Assembly: GCF_013185185.1 (NCBI RefSeq)
Contig: NZ_JAAZWE010000006.1
Span: 310,001-374,000, forward strand
Length of the DNA: 64,000 nt
DNA from: Saccharibacillus endophyticus
Lineage (GTDB): Bacteria; Bacillota; Bacilli; Paenibacillales; Paenibacillaceae
Reading direction: 5' to 3'
Numbering within the stretch: position 1 is the stretch's first letter; each line of letters opens with the position of its first letter. Position numbers and translations under genes: made by a program. The notes beneath the pieces were generated by a model that was not told the origin of the DNA, made no database searches, and saw only the letters and a program-made list of their open reading frames with translations. Positions 1 through 64,000 of the stretch are shown one piece after another.

Positions 1-1754
1 ATCTGAGCCAGCGTAAAGTACCCGGCATCTTGCCACTCCGCACTCCAGACCGATTTGTACGCTGCGGCGAAAGCTTCTTCAAGTCTGCCTTGAAGTTTTA
101 GGCTCTGTGCAAGTTGGTAAAAGGCTTCGCCTTCTCGCGGATTGGGATTACGCTTGGTCATTCTTTGGATCGCAAGCCGGAAATGTCGCTCCGCGTCAGC
201 AAAAAGACCTCTTCGCAGTAGCAACGTCCCATATGCGATATTGATGCGACTATCGAATTTGTCCCTTTTTAATCCTTCCAAATAGTAAGACTCCGGCTCA
301 AAGGTGGCATGGCGATATTGTTCCAAATGAAGCCCGGCCAGATACAATTCCTCATTGCTCTGAAGTTCCGAAGGTTCGGATAGAGGCTGCGCCGCTTCGG
401 GGATTTGTTCGATTTTTTCCGGCTGCGGCGCATACGCGACCAACAGCTGTCCCGCAGCGTCGCGTATCGTCAAGGTCAGTTCATGATTTTGTACGCCTGG
501 CGGAAGCGGAATCTCGGTCTCGTAGGAAGCAGCAGGATCAAGAGTCGATTTTCGAGAAAACAATACGCCTGCAGGCCCAACCAATTCAATCGACGCCTCT
601 TCGCAAACCGACGTCGCATACACGCCGATCACGGCTACGTGACGTTCGACGTCAATCTCAAGGTTAACGGCTGCTTCTTTCGTCGCGTTTTTCACGATGC
701 CAATCTGCTTATACGGCATGAAATACTGGGTAAACGTCTTCTCTTCGTACGGTTCAAGCCAGGTAAAATCCGGTTGGTTGTCGGTAAAGACGCCCGTCAT
801 CAGCTCGATATAAGGTCCGTCTTCATCTGTCAGATTCCGATCCCAAGCCTGACCGAACTCGCCGTTGCCCCATGTCCACTGCTTTTTCCCGGGCGAGATG
901 TGGCGGTTGGCGACATGCAAGAGTCCCGAGCGCGCCGCATGATCGTAACCGCCGACGAAATTATAATCCGACTTATACGCCATGTAAGAGGTCGGAACGG
1001 GAATATTGCGATAACGCGAAATATCGACGCCTGCGGAATAATCCATTTTATAATACGTGCCTGTCGCTATCGGAAAACGGGATACATCGCGCTTGCCATG
1101 ATCGAACACCGCGGTAACGTCGGGAGGAAATACGGACTGCGTGTGCTCGTTAACGGCAACCGCCGGATTGGCCCACCATAAAAAAGTCTGCGCTTGCGGC
1201 GTTCGATTGTACAATTGTGCGGCGATTTCCAAATAAGCTTTGCCCGGATACAGCGTATAGCCTGCCGTCATCCGCGTTCCGTACATCCGGTCAATCTCAC
1301 CGATCCACACCGTTACGCTGCCGTCTGCACGTTTTTCCAAACGATACTCAACCGGGCCGTACGTATTGGGACGATGATGCTGCGGCCAGTTGAATTCGAT
1401 CCCTCCGGAAATCCAAGGACCCGCCAAGCCGACCAACGCGGGCTTAATCACCTGGTTGTAATAAACGAAATCTTGACCGTTGGTCCGATCCACCGCCCGG
1501 TAAATGCGTCCGCCAAGTTCCGGCATCACTTCGATTCGCGCATATTCGTTTTCCAGCACTACGATTTGATAAGGAACGGGCTTCTTCTCGTCTTCGATCC
1601 GGTCGATTACGGGGTGCGGATATACCCGACCGGAGCTTCCTTGGTAGACCCTTTTTTCCAAAAACATCGGATTTTTATTCGGAGCGCCTACGCCATAGGT
1701 CGGAATGTGTACCGTTTCTTCCCAGATGTTTGCGTTTGCCGTCGATTTCATCAT
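1..1754 (-). CDS. DUF5107 and TPR protein, 3' end outside window
   Basis: About 584 codons are visible; the gene continues beyond base 1. The start is the first of two adjacent ATGs after a GGAGGG ribosome binding site. Residues ~1-390 are a beta-rich DUF5107-type domain of the kind found near carbohydrate genes (stretches such as WISGGIEFNWPQHH and FLWWANPAV). From ~470 on it reads as helical TPR repeats (NIAYGTLLLRRGLFADAERH). There is no signal peptide or membrane segment, so it is probably cytoplasmic. It diverges from the AraC gene at 1905, which suggests sugar-responsive control. Family recognition is by motif; the substrate is unknown. Confidence 0.75.
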   Translation of the reverse strand, partial: MMKSTANANIWEETVHIPTYGVGAPNKNPMFLEKRVYQGSSGRVYPHPVIDRIEDEKKPVPYQIVVLENEYARIEVMPELGGRIYRAVDRTNGQDFVYYNQVIKPALVGLAGPWISGGIEFNWPQHHRPNTYGPVEYRLEKRADGSVTVWIGEIDRMYGTRMTAGYTLYPGKAYLEIAAQLYNRTPQAQTFLWWANPAVAVNEHTQSVFPPDVTAVFDHGKRDVSRFPIATGTYYKMDYSAGVDISRYRNIPVPTSYMAYKSDYNFVGGYDHAARSGLLHVANRHISPGKKQWTWGNGEFGQAWDRNLTDEDGPYIELMTGVFTDNQPDFTWLEPYEEKTFTQYFMPYKQIGIVKNATKEAAVNLEIDVERHVAVIGVYATSVCEEASIELVGPAGVLFSRKSTLDPAASYETEIPLPPGVQNHELTLTIRDAAGQLLVAYAPQPEKIEQIPEAAQPLSEPSELQSNEELYLAGLHLEQYRHATFEPESYYLEGLKRDKFDSRINIAYGTLLLRRGLFADAERHFRLAIQRMTKRNPNPREGEAFYQLAQSLKLQGRLEEAFAAAYKSVWSAEWQDAGYFTLAQ

Positions 1755-1904
1755 TACAATCCCTCCATATGAGAACGTTGTGATAGCTCAAGCCTACCGC
1801 ACCGAGTCCTTGTCGACCATTCACGAAATTCGGGATGTAATGGACGATTTTCGGATCGGGTTTTATACTGAGCGTGACCGCAACGAAAGGAGCAACAGCT
1901 TGAT

Positions 1905-2780
1905 ATGAGAAAAAAAGACGGCTTCGCTTCGGAAAAAATGCTGATTCTCCCGGCCTATCTGCTGGAGCAGCTCTCTTCGCATCCGTTGACGGGAGCCTTA
2001 TACCTAACAGATATCGGATACTTTCCGCATGCACGCGATCATTATCGGGAACGGCCGGAAGGCTGCGACAGTTTTATTCTGATTCATTGCGAGGAAGGCC
2101 GAGGCTGCGTATCGATCGACGGTGTCCTCCATCCGATCGCCGAAATGCAGCTTATCGTGATTCCGTCAGGCACCGCTCATACCTATTGGGCAGACGACGA
2201 ACATCCCTGGACGATTCGCTGGCTGCATTTTCAAGGATCCCAAGCTGCGCAATATGCCCAACTGCTGAAGACGGGATTGGCTCCGATCACGCTCGGCACG
2301 ACGGACTCCGAGACATTTGCAGGGTTGTTCGGCCAGTGCTTCGATCTATTGTCGGGCAGCGCATACTCAACGTCCCGTCGCATTCTTGCCATGCAGACCC
2401 TTGCTTATGCGTTTAGTCTACTTGGTCTTGTTCCCGAACGAGCCGAGCATAATAGTCAGACCCGGCACATCGAAGCGGCTATTCGACTGATGAACGCCCG
2501 GATCGAAAAGAGTTTGACGCTGGATGAGATTGCGCGCCATGTGAGATTGTCCCGGCAGCACCTCAATCATCTTTTTAAAAATGCGGTAGGATTCGCTCCG
2601 ATCGACTATTATCTGCGGTTGAAGATGCGGCGGGCTTGCCAACTGCTGGATCTTACTCCGTTGACCGTTCAGGAGATTGCGCACTCGTTGGGTTTTAAAG
2701 ACCCTTATTATTTCTCGCGGTTGTTCCATCGGACGATAGGAATGCCGCCTACTGCTTATCGGAGCAAGGTTAAAGGATAA
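1905..2780 (+). CDS. AraC family transcriptional regulator
   Basis: 291 aa. The N-terminal ~150 residues form a cupin-like sensor (HYRERPEGCDSFILIHCEEG, then IPSGTAHTYWADDEHPW). The C-terminal ~100 residues carry two helix-turn-helix motifs (LTLDEIARHVRLSRQHLNHLFK and VQEIAHSLGFKDPYYFSRLF). An AAAGGAG ribosome binding site lies about 11 bases before the ATG. It diverges from the DUF5107 gene across a 150-bp gap and probably controls it in response to a sugar. The ligand cannot be deduced. No T-run terminator is seen in its own direction. Confidence 0.88.
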   Translation: MRKKDGFASEKMLILPAYLLEQLSSHPLTGALYLTDIGYFPHARDHYRERPEGCDSFILIHCEEGRGCVSIDGVLHPIAEMQLIVIPSGTAHTYWADDEHPWTIRWLHFQGSQAAQYAQLLKTGLAPITLGTTDSETFAGLFGQCFDLLSGSAYSTSRRILAMQTLAYAFSLLGLVPERAEHNSQTRHIEAAIRLMNARIEKSLTLDEIARHVRLSRQHLNHLFKNAVGFAPIDYYLRLKMRRACQLLDLTPLTVQEIAHSLGFKDPYYFSRLFHRTIGMPPTAYRSKVKG

Positions 2781-2812
2781 TGGCATCGATCGTCGGTTAG
2801 TTGAAATAAAAA

Positions 2813-2851
2813 AGCCTTCAGCAATTACGCGAGCTGCGCAATCTGAAGGCT
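2813..2851 (-). terminator. Rho-independent terminator after the DinB gene
   Basis: Arms AGCCTTCAG and CTGAAGGCT form a hairpin with a 21-base loop. On the minus strand it is followed by a T-rich run (the A-rich bases 2804-2813 as written). It lies 32 bases after the DinB stop. Confidence 0.8.
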
Positions 2852-2882
2852 GACGGAAACTTACAAGGCTAAGATTATAACA

Positions 2883-3359
2883 TCACGCTTTACTCGCCGC
2901 AGCCTGTGCGGCTTTAATCCGGTCGATCTGACCCAAATGCCGGTCCACGTGCGCCGAGAAGCCTCGCACTATATCGGCGATGCTCACGGTGTTCCCTTGT
3001 GCGTTCACGCCGCTTTTTTCCCATTCATGCGGTTCCAAGCGACGCAGCAGCAGGCCGTTATAACGAAGTTGAGCTTGGAAAAAATCCAGAATATCCTCCG
3101 CCGATCCTGCATTGGTATGCTGATTCTCTACCCACTCATCCTGCGCGAAGGCTGGTAGAGTTTGTTGAGATCCGGCCAATACCTCACGAATACGAAAAGA
3201 TACGACAATGCTGTGATCGGCCAGATGGCCCAACACTTCGGTAACGCTCCAGCTGTTCGACGCCGCTTTCCGGATCAGACGCTGTTCGTCCAATCCTTCG
3301 ATCGCTTGGGTCAGGCGGGCATGGGTACCCAAGAAATCTTCGATTACGGATTCACTCAT
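2883..3359 (-). CDS. DinB family protein
   Basis: 158 aa four-helix-bundle protein of the DinB/YfiT superfamily. Candidate metal-ligand histidines are in LGHLADHS (~44-51) and HVDRHLGQ (~137-144), the usual positions. Members include bacillithiol-dependent transferases as well as proteins of unknown function, so the reaction is not assigned. AAAGGAGGA precedes the ATG. It follows the M20 deacylase gene by 85 bases of AT-rich DNA that may hold its own promoter. A thiol-transferase role would fit the cysteine-salvage look of the upstream genes, but that is inference. Confidence 0.8.
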   Translation of the reverse strand: MSESVIEDFLGTHARLTQAIEGLDEQRLIRKAASNSWSVTEVLGHLADHSIVVSFRIREVLAGSQQTLPAFAQDEWVENQHTNAGSAEDILDFFQAQLRYNGLLLRRLEPHEWEKSGVNAQGNTVSIADIVRGFSAHVDRHLGQIDRIKAAQAAASKA

Positions 3360-3444
3360 GAAAATCCTCCTTTTTCGGGTTGTTTTTAATATTACTTTTA
3401 TGAATTTTTCATGTATTGATTTTATTTTTTTGAGAACAAATGAA

Positions 3445-4617
3445 TTATTCCGGCGTATTCAACGTCCCCAATGCGCGGATTGCCAATTCGGCCAGTAAAG
3501 CAGATGCATCGGGCAAAGCCGCTTCATCAAGCTCGAAAGCCGGATGATGCCATTCCTGACTGCCCGACGTGCCCACGAACAGAAATACGCCGGGAACTTT
3601 TTGCTGATAAAAGGAAAAATCTTCGCTGGCCGGCGACGTAACGCCTGAAGCCACGTTCAGCCCCAGCGAAAATGCCGATTCTTCGGCCAGTTGAGTCAGC
3701 TTCGGATCGTTCACGACCGGAGGCGGACCTCCGCTCCAGCGCACGGAGGCTTCCGCTCCGAAGGCTGCGGCGACGCCGCCTGCAATCTCGGCGAAGCGCT
3801 CTTTGATCCGTTCATGCACAACTTCGTTGAACGAACGCACGGTGCCTTGCAGCACTGCCGTATCCGGAATCACATTCCATGTATTGCCCGAATGAATTTG
3901 CGTAACGCTGACGACTGCCCGTTCCTGCGCGCTGATGCTTCGTCCGGTGATGGTCTGAAGCGCCGTGACGATCTGCGCCGCGGTTACGATCGGATCGACT
4001 CCCGCTTCCGGAACGGCGGCATGGGTCGCGACGCCTTTGACCGTTACGGTAAAGCCGTCCGAAGCCGCCATGATCGGTCCGGCTTCGATGCCGATCGTGC
4101 CCACAGGCAGATCCGGCTTGTTATGCTGGCCGATGATTGCGCCTACGCCCTGCAACACTCCGGCTTCGATCAACTGCTTGGCTCCTTTGGCACGTTCTTC
4201 GGCGGGTTGGAAGAGCAAGCGAACGGTTCCCGGCAGCTCCTTTTCGCGCAGCTTGAGCATTTGGGCGGCGCCGATCAGGACAGCGGTATGGAAGTCGTGT
4301 CCGCAGGCGTGCGTTTTGCCCGGAATTTCCGAAGCATAAGGAAGATTAGTTTCTTCCTGGATCGGCAGGGCGTCGATATCCGCTCGAAGCGCGGCAATCG
4401 GACCTCCGCCGCTACCGATTTCGGCGATCAAACCGGTTTGGAGTCCGTAGTCCACGATGCGTACGCCGATCTTTTCCAGCGTTTGCTTGATGTAAGCCGT
4501 CGTCTCGTATTCTTCGCCGGAGAGTTCGGGATAGCGATGCAAGTGGCGGCGGATCGCGATCCAGTCTTCGGCGGTGAGGACGGACGACAGCGCGGCGGAT
4601 TCGGTGCGGTGGGACAT
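3445..4617 (-). CDS. M20 family amidohydrolase (N-deacylase, YxeP/SndB-like)
   Basis: 390 aa, normal length for the hippurate hydrolase / N-acyl-amino-acid deacylase branch of M20. The metal-binding signature HACGHDFHTA is at ~101-110, then FQPAEERAKGA with the catalytic Glu pair, and late metal ligands in SPASEDFSF and EWHHPAF. The dimerisation domain occupies ~180-290. No signal peptide, so cytosolic. It probably removes an acyl group from an N-acetylated amino acid. It follows the ABC ATPase gene in the same direction, with repeat copy 1 in between. By analogy with Bacillus yxe/ytm operons it may deacetylate a modified cysteine. Confidence 0.88.
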   Translation of the reverse strand: MSHRTESAALSSVLTAEDWIAIRRHLHRYPELSGEEYETTAYIKQTLEKIGVRIVDYGLQTGLIAEIGSGGGPIAALRADIDALPIQEETNLPYASEIPGKTHACGHDFHTAVLIGAAQMLKLREKELPGTVRLLFQPAEERAKGAKQLIEAGVLQGVGAIIGQHNKPDLPVGTIGIEAGPIMAASDGFTVTVKGVATHAAVPEAGVDPIVTAAQIVTALQTITGRSISAQERAVVSVTQIHSGNTWNVIPDTAVLQGTVRSFNEVVHERIKERFAEIAGGVAAAFGAEASVRWSGGPPPVVNDPKLTQLAEESAFSLGLNVASGVTSPASEDFSFYQQKVPGVFLFVGTSGSQEWHHPAFELDEAALPDASALLAELAIRALGTLNTPE

Positions 4618-4632
4618 GTGCGGGCTCCTTTC

Positions 4633-4752
4633 TGGGAGTGGGGGGCTGCGGGAGAAATTCGTTCAAGGCGCTGTCTCGCGCGGAAAACCTTTGGTTTTCC
4701 GCGCTCAAAGGCGTCTTTCACTGAATTTCTCCCTCCGCTTCTCGGACTCCCA
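4633..4752. repeat. Dispersed nested-palindrome element, copy 1
   Basis: 120-bp intergenic palindrome. Nested arms from outside in: TGGGAGT/ACTCCCA; GGGAGAAATTC/GAATTTCTCCC; AAGGCGC/GCGTCTT (one G-T pair); then the perfect hairpin CGCGGAAAACC-TTT-GGTTTTCCGCG. The strings TGTCTCGC and CTCAAAG stay unpaired between the inner stems. Same architecture as copies at 8806, 35479 and 56545. On the minus strand it lies 119 bases after the ABC ATPase stop and before the M20 start. Confidence 0.85.
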
Positions 4753-4870
4753 TGGGATAGGGATTTTATTCAGGAAAGATCAACGTCTTTTAGATAGACG
4801 TTGGTTGGATTTCGGGTGGCATTAGCACGGCGCGCCCTTTAACAGGGCTTCAGCAGCCTTGCTAATGCCA

Positions 4871-5623
4871 CTAAATACTATAATTAGCCTCCGGCGTGAT
4901 TCTGCGCAAAAACTGCTTCGTTCGTTCTTCCTTCGGATGCTGGAATACTTCGTCCGGGGTTCCTTCCTCCACGATCACGCCGCCGTCCATGAAGACGACG
5001 CGGTTCGCCACGTCGCGGGCGAAGCCCATTTCGTGGGTCACGACGATCATGGTGATGCCTTCGCGGGCGATGGCGCGGATGACTTCCAGCACTTCGCCGA
5101 CCAACTCGGGGTCGAGGGCGGAGGTCGGTTCGTCGAACAGGATCACTTCCGGTTCGAGTGCCAATGCACGGGCGATACCGACGCGCTGCTGTTGACCGCC
5201 GGACAGGCGGCTCGGGTATTCGTCCAGTTTGGCGCCGAGGCCGACTTTTTCAAGCAGGGCAATACTGCGTTTGCGCGCTTCGGCCGCAGGCAGCTTTTTC
5301 ACGACCAGCAAGGCTTCCATCACATTTTCCAAAGCCGTTTTATGCCGGAACAGATTGTACTGCTGGAACACCATCGCCGTTTTGCGCCTCAGCTGCAAGA
5401 CATCGCCGCGACGGGCGCGCGAGCAGTCGACCTGGAAGTCGCCGACGGCGATCTGTCCGCTGCCCGGCTTTTCCAAATAATTCACGCAGCGCAGCAATGT
5501 CGTTTTGCCCGATCCGCTGGGACCGAGAATGACGACGACTTCGCCTCGATTCACGTTCAAGCTGATATCCTGAAGCACCTGATTGCGTCCGAACGCTTTG
5601 GAAATGTGACTTAATGCAATCAT
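4871..5623 (-). CDS. Polar amino-acid ABC transporter ATPase (GlnQ/TcyN-like)
   Basis: 250 aa. Walker [10 protein letters not shown] at ~34-42, Q-loop VFQQYNLF, signature LSGGQQQR at ~140-147, Walker [15 protein letters not shown] and switch His in VTHEMGF. This is the standard subunit of importers for glutamine, cystine and related solutes. Its start overlaps the end of the permease gene by 4 bases (ATGA), showing translational coupling. It is the energising subunit for the two permeases and the lipoprotein encoded upstream. Confidence 0.93.
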
Positions 5624-6330
5624 ACGACACCTCCCCGATTATATGCGCCGACTCGTTTTTCGATCAAAGCCGCGACGCGTTCGATCAATACCGTCAAACC
5701 CCAGAAGATTAGCGCCGCCGCCAAATACGCTTCGAAAAACTTCCAGTTGGTCGAAGCCACGATCTGCGCTTTGGCGTTGATATCCACGACCGACACGGCA
5801 AAAGCCAGCGTCGAACCGTGCAGCATGCCGATCACGGAGTTCGCCAGATTCGGCAGCGCGGCGGCCAACGCTTGCGGGAACACGATGCGGCGCAGCGATT
5901 GGAACGTAGTCATGCCGACGGATTGCGCCGCCTCGACCTGTCCGCGGTCCACCGCCAAAATGCCTGCACGCACCACTTCCGACATGTAAGCGCCCGCCGT
6001 AATGGAAAACGAAATATACGCAAAGCCGATCATCGGAATCGACACGGAACGGAAGCTCCAGCCGAAGTGTTCGGCCAGCCCGTCGATAATCATCGGAAGG
6101 CCGAAATAAATGATCAATAAATGCGTCAGCATCGGCGTGCCCCGGATAAAAGTCACGTAAGCGGAAGCGATCTGCGCCAACACGGGAACCCGGTACATCC
6201 GAAGCATTGCCGTGGCGGCCCCGATCACGAACCCGGCCAATACGGATACCGCCGTAATCGACAGCGTCGTCGGAATCGCGCCGAGCAGCTGCCAGAAGGC
6301 CGTCCAAATAAATGAAGGATCAAGCTGCAT
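5620..6330 (-). CDS. Amino-acid ABC transporter permease (second)
   Basis: 236 aa with about five membrane helices and the His/Glu/Met-type permease fold. The cytoplasmic coupling loop is [22 protein letters not shown]. Pairs with the permease encoded immediately upstream, whose start-stop junction shares base 6330. Two different permeases plus one ATPase and one binding protein is the TcyJ/KLMN-type layout of cystine importers, though glutamine-type systems can look the same. Confidence 0.9.
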
Positions 6331-7112
6331 CAGGCTCCGCCTCCTTTCCCAATGTTGATATCAGCCAGCACGGTCCGGTACGAGCCGCGTTTTTTCAAAC
6401 GGAAGATCGATTCGCGCTTGTCCTCCCTGTTCTCGTGACGCGTCAAACGACGTTCGGCGGCAAGCAGCATTTTTTCCAACGTGAAGCTGATGATCAGATA
6501 AATGAACGCCAACGCGATATACGTCTCGATAAAATGCTGGGTCAGCGTGCCGAGCGTCTGAGCTTTGCCCGTCATCTCCATCACGCCCAGCGTGAACGCC
6601 AGCGACGTATCTTTGAGCAGTGCGATCACCAGGTTGGAAAAGACCGGAACAGCAATTCCCAAAGCCTGAGGCAGGATGATCCGCGAAAAAGCTTGGTACG
6701 GCGTCATGCCCGCAGCGTAAGCCGCTTCCACCTGCCCGCGGTCTACCGCTTCCACCGAAGCCCGAATCATCTCTGCCGCATAAGCTCCCGTGTGAAGTCC
6801 GTACGTCAAAATCACGAAAAACATCACGGGTGCGCGGGTCAGATCGAGTCCGACCAACTTCAGTATTTCCGGCAAACCGTAGTAGAACAAGAACAATTGG
6901 ATCAGAATCGGCGTGCCGCGAAAAAAGGATAAATAAACGCCCGACAACGTCCGCAGCACAGGAATTTTATACATGCGAGGGAGCGCGACCAGAAACCCGG
7001 CCACGATCCCCGTCAATAGCGAACCGGCGACGATCAAGAGCGTAACGCCCAAGGTGTCCAGCAGCTTCGGCAGGAACGAAAAGACGTAGCCGATATCAAA
7101 AGGCGCGCCCAT
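6330..7112 (-). CDS. Amino-acid ABC transporter permease (first)
   Basis: 260 aa. Multiple hydrophobic helices and the coupling motif EAAYAAGMTPYQAFSRIILPQA identify the HisM/GlnP class. The C-terminus is basic (ERRLTRHENREDKRES). An AAAGGAGA ribosome binding site precedes ATG. It is separated from the binding-protein gene upstream by 106 bases carrying a strong stem-loop (7147-7194), a common way of making less permease than binding protein from one mRNA. Confidence 0.9.
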   Translation of the reverse strand: MGAPFDIGYVFSFLPKLLDTLGVTLLIVAGSLLTGIVAGFLVALPRMYKIPVLRTLSGVYLSFFRGTPILIQLFLFYYGLPEILKLVGLDLTRAPVMFFVILTYGLHTGAYAAEMIRASVEAVDRGQVEAAYAAGMTPYQAFSRIILPQALGIAVPVFSNLVIALLKDTSLAFTLGVMEMTGKAQTLGTLTQHFIETYIALAFIYLIISFTLEKMLLAAERRLTRHENREDKRESIFRLKKRGSYRTVLADINIGKGGGA

Positions 7113-7146
7113 CGAAAGTCTCCTTTCCTTTAACCCTTATAATGGT

Positions 7147-7194
7147 GCGGGTGCCGAAGGTTCGACAAACTTCCTGTCACCTCCTGGCACCCGC
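7147..7194 (-). promoter_or_regulatory. Intercistronic stem-loop between binding protein and permease
   Basis: Perfect 9-bp arms GCGGGTGCC/GGCACCCGC enclose a 30-base loop. There is no T-run after it on the minus strand, so it is more likely an mRNA-stabilising or attenuating hairpin than a full terminator. Confidence 0.6.
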
Positions 7195-7218
7195 TTGAAC
7201 ATTTGTTCGTCCGTGCGA

Positions 7219-8070
7219 TTATTCGGCGTGATCGCCCGTTACGTCGCTGCCCAGCCATTCCGTGCTCAGCGCGCTCAATGTGCCGTCTTCTTTCAGATCT
7301 GTGATTGCGCCATCGATCGCATCGGACAACGCTTTTTCGTCGGCGTCGTCTTTACGGAGTACATAGAGCACGTCATCCGAAGTCAATTCCGGTCCGGTCT
7401 GCTTCAATTGGCTTTGAGGGTCGATAATTGGCAGAACGAAATCGGCGGCGATCGTTGCGTCGACGCGTCCCGACACGACTTGGCTGACGGTATCGTTGGC
7501 TTGTCCGCTTTGGTACACGATATTGATTTTCTTATTGTTTTCTTTGTTGTAGTTTTCAAGGATTTGCGCTTCGGCGCTCGTTGCGCTGGTCAGCACTTTT
7601 TTGCCTTGCAGGTCGTCCAGCGATTGGATCGAATCATTGTCCTTGGCAACGACGATTCGGTTGCGCCAGTGTGCATAAGGCTCGGAGTTGAACGCATATT
7701 TCTCTTCGCGTTCCGGGTTCTTTTCCATAACGTGAGCAACCAGATCAATCTTGTCCGTTTCCAGGCTCAGCAGCAGATTGCCAAAGTCCATCGTCTGGAA
7801 TTCAAATTCATATTGCGGAAGCAGCTCATCGATCTTGCGCAGCAGTTCGACGTCGAATCCGGTCAGTTTTCCGTTTTCGTCGATAAAGCACACCTGCGGG
7901 AATCCGGTGCCTGTGCCTACGACGATCTTCGTCGCTTTGCCGCCGGCTGCGGCCGCGTCAGAACCGGAAGCTTGCGCCGCAGGTTCACTGTTCGTTCCGC
8001 ATCCGGAAGCCAAAATCATCAGACCCAGCGCAGATACGATCAAGCTTTTTTTTCTTTTTTTGAAGTTCAT
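7219..8070 (-). CDS. Amino-acid ABC transporter substrate-binding lipoprotein
   Basis: 283 aa. Basic N-terminus, hydrophobic core and lipobox LASGC at ~20-24 mark a lipoprotein signal. The mature part is a family-3 solute-binding domain, with TGFDVELLRKIDELLP near the start and conserved stretches such as FQTMDFGNLLLSLETDKIDL. These proteins bind polar amino acids, cystine or related compounds outside the membrane. It lies 24 bases downstream of the GNAT gene, so the two are probably cotranscribed. The ligand is not determinable by eye. Confidence 0.9.
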   Translation of the reverse strand: MNFKKRKKSLIVSALGLMILASGCGTNSEPAAQASGSDAAAAGGKATKIVVGTGTGFPQVCFIDENGKLTGFDVELLRKIDELLPQYEFEFQTMDFGNLLLSLETDKIDLVAHVMEKNPEREEKYAFNSEPYAHWRNRIVVAKDNDSIQSLDDLQGKKVLTSATSAEAQILENYNKENNKKINIVYQSGQANDTVSQVVSGRVDATIAADFVLPIIDPQSQLKQTGPELTSDDVLYVLRKDDADEKALSDAIDGAITDLKEDGTLSALSTEWLGSDVTGDHAE

Positions 8071-8094
8071 TTTATTTATCCCCTTTGAATGTAA

Positions 8095-8592
8095 TCAAGC
8101 ATAGCTCGCGATATTTTTTCGGAACAGGTACATGATCCCGTCTCCGTTTTTGGCGTCGATCTCCAGAATGCGCTCATATCCTCGGCGCTCGTACATCTCC
8201 ACTAACCACGGATGCTTTTTCGCCGTTGCCAGCGTGACTTCGCCGTGTCCGTGCGTGCCGAGGATGATCTCCCGTTCTACCCAGTCGAGTAATCGCCCGC
8301 CGTATCCTTTGTTTGAGTATTCAGGGTCGACCGCGAACCATTTGATAAAAGGCAGATCGGTGATGGCTTTGGCTTCTCCGCTGGTGGAATACGTCACTGT
8401 GGCGACCACGATTCCGTTTTCCTCCAACACGTAACACTCGTTATCTTGGACGTTTTGCAGCACCATCGGAATATCGGCATGGGCCGCGGGCCAGTGCAAT
8501 CCCAGCTCGCGAATCAGCTCGTAGGCTCCGTACGTAACGTCGACCAGCCGCTGGGCGTCTTCAACCGTGGCTCTGCGGAAAACCTCACTCAT
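8095..8592 (-). CDS. GNAT N-acetyltransferase (YtmI/SnaA-like position)
   Basis: About 165 aa from the MSEVFRRATVEDA start, chosen because GGGGGTG sits 8 bases before that ATG; an upstream ATG 27 bases earlier has no good site. The acetyl-CoA binding region is ideal GNAT: WFAVDPEYSNKGYGGRLLDW (~85-104). It heads an operon with an amino-acid importer and an M20 deacylase. In Bacillus subtilis ytmI-tcyJKLMN and yxeKLMNOPQ, a GNAT, importer and deacetylase work together to recycle S-modified cysteines. That role is inferred from context only. Confidence 0.85.
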   Translation of the reverse strand: MSEVFRRATVEDAQRLVDVTYGAYELIRELGLHWPAAHADIPMVLQNVQDNECYVLEENGIVVATVTYSTSGEAKAITDLPFIKWFAVDPEYSNKGYGGRLLDWVEREIILGTHGHGEVTLATAKKHPWLVEMYERRGYERILEIDAKNGDGIMYLFRKNIASYA

Positions 8593-8751
8593 TTTGTGCA
8601 CCCCCGCTTTTAATTTCATATCACCTATTTGTTTACTCGGGATTGATTGCTGTTAACTTTATCATTCTGAAATGGCTCCGGCTAATAGAGTTTTTCGATT
8701 TGCTTATATAAAACATTGATAGGTGAACGTTGGAAGCTATTTTTGCGCATG

Positions 8752-8778
8752 AAAAAAGAGCGAAAATTGGTTTCGCTC
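8752..8778 (-). terminator. Terminator downstream of the HD-GYP operon
   Basis: Hairpin GAGCGAAA/TTTCGCTC followed on the minus strand by TTTTTT. It ends the transcript of the signalling operon (last stop at 8999) after repeat copy 2. The remaining DNA to 8592 is AT-rich and should hold the GNAT operon promoter, which I could not place confidently. Confidence 0.8.
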
Positions 8779-8805
8779 AAAGGATTGAAAAAGTTACGTA
8801 GGCGG

Positions 8806-8938
8806 GGAAGCGAGAAGACTGCGAGAAAAATTCGTTCAATTCGCTGTCTCACTCGGAAAATAGATTGGATTTGAATAAGGAATTTTCCGAGTTCAAAGGC
8901 GTCTTGACCTGAATTTTTCTCTCCGTCTTCTCGCTTCC
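8806..8938. repeat. Dispersed nested-palindrome element, copy 2
   Basis: 133-bp copy. Outer 14-bp perfect arms GGAAGCGAGAAGAC/GTCTTCTCGCTTCC; then 11-bp arms GAGAAAAATTC/GAATTTTTCTC (two compensated changes relative to copy 1); apical arms ACTCGGAAAAT/ATTTTCCGAGT around a 20-base loop. TGTCTCAC and GTTCAAAGGCGT are conserved. It lies between the HD-GYP stop and its terminator, so it should be inside that mRNA. Confidence 0.85.
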
Positions 8939-8998
8939 AGTTACGTTTGGTTTTCTTGATACGTTGAGGCGAAAGCCAGCTTCCGCTTTACAGGATAA

Positions 8999-11218
8999 TC
9001 AAAGAGACAATCGATTCCCGGCGATCGCGGTTCTGGTTGTACCTGTACCTTCACTCGGAATACTTTTCGCTTGGCCTAGGGTAGCTACTTGCGGAAGGGT
9101 TTCTTGGATTTCGGCTTCGACGGGGGCTTGGAGCATGCCGTCGAATTCCAATAAGACTCGGGTTCCTTTGGGGTCCGTGTGGAGGAACATGCGATCTGCC
9201 GAAGCGTACATGACGCCGAATCCTCTGCCGAGTGAGCGTTTGCTGCTGTAACCGGATACGACGAAAGTTTTCGGCAGCTCGTGCAGAGCGATTCCCGAGC
9301 CTTCGTCGTGTACCAGGACTTGAAGCGAACCTTCGCTTGAGAATGCGGTGACCTGTCCGCCCAGCGCATGCTTGAGCAGATTGGTCGCCGCTTCGGATAC
9401 CGCCAGTTTCACCTGCATGATGCGCTTGGGATCGCTTTGGGGCATATAGCTTGCAGCCAGGTCGCGGCTTCGGGCGATATCCGTTCGTCCGGTCACCGTG
9501 ACGGCTTCCAGGCGCTCGCCCAGCCTACCCAGCAATTCTTCCTTGGTTAGACATAAGGAGACTTTCCCTTCCGACAAGGCCGACATGATTTCCCGATAAG
9601 CATTCAGTGTCTCGGCATGCAATTTATCCCGATAGGCGATTGCGGGTGTAATATCGGTTAACGCAATACGTACCTCGCCGTGCTCCGGGTAGAAATGAGC
9701 TTCGTACGTGCGGTCTTCGCACTTCAAAATTTCATAAAAGGAGGTCTGCTGCGCATCGGCGCGTCTCGCCAGCCGAACGATATGAGCTTCAAGCGCCGGT
9801 TGCTCCAATCCATATAACAAACCGTCCGCTGCCAGTTTCAACATCGTGCTCGCCCCTACATACGAGCCTTGCTCTTCGTCCGAATTCGAACTGCGTTCCG
9901 CAGCTTTCGCATATCCGTAAGATTTTTCCGGCTCGGGAAGCGGCCCGGATACCAGACCTCGTTGTTCCAGTCTCTCCCGCACTCCCTGTACAAAACTTAC
10001 ATCTACGGCAGCGGCAAGTTGCGGATCGATTTCCCGGCCTGCTAACCGCTGGATGTATGCACAGACCGCCTCGTCGTCACTTTCCCGTCTTAATACATGA
10101 TCAAGCCGACTGGCGATAGACAAAATACGGGATTCATAAGGAATAGCCTTGCCTTTGAGCCCTGCCGGGAAGCCTTTTCCGTCCCAGTGTTCATGATGAT
10201 GCCGCACCCATTCCGCCGCGCGTCCATCCTCTGTCAGCGTAAGGATGATCTCCGCCCCTTTTTCGCTGTGGGAACGGTATTCGTCTTCCTCGGACAAGGA
10301 TAAGGCACCTCGTTTGTTAAACAAATAAGCGGGCAGCGCCGACTTTCCGATATCGTGCTGAATCGCCACCTGCACCAGCACTCTTTTTTTATCGCGCGGG
10401 TAAGCCAGGCGGTCCAGCAAGTGGTCCGCAATGACCCCGCTTCGGATTCCATGTCCTTCGAGATCTTTGGACAGCCGGGATTCGAACAGCAGGCTGAACC
10501 GTTCGAACGTACGCCGCCATCCCGCTACTTCACGAACATAGACGGTGGAAAAGTAAAGGATAAAAAACAACAGAAGACCTGTATAAGCCAACTCGTACGC
10601 CGTATCATCTGATAATAAATTACCGAGAAAATGCGGAATGACCACGATGCAAAGCAGAATCGGAACGAGGGTCTCGCGCAATCGGCCCTCAATCCCCGCT
10701 AACCAGGCCGTGCCCGACAAAACTTTGCGCATGCCTGCATCCATCGGAAGCTTTACAGCTTTGAAAGCCAATGCGGCAAGTGCCGCCTTCACATACAACG
10801 GTACATCCGGCCAAAGCGTAATCAATCCGCCCAATGCTAACGCGGCTCCGCATGTGCTTAAGGTATAAATCGCTAATCGGGTCAACCAGCGCAGCGGATC
10901 AAATGATTTTGGCCGAAAACCGCTTTGCCTAGCCTCGTTAGCCAAACAGCTGATGAATACGCCCAATAGCGCGGTGTAGAAGCCGAATCCGATCAGCAGG
11001 GATAAGAAGCCGATCAAGCCGGCTCCGAATTCTTCCCCGCTGATCAATCGAATCGGAAACAAATCAAGCAATAACGTGAGCAGCAAAATCGGCAGCACAT
11101 GCGTCCACGGAACTTGCCCGGCTCCGACGGCGAGAATCGCCCCATAGAGAAATCCGGCCAACGCCCAAAATGGATACGGAGCAGGGTTCGTCGTATTCGG
11201 TGGTGTTTTCACGCTCAT
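8999..11218 (-). CDS. Membrane HD-GYP phosphohydrolase fused to RsbW-like ATPase domain
   Basis: 739 aa from the MSVKTPP start (AAGGAACCG before ATG; an ATG 57 bases upstream lacks a site). Residues ~15-230 hold about seven membrane helices. HD-GYP domain at ~245-380 with HDIGK, HHEHWDGKGFPAGLKG and IPYESRI (GFP replaces GYP). A PAS-like stretch spans ~455-525. A C-terminal HATPase_c domain (~595-690) shows EAATNLLKHA, HDEGSGI and GRGFGVMY, as in anti-sigma serine kinases. Last gene of an operon with STAS and PP2C partners, so it is probably the kinase of a partner switch whose output may be cyclic-dinucleotide turnover. The combination is unusual. Confidence 0.82.
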   Translation of the reverse strand: MSVKTPPNTTNPAPYPFWALAGFLYGAILAVGAGQVPWTHVLPILLLTLLLDLFPIRLISGEEFGAGLIGFLSLLIGFGFYTALLGVFISCLANEARQSGFRPKSFDPLRWLTRLAIYTLSTCGAALALGGLITLWPDVPLYVKAALAALAFKAVKLPMDAGMRKVLSGTAWLAGIEGRLRETLVPILLCIVVIPHFLGNLLSDDTAYELAYTGLLLFFILYFSTVYVREVAGWRRTFERFSLLFESRLSKDLEGHGIRSGVIADHLLDRLAYPRDKKRVLVQVAIQHDIGKSALPAYLFNKRGALSLSEEDEYRSHSEKGAEIILTLTEDGRAAEWVRHHHEHWDGKGFPAGLKGKAIPYESRILSIASRLDHVLRRESDDEAVCAYIQRLAGREIDPQLAAAVDVSFVQGVRERLEQRGLVSGPLPEPEKSYGYAKAAERSSNSDEEQGSYVGASTMLKLAADGLLYGLEQPALEAHIVRLARRADAQQTSFYEILKCEDRTYEAHFYPEHGEVRIALTDITPAIAYRDKLHAETLNAYREIMSALSEGKVSLCLTKEELLGRLGERLEAVTVTGRTDIARSRDLAASYMPQSDPKRIMQVKLAVSEAATNLLKHALGGQVTAFSSEGSLQVLVHDEGSGIALHELPKTFVVSGYSSKRSLGRGFGVMYASADRMFLHTDPKGTRVLLEFDGMLQAPVEAEIQETLPQVATLGQAKSIPSEGTGTTRTAIAGNRLSL

Positions 11219-11290
11219 CGGTTCCTTTCCTGTAGGATATCCGGGCCAAACCAAGCTCCGGCATGACAAGTTCAAGCCTCAGAACCCTTC

Positions 11291-11602
11291 TTATTCGAAA
11301 ACATCCTCGCCGAGAATCTCGCGGATCTGCAACAGCTCGAACACTTCCATGACTTCGGGGCGTACATTTTCGATTTTGACCGAACGCCCGCCTTCTCTCA
11401 ATTCGTCGACCGTACGGATAATCAGACCGATCCCGGACGAGTCCACAAAGTATACTTCACTGAAATTCAACCGTACGCTCGGGTATTCGGACACGATCGG
11501 CAAAATATCTTCTTCCAACACTTCGCCGCTCTCAATATCCAGATCCCCTTCAAATACAACTACGGCTTCTTCTTCGCTTTTATGGATCTGATAAGCAAAC
11601 AT
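11291..11602 (-). CDS. STAS-domain anti-anti-sigma factor (SpoIIAA/RsbV-like)
   Basis: 103 aa, the size of a bare STAS domain. The phosphorylatable serine is in the conserved loop FVDSSGIGLIIRTVDEL (~50-66). GAGGAGGA precedes the ATG. Such proteins bind an RsbW-type kinase when unphosphorylated and are reset by a PP2C phosphatase. Both predicted partners lie in this operon: the HATPase domain of the next gene and the receiver-PP2C protein at 13743. A dedicated sigma factor is not present nearby. Confidence 0.9.
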   Translation of the reverse strand: MFAYQIHKSEEEAVVVFEGDLDIESGEVLEEDILPIVSEYPSVRLNFSEVYFVDSSGIGLIIRTVDELREGGRSVKIENVRPEVMEVFELLQIREILGEDVFE

Positions 11603-11638
11603 GCTGTTCCTCCTCTTTGCGTATGGAATGAATCATAA

Positions 11639-13690
11639 TTAGAACAATAAAAGTTCGCCGGACGAACCCAAGCGGGCATGCACATTCGATGCCGCTTCGA
11701 CGAACTGGAAGGAACGATGGCCGATTTGCACGACGGTTCCTTCCATGACCCGAGTTGCGCGAATCACCGCTGTTTCCGGCACCTGTAGTTTCGTAGCGAC
11801 GCCGCCGGGAGCACCGACTTCCTTGACCGCAATTCCCCGCCCTGCAAAGTAGACACCGCCTCTTAGCGTACCTCCTGCTTCCAATTCGCCTTGGCAGTAG
11901 ATCATGGCGTTATAGGCACCTTTTGCCGCACGCACATTTCCCCCGCAATAGACATGACTGTTTTGCACGTATTGAAGCTCGGCGAAAATAAGTCGATCCT
12001 CCGGTCCGCTTACCGACTCTGCCAGCTCCAACGTCCGTCTGCGGAACGCATCCAGCTCGGCGGAATCCCGCAAGCCGCCTTGTCGCAAATCCAAAAACCC
12101 ATATTTGAGACGTTGCGCATAATCTTTCCAATCCACGTCAAGCTGTGCCTCATTTTTTGCGGCTTGCTCCGTGAAACGGGTAAGCACTACATGCAGAGCT
12201 TTGAATTTACCGCGAAGCAAGACGCTTAAAAGCGCTCCGAGTCCCGTCTGCTGAATATCGTTCAACTTGAATGCGGCAGTCTGGCCGAGCTGTTCAATCG
12301 CGGATTGGAGAAGCTGCGTTTGCGAAGCGATCTCCAGCAGCAGCGGCTCTACCTGATTGAAAAATTCGCTCCGCTTGCCGACGCTGACATGCGCACCGAT
12401 CAGATTGCCGGAAGCAATTAGCGAATAAGCAGCCTCTATCGTAGCCGAACCGATCGGCCCCCGGATATTGATACTGCCGATCGCCTCCACATTCATTCCG
12501 TTTTGAACGCCGCCGGAAATCTCGACATCGCCGCGGAAGCGGATATTGCCGGACTTAAGATCGACATCGCCGCGATGCGACAGCTTCGGCAGCACCGAGA
12601 GATGAACCCGGAAACCTTGATGTTTCATGCGGGGCATGCCCGAGCGAATCGCTACCGCCCGTCGGCCGTCCTCCGTGATCGACACGCCTTCCCCGGCCGC
12701 CAACTCCATAGATTGGACAACGCGCGGTTGAATCGGCCGATTCAGCAGATCCCTGCCGGGACGTCCGGGTCTTGCCGGTAAAGTCCGAACCAGCACCTGG
12801 CCTTCAATCACGGTCGGAAATTCCACGATCTCGCGATAATCGATCGTGCCGTCCTCGCGGCTTTGCGGACTGAGACGTTTGGTCTCGGTCTCAAAGTTGG
12901 TGCTGAACGTTCCGTTCGCCCCTTCGACGGCAGGCGATCCTTCCGCAATCAGAAACACGCCGGGCTCTTCGGAATTACAGGCTTGCTTGATCGCTTCGGC
13001 ACGAATACCGTAAATCACGCCCAGTTCCTTCAGTCTGCCTGCAACTTCAGCTTGCGGAATCGGAAGAAATGTACGCCGTTCGGACACCGGAACGACCAGA
13101 TTCTCCTGGGGTTTGCAGTCAAGCAGAGTAAACTGCCGCTCAAATCCGGGACGAACATGAAGTTCCGCACGCAAGCAAGCTTCGTCGATCTCGATTCGCC
13201 AGATCGACGCTTCCACTTTCGGAGCCGTCTCCAATTCCAATTCGTCTCCGGGGGCAACCGATACTTTTCCGTCCACCTGCGTGCCGTTGCGATATAATAC
13301 CGCACCGGGCGGCGGCGTCAATAGAGGTAGTCTTGTGCCGGTCGCTTGAATATGGAACCTTCCATTATGGATGCCGATTCCGCCTTGTTCCTCGGAAGCA
13401 TGGTTCGAGGCAGGAATGGTCTCGATTTGAGTTTCTGTATTTTCATGAACAGTCTCGGCAGTCGGAACGGCGATTTCCCGACTTCCCGCAGACTGGGATG
13501 CTGAAGCTGATCCAGAGTCGATAACCGTGACTTTTACGACCGCCAGACGCGTACCCAGTCCAAGCACGCCCCGACCGCCAGGCTCCAAAATTTCAATCTG
13601 TACGGATTCTCGCGAAACCGCCAGCAGTTTAAGAGCTTCTTCAACCGCAAGCTCGGCAGTTTTAGCTCTGGTAATAATGGACCTTTCCAT
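11639..13690 (-). CDS. Jag_N and FapA (DUF342) family protein
   Basis: About 683 aa. The start is either MERS (13690, AAGGA six bases upstream) or MPMERS six bases earlier. Residues ~1-55 match the Jag_N fold (AEEALKLL-type helix, then EPGGRGVLGLGTRLAVVKV). From ~240 the FapA/DUF342 beta-helix region begins (FPTVIEGQVLVRTLPARPGR, later SGNIRFRGDVEISGGVQNG). A helical insertion lies at ~440-550, and a polymer-like beta part follows. FapA proteins are linked to polar localisation and flagellar placement; here the gene sits between a PP2C and a STAS gene, suggesting a scaffold for the switch. Confidence 0.85.
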   Translation of the reverse strand: MERSIITRAKTAELAVEEALKLLAVSRESVQIEILEPGGRGVLGLGTRLAVVKVTVIDSGSASASQSAGSREIAVPTAETVHENTETQIETIPASNHASEEQGGIGIHNGRFHIQATGTRLPLLTPPPGAVLYRNGTQVDGKVSVAPGDELELETAPKVEASIWRIEIDEACLRAELHVRPGFERQFTLLDCKPQENLVVPVSERRTFLPIPQAEVAGRLKELGVIYGIRAEAIKQACNSEEPGVFLIAEGSPAVEGANGTFSTNFETETKRLSPQSREDGTIDYREIVEFPTVIEGQVLVRTLPARPGRPGRDLLNRPIQPRVVQSMELAAGEGVSITEDGRRAVAIRSGMPRMKHQGFRVHLSVLPKLSHRGDVDLKSGNIRFRGDVEISGGVQNGMNVEAIGSINIRGPIGSATIEAAYSLIASGNLIGAHVSVGKRSEFFNQVEPLLLEIASQTQLLQSAIEQLGQTAAFKLNDIQQTGLGALLSVLLRGKFKALHVVLTRFTEQAAKNEAQLDVDWKDYAQRLKYGFLDLRQGGLRDSAELDAFRRRTLELAESVSGPEDRLIFAELQYVQNSHVYCGGNVRAAKGAYNAMIYCQGELEAGGTLRGGVYFAGRGIAVKEVGAPGGVATKLQVPETAVIRATRVMEGTVVQIGHRSFQFVEAASNVHARLGSSGELLLF

Positions 13691-13742
13691 GGGCATTCCT
13701 TCCTTTCCCGCCATCCCCGGATTCCTTGATCGATCCGTGCTT

Positions 13743-14876
13743 TTATCCGTTTAATTGAATCGACACAATGCACACATCGTCGTTTTTGTCTTGTCCAAGC
13801 GCTGCCAGCTTCTCGGTAAAGCGGTCGTTGGGCAAATAACGAATCCGGGACGCCACCTTTTCCAAGCTGCCGATTCCTTCGCGAATCGATTTTCTCGGCG
13901 TCTCCACCAACCCGTCCGTATATAGCAAAATTTTCCCCGGACCTTCATATCGGTAGATGCCGCTTCCGCCTTCAATTTTTTTGCGAATTCCCAAAGGAAC
14001 GCCTGTGTTTTCCAAATAATGCGCTTTCTGATCTGCCGGAAAAAACAAGCCTGGCGGATGTCCCGCATTGAAGTACCGGATTTCTTTGGCTTCTTGGTCG
14101 ATCAGCAAATAAATAGCCGTCAGATAAATCGAGTCGCGGCTTCCTCCGAACAAACTAAACATCTGACTATTCAACTCGCGGCAGATTTCGGCAGGTTCCG
14201 AGATCCGCTTGACCATTCCGGCCAGCAACGAGCGAACCGACATGCTGATTAACGCAGAGGACAATCCATGACCTGCAACGTCGATCAGCATGACCCCGCA
14301 GCGGTGTTCGTCGATCCGGGTCCAGTAAAACATATCTCCCGATACTTCGTCCGACTGGATATACTGCGCGTGAATTTCGATACTCGGCTCAAGCATCGGA
14401 GGCGGAAGCACCGTTTTCTGTACCCGCTTCGCCAACTGTAACTCCTTCACCAGTCCGGCCTCGCGGCTTTTACGGATTTCCGTTTCTTTTTTCAACCGGA
14501 TTGCGGATTGCACGCGGGCGAGAAGCTCGTACTCCGGCGCTCCTTTTTCAATAAAATCCATGCCGCCTGCTCCGAAAGCTTCCTTGAAATGCCGTCGGTC
14601 GCCCGTCAAAAAAATGATGGGCAAATCGGCGTAAGGCGGGCAGGTTTTGATCAGTCGGCAGGCTTCGATTCCGTCCATGTCCGGCATCACGATATCGAGC
14701 AGGATGAGATCGAAGGCAGCGGCTTTGCGCGGAACGCGTTCGCCGCTCATACCGAGCCGTTCAAGGGCGGCTTCCGCCGAGGAAGCCGTCTCGATCCCCG
14801 AGTAACCGGCTTCGGACAGCACCTGTTTGAAATAAGCGAGATTCATCATCGAGTCGTCGACGATCAGTATGCTCAT
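13743..14876 (-). CDS. Receiver-domain PP2C phosphatase (RsbU-like)
   Basis: 377 aa from the MSILIVDDS start, supported by GGAGGAG upstream; 28 extra in-frame residues to an earlier ATG look non-coding. The receiver domain (~1-130) has the acidic pair VDDS, phospho-Asp in LILLDIVMPDMDG and Lys in FIEKGAP. A coiled linker (~130-165) leads to a PP2C/SpoIIE domain with SGDMFYW, LIDVAGHGLSSALISM and YTDGLVETP metal-binding motifs. It should dephosphorylate the STAS protein when its receiver is phosphorylated. First gene of the operon; no histidine kinase adjacent. Confidence 0.92.
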   Translation of the reverse strand: MSILIVDDSMMNLAYFKQVLSEAGYSGIETASSAEAALERLGMSGERVPRKAAAFDLILLDIVMPDMDGIEACRLIKTCPPYADLPIIFLTGDRRHFKEAFGAGGMDFIEKGAPEYELLARVQSAIRLKKETEIRKSREAGLVKELQLAKRVQKTVLPPPMLEPSIEIHAQYIQSDEVSGDMFYWTRIDEHRCGVMLIDVAGHGLSSALISMSVRSLLAGMVKRISEPAEICRELNSQMFSLFGGSRDSIYLTAIYLLIDQEAKEIRYFNAGHPPGLFFPADQKAHYLENTGVPLGIRKKIEGGSGIYRYEGPGKILLYTDGLVETPRKSIREGIGSLEKVASRIRYLPNDRFTEKLAALGQDKNDDVCIVSIQLNG

Positions 14877-15026
14877 GGCGTTTCTCCTCCGGTGCACCAG
14901 GGCATGTACGCAGCGGTCAAAAGACTTCCGTCGCTGAGTTTGCATGCGCGCCCTGGCCAAATAAAGTTAAACAGGGTTATCTATATCATCGACAACGAAT
15001 GTCCGATTGTTGAGATGAACAAAAAA

Positions 15027-15052
15027 CTCCATCTTCCGCAGAGGAAGTGGAG
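15027..15052 (-). terminator. Terminator after the chromate transporter pair
   Basis: Arms CTCCATCTTCC/GGAAGTGGAG (one bulged base) followed by TTTTTTG on the minus strand, 22 bases after the last stop. Confidence 0.75.
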
Positions 15053-15073
15053 CTGCCGAAACTCGTTTAGGCT

Positions 15074-15628
15074 TCAAAAAATCACGATGCCTGCCACTGC
15101 GGACAGCAGCAATACGCCAAAGGGATGCAGCTTATACTTGACGATCGCCAATAGACAACCGCCGCAGATCAACAACATGCCTAACGTTTCCCAACCGAAC
15201 AATTGGCCCGATTCCGTTTGTGCGCCGAATCCGAAAGAAATCGCGGCATAAACAATCAACGCGGTAATAATCGGTCGTAATCCGTAAAAAGCAGATCGAA
15301 CGCTCAGACGGTCATGCAATCTGATAAAAAAAGCGGCGAGCAGTACAACCAGAATCAGCGAAGGCAAAATCATTCCTGTTGTCGCCGCCACCGCTCCTGC
15401 AAGCCCTGCCTGTTCATAGCCGATCAATGTCGCGCTATTGGTGGCAATAGAACCCGGTGCCATCCCCGATAAAGCCCCTATTTCCTGAAACCGCTCAATG
15501 CCGATCCGGCCCGTCCCGGCAGTCTCCCGTTGAATCAGGCTCATGACCGCATACCCGCCGCCAAAAGCCAGACATCCGACACGAAAAAATATAACAAAAA
15601 GTTCCCAAAGCATGGTATTCACCTTCAA
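15074..15628 (-). CDS. Chromate transporter half-protein, second subunit (ChrA family)
   Basis: 184 aa with about five to six membrane helices and the family signature FGGGYAVMSLIQRE at ~20-33, plus SGMAPGSIATNSATLIGY. It represents one half of the full-length ChrA fold. Its start overlaps the end of the partner gene by four bases (ATGA). Paired short ChrA proteins form a heteromeric transporter in Bacillus (chr3N/chr3C type). Chromate export is the family function; the physiological substrate here is not proven. Confidence 0.9.
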   Translation of the reverse strand: MKVNTMLWELFVIFFRVGCLAFGGGYAVMSLIQRETAGTGRIGIERFQEIGALSGMAPGSIATNSATLIGYEQAGLAGAVAATTGMILPSLILVVLLAAFFIRLHDRLSVRSAFYGLRPIITALIVYAAISFGFGAQTESGQLFGWETLGMLLICGGCLLAIVKYKLHPFGVLLLSAVAGIVIF

Positions 15629-16266
15629 ATATAATATTCGGGCAGCATCGCTTCTTTCTCCGATCTTTCCGACGCCGGTTCGGTCCGTACGTCAAACTTT
15701 CTCGATTGCCGAATGCCCATAACAGCCATGCCGATCGCAGGACCGCCCAATATGAGCCAAACCGAGCTTAAATTCGTCAGCAGCAGCACCGCCAGAGCAG
15801 CAGCCGCAAGCATATAGGTGAGCGTATCGAATAATGAAGCCCGTGCCATTTTCCAAGCCGCGACCAGAATAAGGGCCACGACCGCCGCATGAATGCCTTT
15901 GAGCGCCGCTTGAACCTTAACGTAGTCTTTGAAAAAAGAATAAGTCAAGCTCAGCAGCAAAATGATGGCGAACGTAGGCAGCGTAATCCCGCTCACGGCT
16001 GCGATCGCACCGGCAACGCCGCCGAGCCGATAGCCGATAAAAGCAGCCGAGTTGACCGCTACTCCACCCGGCGCGGAGCCTGCAACCGAGACCATGTCCC
16101 CCATCTCTTCGGTTTTCATCCAACCTCTGCGTTCCACGACTTCCTTTTCAATCGTTGCCATCATGGCGTAACCGCCACCAAATGTAGAAGGGCCAATCTT
16201 GAGAAAAGCGATAAAGATCTGTGGAAGCATCCGAAGTTCCGCCGACGTTACAGCCGCAAGTTTCAT
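15625..16266 (-). CDS. Chromate transporter half-protein, first subunit (ChrA family)
   Basis: 213 aa. Carries GPSTFGGGYAMMATIEKE at ~27-44 and SVAGSAPGGVAVNSAAFIGY, the same motifs as its partner, so the two are ancient duplicates. About six membrane helices. Upstream (16267-16540) is AT-rich DNA shared with the divergent ROK gene. Two-gene layout is normal for this subfamily and not a frameshift: the stop and start overlap as ATGA and both halves have complete motif sets. Confidence 0.9.
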   Translation of the reverse strand: MKLAAVTSAELRMLPQIFIAFLKIGPSTFGGGYAMMATIEKEVVERRGWMKTEEMGDMVSVAGSAPGGVAVNSAAFIGYRLGGVAGAIAAVSGITLPTFAIILLLSLTYSFFKDYVKVQAALKGIHAAVVALILVAAWKMARASLFDTLTYMLAAAALAVLLLTNLSSVWLILGGPAIGMAVMGIRQSRKFDVRTEPASERSEKEAMLPEYYI

Positions 16267-16442
16267 TCGGTTCGCCTCTTTTCTTTTTACGTTCCTTGAT
16301 ACACTTCAACTGTTTTATTATAACACATTTTATCATTTTGAATTTAAGTCTATTAAAAAAATAAAGAAAACAACGAAAAAAGAAATGAAAATTGATTTAT
16401 AATACACCTATTCGCTCAACTAATTACCACGTTGAAATTAAG

Positions 16443-16470
16443 TTGATTATTCCTATGCTTTAAGTATAGA
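16443..16470 (+). promoter_or_regulatory. Putative sigma-A promoter of the ROK gene
   Basis: TTGATT (16443-16448), a 16-base spacer, then TATAGA (16465-16470), 70 bases before the ROK start codon. Reasonable but not consensus. Confidence 0.45.
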
Positions 16471-16540
16471 AAAGAGGCCAGCTGTGCTTTATACTGGTTA
16501 ATAACCAACCAACAAACTCGGAAATGGAGAGATACGACTG

Positions 16541-17758
16541 ATGATCGCCCGTTCTCAAACGTCCATCCGAAAGGATGTTTACCAGCGCATACTCGAACTC
16601 GGCACCGTGTCCAAAGCCGAGCTGATGCAGGAATTCGCACTGACCAGCAGCAGCATGACCCGACTCCTCGACGACTTGACCGCTCAGGAAATCATTCGGG
16701 TATCCGGGCTCGGCAGTTCAACAGGGGGACGCAAACCGATCCTGTTCCAGACCAACCCTACGTACCGTTACCTGCTCGGCCTCGAAATCTCGCGGATCTA
16801 TTCGACGCTGGCGCTCTATGATATGCACTTGAATTTATTGGCCTCTACACGCTGGAAAATGGATGCGGGCATGACACCGGAGAACCTGGTCGAACGCGCG
16901 GGTGCGGAAGCCGAACAGTTTCTCGCTGAACATGAACTGAAATCGGAACGCTTGCTCGGCATCGGGGTCGGCTCGGTCGGCCCGCTCGACCAGGAGCAAG
17001 GCGTGATTCGCCAACCGGAATTTTTTGCCGCTCCCGGTTGGAACGAAGTTCCGATCTGCGAACTGCTGGAGAATCGTCTTGGCATTCCCGCACGATTGGA
17101 TAACGGTTCGAATACCGCACTGCTCGGGGAAAACTGGGCCTTACGGGGAAGAAGCGCGCAGCATCTGCTGTACGTCCATGCCGGAATCGGTCTGCGGGCT
17201 GCGATGATGTCCGAAGGACGTCTCATTCGAGGAGCCGCCGATGCCGAAGGCGCCGTGGGCCAGATGATCATTGCGACGGACGGACCGCGCTTCGAAGGAC
17301 GGGGTAATCATGGCGCATGGGAAGCTTTCGTATCCGTACGCGCCTTGGAGCATCGGGTTCGCAACCAATTAAAGATCGGACGCCCGAGCGTGCTGACCGG
17401 ACGTCACCCGGACGATATCACTTTCGCTGATTTGACGGAAGCTTTGGAGGCGGACGATGCGCTCGTGAAAGAGCAGTTTACCGAAGCGGCCGCTTACTTG
17501 GGCATCGGACTTGCCAATCTGATCAATGTGCTTCACCCGGATAATGTGGTGCTGGGCGGCCCGCTGATCGAAGCTCACCCGCTTGTTTATGAGACGGCTG
17601 TCGCGACCGCTTTGAAAAATATTGCGCGCGGACGCCAATACAGCCCCGTTTTTTCGCTCGCGGAGCTGAAGGAGAATGCCGTGGCGGCAGGTGCCGCTTT
17701 TATGCTGGTACAGGAATGGGCGGTGCAGGATCTCCCCCTATCGGCTCGTTCGATCTAA
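16541..17758 (+). CDS. ROK family transcriptional regulator (NagC/XylR-like)
   Basis: 405 aa. Winged HTH in the first ~70 residues (LGTVSKAELMQEFALTSSSMTRLLDDL), followed by a ROK sugar-kinase-like domain with LLGIGVGSVGPLD, NGSNTALLGENWAL and LHPDNVVLGGPLI. The zinc Cys cluster common in ROK kinases is not evident, fitting a regulator. GGAGAG precedes ATG. Its stop overlaps the convergent AraC gene by four bases. It probably represses a sugar gene set nearby; which one is not shown by the sequence. Confidence 0.88.
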   Translation: MIARSQTSIRKDVYQRILELGTVSKAELMQEFALTSSSMTRLLDDLTAQEIIRVSGLGSSTGGRKPILFQTNPTYRYLLGLEISRIYSTLALYDMHLNLLASTRWKMDAGMTPENLVERAGAEAEQFLAEHELKSERLLGIGVGSVGPLDQEQGVIRQPEFFAAPGWNEVPICELLENRLGIPARLDNGSNTALLGENWALRGRSAQHLLYVHAGIGLRAAMMSEGRLIRGAADAEGAVGQMIIATDGPRFEGRGNHGAWEAFVSVRALEHRVRNQLKIGRPSVLTGRHPDDITFADLTEALEADDALVKEQFTEAAAYLGIGLANLINVLHPDNVVLGGPLIEAHPLVYETAVATALKNIARGRQYSPVFSLAELKENAVAAGAAFMLVQEWAVQDLPLSARSI

Positions 17759-18633
17759 CGCATATGCCGCTGTCGGAAACGAAGCGGCGAAATGCCGAAG
17801 CGCTCCGCGAATCGACGCGAAAAATAAGGGGCGTTCTCGAAGCCTACCTTTTCCCCGACGGAGGCGACAGAAGCTTCGGTGCGCAGCAGTAACAACCGAG
17901 CCTGCTCCAACCGGCATTCCTCCAAATACTCCATGGGCGTCAGACCGTTGACCCGCTTCATGCAGCGGGTCAAATAGTTATAGTGGAAATGCAGCTCATT
18001 CGACAAGATTGCTCCCGTTAACGGCTCCGCATAATGTGCCCGAATATACCGTTCCGTTCGCTCGGCCACGCTTTCTGCCGGGCTGCCCGACGGGTCGCGG
18101 CGGCGCAAATCCAGTGAACGCAGCAGCTCTTCGAACAATCGCTGACGCTCCCACACCGCTCCCGACAAGCTTCGTTCTTCCAGACGCAGCAATCGTTCGC
18201 CTTCCCCGCTGCCTCCGGGCGCGCCGGGAAGGGTGCCGAACTGCGGAAGCCGGATCGTATAAGGCGGCGTACCGAATTGCGCCGCATGTCGATCCCGATC
18301 CGCGAAACCAGGCTCCGCCTCATCCGCAATGCCCCACTCTCCCAAAGCACGAAAATGAACCCAGGTGAAGCTTGTCTTCTCCTCGCAGGGACGAACCGAA
18401 TAATGATACCGATCCGGGAGCAGCAGCAAAGTATTTCCCGCGCCGACTTCCCAATGTCGATCTTCTTCCCCGACAAACAGCATGCCCCGTTCAACCAGAA
18501 TCAAGTCAAACATGCCGAGATCCCCGCGGCTCGGATGCGCGTCTCCCGGTACGTAGACGCTTCGGCCGCATTCCGTAAAATACGGAAAAGGCGGCGCAGC
18601 CAAATAAACAACCGGTCCTCCAGGCTGAGTCAT
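17755..18633 (-). CDS. AraC family transcriptional regulator of the GH127 locus
   Basis: About 292 aa from MTQPGG, which follows an AAGGAGA site; ten more residues to an earlier ATG are possible. N-terminal cupin sensor (FDLILVERGMLFVGEEDRHW, then LLLPDRYHYSV). C-terminal double HTH (GAILSNELHFHYNYLTRCMK and ASVGEKVGFENAPYFSRRF). Diverges from the GH127 gene; the shared 230-bp region holds a cre-like site and a -10 without a good -35, suggesting this protein activates GH127 transcription. Confidence 0.88.
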   Translation of the reverse strand: MTQPGGPVVYLAAPPFPYFTECGRSVYVPGDAHPSRGDLGMFDLILVERGMLFVGEEDRHWEVGAGNTLLLLPDRYHYSVRPCEEKTSFTWVHFRALGEWGIADEAEPGFADRDRHAAQFGTPPYTIRLPQFGTLPGAPGGSGEGERLLRLEERSLSGAVWERQRLFEELLRSLDLRRRDPSGSPAESVAERTERYIRAHYAEPLTGAILSNELHFHYNYLTRCMKRVNGLTPMEYLEECRLEQARLLLLRTEASVASVGEKVGFENAPYFSRRFAERFGISPLRFRQRHMR

Positions 18634-18699
18634 TTTAATCGATTCTCTCCTTCTTTTGTCCATCTTTTATCACTTTCCCCTTTATGCTCCATTCATGTT

Positions 18700-18713
18700 T
18701 GTAAACGTAATCA
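18700..18713. promoter_or_regulatory. cre-like CcpA site between AraC and GH127 genes
   Basis: TGTAAACGTAATCA matches the cre consensus TGWAANCGNTNWCA at 13 of 14 positions (A for T at position 10). It would place the GH127 locus under carbon catabolite control. Confidence 0.5.
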
Positions 18714-18800
18714 TCGAGAAATGTTACGATTCGTCCGCCAGTGTGAAATCGGACAAGAATTTGGGGCATTTTATGAATCGTTCCCTTTTATTTTAAGGAA

Positions 18801-18806
18801 TATAAT
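18801..18806 (+). promoter_or_regulatory. -10 element of the GH127 gene
   Basis: Consensus TATAAT 57 bases before the GH127 start. No recognisable -35 lies 16-18 bases upstream, as expected for an activator-dependent promoter. Confidence 0.5.
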
Positions 18807-18863
18807 GAAATCATGCCAGGCTTAAATCACGCCTAAATCCATGATCCGAAGGGAAGAATTGCA

Positions 18864-20852
18864 ATGAATCCGATTCCGAAACCGTACGATGCCAAACAGC
18901 ATGCGGCCGTTGCGCCGGCAGGCGTTACCCTAAACGACCCATTCTGGTCCCCGTATACCGATCTTGTGCAAAATGTCGTGATCCCTTATCAATATGAAGC
19001 GATCCACGATCGGGCGCCCGGAGCCGAACCGAGCGGCGCCGTTCAAAACTTCCGTATTGCCGCCGGGCAAGCGGAAGGCGAATATGTCGGCTGGGTTTTC
19101 CAGGACAGCGACTTGGCGAAATGGCTGGAGGCCGTAGGCTATTCGCTTCAAATCCGTCGCGACGCCGATCTCGAACGCCGCGCCGATGAACTGATCGACC
19201 TGATCGAAGCCGCGCAGCACCCCGACGGATACCTCAATACGTACTTCACGATCAAGGAGCCGGGCAAACGCTGGACCGACCTGACGGATTGTCATGAGCT
19301 CTATTGTGCCGGACATATGATCGAAGCGGCCGTTGCCTACTACGAAGCAACAGGCAAAGATAAACTGCTTAATGTCATGAAACGCATGATCGAGCATGTC
19401 GAGACCGTATTCGGTACAGGCGAAGGGCAAATTCGCGGCTACGATGGCCACCAGGAAATCGAACTCGCATTGGTAAAGCTCTACCATCTGACGAAAGAAG
19501 AGCGTTATCTGAAGCTTGCGGCTTTCTTTATCAATGAACGCGGCCAAGAGCCGAATTTCATTCGTCGGGAGTGGGAACAGCGCGGCCGCCGCAGCCATTT
19601 CAGACCGCACGGCAGTTCCGACATCGACACCTCGTATTACCAGGCAAATAAACCGGTACGCGAACAAAACGTTGCCGTCGGCCATGCCGTTCGTGCGGTG
19701 TACATGTACACCGCGATGGCGGATTTAGCCCGGTTAACGGAAGATGCCGAACTGGAAACGGCTTGCCGCGCACTTTGGAACAATATCACGCGCACGCAGA
19801 TGTATGTCACCGGGGGGATCGGTTCCACCCATCACGGCGAAGCGTTCACTTTCGATTACGATCTGCCGAACGATACGATCTATGCCGAGACCTGCGCTTC
19901 GATCGGCCTCATCTTCTTCGCCCAGCGCATGCTGCTGCTTGAACCGAAATCCGAATACGCGGACGTGATGGAACGCGCCTTGTACAACAACGTGCTTGGC
20001 TCGATGGCTCAGGACGGCAAACATTACTTCTACGTCAATCCATTGGAAGTCTGGCCGCAAGCCTGCTCCTGCAACCCGGGCAAGCATCACGTAAAGTCGG
20101 AGCGCCAAGCCTGGTTCGGCTGCGCTTGCTGCCCGCCGAACGTAGCCCGCCTGCTCACCTCGCTCAACCGTTACGTCTATACGCGGCGCGGCGATACGCT
20201 CTATGCCAATCTGTACATCGGCAGCGAACTGTCGGCCGAACTCGGCGGCACTTCCGTTACCGTTAAGCAGCAAGCCGAGCTTCCTTGGAGCGGAGCCGTT
20301 CGGTTCGAGATCGCGGCGGAGCAAAAATCCCGCTTCGCGCTCGCACTCCGCGTACCGAACTGGTCGCCGAACATGACCGTCTCCATTAACGGAGAATCCC
20401 TGAAATTCTCGCTCTCCGAGCTTCAAGACGGTTATCTGCTGCTTGAACGCGATTGGAACGACGGCGACGTGGTCGAGGTATCGCTAACGATCCAAACGAC
20501 ACTGCTTTATGCCGATACCCGCGTTCGCGCCGACGTCCACAAAGCCGCAATCCAACGCGGCCCGTTGGTCTATTGCGCAGAAAGCGCCGATAACGGCGAA
20601 TCGATCTTGACTCTGCGTTTGAGCCAAAACGCCATCTTCTCCGAACGCCCGGCCAACGATCTTCCCGGCGGCGCGATCGCGGTAGAGACCGAGGCATTCC
20701 GCAGCGTAACGCCTGCAACCGACAACGAACCCGATGTACTGTACCGAACGCAACCTCCTGTCCTTGAACCTGCCAAACTGACCGCCGTCCCTTACTACCT
20801 ATGGGGCAACCGCGGCCAAGGCGAAATGACCGTGTGGATGAACACGTTGTAA
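18864..20852 (+). CDS. GH127 beta-L-arabinofuranosidase
   Basis: 662 aa, normal length, no signal peptide, so it acts on imported oligosaccharides. The (alpha/alpha)6 barrel has the zinc/catalytic set described for HypBA1: Glu342 and Cys344 in YAETCASIG, Cys422 and Cys423 in FGCACCPPN, at nearly the same numbering as the Bifidobacterium enzyme (338, 340, 417, 418). The C-terminal ~220 residues form beta-sandwich domains. The reaction is release of terminal beta-L-arabinofuranose with a Cys nucleophile. Clear terminator downstream. Some GH127 members accept other furanosides, so exact substrate is open. Confidence 0.93.
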   Translation: MNPIPKPYDAKQHAAVAPAGVTLNDPFWSPYTDLVQNVVIPYQYEAIHDRAPGAEPSGAVQNFRIAAGQAEGEYVGWVFQDSDLAKWLEAVGYSLQIRRDADLERRADELIDLIEAAQHPDGYLNTYFTIKEPGKRWTDLTDCHELYCAGHMIEAAVAYYEATGKDKLLNVMKRMIEHVETVFGTGEGQIRGYDGHQEIELALVKLYHLTKEERYLKLAAFFINERGQEPNFIRREWEQRGRRSHFRPHGSSDIDTSYYQANKPVREQNVAVGHAVRAVYMYTAMADLARLTEDAELETACRALWNNITRTQMYVTGGIGSTHHGEAFTFDYDLPNDTIYAETCASIGLIFFAQRMLLLEPKSEYADVMERALYNNVLGSMAQDGKHYFYVNPLEVWPQACSCNPGKHHVKSERQAWFGCACCPPNVARLLTSLNRYVYTRRGDTLYANLYIGSELSAELGGTSVTVKQQAELPWSGAVRFEIAAEQKSRFALALRVPNWSPNMTVSINGESLKFSLSELQDGYLLLERDWNDGDVVEVSLTIQTTLLYADTRVRADVHKAAIQRGPLVYCAESADNGESILTLRLSQNAIFSERPANDLPGGAIAVETEAFRSVTPATDNEPDVLYRTQPPVLEPAKLTAVPYYLWGNRGQGEMTVWMNTL

Positions 20853-20880
20853 AACCAGTCGCTTTAAGCGCCAGTAACCA

Positions 20881-20915
20881 AGCGGCACCTTGCTACCGAG
20901 CAGGTGCCGCTTTTT
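20881..20915 (+). terminator. Terminator after GH127
   Basis: Arms AGCGGCACCT/AGGTGCCGCT around an 11-base loop, then TTTTT. Confidence 0.88.
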
Positions 20916-20950
20916 CGATGATACGGTGCAAGCCTTTTTTTGCTGACCTT

Positions 20951-20983
20951 TTGACACCTGAACCCGCGTTTCGATATCAGGTG
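20951..20983 (+). promoter_or_regulatory. Dyad overlapping a possible -35 upstream of GH146
   Basis: TTGACA (20951-20956) overlaps the left arm of CACCTGA-N15-TCAGGTG. No convincing -10 follows at 16-18 bases, so promoter status is doubtful. I see nothing else definite up to the GH146 start. Confidence 0.3.
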
Positions 20984-21186
20984 CGCGAATCTCATTTGCT
21001 CCTTTGCACGCAAGGAATATAGCGTATGACTATGCCATTTCGCCGATCCGAAACCGCAACCGCTGCTCCGAAAAATCCAACCTTTTGATACTTATTCAAA
21101 CGTTGCACCATTTACGCAGATGCAGGCGGTCGGTAAGCTGAAATGGAGAAGGATATCCCTCATTCCCGACAGACAGGAGAATTGCC

Positions 21187-23760
21187 ATGCCGACCGAATC
21201 TTCTACGCCAACCGCATTGCTCGACGATTATCGTCTTGACCGTGTTCGTATTGACGATGCTTATTTACAGAATGCTTTTGCCAACGAAATCCGCTATTTG
21301 AAAAATTATAAGAATGATCGCCTGTTAGCGGGATTCCGTGAGACGCGCGGACTGATTCCGCTGGCCGAAAAGTATCCAGGCTGGGAAACGACCGAAATTC
21401 GCGGCCATACGCTCGGACACTATCTGAAGGCGGCTGCCCAAGCTTATGCGGTATCCCGCGATGCCAAGCTGCTTGAGCAATTGAATCAACTGGTGGACGG
21501 CCTGGAGAAGTGCCGATTCGAAAGCGGTTATTTGTCGGCATTCCCGGAAGAACTGTTCGACCGGGTCGAGCAGCGCAAGCCGGCCTGGGTGCCTTGGTAT
21601 ACGATGCACAAGATCGTAGCCGGATTGACGGCGACGTTCGAATATACCGATAACCGTCTTGCGCTGGAACTCGCTTCGGGTCTCGGCGACTGGATCGCGG
21701 CACGGACAGCGGCCTGGACGCCGGAAATCCAGGCTGCCGTTCTGTCCGTCGAATACGGCGGCATGAATGACTGCCTGTATGATCTTTACAAGCTGACCCA
21801 TAAATCCGCCCATCTGCATGCCGCGCATGCTTTTGACGAAGTGAGCTTGTTTGGTCCGGTGCGCGAGGGTAAAGATATTTTGACGGGCAAGCATGCCAAT
21901 ACAACGATTCCGAAGTTTTTGGGAGCGCTCAACCGCTACCGGACATTGGGCGAAAGCGAACGATTCTATCTGGAAGCAGCGGAAAGCTTTTGGACGATGG
22001 TCGTCGAACACCATAGTTATGTGACAGGGGGCAATAGCGAATGGGAGCATTTCGGCGAGCCGGATCGACTGGATCGCGAACGTTCCAACTTCACTGCCGA
22101 GACCTGCAATACGTACAATATGCTGAAGTTGACGCGCGAGCTGTTCAAGCTGAGCGGAGATGTGAAATATGCAGATTTTTATGAAAATACGTTCCTGAAT
22201 GCTATCTTGTCATCCCAGCATCCGCATACCGGCATGACGATGTATTTCCAGCCGATGGCGACGGGCTACTTCAAAGTCTACAGCTCGCCGTTCGAGCACT
22301 TCTGGTGCTGCACGGGTACGGGCATGGAGAGCTTCACCAAGCTGAATGACAGCTTGTATTTCCGCGGCGAGGACAGCATCGTCGTCCATCAATACATCTC
22401 CTCGGAACTGGATGCCGAAGAATTCGGCCTTAAACTCCGCCAACGCTCCGCGTTACCGGAGTCCGATACGGCGACGTTCACCGTATCGGCGACCCGGCCG
22501 CAATCCGGCCGGATCTCGCTGCGCTTCCGCCTGCCGGAGTGGCTGGCCGGCGAAGCCGAGCTGACGCTGAACGGCGAGCGCTTGGCCGTTGAGGCGTCGG
22601 ACGGCTTCGCCTCGGTGACCCGCGTCTGGACCGACGGCGATACGGTCGAGCTTCGCCTGCCGATGACGCTGCGCGCGGTCGGCCTGCCCGACGCGCCGCA
22701 TGCGGTCGCGTTCAAATACGGCCCGACCGTGCTCAGCGCCGGACTCGGCCGCGAGGACATGACCGAATCCGCTACGGGCGTCGCAGTCAGCGTGCCGACG
22801 AGAAGCATGCTCGTCAAAGACTTCCTGACTGTGCAAGGCAGCCCGGCCGATTGGCTGAAGTCTTTCGCTTCGCATTGGCAGCAGCGCGGCGATAAACCGG
22901 AATTCGTTCTCAAGGGCACCGACGAGGACGAACGGCTGGTCTTCACGCCGCATTATAAGCGCCACGGCGAACGTTACGGCATCTACTGGCGCGTCGTTCA
23001 AGCGGATTCGCCGGAACTGCAGCAGCATATTCTGGAAGGCAAACGCAAAAGCCGGGTCGAAGACGCGACGATCGACAGCCTGCCGGTAGGCAACGACCAG
23101 TACGAACTGGAACATAAGATCCGCGGCGACAAGACGTTCGTCGACGTCTGGGACGGCAGCACGACTCGCCGCGCCGAAACAGGCGGTTCATTCGGCTATA
23201 CGTTTAAGGTAAAGCCGAACGAAGAGCATGTGCTGGAAGTCACCTTCTTCTCCGGACACCGGGGAGACCGCCCGATCACGATCGAGGCCGACGGAACGAT
23301 TATTGCCGACGGCGTTCCGCCTTCCCGGATCGGACGCGGATTCCATACGCACCGCTACACGCTTTCCGCCGATCTGATCGGCAACCGGGATTCGCTGGAT
23401 ATCACCTTCCGGGTCAGCGGCGAAGAAACCGGAATCTTCGATATCCTGCGCATCATGAGTCCGTTCGATAACGAACCTTCGCTGCGCCGGCTGGAATTTT
23501 CTACAGGCCAGCTGGATACGCCGTTCGAACCTTCCCGGATGCGTTATACGCTGCGCATTCCTGCGGATACCGCATCTCTTTCGTTCGAGGCTGCGCCCGC
23601 ACGCAAAAACGGCTTGGTTTATGCCGAAGGCGTATTGATCGAAGACGCGCTGCCCCGCACGATGCAGCTTGCCGACGCGACTACGAAGCTTCGCCTGACT
23701 TCCAAAGCGGAAGATCACGAGACGGCGAGAGATTATGTGATCCATATCGTCAAATCCTAA
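21187..23760 (+). CDS. GH146-type beta-L-arabinofuranosidase with C-terminal beta domains
   Basis: 857 aa, no signal peptide. Catalytic region ~1-560: zinc/nucleophile set Glu305 and Cys307 in FTAETCNTYNML, Cys374 and Cys375 in HFWCCTGTGMES, the GH146/DUF1680 version of the GH127 site. Residues ~600-760 form a DUF6805-like beta domain, and the last ~95 residues (LEFSTGQLDTPFEPSRMRYT onward) resemble a cadherin-like beta sandwich. GACAGGAGA precedes ATG. Follows GH127 after a terminator and a 334-bp gap, so it has its own promoter. Together they suggest stepwise trimming of beta-L-arabinofuranosides. Confidence 0.88.
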   Translation: MPTESSTPTALLDDYRLDRVRIDDAYLQNAFANEIRYLKNYKNDRLLAGFRETRGLIPLAEKYPGWETTEIRGHTLGHYLKAAAQAYAVSRDAKLLEQLNQLVDGLEKCRFESGYLSAFPEELFDRVEQRKPAWVPWYTMHKIVAGLTATFEYTDNRLALELASGLGDWIAARTAAWTPEIQAAVLSVEYGGMNDCLYDLYKLTHKSAHLHAAHAFDEVSLFGPVREGKDILTGKHANTTIPKFLGALNRYRTLGESERFYLEAAESFWTMVVEHHSYVTGGNSEWEHFGEPDRLDRERSNFTAETCNTYNMLKLTRELFKLSGDVKYADFYENTFLNAILSSQHPHTGMTMYFQPMATGYFKVYSSPFEHFWCCTGTGMESFTKLNDSLYFRGEDSIVVHQYISSELDAEEFGLKLRQRSALPESDTATFTVSATRPQSGRISLRFRLPEWLAGEAELTLNGERLAVEASDGFASVTRVWTDGDTVELRLPMTLRAVGLPDAPHAVAFKYGPTVLSAGLGREDMTESATGVAVSVPTRSMLVKDFLTVQGSPADWLKSFASHWQQRGDKPEFVLKGTDEDERLVFTPHYKRHGERYGIYWRVVQADSPELQQHILEGKRKSRVEDATIDSLPVGNDQYELEHKIRGDKTFVDVWDGSTTRRAETGGSFGYTFKVKPNEEHVLEVTFFSGHRGDRPITIEADGTIIADGVPPSRIGRGFHTHRYTLSADLIGNRDSLDITFRVSGEETGIFDILRIMSPFDNEPSLRRLEFSTGQLDTPFEPSRMRYTLRIPADTASLSFEAAPARKNGLVYAEGVLIEDALPRTMQLADATTKLRLTSKAEDHETARDYVIHIVKS

Positions 23761-23904
23761 GACCGTACGCAAAAAGTATCCGTTCACAAACGCACCTTAC
23801 ACGACGGATCGGAATGAAGTTCCGCCAGTTCGCATCTGCTCAAACAAGTGCACTGGTGGAGCTTAATCTCAGTTTGATAGCTTCAGCTTGGAGGTTGGAA
23901 TCAA

Positions 23905-24088
23905 GTTGCATTTTTTGCAGCACAAATGCCTTTAAATGTTCGATCTATTGCGCTATGTTGTACCTTATGCAACATTTTCTTTTCAAATGCATTCAAAACA
24001 GATCAAACTAGTCCGAAATCTTGCATATACTACAATTTGGCCTGTTGATTCACATTATTTTAAAGAAAATTGTTGCAGTTTATGCAAC
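23905..24088. repeat. Three spaced GTTGCA-N5-TGCAAC dyads
   Basis: Sites at 23905-23921 (GTTGCA-TTTTT-TGCAGC), 23957-23973 (GTTGTA-CCTTA-TGCAAC) and 24072-24088 (GTTGCA-GTTTA-TGCAAC, perfect). Start-to-start distances of 52 and 115 bp are close to 5 and 11 helical turns. The 536-bp convergent gap between GH146 and GH43 is AT-rich here and holds no gene I can support. Confidence 0.55.
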
Positions 24089-24210
24089 TTGGCGAGCGCA
24101 ACGATTATTCGACTCGGCGAATATACGACGGACGTAACTGTTCGATCACTACCCGGCCGATTTTCCCCTAATCAGCTCTGCCTGCACGCCTTTTCCCATT
24201 CAGCAAAAAA

Positions 24211-24247
24211 GACCTTTCACCGCACTGCGCGCGGCGAAAGGTCTTTT
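24211..24247. terminator. Bidirectional terminator between GH146 and GH43
   Basis: Arms AAGACCTTTC/GAAAGGTCTT with GC-rich inner bases, flanked by A-run on the left and T-run on the right, so it can serve both convergent genes. Confidence 0.85.
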
Positions 24248-24296
24248 TTTCGTAAACCCGTTCTTTCTATTATATATGTTCGTTTATCGCGATCTT

Positions 24297-25292
24297 TTAC
24301 TTTCCTACTTGGTCCGCTGCTTCCGCTGCAGCCGTATCCGGTTCGGGTACCCCGAAGTCCGGCAGCCCGTCTTCTCTCCACGCAAAAACCTTTACCCTCG
24401 CATGTCGGTTGGGGTCATACAGCGGGTCGCCTTCAATCTCCTTATAACTGCGAGCGTGATAGACCAGCAGATCTTCGCCGTTCTCTCCGACCGTGAAGCA
24501 ATTATGCCCAGGGCCGTATTGGCCGTTTTCTTCGTTCGTTCGGAAAACAGGCTCCGGCAGTTTCGTCCACGAAGCCGCGTCCAGCAAATCCGCATCTTCA
24601 TCGGCAAACAGCAGTCCCATGCAGTAATGATGATCCGTCGCGCTGCCCGAGAAGGTCATCCATAACTTTCCGCCATGCTTCACCACCGCCGCTCCTTCAT
24701 TCACGGAAAAACCGATTTTCTCCCAATCGTACTCCGGACGGCTGATCATCGTTTGCGGGCCTTTGAGCGTCCAGCCGTTCTCCAGCTCGGAGATGTACAG
24801 GTTGGAATTGCCCGGGATGTTCGGATCTTTTTGCGCCCAGACGTAATAATGCTTGCCTCGATGTTCGAAAGAAGTCGCATCCAGCGCAAACGATTCCCAT
24901 GCCGTTTTGACCTGTCCTTTTTCGACCCATTGTCCTTCCAGCGGATTGGCCGAATCGTTCTCGAGCGCGTACATGCGATGATCGAACAGCCCTTCGTCCG
25001 TCTCCGTCGTATGGGCCGCCGCGAAATAGACATACCATTTGCAGTCCATCCGATGCAGTTCGGGAGCCCAGATGTTGGCGCTGAGCATGCCTTTTTCCCG
25101 CTTGCGCCAGATGACTTCAGGCTTGGCTTCCCGCAGTCCTTCTATAGTCGCTGCCCGCCGCAGCTCGATCCGGTCATACTCCGGCACCGAAGCGGTAAAA
25201 TAATAATAACCGTCGTCATGCTTATAAATGAAAGGGTCCGCACGCTGTTCAATCAAAGGATTCGCATACCGTCTCGACACGTCCATCATCAT
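24297..25292 (-). CDS. GH43 glycosidase (probable alpha-L-arabinofuranosidase)
   Basis: 331 aa single-domain five-bladed propeller, no signal peptide. The three GH43 acids are visible: Asp19 in RADPFIY (base), Asp138 in ALDATSF (pKa modulator), Glu199 in SVNEGAA (acid). Three consecutive ATGs follow AAGGAGAGAG; any may be used. It is last in the operon with the sugar importer at 25326-28553. GH43 covers arabinofuranosidases, xylosidases and arabinanases; the neighbouring GH127 and GH146 genes favour arabino-oligosaccharides as substrate. Confidence 0.88.
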   Translation of the reverse strand: MMMDVSRRYANPLIEQRADPFIYKHDDGYYYFTASVPEYDRIELRRAATIEGLREAKPEVIWRKREKGMLSANIWAPELHRMDCKWYVYFAAAHTTETDEGLFDHRMYALENDSANPLEGQWVEKGQVKTAWESFALDATSFEHRGKHYYVWAQKDPNIPGNSNLYISELENGWTLKGPQTMISRPEYDWEKIGFSVNEGAAVVKHGGKLWMTFSGSATDHHYCMGLLFADEDADLLDAASWTKLPEPVFRTNEENGQYGPGHNCFTVGENGEDLLVYHARSYKEIEGDPLYDPNRHARVKVFAWREDGLPDFGVPEPDTAAAEAADQVGK

Positions 25293-25325
25293 CTCTCTCC
25301 TTGCAAAGCTCAGAATAAAAATCAG

Positions 25326-26207
25326 TTATCCCTTCACCGCACCCGCTGTCATGCCGTCAATGAAGTATTTTTGGAACGCCACGAACAGAATAAAGATCGG
25401 GATAATCGAGAAAAAGGAACCGACGATCAGCAAATCATAGTTATTGCCGTAAGGCGTAAGCAGCGTTTTCAGCCCGATCGGCAGCGTATATTTGCGTTCG
25501 TCGCTCAGCACCATGAACGGCCAGAGGAAGTTATTCCAACTGTTCATCCCGTTCAGAATCGCCATCGCCGCGAAAGAAGGCTTCATGATCGGCAGGATCA
25601 AACGCAGATAAATGCCGTACTCGCTGGCGCCGTCTACCCGTCCTGCCGCGATGATCTCTTTCGGAATACCGCTCAGATACTGCCGGAAAAAGAAGATCGT
25701 CGCCGCGCTTGCGATGCCCGGAAGAACGATCGCGGAGTACGTGTTCATCATGCCCAGATTGAAGATGAGCGTGTACAGAGGCAGCAGCAGGATTTCGAAC
25801 GGTACCATCATGATCAGCAGGACGCAGATGAACAAAAAGTTTTTGCCTTTGAATTCATAGGCCGAAAAACCGTAAGCCACCGTCGCGCTGACCAAAAGCG
25901 TAAGCGCAACCTGCACGACCGTCAGCAGCAGCGAGTTGAAAAACCAAGTGAAATAGGCATGCTGCCCGGTGAACAGATACGTATAATTGTCCAGGCTCAT
26001 CACCGAAAGATCGAACTTCAAGTTAAGCCCGTAACGGATCAGCTCCTCGCCCGGTTTGAACGAAGCCAGAGCGATCGCGTAAAACGGAATCAGGATGATC
26101 CCGCACAGGATCGCGAACAGGACGAACAGCAGAATTTTGAGCGAAATTTCTTTTTTGGAACGCGTGGCCGTACTTTCTTTCAGATTCAGCGCAGCTTCTC
26201 TTTTCAT
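25326..26207 (-). CDS. Sugar ABC transporter permease (AraQ/MalG type)
   Basis: 293 aa with six membrane helices. Coupling EAA loop AAGRVDGASEYGIYLRLILP at ~190-209 and the usual C-terminal FQKYFIDGMTAGAVKG. One base separates its start from the partner permease stop. Forms the membrane channel with the protein from 26209 and uses an ATPase encoded elsewhere (MsmX-type), as is normal for such operons. Confidence 0.92.
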   Translation of the reverse strand: MKREAALNLKESTATRSKKEISLKILLFVLFAILCGIILIPFYAIALASFKPGEELIRYGLNLKFDLSVMSLDNYTYLFTGQHAYFTWFFNSLLLTVVQVALTLLVSATVAYGFSAYEFKGKNFLFICVLLIMMVPFEILLLPLYTLIFNLGMMNTYSAIVLPGIASAATIFFFRQYLSGIPKEIIAAGRVDGASEYGIYLRLILPIMKPSFAAMAILNGMNSWNNFLWPFMVLSDERKYTLPIGLKTLLTPYGNNYDLLIVGSFFSIIPIFILFVAFQKYFIDGMTAGAVKG

Positions 26208-26208
26208 G

Positions 26209-27102
26209 TCAATCCTCCTTCTTGAACAGGCCGGAGAAGGCGAGCTGGATCATGTTGATCGTCATCGCCAACACCAGAAGCACGATTCCAACGGCCGCCG
26301 CGTAACCGAGATTGCTTTTCTCGATCCCTTGGCGATACAAATAACCGACGATCGTGAGGCCGATGTTTTTCGGAGAATTGTTGCCGTTCCAGAGCATCAA
26401 GCTTTCGATGAACATCGCAAGGCCCGCATAGATGCTGATCGTCAACACATAGATCGTCGTCGGCTTGAGCAGCGGCATCGTGATCATGCGGAATTTCTGC
26501 CAAGCGGAAGCCCCGTCGATCGAAGCGGCTTCGTAATAATCGTCCGGAATGCTTTTGAGCCCCGACAGGAAATACAGCATGTTCACGCCCAGCCAGCGCC
26601 AGGTTGCCAGAGCGAGCAGCGCGATAAAGCCGGTAACCTGACCTTTAAGAAACTTCACGGGCTCGATGCCGAACCAGCCCAGGAAGCTGTTGATCAGCGA
26701 GCCGTCCATTTCCCCGAACATGAGACGGAATACCGTACCTGCTACAACGACCGACGTCAAAGCCGGGAAGAACAACGAGGATTTGAAAAATTCGCGACCC
26801 CACATGAACTTGTTGTTGATCAGCACCGCCAGCAGCATCGGCAGCGGAATCAGGATCAACAGCGTGCACAGCATGTAAACCGCGCTGTTCATAACGGATT
26901 TGAGGAAGATTTTATCGCCGAGCAGCTTGGTGTAGTTGTCCAATCCGATCCATTCGGTTTCCTGTCCCAACGTGATTTTTTGAAAACTCATCGTCACCGA
27001 ACTTCCGAGCGGATACACCCAGAAGATCAAGAAAACGAGGATAAAAGGCAGCACGAATACGTAAGGAGCCACCTTTTGCGAATACAGAAATCTTTTGATC
27101 AT
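26209..27102 (-). CDS. Sugar ABC transporter permease (AraP/MalF type)
   Basis: 297 aa, six helices. EAA loop YEAASIDGASAWQKFRMITM at ~191-210. Starts downstream of an intercistronic stem-loop that follows the binding-protein gene; GAAGGTG site before ATG. No ATPase gene in the operon. Partner of the permease at 25326; presumed to import arabino-oligosaccharides because of the GH43 gene in the same transcript. Confidence 0.92.
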   Translation of the reverse strand: MIKRFLYSQKVAPYVFVLPFILVFLIFWVYPLGSSVTMSFQKITLGQETEWIGLDNYTKLLGDKIFLKSVMNSAVYMLCTLLILIPLPMLLAVLINNKFMWGREFFKSSLFFPALTSVVVAGTVFRLMFGEMDGSLINSFLGWFGIEPVKFLKGQVTGFIALLALATWRWLGVNMLYFLSGLKSIPDDYYEAASIDGASAWQKFRMITMPLLKPTTIYVLTISIYAGLAMFIESLMLWNGNNSPKNIGLTIVGYLYRQGIEKSNLGYAAAVGIVLLVLAMTINMIQLAFSGLFKKED

Positions 27103-27127
27103 TGTTAGGCACCTTCTTTATAAACGC

Positions 27128-27174
27128 GCTCCCGTCCCGGCTGCCCCGGAAAATGCGGAACGGCGGGCGGGAGC
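27128..27174 (-). promoter_or_regulatory. Intercistronic GC-rich stem-loop
   Basis: GCTCCCGTCCCG pairs with CGGGCGGGAGC (one bulge) between the binding-protein and permease genes. No T-run; likely lowers permease expression or protects the upstream mRNA. Confidence 0.55.
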
Positions 27175-27215
27175 TTCGTCAAAATGGAAAACCTGTTTTC
27201 GCGTTCGGGCTTGGC

Positions 27216-28553
27216 TTATTGCAGTTCCTGTTCGATTTGCGCTTGCGCGTCGTCCAGCGCTTCCTTGATGTCTCTGCCGTCTTCGAAAATTTCGTTCAAC
27301 GTCACGGTGCAGAATACGTTATTGATCGTCGGCGACGCCGGAACCGATTTGACGTATTTGATTTCGTCGCGGATTTCGTTCAAGACGTCGAACGGATTGT
27401 TTTTGAAGTATTTCACGAACTCGTTTTCCGGATTGTGCGTCACGTCTTTCATGTCCCAAACTTTCATGTTGACCGGATCGAAGCCGAGCGTGTTCCAAAT
27501 TTCCACGTTCGCTTCTTCGGACAATTTGGCGTAAGCCAGGAAGTCTTTGGCCAACTGAACGTCTTTCGCCGTTTTGGTGACGACCGTACCCGTGCCGCCG
27601 CCGCCTACCGAACGAGGCATGCCTTTTTCGATGACCGGAATCGGCGCGATCGCGATTTTGCCCGCAAGGTCAGGCATGTAGTTCGTGAAGCGGGACATCA
27701 TCCACAGCGGCATGAATGCGGTTGCATAGTTTCCGGAATTGTATTCGCCGTAAGCTTCTTCCGTATCCGGTTGTCCGCCCGCGATCGTGGAGATGACGTT
27801 GGCGTCTTGAAGATCTTTGAGAATTTGCAGGCCTTTGACCATTTCCGGCGTGTTGACCTGCGGATTGCCGTCGGCATCGGTAAAGTCGGAACCCTGCTGA
27901 GCCAGCATCATCGATTCCTGCCAAGCGGCGCTCGTGTCGGCCGTACCCATGTATTTGCCTGTTTTTTCGTAAACTTGTTCGCCGGCTTTTTTGAAGTCGT
28001 CCCACGTTTCGATCTTCGTGTAATCGACTCCGGCTTCTTCGAGAATTTCCGTATTGTAGAACGCGACCGAAGCTCCGACGTGCGTCGGAATGCCGTAATT
28101 TTGTCCGTCTTTGCTGTAAATATCGATGCGGGATTTGACGATCGTATCGCGGTAAGGATCGATAACGTCGTTCAGAGGTTCAAGTTGAGGAGTACCTTTG
28201 AGGAAGTCGGGGAATTTACCCAATTCGATATCGGCGATATCGGGCGCTCCCGTTCCGGTTTGCAGCGCGATCGAGAGTTTGTTGTGCATATCGTCGTACG
28301 GCATAACGGTAACGTTGAGCTTGATCTGGCGATCCGGGTTTTCGGCATTCCATTTTTCCAGCATTTTCTCGAAGTGCTTGCCGTGCAGTTCGACGAATGT
28401 CCAATAGGACAATTCCGTTGCCCCTTCGCCGGCTCCGGCGTCGATCACCGACTGTTCGCCCGATGCATTGGTCGAAGACGAATTTCCGCAGGCGGTAAGC
28501 AGCGACAAAAGCAGCGACAGCAGCATCAATGATACGATTCCTTTTTTCTTCAT
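27216..28553 (-). CDS. Sugar-binding lipoprotein of the GH43 importer
   Basis: 445 aa family-1 extracellular solute-binding protein. Signal peptide with lipobox LTAC at ~19-22, then a Ser/Asn-rich linker. Conserved stretches include ELSYWTFVELHGKHFEKMLE at the start of the mature fold and GGTGTVVTKTAKDVQLAKDF. First gene of the operon, with an unusually long upstream region (612 bp to the divergent ArsR-type gene) containing a 10-bp-arm dyad. Likely binds arabinose-containing oligosaccharides (inference). Confidence 0.92.
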   Translation of the reverse strand: MKKKGIVSLMLLSLLLSLLTACGNSSSTNASGEQSVIDAGAGEGATELSYWTFVELHGKHFEKMLEKWNAENPDRQIKLNVTVMPYDDMHNKLSIALQTGTGAPDIADIELGKFPDFLKGTPQLEPLNDVIDPYRDTIVKSRIDIYSKDGQNYGIPTHVGASVAFYNTEILEEAGVDYTKIETWDDFKKAGEQVYEKTGKYMGTADTSAAWQESMMLAQQGSDFTDADGNPQVNTPEMVKGLQILKDLQDANVISTIAGGQPDTEEAYGEYNSGNYATAFMPLWMMSRFTNYMPDLAGKIAIAPIPVIEKGMPRSVGGGGTGTVVTKTAKDVQLAKDFLAYAKLSEEANVEIWNTLGFDPVNMKVWDMKDVTHNPENEFVKYFKNNPFDVLNEIRDEIKYVKSVPASPTINNVFCTVTLNEIFEDGRDIKEALDDAQAQIEQELQ

Positions 28554-28821
28554 GTTTGACCCTCCCGATTCTAATGTGTTCGTAACTGGTGCGGCGTTCC
28601 TTCCGAAAACGACATCCCCTTCCCGGCAGTTCGTATTCGCGGCGAAAGCGAACGAATCGGTCGGGCACGTCGCGCATCCGGTGAAGCGGCATGCAGGGTT
28701 TCGGAGCGTTCCTTTTGAATAGTTCGGATCGGGTATGTAAAAAATGATGAGGATCCGGTCTTTTTCTCGCGGACAATCCGAATTGCAACGATTTGGTACT
28801 TTTTTGTGAAACTCTTTTTAT

Positions 28822-28857
28822 TTCAGTATAATCTAAAATGATTTATGTTATACTGAA
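28822..28857. promoter_or_regulatory. Perfect 10-bp dyad, candidate operator
   Basis: TTCAGTATAA-N16-TTATACTGAA in the 612-bp divergent region between the sugar-binding lipoprotein and the ArsR-type gene. Each arm overlaps a TATACT/TATAAT-like -10 string. It is the obvious candidate target for the ArsR-type regulator. The rest of the gap is AT-rich with no gene seen. Confidence 0.5.
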
Positions 28858-29083
28858 TGTATCCGCTTGCAAAATTAAAATATCATACCGTTTCCGGCTT
28901 GTAAACAGTAAAGTTTAAATCTTTTTAGATAAACCTAAAGGTTAATTTGTATTTTTTATCTTCTCTTTTTCAAGAAAAGAGTCGGATGCCTTGTTGTTAG
29001 TTTCAGTTTTTTTTAAAGGTATAACGCTCAAAACGCAAATTTTTCGCAATTGTTTCGAAAAATCAACGGCGAAGGAGGATCAG

Positions 29084-29113
29084 TTAGGATTAGTACCGTT
29101 TTCGGTTTATAAT
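29084..29113 (+). promoter_or_regulatory. Putative promoter of the ArsR-type gene
   Basis: Consensus -10 TATAAT at 29108-29113, 52 bases before the ATG, with a weak TTAGGA 18 bases upstream. Confidence 0.45.
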
Positions 29114-29165
29114 AATGTAAAACAATAAAAGGTACGGAAATACATGCGAAAGCGGGGAAAAGGCA

Positions 29166-30128
29166 ATGATCGATATTAAAGATTTGATGAGCGGCATCGA
29201 TATTTTCAAAGCGCTCGGTTCCGAAATCCGGATTCAGATTATCCAACTGCTGTCCGGAAACGAAGAATTGAACCTGAACGAAATCGCGCGAAAATTGGGA
29301 CTCAGCAACGGAGCCGTTACTTTGCATATCAAAAAGCTCGAAGACTGCGGCTTGATTGAGATTCGAACGACCGGCGGCAAACACGGCATTCAAAAACTTT
29401 GTTATTTGAACAAAGACAAACTAATGGTCGATCTGCGAAGCAAAGAAGCCGACAATCTGTACGAAGTCGAAATTCAGGTCGGGCACTACAGCGACTACAA
29501 AGCTTTGCCGACCTGCGGCCTCGCGACCAAAGACAGCATCGTAGGCGATTTCGACGATCCCCGCTACTTTGCCGATCCGCAGCGAATCCATGCCGAAATT
29601 ATCTGGCTGGCCGAAGGTTTTTTGGAATACCGCATTCCGAACTATTTGAAAGCGAACCAAACCTTCCGCGAGATTCAATTGTCGCTCGAGATCGGTTCCG
29701 AAGCGCCCGGCTATAATAACTACTATCCGTCGGATATTCATTTCTCCATGAACGGAATCGAATTGGGCAGTTGGATCAGTCCCGGCGATTTCGGCGACGT
29801 GCGCGGCACGTTCAATCCCGATTGGTGGCCGCCGCATCTTAACCAGTACGGCATGCTGAAGCTGATCCGGATCAATAGCGAAGGAAGTTTTATCGACGGC
29901 TGTCGCATCTCCGACGTAACGTTGGAAGACATCCGTCTCGATTATCGCAGCGAATTGACCTTCCGCATCGCCGTTACGGAAGAAAACGTCAACAAGCACG
30001 GATTGACATTATTCGGACGAAATTTCGGCAATTATAGCCAGCACATGCTGGCACGCGTCATGTACAACGTACATCAAAACGAATTCCCGAACGACGAAAG
30101 CAGCGAAGATGCCCTGTCGGCGAAATGA
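29166..30128 (+). CDS. ArsR-type HTH regulator with large C-terminal domain
   Basis: 320 aa, far longer than a typical ArsR protein (~100 aa). Residues ~10-85 are a winged helix (KALGSEIRIQIIQLLSGNEE, then LNEIARKLGLSNGAVTLHIK). No ArsR metal-binding CxC motif is seen. Residues ~95-315 look like two beta-rich, jelly-roll-like halves (AEGFLEYRIPNY, PSDIHFSMNGIELGSWISPG), perhaps a carbohydrate-sensing module. It faces the sugar-importer operon divergently and probably controls it. Shared bidirectional terminator after its stop. Confidence 0.8.
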   Translation: MIDIKDLMSGIDIFKALGSEIRIQIIQLLSGNEELNLNEIARKLGLSNGAVTLHIKKLEDCGLIEIRTTGGKHGIQKLCYLNKDKLMVDLRSKEADNLYEVEIQVGHYSDYKALPTCGLATKDSIVGDFDDPRYFADPQRIHAEIIWLAEGFLEYRIPNYLKANQTFREIQLSLEIGSEAPGYNNYYPSDIHFSMNGIELGSWISPGDFGDVRGTFNPDWWPPHLNQYGMLKLIRINSEGSFIDGCRISDVTLEDIRLDYRSELTFRIAVTEENVNKHGLTLFGRNFGNYSQHMLARVMYNVHQNEFPNDESSEDALSAK

Positions 30129-30148
30129 ATGCACCATACGCTAAAAAA

Positions 30149-30174
30149 GGCATCCGGCCTACAGGCCGGATGCC
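30149..30174. terminator. Bidirectional terminator
   Basis: Nearly perfect 12-bp arms GGCATCCGGCCT/AGGCCGGATGCC flanked by AAAAAA and TTTTT. Serves the ArsR-type gene and the convergent importer operon. Confidence 0.92.
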
Positions 30175-30236
30175 TTTTTCATGACGGATATTCCGTTTTG
30201 CTCGGCTCATGTTCCCACTTGCGGGAGCATCTGCTC

Positions 30237-31157
30237 TTAACCCTTCACGGAACCGATCATGACGCCTTTATCGAAATACTTTTGCAGGAACGGATACACG
30301 AGCAGGATCGGCAGGGTCGATACGATGATGACGCCGTATTTGACTTGGTCGGCATACTGCTGCGCATAACCGCCCGCCGCGCCGCCGGAACCCGCCCCCT
30401 GGGAGAACACCTGGTTAGAAAGCAGAATATCGCGCAGGACGATCTGAAGCGGCTGAAGATCGTTGCTGCGGATATAGATCAGGCCGGTGAAAAAGTCGTT
30501 CCAATGCGCGACCAGATAATACAGGCCGATAACCGACACGATCGCTTTGGACAGCGGAAGAACGACCGAACCGAAGTAGCGGAAATGCGAACAGCCGTCC
30601 ATCGCCGCCGCTTCGTACAGCTCTTTCGGGATCGAACTTTCGAAAAAGGAACGGGCGATGATCAGGTTGTACACGTTGACGCTGAACGGCAGGATGAACA
30701 CCCACATCGTATTGAGCAGGTGCAGGTCTTTCATCAGCAGGTAAGTCGGAATCAGGCCGCCGCCGAAGAATAATGTCACGACGAAAGCGAACATAATAAA
30801 CCGTCTGGCGCGGAATTCCTGTCTGGACAATACGTATGCCGCGGGCAGCGTGAACAGCAGATTGACTGCCGTTCCGAGTACCGTATACAGAATCGTATTC
30901 CCGTACCCCGTCCAGATCCGCTGATCTTTGAATATCTCCGAATAACCGAAGAAACTGATATCTTTCGGGAAGATCGTCACCTGCCCCGTGGAGACGAGCG
31001 TGGAGTTGCTGATCGAAGCAATGACGACAAAATAGAGCGGATACACGATACTGAGAAAGATTAACAGACAAATCGCGAACACGACCGCATCGAACATCCA
31101 CTCTCCGAAATTTCGTTTATGCGCGACTGTTTTTTGCTTTTTTTGTACGAGCTGCAT
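30237..31157 (-). CDS. Sugar ABC transporter permease (LplC/YtcP type)
   Basis: 306 aa, six helices, EAA loop YEAAAMDGCSHFRYFGSVVL, and the family C-terminus QKYFDKGVMIGSVKG. Last of a three-gene operon. A glycine/alanine-rich insert (GAGSGGAAGGYAQQYADQVK, ~251-270) lies before the final helix, which is typical of this branch. Requires an ATPase from elsewhere. Confidence 0.92.
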   Translation of the reverse strand: MQLVQKKQKTVAHKRNFGEWMFDAVVFAICLLIFLSIVYPLYFVVIASISNSTLVSTGQVTIFPKDISFFGYSEIFKDQRIWTGYGNTILYTVLGTAVNLLFTLPAAYVLSRQEFRARRFIMFAFVVTLFFGGGLIPTYLLMKDLHLLNTMWVFILPFSVNVYNLIIARSFFESSIPKELYEAAAMDGCSHFRYFGSVVLPLSKAIVSVIGLYYLVAHWNDFFTGLIYIRSNDLQPLQIVLRDILLSNQVFSQGAGSGGAAGGYAQQYADQVKYGVIIVSTLPILLVYPFLQKYFDKGVMIGSVKG

Positions 31158-31193
31158 GAGCCGTTCGCTCCTTTCTTCGCGAGACCGTCCGCG

Positions 31194-32156
31194 TTACCAC
31201 AGACTGGTCTCCGACGTTTTTCTCGCAATCAGGTTCATCGTATACAGGAAGAAGAAGTTGATCAGCGTATTGAACAGTCCGATCGCGGCCGAATAACTGA
31301 ACTGATTGCTCACGATCCCGATCTTGTACACGTAAGTCGAGATGACCTCGGATACCGGAAGGTTAAGCGAGTTCTGCATCAGGAAAATCTTTTCGAACCC
31401 GGTGCTGAGCACGCTGCCCATGCTGAGCACGAACAAGATGATGATCGTCGGTATCAGCGCCGGAATCTCGATATTGCGGATGGTCTGCCAGCGGCTTGCC
31501 CCGTCGATCTTCGAAGCGTCGTATAACTGCGGATCAACGGTCGACAGCGCCGCCAAGTAAATGATGCTGTTCCAACCGCAATGCTGCCAGATCTCGGACA
31601 AGACGTATACCGGAACGAAAGTGGACGTGGAACCGAGCAGATTGACGTCGCCCAACCCCATCGACTGAAGAATATGGCCGATAACGCCAGAGTTCGGGGA
31701 CAGCAGCACGTTCAGCAAGCCGACCATAACGACGATCGAAATAAAATGCGGCAGATAAACAGTCGTTTGCAGCGCTTTTTTCGCCCGTTTCCAGCGCAGT
31801 TGATTGATGAGCAGCGCCAAAATGATCGGAGCCGGGAAGCTGAGCACGACCGTGGACAGGCTGATCACGACCGTGTTCCGCATCAAATCCGCAAATTGAT
31901 AGCTTTCGAAAAATTGCTTGAAATAAAACAAACCGCGCCATTCGCCGCCGGTCAACCCTTTGGCGAAGTTATAATCCCGGAACGCGAGCTGGATGCCGTA
32001 CATCGGAATATAGTTGAAAATGAAAATAACGACGATCGCGGGCAAAATCATGATCCACAACTGGTAATCGCGCCGGAACGTATTGATTACCGTCGGCTTT
32101 TTCTTTTTATAGGCCCGCAGGTTAACCGGATTTTCGTAAGGATTTTTGGGAACCAT
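31194..32156 (-). CDS. Sugar ABC transporter permease (LplB/YteP type)
   Basis: 320 aa. N-terminal basic stretch, then six helices with the diagnostic IPMYGIQLAFRDYNFAKGL segment and EAA-loop equivalent YDASKIDGASRWQTIRNIEI. Follows the binding-protein gene by 174 bases. LplB-type permeases serve importers of complex plant oligosaccharides such as rhamnogalacturonan fragments in Bacillus; no hydrolase sits in this operon, so the substrate is unknown. Confidence 0.92.
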   Translation of the reverse strand: MVPKNPYENPVNLRAYKKKKPTVINTFRRDYQLWIMILPAIVVIFIFNYIPMYGIQLAFRDYNFAKGLTGGEWRGLFYFKQFFESYQFADLMRNTVVISLSTVVLSFPAPIILALLINQLRWKRAKKALQTTVYLPHFISIVVMVGLLNVLLSPNSGVIGHILQSMGLGDVNLLGSTSTFVPVYVLSEIWQHCGWNSIIYLAALSTVDPQLYDASKIDGASRWQTIRNIEIPALIPTIIILFVLSMGSVLSTGFEKIFLMQNSLNLPVSEVISTYVYKIGIVSNQFSYSAAIGLFNTLINFFFLYTMNLIARKTSETSLW

Positions 32157-32330
32157 TCGGCAGGTCTCTCCTTTCGCGAAAACGGGAGCCGCCTTCGTAT
32201 GGACGAAAACGGCCTCCTAATACTTTGACCGCATCAAATCTAAGGTTTGCGTTCATCGGAAACACGCACGGTTCAAGCGGGTTTTCGAGGATCGTAATCT
32301 AACATTTTAAGCGGTCATGGTAATAACTTT

Positions 32331-33950
32331 TTAATGCGTGCTCATGTATTCGTCATAGTATTTCTGAATGATCTCGATATTTTTGTCGATACCGGTCTTT
32401 TGCACGTTGCCGACGTATTCGTCCCACTGCTCTTCGACGCCGCCCGTGGTAATCCATTCCGCCCATTTGGACATCGTCAGCGACAGCATGGCCGTGTTGT
32501 TCAGCGTCATCGCATTGTTATCCTCGACGCTGTATTTGATGAACATGCTCGGCAGGACGTCTTTTTCTTTGTCGATGCCGTCCAGCGCCGCTTTAAGCGG
32601 TTCCGTTTGCGCGCCGACCGACTGCATGTCCGTGCCCAGCTCCAGCTTGAGCGAATCCGCGATGTACATCGGACCGTTGTCCGCCCACGTCGTCGTCCAT
32701 TTCCATGTGCCCGGGTCCATCGCCGCGTCTTCCGGAGGCAGCACCGCGTAAGAGCCGTCGCCTTTGTCTTCGATGTTGGTGCCGATCGAACCGAACAGCA
32801 CCTGCATGCTGACCGTCGGATCGTACAGCTCGTTGATGAACTTCATCGCGGCATCTTTGTTTTTGGACGTGGACGCCAGCGAGACCATGTTGACGCCGTA
32901 GTTCAGCGAGTTATAGTCGTACGTCCAGGACAGCTGATCGCTCGAGCCTGCGTTTTCTTTCAGCGGAGCGAGCGATTCGTACTGCGGCGCCAACGTGTTG
33001 CCGACGCGGTCGGTTACTTCCCAACCCCACGTGAAGCCGACGGCTGCCGTGTCTCCGCTGCCGCGCGCAATCGACTGATACTTCGTATAATCCTGCGTGA
33101 ATACTTCGGTGTTGATCAGGCCGGCCGCGTAGCACTTATGCAGGAACGCGACCAAATCTTTATAACGCTCGTCCGTGAAAAAGTTTTTGACTTTGCCGTC
33201 TTCCACGAAATAGCCTTGGCCGCTGTTGTCGGTGAGCGTGATTCCCTGACTGCCCAGCAGTACCGTCGGCATGAATGCCCCGAAGCCGCCCGTGCCGCTC
33301 GGCGCGAAGTCCATCGGAATCTCGTCGTTTGCGTCTCCGTTGCCGTTGGCATCCTTTTCCTTGAACGCGACCAGCACGTCATACAATTCATCCCAGTCGG
33401 TCGGTTCTTTCAGTCCCAGATTGTCCAACCACTGTTTGTTGATAAATTGGCGCGTCGTCGTCTCCGGCCAGAAGCGCTGATACTTCGGCAAACCGTAGAT
33501 TTTACCGTCAAGCTGCGTCGCGATCGCTTTCGTTTCCGGCTTTTCGTCGAACATCTTTTGGACATTCGGGGCATCCGCGGCGATCAGCGGCGTCATGTCT
33601 TCGAACAACCCCGGGAACTGCGCATAGTCGGCATCCGTGATCGCGTTCGGCCCGATGATCAGATCCGGGATATCGCCGCCTGCGAGCAGAGCGCCTTTTT
33701 TCTGACCCCAGTCCGCGCTGACTTCTTGCCATTCGATCTCGACGCCCGCTTTTTCTTCGACTTTTTGCAGCCATTCCATTTTGGAAAATTCCTGCGTCAG
33801 CGGGTGCTTGGTCATGATCGCCGTCAGCTTGACCTTGCCGTCCGGCGTCGTCTTCCCGCTGTCGCTGCTTCCTTCATCCGAACCTCCGCAACCCGACAAC
33901 AGACCTGCTCCAAGTGCCAGAACTGCCAGAATCGACATGCTTTTTTTCAT
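32331..33950 (-). CDS. LplA-type extracellular solute-binding lipoprotein
   Basis: 539 aa from MKKSMS, five residues inside a longer reading frame, chosen because GGAGGG lies seven bases upstream. Lipobox LLSGC at ~17-21, Ser/Asp-rich linker, then a ~500-aa binding fold with AVLPPEDAAMDPGTWKWTTT and ITTGGVEEQWDEYVGNVQKT near the C-terminus, as in LplA/YtcQ. Upstream lies a dyad around a -10-like sequence and a cre-like site. Probably induced by the divergent AraC protein. Confidence 0.9.
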   Translation of the reverse strand: MKKSMSILAVLALGAGLLSGCGGSDEGSSDSGKTTPDGKVKLTAIMTKHPLTQEFSKMEWLQKVEEKAGVEIEWQEVSADWGQKKGALLAGGDIPDLIIGPNAITDADYAQFPGLFEDMTPLIAADAPNVQKMFDEKPETKAIATQLDGKIYGLPKYQRFWPETTTRQFINKQWLDNLGLKEPTDWDELYDVLVAFKEKDANGNGDANDEIPMDFAPSGTGGFGAFMPTVLLGSQGITLTDNSGQGYFVEDGKVKNFFTDERYKDLVAFLHKCYAAGLINTEVFTQDYTKYQSIARGSGDTAAVGFTWGWEVTDRVGNTLAPQYESLAPLKENAGSSDQLSWTYDYNSLNYGVNMVSLASTSKNKDAAMKFINELYDPTVSMQVLFGSIGTNIEDKGDGSYAVLPPEDAAMDPGTWKWTTTWADNGPMYIADSLKLELGTDMQSVGAQTEPLKAALDGIDKEKDVLPSMFIKYSVEDNNAMTLNNTAMLSLTMSKWAEWITTGGVEEQWDEYVGNVQKTGIDKNIEIIQKYYDEYMSTH

Positions 33951-33986
33951 TCCGATTCCCTCCATTTTTTGATTGCCGAATTGACG

Positions 33987-34025
33987 CGGAGAAGCATAAA
34001 AGTATATGTATATAACGCTTCTCCG
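33987..34025. promoter_or_regulatory. 9-bp dyad flanking AT-rich promoter-like core
   Basis: CGGAGAAGC and GCTTCTCCG, perfect 9-bp arms 21 bases apart, enclosing TATATGTATATAAC-type DNA with a minus-strand TATACT. It ends 36 bases before the LplA-type start, so it may be an operator over the promoter or a 5'-UTR hairpin. Confidence 0.45.
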
Positions 34026-34064
34026 TCCGCCTTCACGGCCCCCTTTTCATTTTCGATACTTTTT

Positions 34065-34078
34065 TGAATCCGCTTTCA
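34065..34078. promoter_or_regulatory. cre-like CcpA site upstream of LplA-type gene
   Basis: TGAATCCGCTTTCA fits TGWAANCGNTNWCA at 13 of 14 positions. Lies about 115 bases before the binding-protein start. Confidence 0.5.
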
Positions 34079-34106
34079 AATCGATTTGATGACTCTAGAT
34101 TAATCG

Positions 34107-34168
34107 CTTTTGACGGTCTTACAAATAGTTTAAAGTTCGAATAAGTGTCAAAAGGTTAGGTTTGTAAG
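34107..34168. promoter_or_regulatory. Two interlocked inverted repeats before the AraC gene
   Basis: CTTTTGAC (34107-34114) pairs with GTCAAAAG (34147-34154), and CTTACAAA (34118-34125) with TTTGTAAG (34161-34168). The arms alternate as A-B-A'-B'. May be paired operator half-sites for the divergent AraC regulator. Confidence 0.4.
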
Positions 34169-34262
34169 GGAGGGTATCTAGTCGGGCGAGGGGTTTTGTG
34201 TTAGCTTTAAATTAGGGAAGCCATGCGAAAAAAGGACAAAATCAGACAAAGGGGGCTCTGCT

Positions 34263-35123
34263 TTGATGATTGCGTACGAACTATCTGTAGACACTCCGGT
34301 CGAGCTTGCGATTACCGGTAAATTCGTCGCGCCCGACGCCAACTGGATTCATTTGAGCCGGACTCTGATGGACTATGAATTGATGGTCGTGACGGAGGGC
34401 GTGCTGTACTTGGCCGACGGCTCGCAGCAATTCACGGTAGCCGAAGGCGAATATCTGCTGCTTCCGCCTTCTACTCAGCAATACGGCTATAAGGTATCGT
34501 CGTGCAGTTTTTACTGGTTGCATTTTTCTTCGAAAGAGCAGAACGTGGTCACCGTGGATGCGACGGGAGGATTGCCTCGCAAGGAAGATCAGAAGATTAT
34601 TCTTCCCCGTTACGGGAAACTGAAAAGCCTGGAGAAAATGATCGTGATGATGAAGCAGCTTCAGGATTCGGTACGCAGCTACGATATGTCGTCGCTCAAC
34701 AATTACATGTCCACCGTCATCCTATGCGAACTGTATAACCAACTTTTTCACACCGACTCCATTATGGTCAAAAAGACTCGGCAGGAGCAGCTTTATCACG
34801 ATATCGTCGATTACATCAAATGGAACCGCGGCGAGCCTGTCAGGGTATCGCAGATCGCGGAAGTATTCGGGTATAACGAAAAATACCTGTCGCATCTCTT
34901 CTCCTCGATCGCGGGCGTCTCGCTCAAACAGTACATTTTGCAGCAAAAAATGGAACTGGCCAAATACTTGCTCACCGATACGAACCAAAATATCAGCGAA
35001 GTCTCCGTCAAGCTGGGGTATACCGATTCCCACAACTTCATGAAAGCGTTTAAAAAGATCGTCGGGTTGACGCCGAGCGATTTTCGGAACGCGTACGCCA
35101 AACGTTTGCTGTTCTACGAGTAA
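34263..35123 (+). CDS. AraC family regulator of the LplABC-type importer
   Basis: 286 aa from TTG (better spaced from GGGGG) or 285 aa from the following ATG. N-terminal cupin sensor (YELMVVTEGVLYLADGSQQF, LLLPPSTQQYGYKV). C-terminal HTH pair (VSQIAEVFGYNEKYLSHLFS and ISEVSVKLGYTDSHNFMKAF). Divergent from the importer with dyads and a cre-like site between, so a local substrate-dependent activator is the simplest reading. Confidence 0.88.
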   Translation: MMIAYELSVDTPVELAITGKFVAPDANWIHLSRTLMDYELMVVTEGVLYLADGSQQFTVAEGEYLLLPPSTQQYGYKVSSCSFYWLHFSSKEQNVVTVDATGGLPRKEDQKIILPRYGKLKSLEKMIVMMKQLQDSVRSYDMSSLNNYMSTVILCELYNQLFHTDSIMVKKTRQEQLYHDIVDYIKWNRGEPVRVSQIAEVFGYNEKYLSHLFSSIAGVSLKQYILQQKMELAKYLLTDTNQNISEVSVKLGYTDSHNFMKAFKKIVGLTPSDFRNAYAKRLLFYE

Positions 35124-35263
35124 ACCCAACCGATCAAGCGACAAAAACTTTTCGTTTTTTTCCGCGTATAACGAAGACACAAGGCTGTCGTTTCGGGTAA
35201 AGGTGTAATACGTATTATGCCGAGATGACGTATTCGTTTGCCGGAAAGGAGCTGATCGGCATC

Positions 35264-35458
35264 ATGTTCCTGTTTTTTCTGATTCTTATTGCGATTGGGG
35301 CAGTGAACGTGCTGGCACCGCAGTTCGTTTGGCGGATTCGGTACGGGAAACCAGCTGGAGAACATTCGGAGCCGCATCCGTCTTTTTTGACGCTAAGTCG
35401 GTTGGCGGGGATGATGGCTTTGGCGGGGGCGACGTTGATTTTGACGAACGGTTTGTGA
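35264..35458 (+). CDS. Small membrane protein (DUF6199-like)
   Basis: 64 aa from ATG 35264, preceded by AAAGGAG at 12 bases; an in-frame ATG at 35225 lacks a site. First helix MFLFFLILIAIGAVNVLA, then PQFVWRIRYGKPAGE, then LSRLAGMMALAGATLIL: two helices with a polar loop, matching the general look of DUF6199 proteins. A perfect 12-bp palindrome TAATACGTATTA lies at 35206-35217. Function unknown. Confidence 0.6.
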   Translation: MFLFFLILIAIGAVNVLAPQFVWRIRYGKPAGEHSEPHPSFLTLSRLAGMMALAGATLILTNGL

Positions 35459-35478
35459 AAAGGGCCTATTCGTTGGAG

Positions 35479-35631
35479 GAAGCTGGGGGGCTGCGGGGGA
35501 AATTGCCAGCGTATGCTTCCGAAGTGCATTTCTTCGAAATGCTTCACAAAACGCTGTCTCACGCAGAAAGCCTCCGGCTTTCCGCGTTCAAAGGCGTTTT
35601 TCACTGAATTTCCCTCTTCGCCTATTGCTTC
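35479..35631. repeat. Dispersed nested-palindrome element, copy 3 (expanded)
   Basis: 153 bp. Arms GAAGC/GCTTC; GGGAAATT/AATTTCCC; AAAACGC/GCGTTTT; apical GCAGAAAGCC-TCC-GGCTTTCCGC. TGTCTCAC and TTCAAAG conserved. Unlike other copies, its left side carries an extra hairpin (GAAGTGCATTTC/GAAATGCTTC, 35521-35545). On the minus strand it follows the phosphatase gene. The rest of the 35459-35785 gap holds nothing else I can support. Confidence 0.8.
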
Positions 35632-35785
35632 GTACGAATAAGAACTTTTCAAACCATTAGTCTTTCCCGAGAGTTAAAGGGAAGGCTTTTTGGTTTGGAT
35701 GTTTTAATCATTTAAATTCAAATTTGTATGTATGTGCGTATTTGAAGGGATTGAGTTTGCCTCGAATTTGTCACTACTTATATCT

Positions 35786-36517
35786 CTAATCAATGCTGGG
35801 CAGGCTTGCTGAAGTGAAAATGCCCGATTCATCGATCAGCAAGGCATTCAAGTGGCCGCCGAATTTAATGCCTCCGTCGATGCCGATGATTTGGGAGCCG
35901 AACCAAGGGCTATGGAGGCCAGGGTTGCCGTGCAGGTTGGAGCAGGCGTCATGGCCGAAGATGACGGTTCGGTTGTTTGTATTTAAAGTGCCGTCGGCGC
36001 GGTGGAAGCGGCCGCGGAGCCAGCGGAAATCGCGTGCGGAGGTGGATTTCCAGTCGGGTTGTTTCGGATCGATGCCGGCGTGAACGTAGATATGCCGATC
36101 GTCTTCCAGCCAGTCTGGCAGCGTACGAAGGAACGTGATTTCTTTCGCATAATGATGCAGGATAGCAGAACGGGCTTGAGCTTGGTCTTGCTGCGCCGCG
36201 AATCCCGGCCAGAACGAGGTGATGGTTTGCAGACCGCCGGTTCGATTTTTGGCCTAGGGCAGAAGGCGGTGTTCTTTGCCGTCTAACCAGTTCAAAAACA
36301 ATTCATCGTGGTTACCGCCGAGTACTTGCGTATTTCCGGCTCCTTGAGCGCATAAATCCATGACCATGCGGACGGTGCCCAGAGAATCCGGGCCTCCGTC
36401 CACATAGTCGCCGAGCAGGTACAATCGGTCTTGAGTCGGTTCGTAATGAATCTTTTCCAAGAGTGCGATCAGCGTTCGAGCATGTCCATGAATATCGGAT
36501 ATCGCAATCGTTCTCAT
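35786..36517 (-). pseudogene. Serine/threonine phosphatase gene with in-frame TAG
   Basis: 244 codons from ATG 36517 (GGAGGGG upstream) to TAG 35786-35788, with one internal TAG at codon 88 (36254-36256) in the same frame. Before it: ISDIHGH, GDYVDGGPDS and LGGNHDE, the calcineurin-type metal motifs. After it: GGLQTITSF, HVHAG-equivalent IYVHAGIDP, FGHDA and GIDGGIKFGG, completing the PPP fold. No frameshift. Either recently inactivated, a sequencing error, or read through. Last gene after yqeM, ten bases from its stop. Confidence 0.85.
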
Positions 36518-36527
36518 TATTCCCCTC

Positions 36528-37307
36528 CTACTTGACCGCCACGTAAAACAAACGCTCCGACTCGTCGTTAGGTTTTTCCCATTCAAAATCCGCGTAAGTT
36601 TCTACGGTTGAAAAGCCTGCACGCAGCAGTGCCTCGCGCAGCCATTGCGGATCATAAGCACGTTCAACGTGAAATTCGTCGAAACGATCATAGATATCCT
36701 TCGAAGTATTCGAATCGCCTTGTCGACGCACGAAAATACGCAGATGATGCTCGATCTCCACGCGTTCCTCGTCTAATCCGCAAGTCCAAATATACGAGAT
36801 ATCGCCTTCATCCAATACGAAAGGTTGTTCTTCTTCATAACGGCGCAGTGTATTCGGGTGATGGACGTCGAACAAAAAGGTTCCGCCGGGCTTCAGACCC
36901 TCGTAGGTGGCACGAAAGGTATCTTCGATCTGCTTTTCTTCGGTTAAATAATTCAAACAATCACAAAACGAAATAACCGAATCGACAGGCTCGGGTGCGG
37001 CCCATTCCGTCATATCCTGACAAGCAAAACGAAGACTTCCGCTGCGAAGCAGTCCCTGAAGCATCGGACGATCATCCGCTTTGTCGCGTGCCGCAGCCAA
37101 CATATCCTCCGACAAGTCGATCCCCGTCATTCGGTATCCCTGTTCGGCAAGCATCGCGGTCAGCGTGCCCGTTCCGCAGCCCAATTCGACGACCTCACTC
37201 GGGTTGCCGTACTTTTTCCAGGCTTCGAGCGTAAATCTTTGCCACTTGGCATAAGGCATGTCCTGCATTAACTCATCGTATACGTATGCAAATTTTCCGT
37301 AAGACAT
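36528..37307 (-). CDS. yqeM: SAM-dependent methyltransferase, YqeM type
   Basis: 259 aa class I methyltransferase. Motif I VVELGCGTGTLTAML at ~39-53, motif II GIDLSEDMLAAAR, and a YqeM-type N-terminus SYGKFAYVYDELMQDMPY. The position at the end of the yqe cluster matches Bacillus yqeM. A terminator separates it from cvfB, so it and the broken phosphatase form their own transcript. The substrate is unknown in the family. Confidence 0.88.
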   Translation of the reverse strand: MSYGKFAYVYDELMQDMPYAKWQRFTLEAWKKYGNPSEVVELGCGTGTLTAMLAEQGYRMTGIDLSEDMLAAARDKADDRPMLQGLLRSGSLRFACQDMTEWAAPEPVDSVISFCDCLNYLTEEKQIEDTFRATYEGLKPGGTFLFDVHHPNTLRRYEEEQPFVLDEGDISYIWTCGLDEERVEIEHHLRIFVRRQGDSNTSKDIYDRFDEFHVERAYDPQWLREALLRAGFSTVETYADFEWEKPNDESERLFYVAVK

Positions 37308-37362
37308 CTTCAGTCCCCTTCCGTTTCAACTTGTATCTTCTAGAGGATTTTCTCCATAAAAA

Positions 37363-37395
37363 AACGGCTCTTTCCTTTCCCGGAAGCGAGCCGTT
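37363..37395 (-). terminator. Terminator after cvfB
   Basis: Arms AACGGCTC/GAGCCGTT, followed on the minus strand by TTTTTTT. Separates the yqeG-cvfB transcript from yqeM. Confidence 0.85.
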
Positions 37396-37411
37396 CGTAT
37401 TCTTTTAGCTA

Positions 37412-38323
37412 TTATTCCGCATCGGAAGAAGATTCTTCGGACGATTTCAAACGCGTCCAGTTCTCGTCTTGCTCGATCAGGCCCTGCTTCATCAATCGGC
37501 CCAATGCGCGTTTGAACGCGGCTTTGCTGATGCCGAAGCGAAGCTTGATGATATCCGGTCCGGTCTTGTCCGAGTAAGGCATCGCATTGCCTTCGCGGGT
37601 ACGCATATAAGCCAAAATCTTCTCCGCATCCTCGTCCATGCCGATCTCTTTCGGCTGCGCCATCGAGAGATTGACGCGGCCGTCTTCTTCGCGAATCCGC
37701 GTGACGCGGACATCGACCACTTCACCCAAACGCAGCGGACGCGGACGTTCCGAGGAATGGATCAGACCGATTGCGCCGAAGCCCAATACGCCGCCTTCGA
37801 TGATCACGAACGTGCCCATCTGAAGCGGGCGGTACACAGTCGCTTTCATCCACTGATTTTTCCACGATTCCGGAGCGTTGAAGCACAGCGGCGACAACTC
37901 TTCCTCGCCCGATGTACGGGCAAGCAAACGTCCCTGCTTATCGCGGTCCATCCGCACATAGATCCGGTCGCCGACTTCGGGTTGAAGTTCCGGCGTTTCC
38001 GGCAGCTCGCGCTTGGGCAGCAAAAGCTGACGACCCAGCCCCATCTCCAAGAAACAGCCAAGACGAGGGTGAATATCAGCGACTTCGAGAGCGGCGATCT
38101 CGCCGAACGTCAGCAGCGGTTTTTTCATCGTCGCGATCAGGCGGTCTTCGGAGTCGTGATGAATGAAAACTTCCGTCTCCTGACCGTTGCGGAATTTCAT
38201 GTTGCCCGTGCGTTCCGTATACGGAAGCAGCACTTCTTCCTCGCCGTTTGTCATGAAAAAGCCGTGCGGCGACACTTCGCGTGCGACCTTCAGTTTGACG
38301 ATTGTACCGGCTTCGAGACTCAT
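37412..38323 (-). CDS. cvfB: S1-domain RNA-binding protein CvfB
   Basis: 303 aa. Repeated S1-like OB folds (AGTIVKLKVAREVSPHGFFM at the start, LGEVVDVRVTRIREEDGRVN at ~200) and a C-terminal winged helix (KLRFGISKAAFKRALGRLMK). This is the YitL/CvfB family, which binds RNA and affects virulence-gene mRNA in Staphylococcus. Its start overlaps rsfS by four bases (ATGA), so it is translationally coupled. In Bacillus subtilis yitL lies elsewhere, so its insertion in the yqe cluster is a lineage feature. Confidence 0.88.
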   Translation of the reverse strand: MSLEAGTIVKLKVAREVSPHGFFMTNGEEEVLLPYTERTGNMKFRNGQETEVFIHHDSEDRLIATMKKPLLTFGEIAALEVADIHPRLGCFLEMGLGRQLLLPKRELPETPELQPEVGDRIYVRMDRDKQGRLLARTSGEEELSPLCFNAPESWKNQWMKATVYRPLQMGTFVIIEGGVLGFGAIGLIHSSERPRPLRLGEVVDVRVTRIREEDGRVNLSMAQPKEIGMDEDAEKILAYMRTREGNAMPYSDKTGPDIIKLRFGISKAAFKRALGRLMKQGLIEQDENWTRLKSSEESSSDAE

Positions 38324-38667
38324 ACCGTTTCCACCACTTTCGCGTCCGACCAGACGCGTTCGATATTGTAATATTCGCGCTCATCGCGGTGGAACACATG
38401 AACGATCACGTCGCCGAGATCGATCAGTACCCAGCGTGCGGAGTCCATGCCTTCAATGCCGCGGATCGGCGCGCCGGCATCGTTTGCGCGTTTGCGCACT
38501 TCGTTCGCGATAGCTTGGACTTGAGTATCGGAATTACCGTGACACACGACAAAATAATCGGCCACAAGCGAGATTCCGGTCAGATCCAACGCGACTACGT
38601 TCATTGCTTTTCTTTCCGCAACGGCCTCCGTCGCAAGGTGAAGCAGTTCTTTTGGTTTTACACTCAT
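38320..38667 (-). CDS. rsfS: Ribosome silencing factor RsfS
   Basis: 115 aa, usual length. Family motifs DLTGISLVADYFVVCHGNSD and SARWVLIDLGDVIVHVFHRD are intact. RsfS binds ribosomal protein L14 and blocks subunit joining when nutrients are low. Three bases separate it from yqeK. Conserved place in the yqe cluster. Confidence 0.95.
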   Translation of the reverse strand: MSVKPKELLHLATEAVAERKAMNVVALDLTGISLVADYFVVCHGNSDTQVQAIANEVRKRANDAGAPIRGIEGMDSARWVLIDLGDVIVHVFHRDEREYYNIERVWSDAKVVETV

Positions 38668-38670
38668 TCG

Positions 38671-39291
38671 TTATCCTCCCCTATTTTCGGCAACCGGCTT
38701 TGCCTGTCCCGCCTGCTCGCGCTGGGCAAGCTGACGGATCAGATCGTTACGGGCCAGTACCGTTGTCGGAAATATCGTTTGTCCCCGTTCGACCAGTACG
38801 CGAAGCGTCGAGTCGAATCCGGCGATCAATCCTTCTTCCAGGCTAAGCTGCGCTTTTTCCCGAATCAGATCCACACCCGGAAAATCGCGCCCCGGCTCTA
38901 TATAGTCGGCCAGGCATACAATTTTGTCGAGCAGCGTCATGTTTTCGCGCCCCGACGTGTGATAACGGATCGCATCGATCACTTCGCGGTCTTCGATGCC
39001 GTACTCGTGCTCTGCCACATAAGCGCCGACCTCCGAATGCCACATCGGGGCATCGTAGTTGAGCAGGTCGGCATCGAGTCCGTTATCGGCAATCACCGCG
39101 GCCTGACGCTGCACCGGCCAATATTTGGCGACGTCATGAATGATCGCGGCAAGTTCCGCCCGAGCGGGATCGGCACCGTAGCGCTCGGCCAATTCGATTG
39201 CCGATTGCATCACGCCAAGCGTATGACGCCATCTGCGGGCCGGCATCTGCGACGATACATGCTCAATCAGTTCTTCGCGCTTAAGTCGCAT
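38671..39291 (-). CDS. yqeK: YqeK HD-domain Ap4A hydrolase
   Basis: 206 aa from MRLKREEL, chosen for the AAAGGAG site; a longer frame starts nine residues earlier inside nadD. HD motifs RRWRHTLGVMQSA, AAIIHDVAKYWP and IRYHTSGRENM. YqeK hydrolyses diadenosine tetraphosphate symmetrically. Overlaps the nadD end by 11 bases. Confidence 0.92.
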   Translation of the reverse strand: MRLKREELIEHVSSQMPARRWRHTLGVMQSAIELAERYGADPARAELAAIIHDVAKYWPVQRQAAVIADNGLDADLLNYDAPMWHSEVGAYVAEHEYGIEDREVIDAIRYHTSGRENMTLLDKIVCLADYIEPGRDFPGVDLIREKAQLSLEEGLIAGFDSTLRVLVERGQTIFPTTVLARNDLIRQLAQREQAGQAKPVAENRGG

Positions 39292-39865
39292 GATTTTCGC
39301 TCCTTTGCAAATAATCATAGACCTTGTCCGGTACGAGATAACGGGCTGAACGCCCGTCTTTCAACCGCTCGCGAATCTCGGTTGAAGAGATTTCGAGCTG
39401 CGGCATATCGACATGATCGATCACCTCGACCAACGCTTCCGGAAGCACGGATCTGTCCAGCACGTAACCGGCACGACCGACGGCGGCAAAACGAGTCATT
39501 TTCGCCAGGTCTTCGATTCGTTCCCACTTCGGCAGATAGTTGACCATATCCGTCCCGATGATGAAGTGAAAATCATCATCGGGATATTGGCCGGTCAGCG
39601 TCTCCATCGTGTCGGCACTGTACGACACGCCTCCGCGGCGCAGCTCAATATCTAATGTCCGAAAAGCAGGTTGTTCGCTGATTGCCAATTCCACCATGCG
39701 CAATCGTTCGTCGCTGGAGAATCCGGCCTCGGCTTTGTGCGGAGGGATATGGGAAGGCATGAACCAGACTTCATCCAAATCAAGCGCCTCGCGCACGGTT
39801 TCAGCGGCAACCAGGTGCCCGATATGAATCGGATCAAACGTTCCGCCCATAATTCCGATTTTCAA
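39281..39865 (-). CDS. nadD: Nicotinate-nucleotide adenylyltransferase NadD
   Basis: 194 aa. The nucleotidyltransferase motif GGTFDPIHIGHL is at ~6-17 and the ISSTEIRERLKDGRS motif at ~160-174. Makes deamido-NAD from nicotinate mononucleotide and ATP. Precedes yqeK with an 11-base overlap. Normal length. Confidence 0.95.
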   Translation of the reverse strand: MKIGIMGGTFDPIHIGHLVAAETVREALDLDEVWFMPSHIPPHKAEAGFSSDERLRMVELAISEQPAFRTLDIELRRGGVSYSADTMETLTGQYPDDDFHFIIGTDMVNYLPKWERIEDLAKMTRFAAVGRAGYVLDRSVLPEALVEVIDHVDMPQLEISSTEIRERLKDGRSARYLVPDKVYDYLQRSENHAT

Positions 39866-39891
39866 AACCGTCCACTCCTCCGCTTGCCTCT

Positions 39892-40182
39892 TTACGGCAG
39901 TTCGATTTGCTTGTGTTCGCGCGATTCTTTGTACAGGATGATCGTACGGCCGATCACCTGCACCAATTCGGCTTCCGCAGCTTCGGCCAGCTCGGCTCCG
40001 AGTTGCTTCGGCTCTTCCGAACAGTTATTCAGCACAGATACTTTCATCAATTCCCGCAGCTCGATCGCCTCATTGATATGACGAACCAGTTGATCATTGA
40101 GACCTCCCTTGCCGATTTGGAAGATCGCATCGAGATGATGAGCCTGCGAACGCAGGTAGCGTTTTTGTTTGCCTGTCAGCAT
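39892..40182 (-). CDS. yhbY: YhbY/YqeI RNA-binding CRM-domain protein
   Basis: 96 aa single CRM domain. Typical start LTGKQKRYLRSQAHHLDAIF with IGKGGLND (the GxxG-type RNA-binding loop), ending in IGRTIILYKES. Associates with pre-50S ribosomal particles. Conserved between aroE and nadD. Confidence 0.94.
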   Translation of the reverse strand: MLTGKQKRYLRSQAHHLDAIFQIGKGGLNDQLVRHINEAIELRELMKVSVLNNCSEEPKQLGAELAEAAEAELVQVIGRTIILYKESREHKQIELP

Positions 40183-40257
40183 AAGTTTAATTGACTCCTC
40201 TTTTTTTGAAAATGACTGTGCTTATCGTTTATTTACCCGTTTCGAATCTCGTGACGG

Positions 40258-41097
40258 TCAGAGCTTCATGTTCGCAAGTACCGCGCTTCGCATTGCATCG
40301 ACAGGAGCGGACGCGCCCGTCCAATATTCGAAGGCATAAGCCCCTTGATAGACGAACATGCCCAAACCGCCGTGTACGCGGCATCCCTTTTGGCGCGCCG
40401 AGCGCAGCAGCCTCGTCTCCAGCGGATTATAGATCAAATCGCTGACGATCTCCGTGCCTTTCAGCAGCTCGATATCCAGCGGGACGTCCTCCATATTCGG
40501 ATGCATGCCGACCGAAGTCGTATTGATCACGAGATCCGCATCTTGCAAAGCCTCGGCCGTGCGGGAAGAAGGCAGCGCCGCAATGTCGGCCAGATCGCTC
40601 CATTCGGCAGCCAACGCTTGTGCACGCTCCGGTGTCCGGTTAAGCAATGTGATCCGGTTCGGCTTTTCGGCGGCCAAAGCATAAATGATACCGCGAGCCG
40701 CTCCGCCGGCCCCGAGCACGACGATGCGGCGACCCGTAAGTTCAGCCGCCGCTTCTTCCTTCAGCGACCGAACATAACCGATCCCGTCCGTATTGCGGCC
40801 GATTAACCGACCGGCTTCATTGACGATCGTGTTGACCGCTCCGATTCGTCGTGCATCTTCTGCCAGCTCATCGAGATACTGCATCACATGCTCTTTGTGG
40901 GGAATCGTAACGTTAAGGCCGCGATAGCCTTCTTCCCGCATGGTGCGGATCGTATCTTCAAGCCGGTCCGGCTTCACATGCAGCGCCGAATAATCGCCGG
41001 CAATCCCCCGCTCGCGCAGTGCAGCCGCATGCATGATCGGCGACTTGGAATGCGCGATCGGATCTCCGATTACGCCAAGCTTCAACGGTTGGTTCAA
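40258..41097 (-). CDS. aroE: Shikimate dehydrogenase AroE
   Basis: 279 aa. Substrate domain with HSKSPIMHAAA (~16-26) and NVTIPHKEHVM with the catalytic Lys; NADP domain VVLGAGGAARGIIYAL (~126-141). NTTSVGM and the C-terminal GGLGMFVYQGAYAFE are intact. Reduces 3-dehydroshikimate to shikimate. Housekeeping enzyme within the yqe cluster, as in Bacillus. Confidence 0.96.
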   Translation of the reverse strand: MNQPLKLGVIGDPIAHSKSPIMHAAALRERGIAGDYSALHVKPDRLEDTIRTMREEGYRGLNVTIPHKEHVMQYLDELAEDARRIGAVNTIVNEAGRLIGRNTDGIGYVRSLKEEAAAELTGRRIVVLGAGGAARGIIYALAAEKPNRITLLNRTPERAQALAAEWSDLADIAALPSSRTAEALQDADLVINTTSVGMHPNMEDVPLDIELLKGTEIVSDLIYNPLETRLLRSARQKGCRVHGGLGMFVYQGAYAFEYWTGASAPVDAMRSAVLANMKL

Positions 41098-41121
41098 CGC
41101 CTCTTCCTCCTAAGCCTCAAG

Positions 41122-42246
41122 TTAAATCAGCGAATCGCGCATAATGACCTTAACGCCCTTCGGTGCATGCACCGCAACTTTCGCTCCGCTTTCGCCGTTT
41201 GCTTTCACCCAACCGAGACCGGAAATGAACAGGTCTTGAGCGCCGCCTTTCGGAATACGGAATTCATGACGCGTCCATTCCGGCATTTTCTCCGCTTCTT
41301 CGCGCGACGGCGGAGTCAGCAGTTCGCCGATATGATCGGCATACAGTTCATCCGCACGTCCGAGCTTCGTCCGATGCAGATTCAAAGCTCCGCTTGTATA
41401 GAATGTGAACGACTGGCGATCGCCTTCGATAAAGTCAAAGCGAGCCAGGCCTCCTATAAACAAAGTTTGTCCTTCGTTCAGCTGATAGACAGCCGGCTTC
41501 AAAGGTTTCTCCGGCATGATTTTAACCAGATCGCCCGGCGTTACCAGCTCCGTATAGCGGGAAGGGTACACGATCCCCGGCGTATCGACGATATAATGAC
41601 CGTCATCCAGCGGGATATTGACCATATCCAGCGTCGTGCCCGGATAACGGGAAGTCGTCAACTCTTCTTCCAGATCGCTATAATCGGTAATCAGGCGATT
41701 AATCAACGTCGATTTGCCGACATTGGTCGAACCGACGACATAGACGTCGCGATCTCCGCGGCGTTCTGCCACTTCCTGAAGCAAACGATCGAAGCCCAGG
41801 TTCTTTTTCGCGCTGCAAAGCACGATTTCTTCAGTCTTCAAGCCCAGCTCTTTCGCTTGCTTCTGTACCCAGTTGCGCACCTTGTTCCAGTTAGTCACTT
41901 TAGGCAGCAGGTCGATCTTGTTAACCGCGAGAATAACCGGATTGCTGCCGACAAAGCGCTGCAGTCCGGTAATCACGCTACCCTGGAAATCGAACAGATC
42001 GACGATGTGAATAACCAGTGCTTTGCGTTCGCCGATCTGGCCCAGCATACGCAGGAACTCGTCTTGATTCATCGCGACCGATGCAACTTCATTATAATTT
42101 TTGATACGGAAGCAGCGGCGGCAAATTTGCGCGCCGTCTTCCTTCAATTTCGGAATATATCCGATTCCTGCCGGGTCTTCCGTTTGAAGCGGCGCTCCGC
42201 AGCCGTTACAACGGAGTACTGCGGAACCTTCCAGTCTTTCTGTCAT
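41122..42246 (-). CDS. yqeH: Ribosome biogenesis GTPase YqeH
   Basis: 374 aa circularly permuted GTPase. N-terminal zinc finger CNGCGAP and CRRC at ~13-42; then the G4 motif AVNKIDLLPK before G1 GSTNVGKSTLINRL and G3 DTPGI. The G order 4-5-1-2-3 marks the YqeH/YlqF group. Needed for 30S assembly. Overlaps yqeG by four bases. Confidence 0.96.
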   Translation of the reverse strand: MTERLEGSAVLRCNGCGAPLQTEDPAGIGYIPKLKEDGAQICRRCFRIKNYNEVASVAMNQDEFLRMLGQIGERKALVIHIVDLFDFQGSVITGLQRFVGSNPVILAVNKIDLLPKVTNWNKVRNWVQKQAKELGLKTEEIVLCSAKKNLGFDRLLQEVAERRGDRDVYVVGSTNVGKSTLINRLITDYSDLEEELTTSRYPGTTLDMVNIPLDDGHYIVDTPGIVYPSRYTELVTPGDLVKIMPEKPLKPAVYQLNEGQTLFIGGLARFDFIEGDRQSFTFYTSGALNLHRTKLGRADELYADHIGELLTPPSREEAEKMPEWTRHEFRIPKGGAQDLFISGLGWVKANGESGAKVAVHAPKGVKVIMRDSLI

Positions 42247-42770
42247 TTCTTCTTTTCCTCCTCAAGCCACTTGCCCATCTTGCGTAGACGTCCAATTGCG
42301 ACCCGCTCGACCCTGCGATTGAAGCGAGTGCGCCAGCCTTCGTCGCCGATGGCGATCGGCAGCACCAGCACGGTGTATAAGCCCAATCGGTTCCCTCCGA
42401 GCACGTCGGTGAGCAGTTGGTCGCCTACGACGATCGTCTGCTTTTCGTTCAATTCCATCAGCTTCATCGCTTTGCGGAACGGTGCATGGGACGGCTTGCG
42501 TGCCGCATGCACGAATCGGATATCGAGCGGCGTCGCAAAAACGGACACGCGGTTCATATTATTGTTGGATACGATCACAAGCTGAAAACCGAGTTCCTTC
42601 ACCTTTGCAAACCATGCGATCAGTTCAGGCGTAGCGTTTGGGGCTTTCGCTCCGACCAAAGTATTATCCAGATCGGTTACGATCCCCCGGTAGCCCCGGT
42701 TATACAAATCTTCCAGATCGATATCGAATACCGTATCAACTTGGAGTTTCGGCAACAGTGCATCGAACAA
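42243..42770 (-). CDS. yqeG: YqeG family HAD IIIA phosphatase
   Basis: 175 aa from TTG 42770 (GAGGTG eight bases upstream), which gives the family-like start FDALLPKLQVDTVFDID; an ATG 21 bases further upstream has no site. HAD motif VTDLDNTLVG, then VIVSNNN and VVGDQLLTDVLGG. Family substrates include a mitochondrial-type phosphatidylglycerophosphate in some relatives; unknown in bacteria. First gene of the yqe cluster. Confidence 0.92.
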   Translation of the reverse strand: MFDALLPKLQVDTVFDIDLEDLYNRGYRGIVTDLDNTLVGAKAPNATPELIAWFAKVKELGFQLVIVSNNNMNRVSVFATPLDIRFVHAARKPSHAPFRKAMKLMELNEKQTIVVGDQLLTDVLGGNRLGLYTVLVLPIAIGDEGWRTRFNRRVERVAIGRLRKMGKWLEEEKKK

Positions 42771-42832
42771 GTTGTGGTCACCTCGTTGCATTAGTCTGTA
42801 AACTCAAACTATATCACAGTGAACGCTCCGCG

Positions 42833-45079
42833 TCAGCTACCGGATTGCGGCAAATTCGGCAAAACCGGATAATATCCTTTCCAGCTTTTTCGCAAACCGG
42901 AAGAATAACGCTGCATCTCTGCCCATTCTTCTGTCGTTACACGTTCCGGACTATACCGGGCTTTTTCGAACATTCTCAGGATCGGAGCCAACGCGGCTTC
43001 TGTCCCGGTCACCTTGGTCTCCCAACGGGCAACGGATTCGCGCAATGTCTCATTATCTTCGCGCTTCAATCCTTTACGCTTCAAGAAACGCAGGAAGCGC
43101 TCGGTTTCCAGTACGATCTTTTGACCGTCGGAGAGCGGCCCGCCCATTCGCAGTCCCATGAAGAAGAAATAGATCGATCGACGACGCAGCCAGAGCAGAT
43201 AGCTCCCCCAAGCCGCAACCACGATAGCCGCAGCCCCGACAATGATCGGCACGATCTTCGAATCGTCTTGATCCGTCGAAGCGGAAGCCGCCTGTTCGGC
43301 TTGTTCTTCCTGCTCTTCCGGTTGCTGCTCGGGTTCTTGCGTCACGTCGGTATCAGCCGGAGTGACCGCTTCTTGCAGCAGCGGCATATTGAATCCGCGC
43401 GTCGCTTCGACCGGCACCCAACCGTAATCTCCGAAGTACACTTCGGCCCACGAGTGGGCGTTGGCGTTCGTCACTTCATACTGCGAGCTGTTTTCGTTTT
43501 CGGCAAACTGCTGCGGAATATCGCTTGTCGCCGGGTTGCCCGGGGAATAACCTTTGACCCAACGCGCCGGAATGCCTTGCGAACGAGCCATCATCACCAT
43601 GGCGGTAGAGAAGTAGTCGCAGTATCCTTCTTGAATTTCGAACAGGAAACTTTCGACGAAATCATCGCTCTCCCGACGGGATAAAGCGGGGTTATTCGTA
43701 TACGTATAGTTTTGCTGCAGGTACTGCTGAAGCAGGTAGACCTTCTCGTATGGGGTCTGTCCATCTTTTGTAATATCGGCAGCCAAATCCGTTACGCGCT
43801 GCGGGAATCCTCGCGGAACCTGTACGTATCTCGGATCGACGCCGTTCGGATATAATTCCGTGGCTGTCGCGGTTTTAAGCGAATCGACCGGAATCACCGG
43901 CACTTCGGATGTGATCGTGTACGTTTTGGGATAGATCGTAGTCCCGCGGCCTGCGCGTTCCTGCCAATGCAGCTCGCCCTGTTCTGGCTTCCACTGCATG
44001 CGGGCTTCGCCGTTTTCGATATCCAGGCTCTCTACCGTATTGATGGAAAAAGCACCGAACAATACGGGATACGTCGTATCGCCTTGCATCGTGACTCGTT
44101 GGCGAACCGTTTTGGTCGGCGTAAGCGGAGCGGCTTCGCGCTCCAAGGCTTGCTCGCGCTGCACGTCTTCGAGCGTACCCCAACCGCTGTCCGCGTCCCA
44201 ACCGCTTCCGGTGTAGGTCATTCTCGTCTCGCCGCGCCAGTAGCTGCGCTCTGTCGATTCGACCGTCATGACCGGAGTGAAGTCGAAGTTGAATCCGCCG
44301 CCGAGCTGCCCGTCTTCGCGACTATAGCCCGACGCGGAAGCCTGCCCCTGGAGCAAACCGGTTCCGTTGAATGCGACATTCGACGTTCCCTGCATCTGTC
44401 TCCAAGCCGTATACGGATCGGTTAATACGGGCTGCACGAACGGCATATTCACACCGGCCAAAATGACCAATGAAAAGACAACGGCCGTATTGATGAGCAA
44501 CTTGAACGGATTGCGACGAATCGCTTTCCAACCTTTCGGAAAACGGGATTGGAAACGGCGGAAGTGATCGCATACCAGCCAGCCCATCGTGGCAAACACG
44601 ATCCAGGCGACGGCTTTCCAGAGCGATACGACCGTAAAGGAATCCAGCGCGGCCAAAGGTACGATATTCAGAAAAGCAAAAACCAGAATACGCCGCTGGC
44701 TATTGATAGCACGAATACAAAATTCAAATAGTAACCAGGCGATCAAGGCAAACCAAACATAAGGAAACATCGCCTCGGAAAATTGTTCGGCTCTCGCCGC
44801 CAATATGCCTTCCGGTTGAAAAATATCGTAACGTTGCAGCGTCGCGTACATCACGATCACGAAAAGGATAGCCTTAAGCCCCAGACGCAGCCAGGATTCC
44901 TTCGGCAGCAGCACATGAACGATCGCGACCACCGTCAATACGCCGAGTACCAACGCATTCGTTTCATCGAACCAGATGGTCCGCGTATAGGTTAGCCACT
45001 GAATGGCAATGATCATTAACCAGACTGTCGAGACACCCGTATACCAAGATGACTTAAACGATTCAGCCCACTTTTTCAT
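42833..45079 (-). CDS. Membrane transglutaminase-like protein (TgpA type)
   Basis: 748 aa. About six N-terminal membrane helices (to ~220), an extracellular DUF3488-like region, a transglutaminase-like core with catalytic Cys in EGYCDYFSTAM (~481-491), His in NAHSWAEVYF and Asp-region GDYGWVPVEATRGF; then an acidic/Gln-rich linker, a last helix (~605-625) and a DUF4129-like C-terminus. The triad suggests protease or crosslinking activity at the cell surface. Overlaps the DUF58 gene by four bases. Confidence 0.9.
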   Translation of the reverse strand: MKKWAESFKSSWYTGVSTVWLMIIAIQWLTYTRTIWFDETNALVLGVLTVVAIVHVLLPKESWLRLGLKAILFVIVMYATLQRYDIFQPEGILAARAEQFSEAMFPYVWFALIAWLLFEFCIRAINSQRRILVFAFLNIVPLAALDSFTVVSLWKAVAWIVFATMGWLVCDHFRRFQSRFPKGWKAIRRNPFKLLINTAVVFSLVILAGVNMPFVQPVLTDPYTAWRQMQGTSNVAFNGTGLLQGQASASGYSREDGQLGGGFNFDFTPVMTVESTERSYWRGETRMTYTGSGWDADSGWGTLEDVQREQALEREAAPLTPTKTVRQRVTMQGDTTYPVLFGAFSINTVESLDIENGEARMQWKPEQGELHWQERAGRGTTIYPKTYTITSEVPVIPVDSLKTATATELYPNGVDPRYVQVPRGFPQRVTDLAADITKDGQTPYEKVYLLQQYLQQNYTYTNNPALSRRESDDFVESFLFEIQEGYCDYFSTAMVMMARSQGIPARWVKGYSPGNPATSDIPQQFAENENSSQYEVTNANAHSWAEVYFGDYGWVPVEATRGFNMPLLQEAVTPADTDVTQEPEQQPEEQEEQAEQAASASTDQDDSKIVPIIVGAAAIVVAAWGSYLLWLRRRSIYFFFMGLRMGGPLSDGQKIVLETERFLRFLKRKGLKREDNETLRESVARWETKVTGTEAALAPILRMFEKARYSPERVTTEEWAEMQRYSSGLRKSWKGYYPVLPNLPQSGS

Positions 45080-46341
45080 CGGATACCTCCTTCCAGCACG
45101 GTCGGCAGCTCGTCAAGACTACCGACCCGGTAAGCCGCGACTCCCTTGGTACGGAGTGAAGAAACCCACTGCCGGGACGCGTTGGAACTTTCTCCTTCCG
45201 ATCCGGGAGCTTCCGTAATCTGAACATGGCAAAAACTCATCTGATGCGTCTGCGCAAAGCGCACCAGTTCCATGACAGGCCCATCCGAAAGCGGCGTAAC
45301 CACAACAAGAATGACCCCCTTCGGCAAGCGGTTCAATGCAGACTCAAGCCCTGAAAGCAGCGAACCTTCGCCTTTAGGGTCCAAATCAACCAGGTGATCC
45401 ATCATCGCATGCAGCCTGGATCGTCCCTGCGCAGGTTCGAACACGCGAACTTCGCGCCCAAGCGAACACAGTCCCATCGGAATCGACTCGCGTCCCCCGT
45501 ACTCGAGCAACGAAGCTGCCGTCGAAACGGCCGTCTCGAACTGTCTGGCCGAGCGATAGTGATTCTCGTACGTATCGAGCACCACCATCGTCTTGGGAAT
45601 CGATTCATATTCAAATTCTTTGGATTTCCATTCTCCGGTGCGGGCCGTAGCATTCCAGTGAATACGCGAGATCCGATCCCCGTACACATAATCGCGCACG
45701 CCCCCGACCTGATTCGTTTCTCGACCGGACACGTGTCCGACCGACTGGGGTCCCAGCAAACGGTTGCGCCGATCCAAGAGCTGCCATTTCGCAACATGAG
45801 CCGTTCTCGGCAGTACGCGGAATTCCCCGCGTGCCGAAAACGATCCCCGATGCTCAATCAGACCGAAAATATCCTCCGTCACGCACTCCGTCTCGGAAAA
45901 GGCATAGCGTCCGCGCTCTAACGGAGGCGTCTGAAACAACAGCTCGCCGCGTCCGTTCAGGCTGGGCACCAGACTTTCTTCAAATGACCAGGTCTCGCCG
46001 CTATGGCGCTTGAGCGTCTCTCGTACGATGACATAAGGCAAAGGCAGAAAGCCGGGAATTTCCAAATGCAGGCGAATCCGAATTTGATCGCCTGCATGCA
46101 GCACGCCGCCCCATGCGCCCGGTTCGCCGGAAAACTGACGCTCGCCCCGCGCGCGCGCAATTCCGTTCAGCCCGCCGAACAGCAGGTATAAACCGAACAA
46201 CGTGACCATGGCGAACAACATAATCGAAGTTTTGCCGCCCTGGAACAGCAAATAGAACAGGCAACACATCCAGATCGAGAGCAGCATCGACATTTTCGCC
46301 GGAGAAAGCTTCGGCTTAAACAGATTCCAGATTTCCCGCAT
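45076..46341 (-). CDS. DUF58 domain protein
   Basis: 421 aa. Two N-terminal helices (~18-50), then a beta region, and the DUF58 signature YVYGDRISRIHWNATARTGE at ~217-236, followed by a vWA-like end (MVVLDTYENH). Middle gene of the MoxR-DUF58-transglutaminase operon, three bases after moxR. Presumed partner of the MoxR ATPase in assembling a membrane or surface complex. Confidence 0.9.
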   Translation of the reverse strand: MREIWNLFKPKLSPAKMSMLLSIWMCCLFYLLFQGGKTSIMLFAMVTLFGLYLLFGGLNGIARARGERQFSGEPGAWGGVLHAGDQIRIRLHLEIPGFLPLPYVIVRETLKRHSGETWSFEESLVPSLNGRGELLFQTPPLERGRYAFSETECVTEDIFGLIEHRGSFSARGEFRVLPRTAHVAKWQLLDRRNRLLGPQSVGHVSGRETNQVGGVRDYVYGDRISRIHWNATARTGEWKSKEFEYESIPKTMVVLDTYENHYRSARQFETAVSTAASLLEYGGRESIPMGLCSLGREVRVFEPAQGRSRLHAMMDHLVDLDPKGEGSLLSGLESALNRLPKGVILVVVTPLSDGPVMELVRFAQTHQMSFCHVQITEAPGSEGESSNASRQWVSSLRTKGVAAYRVGSLDELPTVLEGGIR

Positions 46342-46344
46342 ACC

Positions 46345-47301
46345 TTAGCGTCCCATCGATACCGGCACGCTGCTGGCGGCCAGCAGATTACGGATGAGCG
46401 ATTCGGCATTCAGGCTGTCGAGGCGTGCTTCCGGGCGGATCAGAATGCGATGCGGCAATACATACGGCGCTAACTCCTTAATATCGTCAGGCAGTACGAA
46501 ATCGCGTTCGTTAATGAATGCATACGCCTTCGCGGCAAGCGAGAACGAGATCGAAGCACGCGGGCTGGCGCCCAGCAATACGGAAGGATGCTCGCGCGTC
46601 GCGCGGATGATGCCCAACATATACGAGGTAACCGCCTCGTTCATATGCACTTCGCGCACCTCGCGTTGAATTCCGGCAATCGTCGCCATATCCGTGACCG
46701 CATGAAGCTGATCCGCCGGCTGGCCGACGCGGTTGGCGCCGATCAGGCTTTTTTCCGTTTCCAGATCCGGATAGCCCATATGCAGCTTCATCATAAAGCG
46801 GTCAAGCTGCGCTTCCGGAAGCACGTAAGTGCCTTCGAAGTCGATCGGGTTTTGCGTCGCGCACAGCATGAACGGATGCGGCAGGGGATGCGTCTCTCCG
46901 TCAACGGTCACGCTGCGCTCTTCCATCGCTTCCAGAAGGGCGGATTGCGTTTTGGTCGTCGCCCGGTTAATTTCGTCCGCGAGCAAAATATTGGACATGA
47001 TCGGACCGGGACGAAACTGGAAGCGCTCTTCGCGGGGATGATAGATGGATACGCCCGTAATATCCGTCGGCAGCAAGTCGGGATTGCATTGAACGCGCCG
47101 ATATACGCCTTCCATCGAGCGCGACAAAGCTTTAATCATCTGCGTCTTGCCGGTGCCGGGTACGTCTTCGATCAAAACGTGCCCCCCGGCGAGCAGCGCG
47201 GTCATCAATAATTTTATCTCAAAGGTTTTCCCCAGTATGCACGATTCAAGATTGGACCTTACTGCGGTAACGATCTGCATGGATTCGGAACTTACGGACA
47301 T
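46345..47301 (-). CDS. MoxR family AAA ATPase
   Basis: 318 aa. Walker A DVPGTGKTQMI (~43-53), Walker B LLADEINRATTKTQSALLEA, sensor 1 ATQNPIDFEGTY and sensor 2 GASPRASISF. MoxR proteins act as chaperone-like ATPases for vWA/DUF58 partners. GGAGG precedes ATG. First gene of the three-gene operon. Confidence 0.95.
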   Translation of the reverse strand: MSVSSESMQIVTAVRSNLESCILGKTFEIKLLMTALLAGGHVLIEDVPGTGKTQMIKALSRSMEGVYRRVQCNPDLLPTDITGVSIYHPREERFQFRPGPIMSNILLADEINRATTKTQSALLEAMEERSVTVDGETHPLPHPFMLCATQNPIDFEGTYVLPEAQLDRFMMKLHMGYPDLETEKSLIGANRVGQPADQLHAVTDMATIAGIQREVREVHMNEAVTSYMLGIIRATREHPSVLLGASPRASISFSLAAKAYAFINERDFVLPDDIKELAPYVLPHRILIRPEARLDSLNAESLIRNLLAASSVPVSMGR

Positions 47302-47333
47302 ATGGACAACCTCCTAAGTCATTCTCCTATTAG

Positions 47334-47445
47334 CTTGTCAACTCTCAATCAGAGGATTACGTTTGGCTGAAACGCACACGCTTTAGGTGCGTTGCAGCCA
47401 GGCGTAACCTTACTTTTGACGTTGACAAGGTACTACTACCCTGTC
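47334..47445 (+). other. Nested, possibly switching hairpin (candidate structured RNA)
   Basis: Outer arms CTTGTCAAC (47334) and GTTGACAAG (47421) enclose a 23-base stem: TTACG, TGGCTG and AACGCAC pair with GTGCGTT, CAGCCA and CGTAA; the two leftover T-G oppositions would be wobbles only in plus-strand RNA. GACAAGG (47424-47430) can alternatively pair with CCCTGTC (47439-47445). Lies in the 336-bp gap between moxR and the M42 gene; no gene seen there. Confidence 0.5.
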
Positions 47446-47637
47446 AAAGCTTCTTTCAAAAGTCGCTTCAGTAGTGCCTATATTGTACATGATCGAAGCA
47501 CCGAAAGCACATCTTCTGCCGGAAAAGAAGATTTGGACGCGTGCCCGTGACAATTCTTCCATAAGCTTGCATACTAGAAGGATAGCGAACGCGGAGGTTT
47601 TTCGCGTTTCGGATTTTGTTGATGGGAGAGTGCAAGT

Positions 47638-48711
47638 ATGAATAACGAAACATTGGCATTGTTCAAAGAACTAACCGAGTTCCCGGCAGCACCGGGATTC
47701 GAGCGTGATTTGCGCGCATTGGTCAAGGATAAGCTGTCTGCCTATACGGAGGAGTTCGTTCAGGATCGTATCGGCAGTCTGTTCGGAGTCAAGCGCGGTC
47801 CCGAGGATGGGCCGAAAGTGATGGTTGCCGGGCATTTCGACGAAGTCGGCTTCCTCGTAAACGGAATTACGGAAACCGGACTCGTGCGTTTCCAGCCGCT
47901 CGGCGGTTGGTGGAGTCAGGTCGTTCTGGGCCAACGTCTTCAAATCATCACCGAAAACGGTCCCGTTGTCGGCGTAGTCGGCTCGACGCCAAAGCATTTG
48001 CTGGGCGAAGCGGAAGCCAGCCGTCCGGTCGATCTGAAAATCATGTACATTGATCTCGGTGCTGACGATCGTGCGGAAGCGGAAAGCTTCGGGGTCAAAG
48101 TCGGCCAACAAATCCTGCCGATTTGCGACTTTACGCCTCTGTCCAATCCGAAGAAAATCATGGCGAAAGCGTGGGATAACCGGTATGGCGTAGGACTCGC
48201 GATCGAATTGATGAAAGAAGTGCACGGCGAGCAATTGCCGAACACGCTATACAGCGGCGCGACCGTTCAAGAAGAGGTCGGTCTGCGCGGAGCACGGACA
48301 GCGGCAAACTTGATCCAGCCTGACATTTTCTTCGCGCTTGACTGCAGCGCGGCGAATGATATGACGGGCGACCGCAATCTGTTCGGGCATCTGGGACAAG
48401 GCGCGCTGCTTCGGATCTTCGATCCGACGATGATTACCCACCGCGGTCTGTTGGAGTACATTCAAGATACGGCTTCGACGCATAAGGTCAAAGTTCAACC
48501 GTTCATCTCGCCGGGCGGCACGGATGCGGGTCAAGTACACTTAAGCGGAATCGGCGTGCCTTCGACGGTCATCGGGATCTGCGGACGCTATATCCACACT
48601 TCGTCGTCGATCATCCACACGGATGATTATGCAGCAGCAAAAGAGCTTCTGATCCGTCTTGTTCGCGGATTGGACCGTACAACGCTCAATACGATTATTG
48701 AACGAGCATAA
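47638..48711 (+). CDS. M42 family metallo-aminopeptidase (YsdC-like)
   Basis: 357 aa, normal length. Metal ligands and catalytic residues: His in [10 protein letters not shown], Asp in AWDNRYGVG, Glu pair in [11 protein letters not shown], Asp in [10 protein letters not shown] and His in [10 protein letters not shown]42 enzymes form tetrahedral dodecamers that trim peptides in the cytosol. GGGAGAG precedes ATG. Single gene, with the structured region at 47334 about 190 bases upstream. Confidence 0.93.
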
Positions 48712-48826
48712 AGTCAACTGCTTTCCTTCAAAAATTGATCTTTTTTATTATTTTTTGACCTTTACTTGTAAAAAACCATCAGAAAAAGACTGTCCCGTCC
48801 GATATAAGTCTTAAGGGGTGGTTTTA

Positions 48827-49084
48827 GTGGCAACTAAAGGACAAACGTTCTGCAAGTACAGCTATGAAACAAAGTTGAAAGCCGTTCAAATGCGTATGGA
48901 CGGAATGACCAAAAAGCAGGTGGCGAAAGAGCTCGGCATCTACGATCTCAATCGTCTGAAGATTTGGATGCGTAAATATAAGGCTGAAGGCGAACTAGGT
49001 CTAATTGACCACAGAGGCAGACGGGAAGACGCATACTTGGAGCAGGATTTCATGGAAACCGAGATGGCTGCCCAAAGCGTTTAA
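48827..49084 (+). CDS. Orphan HTH protein resembling IS3-type OrfA
   Basis: 85 aa from GTG 48827 (AAGGGG eight bases upstream); another GTG nine bases earlier overlaps that site. HTH YETKLKAVQMRMDG then MTKKQVAKELGIYDLNRLKI and WMRKYKAEGELGL, as in transposase OrfA proteins. No OrfB follows; the next gene is a membrane protein after a terminator. No flanking inverted repeats found. Either an insertion-sequence remnant or a domesticated DNA-binding protein. Confidence 0.65.
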   Translation: MATKGQTFCKYSYETKLKAVQMRMDGMTKKQVAKELGIYDLNRLKIWMRKYKAEGELGLIDHRGRREDAYLEQDFMETEMAAQSV

Positions 49085-49119
49085 TGAATGCCTACATGAT
49101 TTCTCATCGTTGGTTGCAC

Positions 49120-49174
49120 AAAAAGCGGCAAACCCGAATCCAAGCTGAATCTCAGCCCGGGGACGCCGCTTTTT
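49120..49174. terminator. Probable terminator after HTH gene
   Basis: AAAAAGCGGC and GCCGCTTTTT, 10-bp perfect arms with a 35-base loop; symmetric, so usable in both directions. Confidence 0.65.
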
Positions 49175-49221
49175 GGCGTATGGATCGAAATACGATTCAA
49201 GCATGAATGGAGGCCTGTGGC

Positions 49222-49956
49222 GTGTTCGCTTCTTTTTTCTCTTCAAATGTTTCCGAGCCGTTTTCCGCATTTTCTGCCGCTCACCTGAGTGCATTGGGTT
49301 TATTTACAGCTGCCGCATTTTTGATGTTTATTTTCCGCGGCGCAATCCGTTCGGGATCCAAACTTAAACAAGCGCTGCGTCTGACACTGCTTATCACCTT
49401 GATTGCCGCCGAAGTTTCCTTACATATTTGGTATATCGCGTCGGATGTCTGGAACGCCCAACATACGCTGCCGCTTGAGCTGTGCAGCCTAATGCTTCTT
49501 GCCGCGATCATGATGCTGATTACGCGCAGTCGCTTTTTGGCAGGGCTTGTCTTTTTCGCAGGGATCGGAGGCGCTTTGCAGGCACTCTTGACGCCCAACT
49601 TGGCTTATGAATACCCGCATTTTCGTTTTGTTCAGTTTTTTATCGCTCACGCTGTCATTATTCTGTCCGCGCTTTACATGGTTTGGATCGAGCGTTTCCG
49701 TGCTACTTGGCGAACCGTTCTCACGTCAATGTTATCGCTGAACGCCATCGCGCTGATCGTGTATCTGCTGGACTGGATTTTGGATGCCAATTACATGTTC
49801 TTGCGCAGAAAGCCGGATACCCCGTCCATACTTGATCTGTTTGGCGATTATCCGCTCTACATTTTGGTTGAAGAACTTCTGGCACTTTTTACGTTTACTG
49901 CCCTGTATATCGTATTCTTCGTCATTCCGGATGCGTTGCGGCGAAAAAAAGAGTAA
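49222..49956 (+). CDS. TIGR02206/YwaF family integral membrane protein
   Basis: 244 aa from GTG 49222, since GGAGG ends eight bases before it and an upstream ATG (49207) overlaps that site. About seven membrane helices, with family stretches LPLELCSLMLLAAIMML and LTPNLAYEYPHFRFVQFFIA (~125-145) and YMFLRRKPDTPSILDLFGDY near the end. Function unknown in the family. Convergent with the SDR gene, 11 bases apart. Confidence 0.88.
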   Translation: MFASFFSSNVSEPFSAFSAAHLSALGLFTAAAFLMFIFRGAIRSGSKLKQALRLTLLITLIAAEVSLHIWYIASDVWNAQHTLPLELCSLMLLAAIMMLITRSRFLAGLVFFAGIGGALQALLTPNLAYEYPHFRFVQFFIAHAVIILSALYMVWIERFRATWRTVLTSMLSLNAIALIVYLLDWILDANYMFLRRKPDTPSILDLFGDYPLYILVEELLALFTFTALYIVFFVIPDALRRKKE

Positions 49957-49967
49957 AACAAGTTACT

Positions 49968-50753
49968 TTAAAGAAGCGATTCGGCACCGTCCACGAAAAT
50001 CTCCGTGCCGCTGATATGCGAAGAATCGTCGGAACCCAGAAATAGAACGAGTTTGGCGACTTCTTCCGGTTTACCGGGACGCCCTTCCAGCGGATGGCTG
50101 CCTTCCGGGTATTCGACCGGAATCGCGATCTTTTTCAAATCGTCGCTCGGGAACGTATTTTTGCCGATATTCGTTTCGATGGCGCCGGGACAAATGACGT
50201 TGACGCGAATTTTGTAACGGGCCAATTCCAGCGCCGCCATTTTCGCAAAAGCGACTTGTCCCGCTTTCGACGAGGAATACGCCGAAAAACCGGTACCCGA
50301 GAATGCGCGGCTTCCGTTAATGGAGCTTGTAATCACGACGCTTCCTCCCTGCTTTTTCAAATAAGGGATACTGTATTTGACCGTGGCAAACGTGCCGCGC
50401 AGATTCGTCTCCAACGTCCGGTTCCAATCCTCGATTTCCATCGTTTCAATCGGAGCTGCCGCTCCGTTGATTCCCGCATTGGCGAAAACCACATCGATCC
50501 GTCCCCATGTCTCGCCTACGCGTCGAACAGCCGCCTGCACCGATTCCGGACGCGATACGTCGCATTCGATCGCAAACGCTTCGCCGCCGGCTTTCTCGAT
50601 CTCCTGCTTCGTTTCTTCCGCCGTATCGGTCGTAAGTTCCAATAAAGCGACTTTCGCGCCTTCGGCGGCCAAAAGAATAGCGCTTGCTTTTCCGATTCCC
50701 GAACCTGCTCCCGTCACTACCGCTACTTTTCCGGCCATTCTTCCGTTTGTCAT
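49968..50753 (-). CDS. SDR family oxidoreductase
   Basis: 261 aa classical short-chain dehydrogenase. Cofactor motif VTGAGSGIGKASAILL (~14-29), NAGINGAA, catalytic Ser in VVITSSING, and YSSSKAG with Tyr and Lys. C-terminal DDSSHISGTEIFVDGAESLL is typical of glucose/3-oxoacyl-type members. GGAGGG before ATG. Substrate not predictable. Its 415-bp upstream gap carries the tandem Fur-like boxes. Confidence 0.9.
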   Translation of the reverse strand: MTNGRMAGKVAVVTGAGSGIGKASAILLAAEGAKVALLELTTDTAEETKQEIEKAGGEAFAIECDVSRPESVQAAVRRVGETWGRIDVVFANAGINGAAAPIETMEIEDWNRTLETNLRGTFATVKYSIPYLKKQGGSVVITSSINGSRAFSGTGFSAYSSSKAGQVAFAKMAALELARYKIRVNVICPGAIETNIGKNTFPSDDLKKIAIPVEYPEGSHPLEGRPGKPEEVAKLVLFLGSDDSSHISGTEIFVDGAESLL

Positions 50754-50942
50754 TATCGTTGCCCTCCCGGTTTCTTTAAAATGATTATCGCCATAAGCGC
50801 TGCATCGTCTTCCATCATGTATTCGGTAACCTTCCCGCTTTCTTCTGAAACCGTTTACGGGAATCGGATATAAAATCTTTCGGAAAATTCAAGCTTGGCT
50901 ATTGAACGCCGCATCGCGGTATGTTAAATTGATTAAGAACTT

Positions 50943-51003
50943 GAGAGTGAATCTCATTCTCCCGAGAATAAAACTCATTATCCCGACAATGAAAATCATC
51001 CTC
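50943..51003. promoter_or_regulatory. Three tandem Fur-like 19-bp dyads, 21-bp period
   Basis: GAGAGTGAATCTCATTCTC (50943-50961), GAGAATAAAACTCATTATC (50964-50982) and GACAATGAAAATCATCCTC (50985-51003), separated by CC each time. Each is a near-palindrome 8-3-8 similar to the Fur box GATAATGATAATCATTATC. A 21-bp period stacks them on one helix face. Lies between the divergent SDR and DUF1540 genes. Confidence 0.65.
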
Positions 51004-51066
51004 ACCATTTCCGAACATTATCGACGTTTTTATTGCTGATCATTCATATTTTTTTAAAAACGCGGG

Positions 51067-51094
51067 TTGCGGACCTGCTTATTTGTGTTATATT
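51067..51094 (+). promoter_or_regulatory. Putative promoter of the DUF1540 gene
   Basis: TTGCGG, 16-base spacer, TATATT, 75 bases before the ATG and 64 bases after the Fur-like boxes. Confidence 0.5.
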
Positions 51095-51168
51095 GGTTTT
51101 AGAAGCTTTGTTGCCTCGTCGGTGAGTTTGCAGCAAACCAAATCCAATATGACACGGAGGTTTTACAC

Positions 51169-51306
51169 ATGTCCACGGTCCAATGCCAAGTTTCGGATTG
51201 CACAAACTGGGAAGCCAACCTTTGCACAGCCGAGAAAATCGAAGTTGTTTTCGCTCCGGATCACACTGCCGAATGCACGACGTTCGAAGAAAAGCAAGAA
51301 GCTTAA
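51169..51306 (+). CDS. DUF1540 small cysteine protein
   Basis: 45 aa, with a strong ACGGAGG site seven bases before ATG. Cysteines at 6, 11, 19 and 36 in the family pattern (CQVSDC, NLC, AECTTF) suggest a small metal-binding knuckle. DUF1540 proteins occur in spore-forming Bacillota; the function is unknown. Followed by a terminator. Preceded by tandem Fur-like boxes, so metal-responsive control is a fair hypothesis. Confidence 0.85.
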   Translation: MSTVQCQVSDCTNWEANLCTAEKIEVVFAPDHTAECTTFEEKQEA

Positions 51307-51326
51307 TTGCTAAATTCATTCATAAA

Positions 51327-51375
51327 AAGAAGGGTATCCCTCAAGTCGTCTTCGGACGCCGGGACAACCCTTCTT
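51327..51375. terminator. Bidirectional terminator
   Basis: Arms AAGAAGGGT/ACCCTTCTT with inner TCCC/GGGA, T-run on the right and A-run on the left; ends the DUF1540 gene and the convergent glucosidase. Confidence 0.85.
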
Positions 51376-51399
51376 TTTTTGTTCCGTTTTGAATATGGT

Positions 51400-53211
51400 T
51401 CAATCGGCTGTGCTTATTCGATAAATCGCGGATTGATAAGGCAGCAGGTCAAGCATGCAGTCGTCCTTCCGGTCGCCTCGTCGCTGAAGCGAAATGCCGG
51501 ACTTCGGGAATCCCGAGGTTGCCAAGCCGCTGCCCAGCAGCAGTTCCCCCTGTTCGATCAGGCATGCCCATTTCTCGTCGATCCGACAGCTTCGGGATTG
51601 ATTCGAGAAATTGATCAGCACGATCCAACGTTCCTCCGCCGCTGCGCGCACATAAGCGAATAACCACTCATCTTCGAGCTCAAGCATGTTCAGATCGCCC
51701 CGCGCGGGAACCGGCGATTGTTGACGCAGCCGGATCAATTGCCGATAGTGATTCAATACGGATGAAGAATCGTTTTGCTCATCCTCAGCATTCGTTTCTT
51801 TTGCTTGAGAATTGATCGGAATCCACGGCGTCCCGTCTGTAAACCCAGCCTCCGGTCCTCCTGTCCAATGCATCGGCGAACGTGCGCCGTCCCGACTTCG
51901 CGCATGCAGACTGGCGAGAATGTCCCGCTCTGATTCTCCTTCAGCCAACCGCCTTTGATAGGCACTCACCGTTCCTTTATCGCGATAATCCTGGAGCGAG
52001 CGATAATTCGCATTCGGCATGCCCAGCTCTTCACCTTGGTAGACAAGCGGAGTTCCGGGCAGCGTATGTAAAAAGGTTCCGATCGCTTTTGCCGCAGCAT
52101 CGTTGCAGGACTTGCCTTCCGTTCCTCCGACACCTGCCCGATCGCCGAATAAAGTACCGACCATGCGCGGATGATCGTGCGTGCTGAGATACAACGCATA
52201 GGCTCCTCGGTTGAACACCTCTTCATACCAGCGCACTACACTTTCCTTCAGCATGGCGGGCGACCAATCGGGGTCCGTTTTCCACGGATCGCCGAAATCT
52301 TTGCCCATGCGGACCAATTCCATCTGAAGCACCATGTCCATTTCTTTGCGCTCGGGCGCCGTGTAACGAACCACTTCATCCATCGTCACCGTCGGTGCTT
52401 CGCCCAATGTCAACGTTCCCGGATAACGTCCGAATGTCGCTTCGTGCAGCTCGCGGAGCATTTCATGGATACGCGGGCCGTTTTTATAAAATTGCTGTCC
52501 TCTCGGATGCCTTGCATCTTGGGGCGCATCGGGAAAATCCGGGTGCTTCGAGATCATATTGATCGCATCCAGCCGGAAGCCGTCCACGCCTTTTTCCAAC
52601 CAAAACCTGATCATTTCATAGAGGTCCTGCCGCATGGCTTCGCTGTCCCAATTCAAATCCGGCTGCTTTTTATCGAAAATATGCAGATAATATTCGCCGG
52701 TTCGTTCATCAAGCTCCCAAGCCGACTCTTCGGAAAAAGAACGCCAGTTGTTCGGCGGGCCTCCATCTGCGGCCGGCGGCTTCCAAATGTAATAGTCTCG
52801 ATACGGATTGTCTTTCGAAGATCGCGAAGCCTCAAACCACGCATGCTCGTCCGACGTGTGATTGATCACCAGATCCATGACGAGCCGGATGTCGCGTTTG
52901 TGTAGCTTGACAAGCAATTCTTCAAACTGCTCCATCGTGCCGTACGCGTCGTGAATCTTATAGTAATCCCGGATATCGTAACCGTTATCCTCCATTGGAG
53001 AATCACACACCGGACCGATCCAGACCGCACTGACTCCAAGCTCGGCCAGATAGTCCACCTTCTCCAACATCCCGCCGATATCGCCCCACCCGTCGCCGTT
53101 GCTGTCTTTAAAACTCGGGGGATACAACTGATACAACACGCCTTCTTTCCAGTCTCGCCCGATGCTTTGTTTCGTCTCGGCTGTATCGATTACGTTGTCT
53201 TTAGCTTCCAT
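51400..53211 (-). CDS. GH13 alpha-glucosidase / oligo-1,6-glucosidase
   Basis: 603 aa, no signal peptide. Calcium-site motif DSNGDGWGDIGG (~36-47); region I DLVINHTSD; nucleophile Asp215 in GFRLDAINMIS; acid/base Glu271 in LGEAPTV; region IV reads STHDHPR with Asp346 rather than the more usual NHDQPR. The C-terminal beta domain is complete. Hydrolyses short alpha-glucans inside the cell (1,4 or 1,6 specificity not set). AGGAGGAG before ATG. Diverges from the Gfo/Idh gene; no cre seen in the gap. Confidence 0.9.
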   Translation of the reverse strand: MEAKDNVIDTAETKQSIGRDWKEGVLYQLYPPSFKDSNGDGWGDIGGMLEKVDYLAELGVSAVWIGPVCDSPMEDNGYDIRDYYKIHDAYGTMEQFEELLVKLHKRDIRLVMDLVINHTSDEHAWFEASRSSKDNPYRDYYIWKPPAADGGPPNNWRSFSEESAWELDERTGEYYLHIFDKKQPDLNWDSEAMRQDLYEMIRFWLEKGVDGFRLDAINMISKHPDFPDAPQDARHPRGQQFYKNGPRIHEMLRELHEATFGRYPGTLTLGEAPTVTMDEVVRYTAPERKEMDMVLQMELVRMGKDFGDPWKTDPDWSPAMLKESVVRWYEEVFNRGAYALYLSTHDHPRMVGTLFGDRAGVGGTEGKSCNDAAAKAIGTFLHTLPGTPLVYQGEELGMPNANYRSLQDYRDKGTVSAYQRRLAEGESERDILASLHARSRDGARSPMHWTGGPEAGFTDGTPWIPINSQAKETNAEDEQNDSSSVLNHYRQLIRLRQQSPVPARGDLNMLELEDEWLFAYVRAAAEERWIVLINFSNQSRSCRIDEKWACLIEQGELLLGSGLATSGFPKSGISLQRRGDRKDDCMLDLLPYQSAIYRISTAD

Positions 53212-53440
53212 CGTTCTCCTCCTCGCCGTTCTTCTTAGGGGATAACCGCAAAAAGACTCAGCTAAACAGTAAATGTTTTCAGATAAGAAGCAAATCGCAA
53301 ACGAGAAAAAGATTCCAATTCTTTTGTCGCAATATTGAAACTTAAATGTCGTATGCTTTTAGTGAATTCGCCGTTTTCGTGTGCTATTTTAAGTATGGAA
53401 ATGTCAGAATGTTGGATATCGAGTACAGGAGGGTTACACA

Positions 53441-54442
53441 TTGGGAATTCGCATAGGTAAAGTCAGCCTGTGGCATGTACATGCCTGGGATTACATCGGT
53501 CAAGCACAAGCTCACCCCGACACGGACATCACGGCCGTATGGGACGAGATTCCGAAAAGGGGTCGCGAAGCAGCCGAGAAGCTCGGCGTGCCTTACTACG
53601 AGACCTTGGATGAACTGCTCGCTTCCGATGAAGTGGACGCGGTCATTGTTGATGCGCCGACGAATCGGCACAAAGAAGTCATGATCGCTGCCGCTCGCGC
53701 GGGCAAGCATATCTTTACGGAAAAGGTTATCGCTCCGACCGAAACGGAAGTGAAAGAAATTATTGCGGAAGTGGAACAGGCAGGCATCAAATTGACGGTC
53801 TCCCTTCCTCGTCTGAACGACGGTTACACTTTGGCGATTCAGGATATTCTGGAACGCGGATTACTGGGTCAAGTCACTTATGTTCGAGCCAGATTGTCGC
53901 ATGACGGCGCGCTCGCGAACTGGCTGCCGGAACATTTCTACAATGCCGAGCAGTGCGGAGGCGGCGCTTTGATCGATCTGGGCTGTCACCCCATGTATCT
54001 GTCCGCCTTGTTCCTCGGGGAACCGATCACCGGCGTTACCGCCAACTTCGGCTACATAACGGGCAAAGAAGTCGAAGACAACGCCTTAGCCACGCTATTC
54101 ACGGCATCGGGCGCAATCGCTTCGGTGGAAGCCGGATTCATCAATCCTTACTCTCCGTTCACGGTTGAAGTGCATGGAACGGAAGGGACCGTTCTCTATG
54201 GCACGCCGGACAGCAAGCTGCTGCTTCGTTCGAAGCGAGACGACGCGGCTGCCGAATGGACGGAACAACCGCTGCCCGCCAATCGGGAAAGCGCATTCGA
54301 GCAATGGGTTCGCCATATCCGGGAAGATACGCTTGCTACGGAAAACATCGCCGCAGCGGTCCGGCTTACGCGTCTGATGGAAGCAGCCAACCGTTCGGCC
54401 CAAACAGGCGCTGTCGTTTCCCCGCAAGAGTTGAACGGTTAA
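53441..54442 (+). CDS. Gfo/Idh/MocA family oxidoreductase (first)
   Basis: 333 aa with TTG start, supported by AGGAGGG seven bases upstream. The Rossmann half has AVWDEIPKRGREAAEKLG, APTNRH and the catalytic-site motif FTEKVIAPT where EKP is usual (Pro replaced). The second half contains GGGALIDLGCHPM. NAD-dependent sugar or inositol dehydrogenase family; substrate unknown. Two bases before the AraC gene, forming one operon with it and a second dehydrogenase. Confidence 0.88.
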   Translation: MGIRIGKVSLWHVHAWDYIGQAQAHPDTDITAVWDEIPKRGREAAEKLGVPYYETLDELLASDEVDAVIVDAPTNRHKEVMIAAARAGKHIFTEKVIAPTETEVKEIIAEVEQAGIKLTVSLPRLNDGYTLAIQDILERGLLGQVTYVRARLSHDGALANWLPEHFYNAEQCGGGALIDLGCHPMYLSALFLGEPITGVTANFGYITGKEVEDNALATLFTASGAIASVEAGFINPYSPFTVEVHGTEGTVLYGTPDSKLLLRSKRDDAAAEWTEQPLPANRESAFEQWVRHIREDTLATENIAAAVRLTRLMEAANRSAQTGAVVSPQELNG

Positions 54443-54443
54443 C

Positions 54444-55454
54444 ATGACTGGACGTTTTGCGCATACTGCGCCTTTTCCTTACGAGACGATGTTTGAAAAA
54501 AGCGATCTGCTGGAGCGGCTTGAGATTGCGGTGACTTGGGGTCACTACGAGATTCGCGTGCTGCGCTTTCATCTGACATCGTTCGAACCGGGGCGCGTGA
54601 TAAGCTTTCATAACCACTCGACCTACGAATTTCATTTTATTCCGCGCGGAGCGGGTCGGGTCATTCTTGGCGATCAGCCCTACTCCTTGTCGGAAGGCAT
54701 GCTTTATCTGACCGGTCCCGGCGTGATGCATTACCAAGAAGCCGATTCGCAGCAAGCGATGGAAGAGTTATGCCTGCATCTGGACATCGTGCCCAAGACC
54801 AATCCGTCCGTCGATCCGTGGGAAGCCGCGGAAGCGGAAGAATGCATGCAGAAACTGAACGCGCTTCCGCCTAGACCGGCTCAGGATAGCTACGGCGCCA
54901 TGCCTTGTTTTCTGGATGCTTATGAAGCCTGCGAGAGCAAGCGTCTCGGTTACTATACCGATATTCGGATGCAGGTCATCTCGATTTTGCTGAAAACGAT
55001 TCAAGCGTACGATTCGGGCGAAGTCGGCATGGAAGCGCCAAGCCGCGACATGGTGGCCTACCGCTACGAATACGCCGTGCGTTATATGGAAGCGAACTAT
55101 ACGTCCGGGCTGCGTTTGGAAGACGTGGCGGAAAAGCTGGATCTCAGCGCTCGTCAGCTTCAACGCATTTTCCGCGATATTGATCCGACCCGGCCTTTCA
55201 GCCGCGTGCTGGAAGATATTCGTTTGCGTGCGGTCTGCGACCGTCTGCGAACCGGAAGCCTGTCGATCGAACGGATTGCCGAACTTGAAGGATTCTCGAC
55301 AGCGGCTTATCTGCATACCGTTTTTCGCAAACGCATGGGCATGTCGCCTTCCGTCTATCGGAGAGCGAAACAATCCGAGCTGCATCGTCAGCCGTCAGAA
55401 GCGCCCATCCCCTTTTTTTCCCATTCCAAAAACGAGGTGAACCATCATGAGTAA
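54444..55454 (+). CDS. AraC family regulator within the Gfo/Idh operon
   Basis: 336 aa. N-terminal cupin with SFHNHSTYEFHFIPRGAGRV (~52-71) and LTGPGVMHYQ; a helical middle; C-terminal HTH pair (LEDVAEKLDLSARQLQRIFR and IERIAELEGFSTAAYLHTVF). Its end overlaps the next gene by eight bases, so regulator and enzyme are coupled. It probably senses the sugar handled by the two dehydrogenases. Confidence 0.88.
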   Translation: MTGRFAHTAPFPYETMFEKSDLLERLEIAVTWGHYEIRVLRFHLTSFEPGRVISFHNHSTYEFHFIPRGAGRVILGDQPYSLSEGMLYLTGPGVMHYQEADSQQAMEELCLHLDIVPKTNPSVDPWEAAEAEECMQKLNALPPRPAQDSYGAMPCFLDAYEACESKRLGYYTDIRMQVISILLKTIQAYDSGEVGMEAPSRDMVAYRYEYAVRYMEANYTSGLRLEDVAEKLDLSARQLQRIFRDIDPTRPFSRVLEDIRLRAVCDRLRTGSLSIERIAELEGFSTAAYLHTVFRKRMGMSPSVYRRAKQSELHRQPSEAPIPFFSHSKNEVNHHE

Positions 55455-56532
55455 AACGTATAAAATCGGTATCGTCGGCTGCGGCGGCATTGCCAACGGC
55501 AAGCATCTTCCGAGCCTGAGCAAATTGAACAATGTGGAACTGGTTGCGTTTTGCGATCTGGTGCCGGAGCGCGCGGAAGAAGCCGCAGCCAAATACGGCA
55601 TCGAAGGCGCGAAAGTATACAGCGACTATACCGAATTACTGAAAGACGGTTCGATCGATATCGTGCACGTACTGACGCCGAACGAATCGCACGCACGCAT
55701 CTCGATCGCGGCCCTGGAATCCGACAAACACGTCATGTGCGAAAAGCCGATGGCCAAAACAGCAGCCGAAGCCCGTCAAATGGTCGAAGCGGCGAAAAAG
55801 TCCGGCAAAAAGCTGACCGTCGGCTACAATAACCGTTTCCGCCGCGACAGCCAGCATTTGAAAAAGATTTGCGAAGCGGGCACGCTCGGCAATATCTATT
55901 ACGCGAAAGCGCATGCGATTCGCCGCAGAGCCGTTCCGACATGGGGCGTATTCCTGGACGAAGAAAAGCAAGGCGGCGGCCCGTTGATCGATATCGGGAC
56001 TCACGCGCTCGATCTGACACTGTGGATGATGGACAACTACAAACCGAAAGTCGTACTGGGCACCAAATACCATGAGCTGTCTCAGCGCGAGAACGCAGCG
56101 AATGCTTGGGGACCCTGGGACCCGGAGAAATTCAAAGTGGAAGACTCCGCATTCGGCATGATCGTGATGGAAAACGGAGCCACCGTGGTGCTGGAATCGA
56201 GCTGGGCGATCAACTCGTTGGATGTGGACGAAGCCAAATGCAGCCTGAGCGGCAGCGAAGGCGGAGCGGACATGAAAGGCGGCCTGCGCATCAACGGCGA
56301 AGAGTTCGGCCGTCTGTATACCAAAGAAGTCGATTTGTCTTCCGGCGGCGTCGCGTTCTATGAAGGCAAAGCAGAAAGCGATTCCGATCTGGAGATGTAC
56401 CGTTGGATCGATGCCATTGAAAATGATCTGACGCCAACGGTGACGCCGGAGCAGGCTTGCGTGGTGTCGGAGATTCTCGAAGCGATTTATGAGTCGGCGC
56501 GGACGGGAAAAGCGGTGTACCTCAACGAGTGA
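55447..56532 (+). CDS. Gfo/Idh/MocA family oxidoreductase (second)
   Basis: 361 aa. Cofactor motif GIVGCGGIANGKHLPSL (~8-24), catalytic EKPMAKT (~99-105) and GGGPLIDIGTHALDLTLWMM (~177-196) with the active-site His. A more typical member than the first one at 53441. GAGGTG seven bases upstream. Last gene of the operon, followed by repeat copy 4 and a bidirectional terminator. Confidence 0.92.
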   Translation: MSKTYKIGIVGCGGIANGKHLPSLSKLNNVELVAFCDLVPERAEEAAAKYGIEGAKVYSDYTELLKDGSIDIVHVLTPNESHARISIAALESDKHVMCEKPMAKTAAEARQMVEAAKKSGKKLTVGYNNRFRRDSQHLKKICEAGTLGNIYYAKAHAIRRRAVPTWGVFLDEEKQGGGPLIDIGTHALDLTLWMMDNYKPKVVLGTKYHELSQRENAANAWGPWDPEKFKVEDSAFGMIVMENGATVVLESSWAINSLDVDEAKCSLSGSEGGADMKGGLRINGEEFGRLYTKEVDLSSGGVAFYEGKAESDSDLEMYRWIDAIENDLTPTVTPEQACVVSEILEAIYESARTGKAVYLNE

Positions 56533-56544
56533 AGAGCTTAAGGT

Positions 56545-56665
56545 GACGCTGCGGGAGAAATTCGCTTAAGACGCTGTCTCACTCGGAAAAGTCGATTGAA
56601 ATTTTTAGTTGAAGTTTTCCAAGTTCAAAGGCGTCTTTCGCTGAATTTCTCCCTCCGCTGGCGTC
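56545..56665. repeat. Dispersed nested-palindrome element, copy 4
   Basis: 121 bp. GACGC/GCGTC; GGGAGAAATTC/GAATTTCTCCC; AAGACGC/GCGTCTT; apical CTCGGAAAA/TTTTCCAAG with a longer AT-rich loop. TGTCTCAC and GTTCAAAG conserved. On the minus strand it lies past the pullulanase gene and its terminator. Confidence 0.85.
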
Positions 56666-56776
56666 TCGCTCGGAGGTAAAAGTAGGGAATGATGCATGGC
56701 GGCTTTTTGATTAAGCCGCCGTATATCTGATTTTTTGCGAGCATATGTTATGCTGCGGTCAAAAATTTGAATACAG

Positions 56777-56809
56777 AAAAGCCCCGGAAATTTGCTTCCG
56801 GGGCTTTTT
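56777..56809. terminator. Bidirectional terminator before pullulanase stop
   Basis: AAAAGCCCCGGAA/TTCCGGGGCTTTTT around a six-base loop, between the convergent Gfo/Idh and pullulanase genes. Confidence 0.92.
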
Positions 56810-56868
56810 GAGTGCGCTTATTGTTTTAGAAAAGGCTTTTCGTTAAGGTTAGGATTTCGCTCGCGGAA

Positions 56869-59800
56869 TCAGATTCCTGCGCCGCGGTCGACGTCGCTTT
56901 CAGGAGCGTCCTCGGTTGGGGAAGAAGATTCCGGTTCGGCAGTATCGGTGTCGGACGGGGAGTTCGCGTCCTGCGTCGAAGACTCCGGCGAGGCCGTTTC
57001 GTCGCTTGGTTCGCCGGTGGAAGCTCGGTCGGCTTCCGGCGGAATTTCCTCCGCTTCCTTGTCGGCCCGCGCCGCTTCTTCGGCTGCGGCCCGTTCCGCG
57101 GCTTCCTGTTCCAGCTTCGCGAACTTTTCCTGTTCGAGCGGAATCGCGGATTCTTCCAGCGCTTCCGCCGAGACGCGGAATTCGCCGCTGCGAATACGGA
57201 TACGCACCCAATCCCCGGTGATTGCACCCAGATCGATATAACGGTCGGCCGCGATGTCTTTTTTCTCCCACTCCTCGTGTCGAACGATGAAACCTAGGCT
57301 CAGCACGTCCGGAGCCACTTCGAGCAACGCTTCGGCTTTATTTTCTCCGATATCGATGAAGTCCACTCTGCGGCTGCCGAATGAAGCGCCCCACATCCAT
57401 AGATTCCAGCCCGCGTAATCATGGTCTTCGCGTTCGTATTCCAGAATCAAGCGGCGCTGCTCGTATTCGCGAACCTTGAGCGCCAACTGCGCCTGCACGC
57501 CGTCGCCGAAAACGGAGATCACCGCTCGGCCGGGACGGATACCCGTTACCCTTCCTGCCTGGTTAACCGTCGCGATGCCCACGTCGCTCGAGCGCCATTC
57601 GAGGCGCGAAGCCGACATCGGGTTGCCGAACGGATCTTTGGGCTGGGCTTGAAGCTTCAAGCTGCGTCCGACGTACAGGCGCTGCACGCCTTCTTCCATC
57701 GTGATGCCGATCTGATGCACCGTTCGGCGCTCGATCAGAATGGCCGTGCTGCTGCGCATATCGCCGCATACCGCGGTAATGAGCGCGCGTCCCATTCCGA
57801 TCGTCCAAGCCGATCCGTCGCGCCGAATAATGATCTTTTCCGGGTCGGACGAATGGTAGGACACTTCGGCTTCCGGCATCCGCCGACCGCGCTGATCGCG
57901 CACGGTCGCGCGCAAGAACAGCTTTTCGCCGGGCTGAACGACTCCCGGCATGTTTTCCCACTCCAGCAGCGCCGGGTCCGGTTTGTAGTCATCCTCTTCG
58001 TCGTAGAGCACCATGCTCGAAAGCGCGGGCACATGCACGAAGTCGGAAGCTTCTCCCAGCGCCTTCGTGCCGGCCCGGCGATGGTCGACCACGATCTTCC
58101 ATGGACGGCCGCGCGGGGGCAGTTCGATCGTTTGCTCCGATTCCGACGCGTTATGCACGACGACGATCGTTTTCCACAGATCGCCCCCTGCATGGTCGTT
58201 CAGCATAAAACCGACGACACCGCCGTGCATGCGGAACACATCCATATGCTTTTCGATATCGCCGCGCGTTTTGAGCCGGAAAGCGCGGTGCGAACGTCTA
58301 AGCTCGATCAGGCCGCGTATATAATCCGTCACGCCGTAGAAACGGTCTTTGTTGTTCCAACGGATCGCATTGATGACGTCCGGGCTGCGGTAACTGTTAT
58401 GGTCGCCGAACTTGCTGCGCAGCAGTTCGTCGCCGGCACTGATGAACGGCACGCCTTGCGACGTCAGCACAAGCCCGTACGCCAACAGCTGCCTTTTCAC
58501 CAAATGATGCTCCAAAGGGTCGATATCGTTTAGCATGACGTAAGGATCACTCGCTTCAACCGCTTGGGCCGCTGTCAGTCCCCGCGAAGGCTGCCCGTCA
58601 TGGAAAGACAAGAAGCCTGTTTCTTCCCAGTTGCCCCGAGATTTGATGAGCTTGTCCCACAAAATCAGGTTATCGTGCGCCGTAACGTAATTGACGCTTT
58701 CCGCGGGTTCGGCCGCGAAATCGTGCACCGCTCCGCGAAGCCCCTGCGCGATCTCGCCTTCTTTTCCCGGCGCGCCGCTCACGAAGCCCGTTCCCCAACC
58801 GTCACCGTCGCCTTTGAGCGCATTGCGGAAGTTGTCGTTGAAGACCGCGAAGCCTCCGCCCTGCTGCGCACCCTTGAGCGTCAACTCGCGCAGCGGAGAA
58901 TCCAGCGCCGTCCACGGCTCGCCGTAGATCAGGATGGTCGGATCGACCTTTTCGTGCAGCACCGACGCGACCGTTCGCATCGTCGTCGTGTCGATCAGTC
59001 CCATCAAGTCGAAGCGAAAGCCGTCGACGTGATACTCTTCCGCCCAATACAGCAGCGAATCGAGGATGTATTTGCGCACCATCGGACGTTCGGTAGCCAG
59101 CTCGTTGCCGACGCCGGAGCCGTTGCTGAGCTGACCGTACTTGTTGAAGCGGTAAAAGTAACCCGGCACGACCGGATCGAATGGTCCGTCCTCCACCGAA
59201 AACGTATGGTTGAACACGACGTCCACCACGACCCGGATGCCGCGGGCGTGCAGTGCCTGAACAAGCTTTTTCAACTCGCGAATGCGCGATTCCGGGTTAT
59301 GCGGGTCCGAGGCATACGAACCTTCGGGCACGTTATAATTTTGCGGGTCATAGCCCCAGTTGTAAGATTCGGGCGTCACGTCGCATTCGTTGACCGTGCA
59401 AAAATCGTACACCGGCAGCAGATGGACGTGCGTAATACCCAGCTCTTCCAAATGGTCGATTCCGACCTTGCGCCCTTCCTTCGTGCGAATGCCGCTTTCG
59501 GTAAACGCCAAATACTGACCCGAATGATTCATTCTCGCATCTTCCGAAGAGGAAAAATCACGCACGTGGAGCTCGTAAACGACCGAGTCCACGGCATGCC
59601 TGAGCGGCGGGCGAATGTCGTTTTCCCATCCTTCGGGATCGGTGCGCTTCATGTTGACGATAGCTCCGCGCTGACCGTTTGCTGAAGCGGCTTTAGCGTA
59701 AGGATCGACCACGTAACGGCTTTTCTCATGCTCGCCGATCTTGTAGGTAATATGATACAGGTAGTAATGGCCTTCCAGATCGCCGGGCACGACGATGCTC

Positions 59801-60042
59801 CATACGCCGTACTCGTCTTCCTCCATCGTCAGCTCGCGGCCGCCCGAGTGATCGGTGACTCGCCCCGCCTTGTCATACTGTCCTTCGTCTTCGTACAAGG
59901 CCACCCGCACCTTTTCCGCGCCGGGCACCCAAACCTTGAATGTACTGTATTGCGGGGAAAACGTCAGTCCAAGATCCCCGTAAGGGTAAGCTTCGAAATC
60001 AGGACAGTCCAGTGTATCGTTAAAGCTCAGCGTATCGGCCAT
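56869..60042 (-). CDS. Type I pullulanase with C-terminal Ig-like, CBM41-like and acidic tail
   Basis: 1057 aa from ATG 60042 (AAGGGGTG six bases upstream; an in-frame GTG at 60051 overlaps that site). N-terminal CBM48-like domain (~20-120), signature YNWGYDP (~227-233), nucleophile Asp345 in GFRFDLMGL, acid/base Glu375 in IYGEPW, Asp457 in VTAHDNL. After the GH13 barrel come two Ig-like regions (~690-880), a CBM41-like stretch (DYAGWNLWMWG, ~890) and a ~70-aa Glu/Ser/Pro tail. No signal peptide. Debranches alpha-1,6 links. CBM41 at the C-terminus is unusual. Confidence 0.88.
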   Translation of the reverse strand: MADTLSFNDTLDCPDFEAYPYGDLGLTFSPQYSTFKVWVPGAEKVRVALYEDEGQYDKAGRVTDHSGGRELTMEEDEYGVWSIVVPGDLEGHYYLYHITYKIGEHEKSRYVVDPYAKAASANGQRGAIVNMKRTDPEGWENDIRPPLRHAVDSVVYELHVRDFSSSEDARMNHSGQYLAFTESGIRTKEGRKVGIDHLEELGITHVHLLPVYDFCTVNECDVTPESYNWGYDPQNYNVPEGSYASDPHNPESRIRELKKLVQALHARGIRVVVDVVFNHTFSVEDGPFDPVVPGYFYRFNKYGQLSNGSGVGNELATERPMVRKYILDSLLYWAEEYHVDGFRFDLMGLIDTTTMRTVASVLHEKVDPTILIYGEPWTALDSPLRELTLKGAQQGGGFAVFNDNFRNALKGDGDGWGTGFVSGAPGKEGEIAQGLRGAVHDFAAEPAESVNYVTAHDNLILWDKLIKSRGNWEETGFLSFHDGQPSRGLTAAQAVEASDPYVMLNDIDPLEHHLVKRQLLAYGLVLTSQGVPFISAGDELLRSKFGDHNSYRSPDVINAIRWNNKDRFYGVTDYIRGLIELRRSHRAFRLKTRGDIEKHMDVFRMHGGVVGFMLNDHAGGDLWKTIVVVHNASESEQTIELPPRGRPWKIVVDHRRAGTKALGEASDFVHVPALSSMVLYDEEDDYKPDPALLEWENMPGVVQPGEKLFLRATVRDQRGRRMPEAEVSYHSSDPEKIIIRRDGSAWTIGMGRALITAVCGDMRSSTAILIERRTVHQIGITMEEGVQRLYVGRSLKLQAQPKDPFGNPMSASRLEWRSSDVGIATVNQAGRVTGIRPGRAVISVFGDGVQAQLALKVREYEQRRLILEYEREDHDYAGWNLWMWGASFGSRRVDFIDIGENKAEALLEVAPDVLSLGFIVRHEEWEKKDIAADRYIDLGAITGDWVRIRIRSGEFRVSAEALEESAIPLEQEKFAKLEQEAAERAAAEEAARADKEAEEIPPEADRASTGEPSDETASPESSTQDANSPSDTDTAEPESSSPTEDAPESDVDRGAGI

Positions 60043-60332
60043 ATCGTTCACCCCTTGTTGAAATCGTCGTATTCACGTTTATTTTAACAAGCATTCGTTC
60101 TTGAAGGAAAGAAAAACCCTATGGCGAATTCAAGCTAAACGGTTATCGGTTTATCCGACTGCTTATCGCCGAACATCCGGAACGCTTCGTTAAGGCTGTC
60201 GGATCGTTCGCTCGTTATTGCTTCACATCCCTGCTGACCTGGCTTACTTTATAATTGGACGAAAAAGAACCGTAGGACGCACAATCTTTCATACTTTCTC
60301 GTAACCATGCTCATTTATTCGCTTATCAAAAA

Positions 60333-60355
60333 ACGGAGTGTCCTCGACACTCCGT
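60333..60355 (-). terminator. Terminator after GNAT gene
   Basis: ACGGAGTGTC/GACACTCCGT with a three-base loop, followed on the minus strand by TTTTTT. The remaining 60043-60332 gap shows no gene or clear site; it should contain the pullulanase promoter. Confidence 0.85.
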
Positions 60356-60386
60356 TACTCCGACATGGCAACCCATGCCTGAAAGC

Positions 60387-60917
60387 TTATTCGCCAAGGC
60401 GCAAGCCGAGAATCACAAGATCGCGTTCAATCCCGTCCAGTACGGCCACGCGCGGCAGATTTCCCCAAGATTCAAAACCGTATTTTTTGAGCAAACCCAG
60501 ACTCGGCGCGTTATGCCCGAATACGAAACCGAGCAGCGTACGAACCCCGAGCGCAGGACTTTCATCTACAGCCTTTTGCAATAGACGACTGCCCGCCCCG
60601 GTCCCGCGCAGCGACTCGTCCACGTAAATGCTGACCTCTGCCGTCGCATTGTAGGCCGGACGTCCATAGAAAGATTGCAGGCTAATCCAAGCAAGCACGC
60701 GGCCGTTTTTTCGCATCACCCAAAGCGGTCTGCGAGACGGTTCATGTTCTTCGAACCAGGCATGACGACTTTCAACCGTAATCGGTTCAAGATCGGCGGT
60801 GACCATGCGTCCGGCAATCGTGGAGTTGTAAATGTCCACGATCGCAGGCAGGTCTTCGAATGCAGCCAGTTCGATCAGCGGTTGTTCATTGGATGTTGTT
60901 TCATTGGATGTCGTCAT
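60387..60917 (-). CDS. GNAT acetyltransferase (phosphinothricin acetyltransferase-like)
   Basis: 176 aa from MTTSNE, chosen for AAGGGG nine bases upstream; a longer frame overlaps the SDR end. PAT-type motifs: [19 protein letters not shown] (~28-46), [10 protein letters not shown], and acetyl-CoA loop [16 protein letters not shown]. Family members acetylate phosphinothricin, methionine sulfoximine or small amines; here the substrate is unknown. Follows the SDR gene by 41 bases. Confidence 0.88.
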
Positions 60918-60958
60918 GTCGGTGTCCCCTTTTCTATCCATCAAACTTCTGTTTATAT

Positions 60959-61807
60959 TTAGCTTAAGCCGACCTCGGCCTCGCTCCACTCCCACAATTT
61001 AGCTGCGGCGTCATCGTCTTCCGCTTTACGATCCAGGCGCTTAGGCTGACTGCGGTAAAAATACTCGCGTGAGATCCCGTCTACATCAGGACTATCCGCC
61101 AAGTAAACGGCCGTCGAAGCCCCTTCCGCGGGCGTCTGGAACGAAGGCAGTTTGCCAAGCGCACGATATACGCCTTGCCCGAATCCGGTGCCGCGGTCGA
61201 TGCCCAGCTGCGTCAATACCGCGCCGGGATGGAGGGCATTAACGGCTATTCCGGAATCGTAGGTTCGCAGTGCCAATTCGCGCGCAAATAAAATATTGGC
61301 AAGCTTGGATTGGCCGTACGATTTGATCACATTGTAGCTTCGGCGCAAATGCGGATCTTCAAAATGGATTCGGCCTGCTTTGTAAGCGCCGGAAGCGACC
61401 ACCACGATCCGGCCGCGATCCGCAGCCTGCACCAAGCCCAGCAGCAGATTCGTCGCCAGAAAATGCCCCAGATGATTAACGCCAAGCGCCAGCTCGAAAC
61501 CATCCTTCGTCTCCTGGCGCTTGGGACTGATCACGCCTGCATTATTGATCAATACGTCGAGACTGGATACTCGCCCATGGATATCGTCTGCAAAATGCCG
61601 AATAGAAGATAATTCGGCCAGATCGCCCAATACAAGTTCGGCTGAACCGTTTCCTCCTGCGGCTTCTACCTCACGCAACGCTTTTTCGCCGCGTTCTTCA
61701 TTGCGACAAAGCATAAGAACACGATATCCCCGCTGTACCAATTCGATCGAAGTCGCGAGTCCCATGCCCGCGTTAGCGCCTGTTACGAGTGCTGTTTTTC
61801 CGTTCAA
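60959..61807 (-). CDS. SDR family oxidoreductase (retinol-dehydrogenase-like)
   Basis: 282 aa. [15 protein letters not shown] (~8-22), [21 protein letters not shown] and [15 protein letters not shown] with Tyr and Lys. The sequence resembles the extended-loop SDR group often annotated retinol dehydrogenase or WW-domain-type; true substrate unknown. GGAGGAG before ATG. Probably cotranscribed with the downstream GNAT. Confidence 0.9.
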
Positions 61808-61906
61808 GCCATTCTCCTCCTTTTGAAGTGAGACAACGTACTGAATGATTGCTTGATCAGGTATCGATTATCCTCCATCATAAACCGGCACAATGCGACA
61901 TGACAA

Positions 61907-62200
61907 TTAGATCATGCCGCGAATAAATCGCGCTTGACCGAGAACCGTGATGAACTCGTCAAAGGAATCCGTAACCTCGGCCAGCTCTTCCCCGTCCATT
62001 AGCCAAACTCGGATACTTCCGGGACTGCGATTTTCATCCAGATCAATCAGGAAACAATTCCCTCCTTGATCGTAAGCGAACGGAAACCAGCCTGCAAGCT
62101 CGGGAAAAGACTCCAACAAATCCCGGTATAACTTTTCGGCAGGCAAAGTGCCATACCGAACCGGATTGAATCCGCCAAAAGCCATCCGCTGACGCTCCAT
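61907..62200 (-). CDS. SMI1/KNR4-like small protein
   Basis: 97 aa from ATG 62200. The core WFPFAYDQGGNCFLIDLDE, then IRVWLMDGE and TDSFDEFI match the C-terminal part of SMI1/KNR4 domains; the N-terminal part is short. AAGGAGG lies 20 bases before this ATG but only four before an in-frame CTG (62215), and a stop lies just upstream, so a CTG start is possible. Such domains often serve in toxin-immunity systems, but no toxin is adjacent. Confidence 0.6.
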   Translation of the reverse strand: MERQRMAFGGFNPVRYGTLPAEKLYRDLLESFPELAGWFPFAYDQGGNCFLIDLDENRSPGSIRVWLMDGEELAEVTDSFDEFITVLGQARFIRGMI

Positions 62201-62247
62201 CTGTTCTTCCGGCAGATATCCTCCTTATCCGAACAAAACGTCAAAAC

Positions 62248-62289
62248 GGGCAGCACCCATAGTGTTTTTCGCACTGTGGATTGCCGCCC
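62248..62289 (-). terminator. Probable terminator after gcvH
   Basis: Long hairpin GGGCGGC/GCTGCCC with inner CCACAGTG/CACTATGG, followed on the minus strand by GTTTTG. The T-run is short, so efficiency is uncertain. Confidence 0.65.
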
Positions 62290-62312
62290 TTTTTGCATTC
62301 CGAATATCGGAT

Positions 62313-62705
62313 TTAGTCCGCTTGCTCCGCTTCGTACTGTTCAGGCGTCAGAAGCGCTGCGAGCAGTCCTTCAGCTTCGCCGTCCGGCGCGATCTCGATC
62401 ATCCAACCGTCGCCGTAAGGCGCGCTGTTAACCAATTCAGGTTCGCTTTCCAGGGCTCCGTTCACCGCCGCGATCGTTCCTCCGACCGGGCAGAACAGAT
62501 CCGACACGGTCTTAACGGATTCGATCGAGCCGATGCTTGCTTCCGCCGCGACTTCCGCTCCTTCTTCAGGCAGTTCGACAAAAACGATATCGCCAAGCTG
62601 GTGCTGCGCGAAATCGGTAATGCCCAGGCGCAGATTGCCGTTAGCCAGCTTTTCCACCCATTCGTGATCCTTGGTATAGTACAGACCTGCTTTTACTTCA
62701 CTCAT
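62313..62705 (-). CDS. gcvH: Glycine cleavage system H protein GcvH
   Basis: 130 aa. The lipoyl-lysine region reads ASIGSIESVKTVSDL with Lys65 in the usual ESVK context; N-terminal YTKDHEWVEKLANGNLRLGI and C-terminal PYGDGWMIEI are typical. Carries the aminomethyl group between the P, T and L proteins. Encoded divergently from gcvT rather than within it, as in several Bacillota. Also a lipoyl relay to other complexes in Bacillus. Confidence 0.96.
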   Translation of the reverse strand: MSEVKAGLYYTKDHEWVEKLANGNLRLGITDFAQHQLGDIVFVELPEEGAEVAAEASIGSIESVKTVSDLFCPVGGTIAAVNGALESEPELVNSAPYGDGWMIEIAPDGEAEGLLAALLTPEQYEAEQAD

Positions 62706-62961
62706 CGTCTACTTCGCTCCATTTCGCTGTATTGCCGAACATTCGGCGTATTAGAACTTTTACTTGTTCGGGAATTTTCCGCGCCTTTAGCTTAAAGCAG
62801 CCTATTTGGCGTGTCAATGTTCCTCACAATATTTTTCGTAAAATTCAAACTTTTGTTGACAACACGCAGGCGCATCCCTTAATAATTAGGATAAAGCATT
62901 TGATCCGCATTTGGCAAAAAACGAACGTTGCATCATATTCGCATAGGCGAATGAAAGCACA

Positions 62962-63179
62962 GGGAGAGAGTACCGGACGCTTACGCGATCGCGGGTGCCG
63001 CCGAAGGAGTAAACCGAATGCGACCGCGCTCGGTGAATCTCTCAGGCAAAAGGACCTTTGCCGGACGCCACTCTGGAGAGCATCCGCGCGTGAATCAGGA
63101 CAAAACCTGACACGTAGGCGGATCACCCAAGGGGAAACCTGCTTCAAAGCGGGGTAACTCTCAGGTATCAAGGACAGAG
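62962..63179 (+). ncRNA. Tandem glycine riboswitch
   Basis: Two consecutive aptamers. The first starts with GGGAGAG, with GCCGAAGGAG and ATCTCTCAGGCAAAAGGAC. The second has CACCCAAGGGGAAA and ACTCTCAGGTATCAAGGAC, ending GGACAGAG. These are the hallmark strings of gcvT-type riboswitches. Located 116 bases before gcvT, so glycine should turn on the cleavage operon. Confidence 0.95.
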
Positions 63180-63249
63180 CCCTTACGACTGGACCCTTCT
63201 TCCCCGTTTGGCGGGAAAGGGGTCGGTCTTTGGGCACTGTCCTTTTTTG
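63172..63249 (+). terminator. Riboswitch expression-platform terminator
   Basis: GGACAGAGCCC (63172-63182), the 3' edge of aptamer 2, can pair with GGGCACTGTCC (63232-63242) followed by TTTTTTG. An internal hairpin (GACCC/GGGTC, near 63192 and 63220) sits in the loop. Aptamer folding would compete with the terminator, giving an ON switch. Confidence 0.8.
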
Positions 63250-63294
63250 TTGATTGCGAACACCAAATTCGATTCACAAGGAGACTTTGAAACG

Positions 63295-64000
63295 ATGACT
63301 TCTCTCAAGCGAACCCCGCTCTACCCTCTATATGCGGAAACCGGCGAGCCGCGCTGCATCGACTTCGGCGGCTGGGAGCTGCCTGTACAGTTCTATGGGA
63401 TTCAAAAAGAACACGAAGCGGTACGCGAGCATGCGGGACTGTTCGATGTCTCGCATATGGGCGAGTTTATTCTGAGCGGCGACGAGGCATGCGAAGCGAT
63501 CGGCCGCCTGACGACGGGCGATATCGCCGCTTTGGAAAACGGGCAAGCCGTCTATACCTTCATGTGCTACGAAAACGGCGGAGTCGTGGACGACCTGATC
63601 GTGTACAAGCTGGGCGAAGGCCGTTACATGCTGGTCGTGAATGCGGGCAATCTGGAAAAAGACGCGGAATGGATCAAGTCGCATCTGCCGGAATCGGTAG
63701 AGTTCGTCGACGTCTCCGATACGACCGCGTTGATCGCGCTGCAAGGTCCGGCCGCGACGTCGATTTTGCGCAAAATCAGCGATAGCGACGCACCGGAAGA
63801 ATTGCAGCCGTTCCGCTTTATCGAAAAAGGATCGGTCGGCGGCGCGTCCGCCCTGATCTCCCGCACCGGTTATACCGGCGAAGACGGATTCGAGCTGTAC
63901 GTTTCCGCCGCCGACGCGCCGGCCGTCTGGCGCGACCTGATCGCGGCGGGCGAAGAATTCGGTCTGCTGCCGTGCGGTTTGGGCGCGCGCGACACGCTTC
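63295..64000 (+). CDS. gcvT: Aminomethyltransferase GcvT (partial)
   Basis: The first 235 codons are visible; it continues beyond the window. Family motifs RTPLYPLYAETGEPRCIDFG, LFDVSHMGEF and SRTGYTGEDGFELY are clear. T protein of glycine cleavage, transferring the methylene group from H protein to tetrahydrofolate. ATG follows AAGGAG by about 12 bases. Controlled by the tandem glycine riboswitch just upstream. Confidence 0.96.
   Translation, partial: MTSLKRTPLYPLYAETGEPRCIDFGGWELPVQFYGIQKEHEAVREHAGLFDVSHMGEFILSGDEACEAIGRLTTGDIAALENGQAVYTFMCYENGGVVDDLIVYKLGEGRYMLVVNAGNLEKDAEWIKSHLPESVEFVDVSDTTALIALQGPAATSILRKISDSDAPEELQPFRFIEKGSVGGASALISRTGYTGEDGFELYVSAADAPAVWRDLIAAGEEFGLLPCGLGARDTL

Follow-up and report, generated by a model that had tools for sequence, protein, structure and literature searches.

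The four palindromes found in the window (the whole stretch of 64,000 nucleotides that was analysed) are members of a family of about 200 copies of small, gene-less mobile DNA elements. Very probably these are MITEs of Saccharibacillus that insert at intrinsic terminators and were mobilised in trans by a DDE transposase of the IS1182 family.

All four palindromes occur at the positions given in the earlier note and follow one plan, as it had claimed: a GGGAGAAATTC-type stem, an AAGACGC/GCGTCTT stem and a variable apical hairpin, with the near-constant strands TGTCTC and TCAAAG between the stems in every copy. The common core of the family consists of the middle stem, these two strands and the apical hairpin. 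Pairs 4-5 of the middle stem are often unpaired (TT, CT, TC), and the apical hairpin takes the form of a 24-nt type, a longer and imperfect one, or an almost perfect palindrome whose sequence is unrelated. At least two kinds of arms can be recognised, A (...TCCTRTTCG...) and B (TGTCGAGAAAGTTACG...GGAAGCGAGAAGAC), plus others. Extra hairpins are optional and lie 5' or 3' of the middle stem. The arm, core and extra-hairpin modules are combined in many ways. The features in the window are as follows.

4634..4751, plus strand: copy 1, 'other' arms, short apical hairpin (read directly)
4634-4639/4746-4751, plus strand: outer stem of copy 1
4650-4660/4723-4733, plus strand: arm of copy 1
4665-4671/4711-4717, plus strand: middle stem of copy 1
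4672-4677 and 4705-4710, plus strand: internal-loop strands of copy 1, TGTCTC and TCAAAG, respectively
4678-4704, plus strand: apical hairpin of copy 1
8758..8778, no strand: left flanking hairpin of copy 2, GAGCGAAA-ATTGG-TTTCGCTC, with an A-run outside it at 8752-8757; left copy of a duplicated terminator
8778..8966, plus strand: copy 2, B-type MITE including its terminal repeats (from the sequence)
about 8783-8795 and about 8949-8966: left and right terminal repeats of copy 2, GATTGAAAAAGT and GGTTTTCTTGATACGTTG, respectively
8969..8986, no strand: right flanking hairpin of copy 2, GCGAAAGC-CA-GCTTCCGC; this is the right-hand terminator copy, which has diverged
35479..35631, plus strand: copy 3, A-type arms CCTATTCG...CGAATAAG, short apical hairpin (from the sequence and the family alignment)
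56545..56665, plus strand: copy 4, 'other' arms, long apical hairpin (from the sequence and the gene calls)
56698..56720, no strand: terminator-like hairpin to the right of copy 4, GGCGGCTT-TTTGATT-AAGCCGCC (read directly)

The interval 8806-8938, initially described as the second palindrome, is the inner part of copy 2. The left and right arms of the hairpins flanking this copy are 6/7 common, and the T-run of the right hairpin is gone. Copy 3 carries an extra 5' hairpin module, GAAGTGCATTTCTTCGAAATGCTTC. Copy 4 starts just past the stop codon of a plus-strand gene ending at 56532, and the convergent gene ends at 56869. All four sites are also occupied at the orthologous positions in S. sacchari. 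The extra hairpins on either side of the middle stem have a TTTCTTCGAAA tip in common, in copies from both the window genome (G000) and S. sacchari (G007), e.g. at 35479-35631. A related core, class C, CGATCGCTGTYTCA or GTTCGCTGTCTCA ... TTCAAAGGCGA, occurs with quite different arms (L238, L233, L234, L039, L040, L098), and is present also in species having few standard copies. Apart from the palindromes, the window contains tandem glycine riboswitch aptamers at 62951-63179 on the plus strand (Rfam RF00504, 63.5 and 35.8 bits).

A search for further copies with the pattern GCTGTCTCRC-N18-48-TCAAAGGC produced 193 strict matches in the window genome and 216 in S. sacchari, whereas the reversed control of the pattern had 0 matches, so that the numbers greatly exceed chance expectation. 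The 15-mer TTCAAAGGCGTCTTT with at most 2 mismatches has 235 matches versus 18 in the control. Other members of the genus have 0-5 strict copies, these counts being lower bounds, and 84 genomes from the same family and order but from other genera had no strict copy. Within the genomes searched, the palindrome family is confined to Saccharibacillus. The elements are about 120-250 nt long, lack a transposase gene, and are numerous and dispersed. The copies considered below are a pattern-gathered sample of about 226 out of more than 400, in which very diverged copies are under-represented; the window genome contributes about 120 of its at least 193 copies.

The genomic context was established for 203 copies using a simple codon-usage gene caller. 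Almost all of them (196/203) follow the 3' end of one gene or more. There is strong avoidance of divergent gaps, which hold 7 of the 203 copies but make up 125 of the 537 gaps with a length of 120 nt or more (p = 3e-12). Relative to the genes, 76 copies are in the '--' orientation, 44 in the '++' orientation, and 76 lie between convergent genes, so that '--' exceeds '++' for same-strand neighbour genes (p = 0.004). The minus-strand gene ends reported earlier at each window copy were recovered for copies 1, 2 and 4, with matches to ABC-transporter, HD-domain and pullulanase proteins, respectively, but the 'phosphatase' at copy 3 was not confirmed.

Evidence on the insertion target comes from the B-type copies, the best-preserved type, including copy 2 of the window. 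These carry terminal repeats CAGNNTGTCGAGAAAGT; the consensus end is TGTCGAGAAAGT, from which the two ends of copy 2 differ by 4 and 4 mismatches. This consensus is seen within 2 mismatches at both ends of 26/216 copies, and never in shuffled flanks. Each B-type copy is bracketed, at a fixed distance, by two locus-specific hairpins, alike on the left and on the right, in the order A-run, hairpin, element, hairpin, T-run, where both hairpins are the locus's own terminator. Among 85 copies, 26 have left and right hairpin arms that match within the locus; when arms from different loci are paired, the mean is 2.2 and the maximum 7. Of 17 clear copies, 15 have an A-run on the outer side of the left hairpin and 15 a T-run on the outer side of the right one; on the inner sides the numbers are 0 and 1. 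This polarity fits a bidirectional terminator as the target, of which the hairpin alone is duplicated.

The same duplication can be followed by comparing species. The region that follows ychF has one terminator in most other species, but a terminator, an element and a second terminator in the window genome and S. sacchari. The terminator downstream of the DAHP synthase gene is single in G002, G003, G009, G010 and G016, and was struck separately in other lineages: by B-type and class C elements in G000/G007, by class C in G014, and by an A-type element in G012. For the B-type, the target-site duplication consists of a locus-specific terminator hairpin, which is single at the empty sites. Copies with A-type and other arms mostly have no hairpin duplicates, which are decayed or absent in most A-type copies. 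Among 43 copies of the window genome with an orthologous region in S. sacchari, 35 sites are filled in both species, and no insertion polymorphism between these two genomes was seen in the 43 regions. The sites that had appeared empty in one of them look like internal deletions or have swapped cores, and are not pre-insertion sites; true empty sites were found in more distant Saccharibacillus species.

An IS1182-type search identified an element of about 1.57 kb in S. sacchari and its relatives, whose ends CAGNNTGTCGAGAAAC are like the B-type ends, so that the B-type MITEs and an autonomous IS have their terminal inverted repeats in common. The transposase belongs to the IS1182 family (NF033551, 502 bits at a cut-off of 270; also PF13751 and PF05598), these matches being scored on two ORFs joined by a -1 frameshift. 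Each of the IS copies L244, L245 and L249 lies between two identical copies of a terminator hairpin (31 bp, 21 bp and 20 bp, respectively), whereas the two hairpins beside L243 are unlike. In the window genome, the site of L249 is still in its pre-insertion state, with a single hairpin; the orthologous site of L245 was not found in this genome. S. sacchari has a second IS1182 type (L250), which also duplicates a hairpin, a different one. In another genus (G019), with IS ends CAGGCTGTCGAGAAAGT, 4/4 IS copies are hairpin-duplicating, again with different hairpins, which gives exact hairpin duplicates around 8 IS copies in all. No hairpin duplication was seen at IS1182 elements of several other sampled genera of the family (e.g. 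G020, G058, G109), and thus it is a trait of a subgroup of IS1182 rather than of all its members.

No intact IS1182 copy was found in the window genome. Thus mobility in this genome is likely to be historical, and the palindromes seem to have been retained from an earlier period of activity. The only trace of an IS1182 transposase there is a 65-aa domain remnant (G000:C10:976155-976292). In the four Saccharibacillus copies L249, L245, L244 and L243, and in L320 of G019, an AAAAAAG run divides the transposase between two overlapping frames, which suggests programmed -1 frameshifting. A different IS1182-like IS, with a transposase of 499-524 aa and ends GAGGCTGCTGAAAAA, was found in G012 (L247) and G007 (L251) beside or within terminator-like palindromes, L247 adjoining an A-type copy. 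These two were considered as partners of the A-type elements and rejected, as their ends have no clear match to the A-type.

The following mechanism may be proposed. The transposase of the IS with terminal inverted repeats CAG-NN-TGTCGAGAAA, which match those of the MITEs, would act on the latter in trans and would recognise terminator stem-loops, presumably as hairpins (cruciforms). Joining would occur at both feet of the stem-loop, and after repair the insert would have a complete hairpin to its left and another to its right. Since the outer A-run and T-run would not be moved, neither of two convergent genes should lose its functional terminator, and this would make the insertion nearly harmless. 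Each transcript should run through the element, which would thus join both 3' UTRs. The position of the palindromes in 3' UTRs, correctly noticed at the outset, is accounted for by insertion into terminators.

The same mechanism and partner transposase may serve the A-type and other arms, that is, window copies 1, 3 and 4. They are linked to the IS1182 transposase because they share the core and because one A-type copy (L239, at the DAHP synthase terminator of G012) lies between matching hairpins and has a TGTTGAGAA-like end. This copy is also what counts against a two-transposase scheme, in which the IS1182 transposase would mobilise only the B-type, A-type and other arms would depend on a different transposase, and the core would have spread by gene conversion or nested insertion. 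We consider such a scheme rather unlikely. In its favour, the A-type ends, GGAAaNTCCTRTTCG, do not contain a clear TGTCGAGAAAGT end and differ beyond GAAAGT, and the many combinations of modules would be natural under it. Moreover, at two orthologous sites of S. sacchari and the window genome (L154/L049, L153/L197) the same conserved arms enclose different cores; therefore cores have been exchanged among copies, probably by gene conversion.

A less probable explanation, and on balance an unlikely one, is that the palindromes are structured RNAs of 3' UTRs (an RNase target, a stabiliser or an sRNA) that were spread by transposition and are now kept for their RNA function, with the loops TGTCTC/TCAAAG as the active part. 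The compensatory changes on which it draws are real in every stem. Counted over distinct arm sequences as cells changed on both sides, they number 119 in the apical stem, 40 in the middle stem and 111 in the outer stem, versus 31, 11 and 28 after shuffling. The excess is about four-fold in all three stems, and none of 200 shuffles reached the observed values. This shows that pairing is maintained, but not necessarily an RNA function, since the shuffles keep relatedness, and template switching can also make the two arms of a palindrome in DNA alike. The conserved unpaired strands, the location at 3' ends and the retention of most copies at orthologous sites also agree with an RNA role, and it should be noted that transposition alone gives no explanation for the conserved core and internal loops.

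The evidence on the strand is mixed. The prevalence of '--' copies and that of A.C over G.T mismatches (60:36, p = 0.018) weakly favour the minus strand. However, part of the A.C excess comes from one inherited subtype, both orientations are common, and there is no consistent strand asymmetry of the mismatches: the apical and outer stems lean towards A.C, and the middle stem towards G.T. The suggestion that two apical mismatches become G-U pairs on the minus strand applies to the short apical subtype, whereas the middle stem leans the opposite way. No Rfam 15 family matches the element at the gathering score, and relaxed thresholds yielded only sub-threshold chance matches. None of the outcomes that the earlier note named as refuting its view (absence of other copies, lack of covariation, identity to a known family) was observed. 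Of the 3'-UTR RNA element considered in that note, the position remains, but a dedicated strand-specific RNA is not supported. That transposition can produce covarying 3'-UTR hairpins by the hundreds is a warning for covariation-based searches for non-coding RNAs.

Returning to insertion of MITEs at terminators by an IS1182-family transposase, a more general but tentative proposal, to which we give somewhat less than an even chance, is that transposases of this subgroup read the folded (cruciform) terminator and not its sequence. Cutting at both feet would then lead to duplication of whole hairpins of variable length, and the nested palindromic MITEs would themselves be recognised partly by shape. 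If true, the latter would explain the conserved internal loops and the compensatory changes in the stems. Insertion in a terminator with its duplication, so that both neighbour genes should keep one, would be a route to harmless spread to high copy number.

REP and BIME elements are intergenic palindromes of 20-40 nt at the 3' ends of genes, with a RAYT (Y1 transposase) partner. The Saccharibacillus elements are likewise intergenic palindromes at gene 3' ends, but differ from REP/BIME in size, ends, transposase class and junctions. The earlier label of a REP-like mobile palindrome is thus supported as regards mobility, whereas the type would be a MITE of an IS1182-type DDE transposase. A REP/BIME-like family mobilised by an HUH (RAYT) transposase via single-stranded hairpin DNA is highly improbable: the intergenic location, palindromic structure, high copy number and restriction to few species would suit it, but not the length of 120-200 nt with nested stems, the terminal inverted repeats common to IS with DDE transposases, or the duplication of the target hairpin, which is unexpected for HUH transposition.

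The BOX, RUP and SPRITE repeats of Streptococcus pneumoniae are described as modular or terminator-like intergenic repeats of high copy number that insert near or into one another (PMC3049150, PMC10969869), and to that extent they resemble the present family. The passages compared do not mention a duplication of hairpins, and no sequence relation to the present family is shown. Closer in the type of transposase are the MITEs of ISMac2, an IS1182-family element of Methanosarcina acetivorans, which are 160 and 169 bp long, have 14 and 7 copies, and are flanked by repeats of 0-4 bp (PMC3852290). These are also short, non-autonomous and assigned to an IS1182-family partner. Unlike them, the Saccharibacillus elements have about 200 copies and are fully palindromic, modular, terminator-targeted and hairpin-duplicating.

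The closest parallel is provided by IS1272 and TnSha1 of Staphylococcus, members of the IS1182 family, whose targets are stem-loops without sequence consensus, often transcription terminators (PMC5678879, PMC4923244). Common features are the transposase family, the targeting of stem-loops, and repeated hits on the same terminator. However, IS1272 replaces or deletes the target stem-loop and causes no target duplication (PMC5678879, PMC4923244), whereas the Saccharibacillus elements, instead of replacing the stem-loop, duplicate the whole hairpin. Such duplication figures as pathway b, purely hypothetical, in the model of PMC5678879, and a comparison covering Rfam and the open-licence literature turned up no earlier account of a duplicated terminator hairpin. 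The present data, with a pre-insertion site, provide sequence evidence for this previously only hypothetical 'stem-loop duplication' pathway of IS1182.
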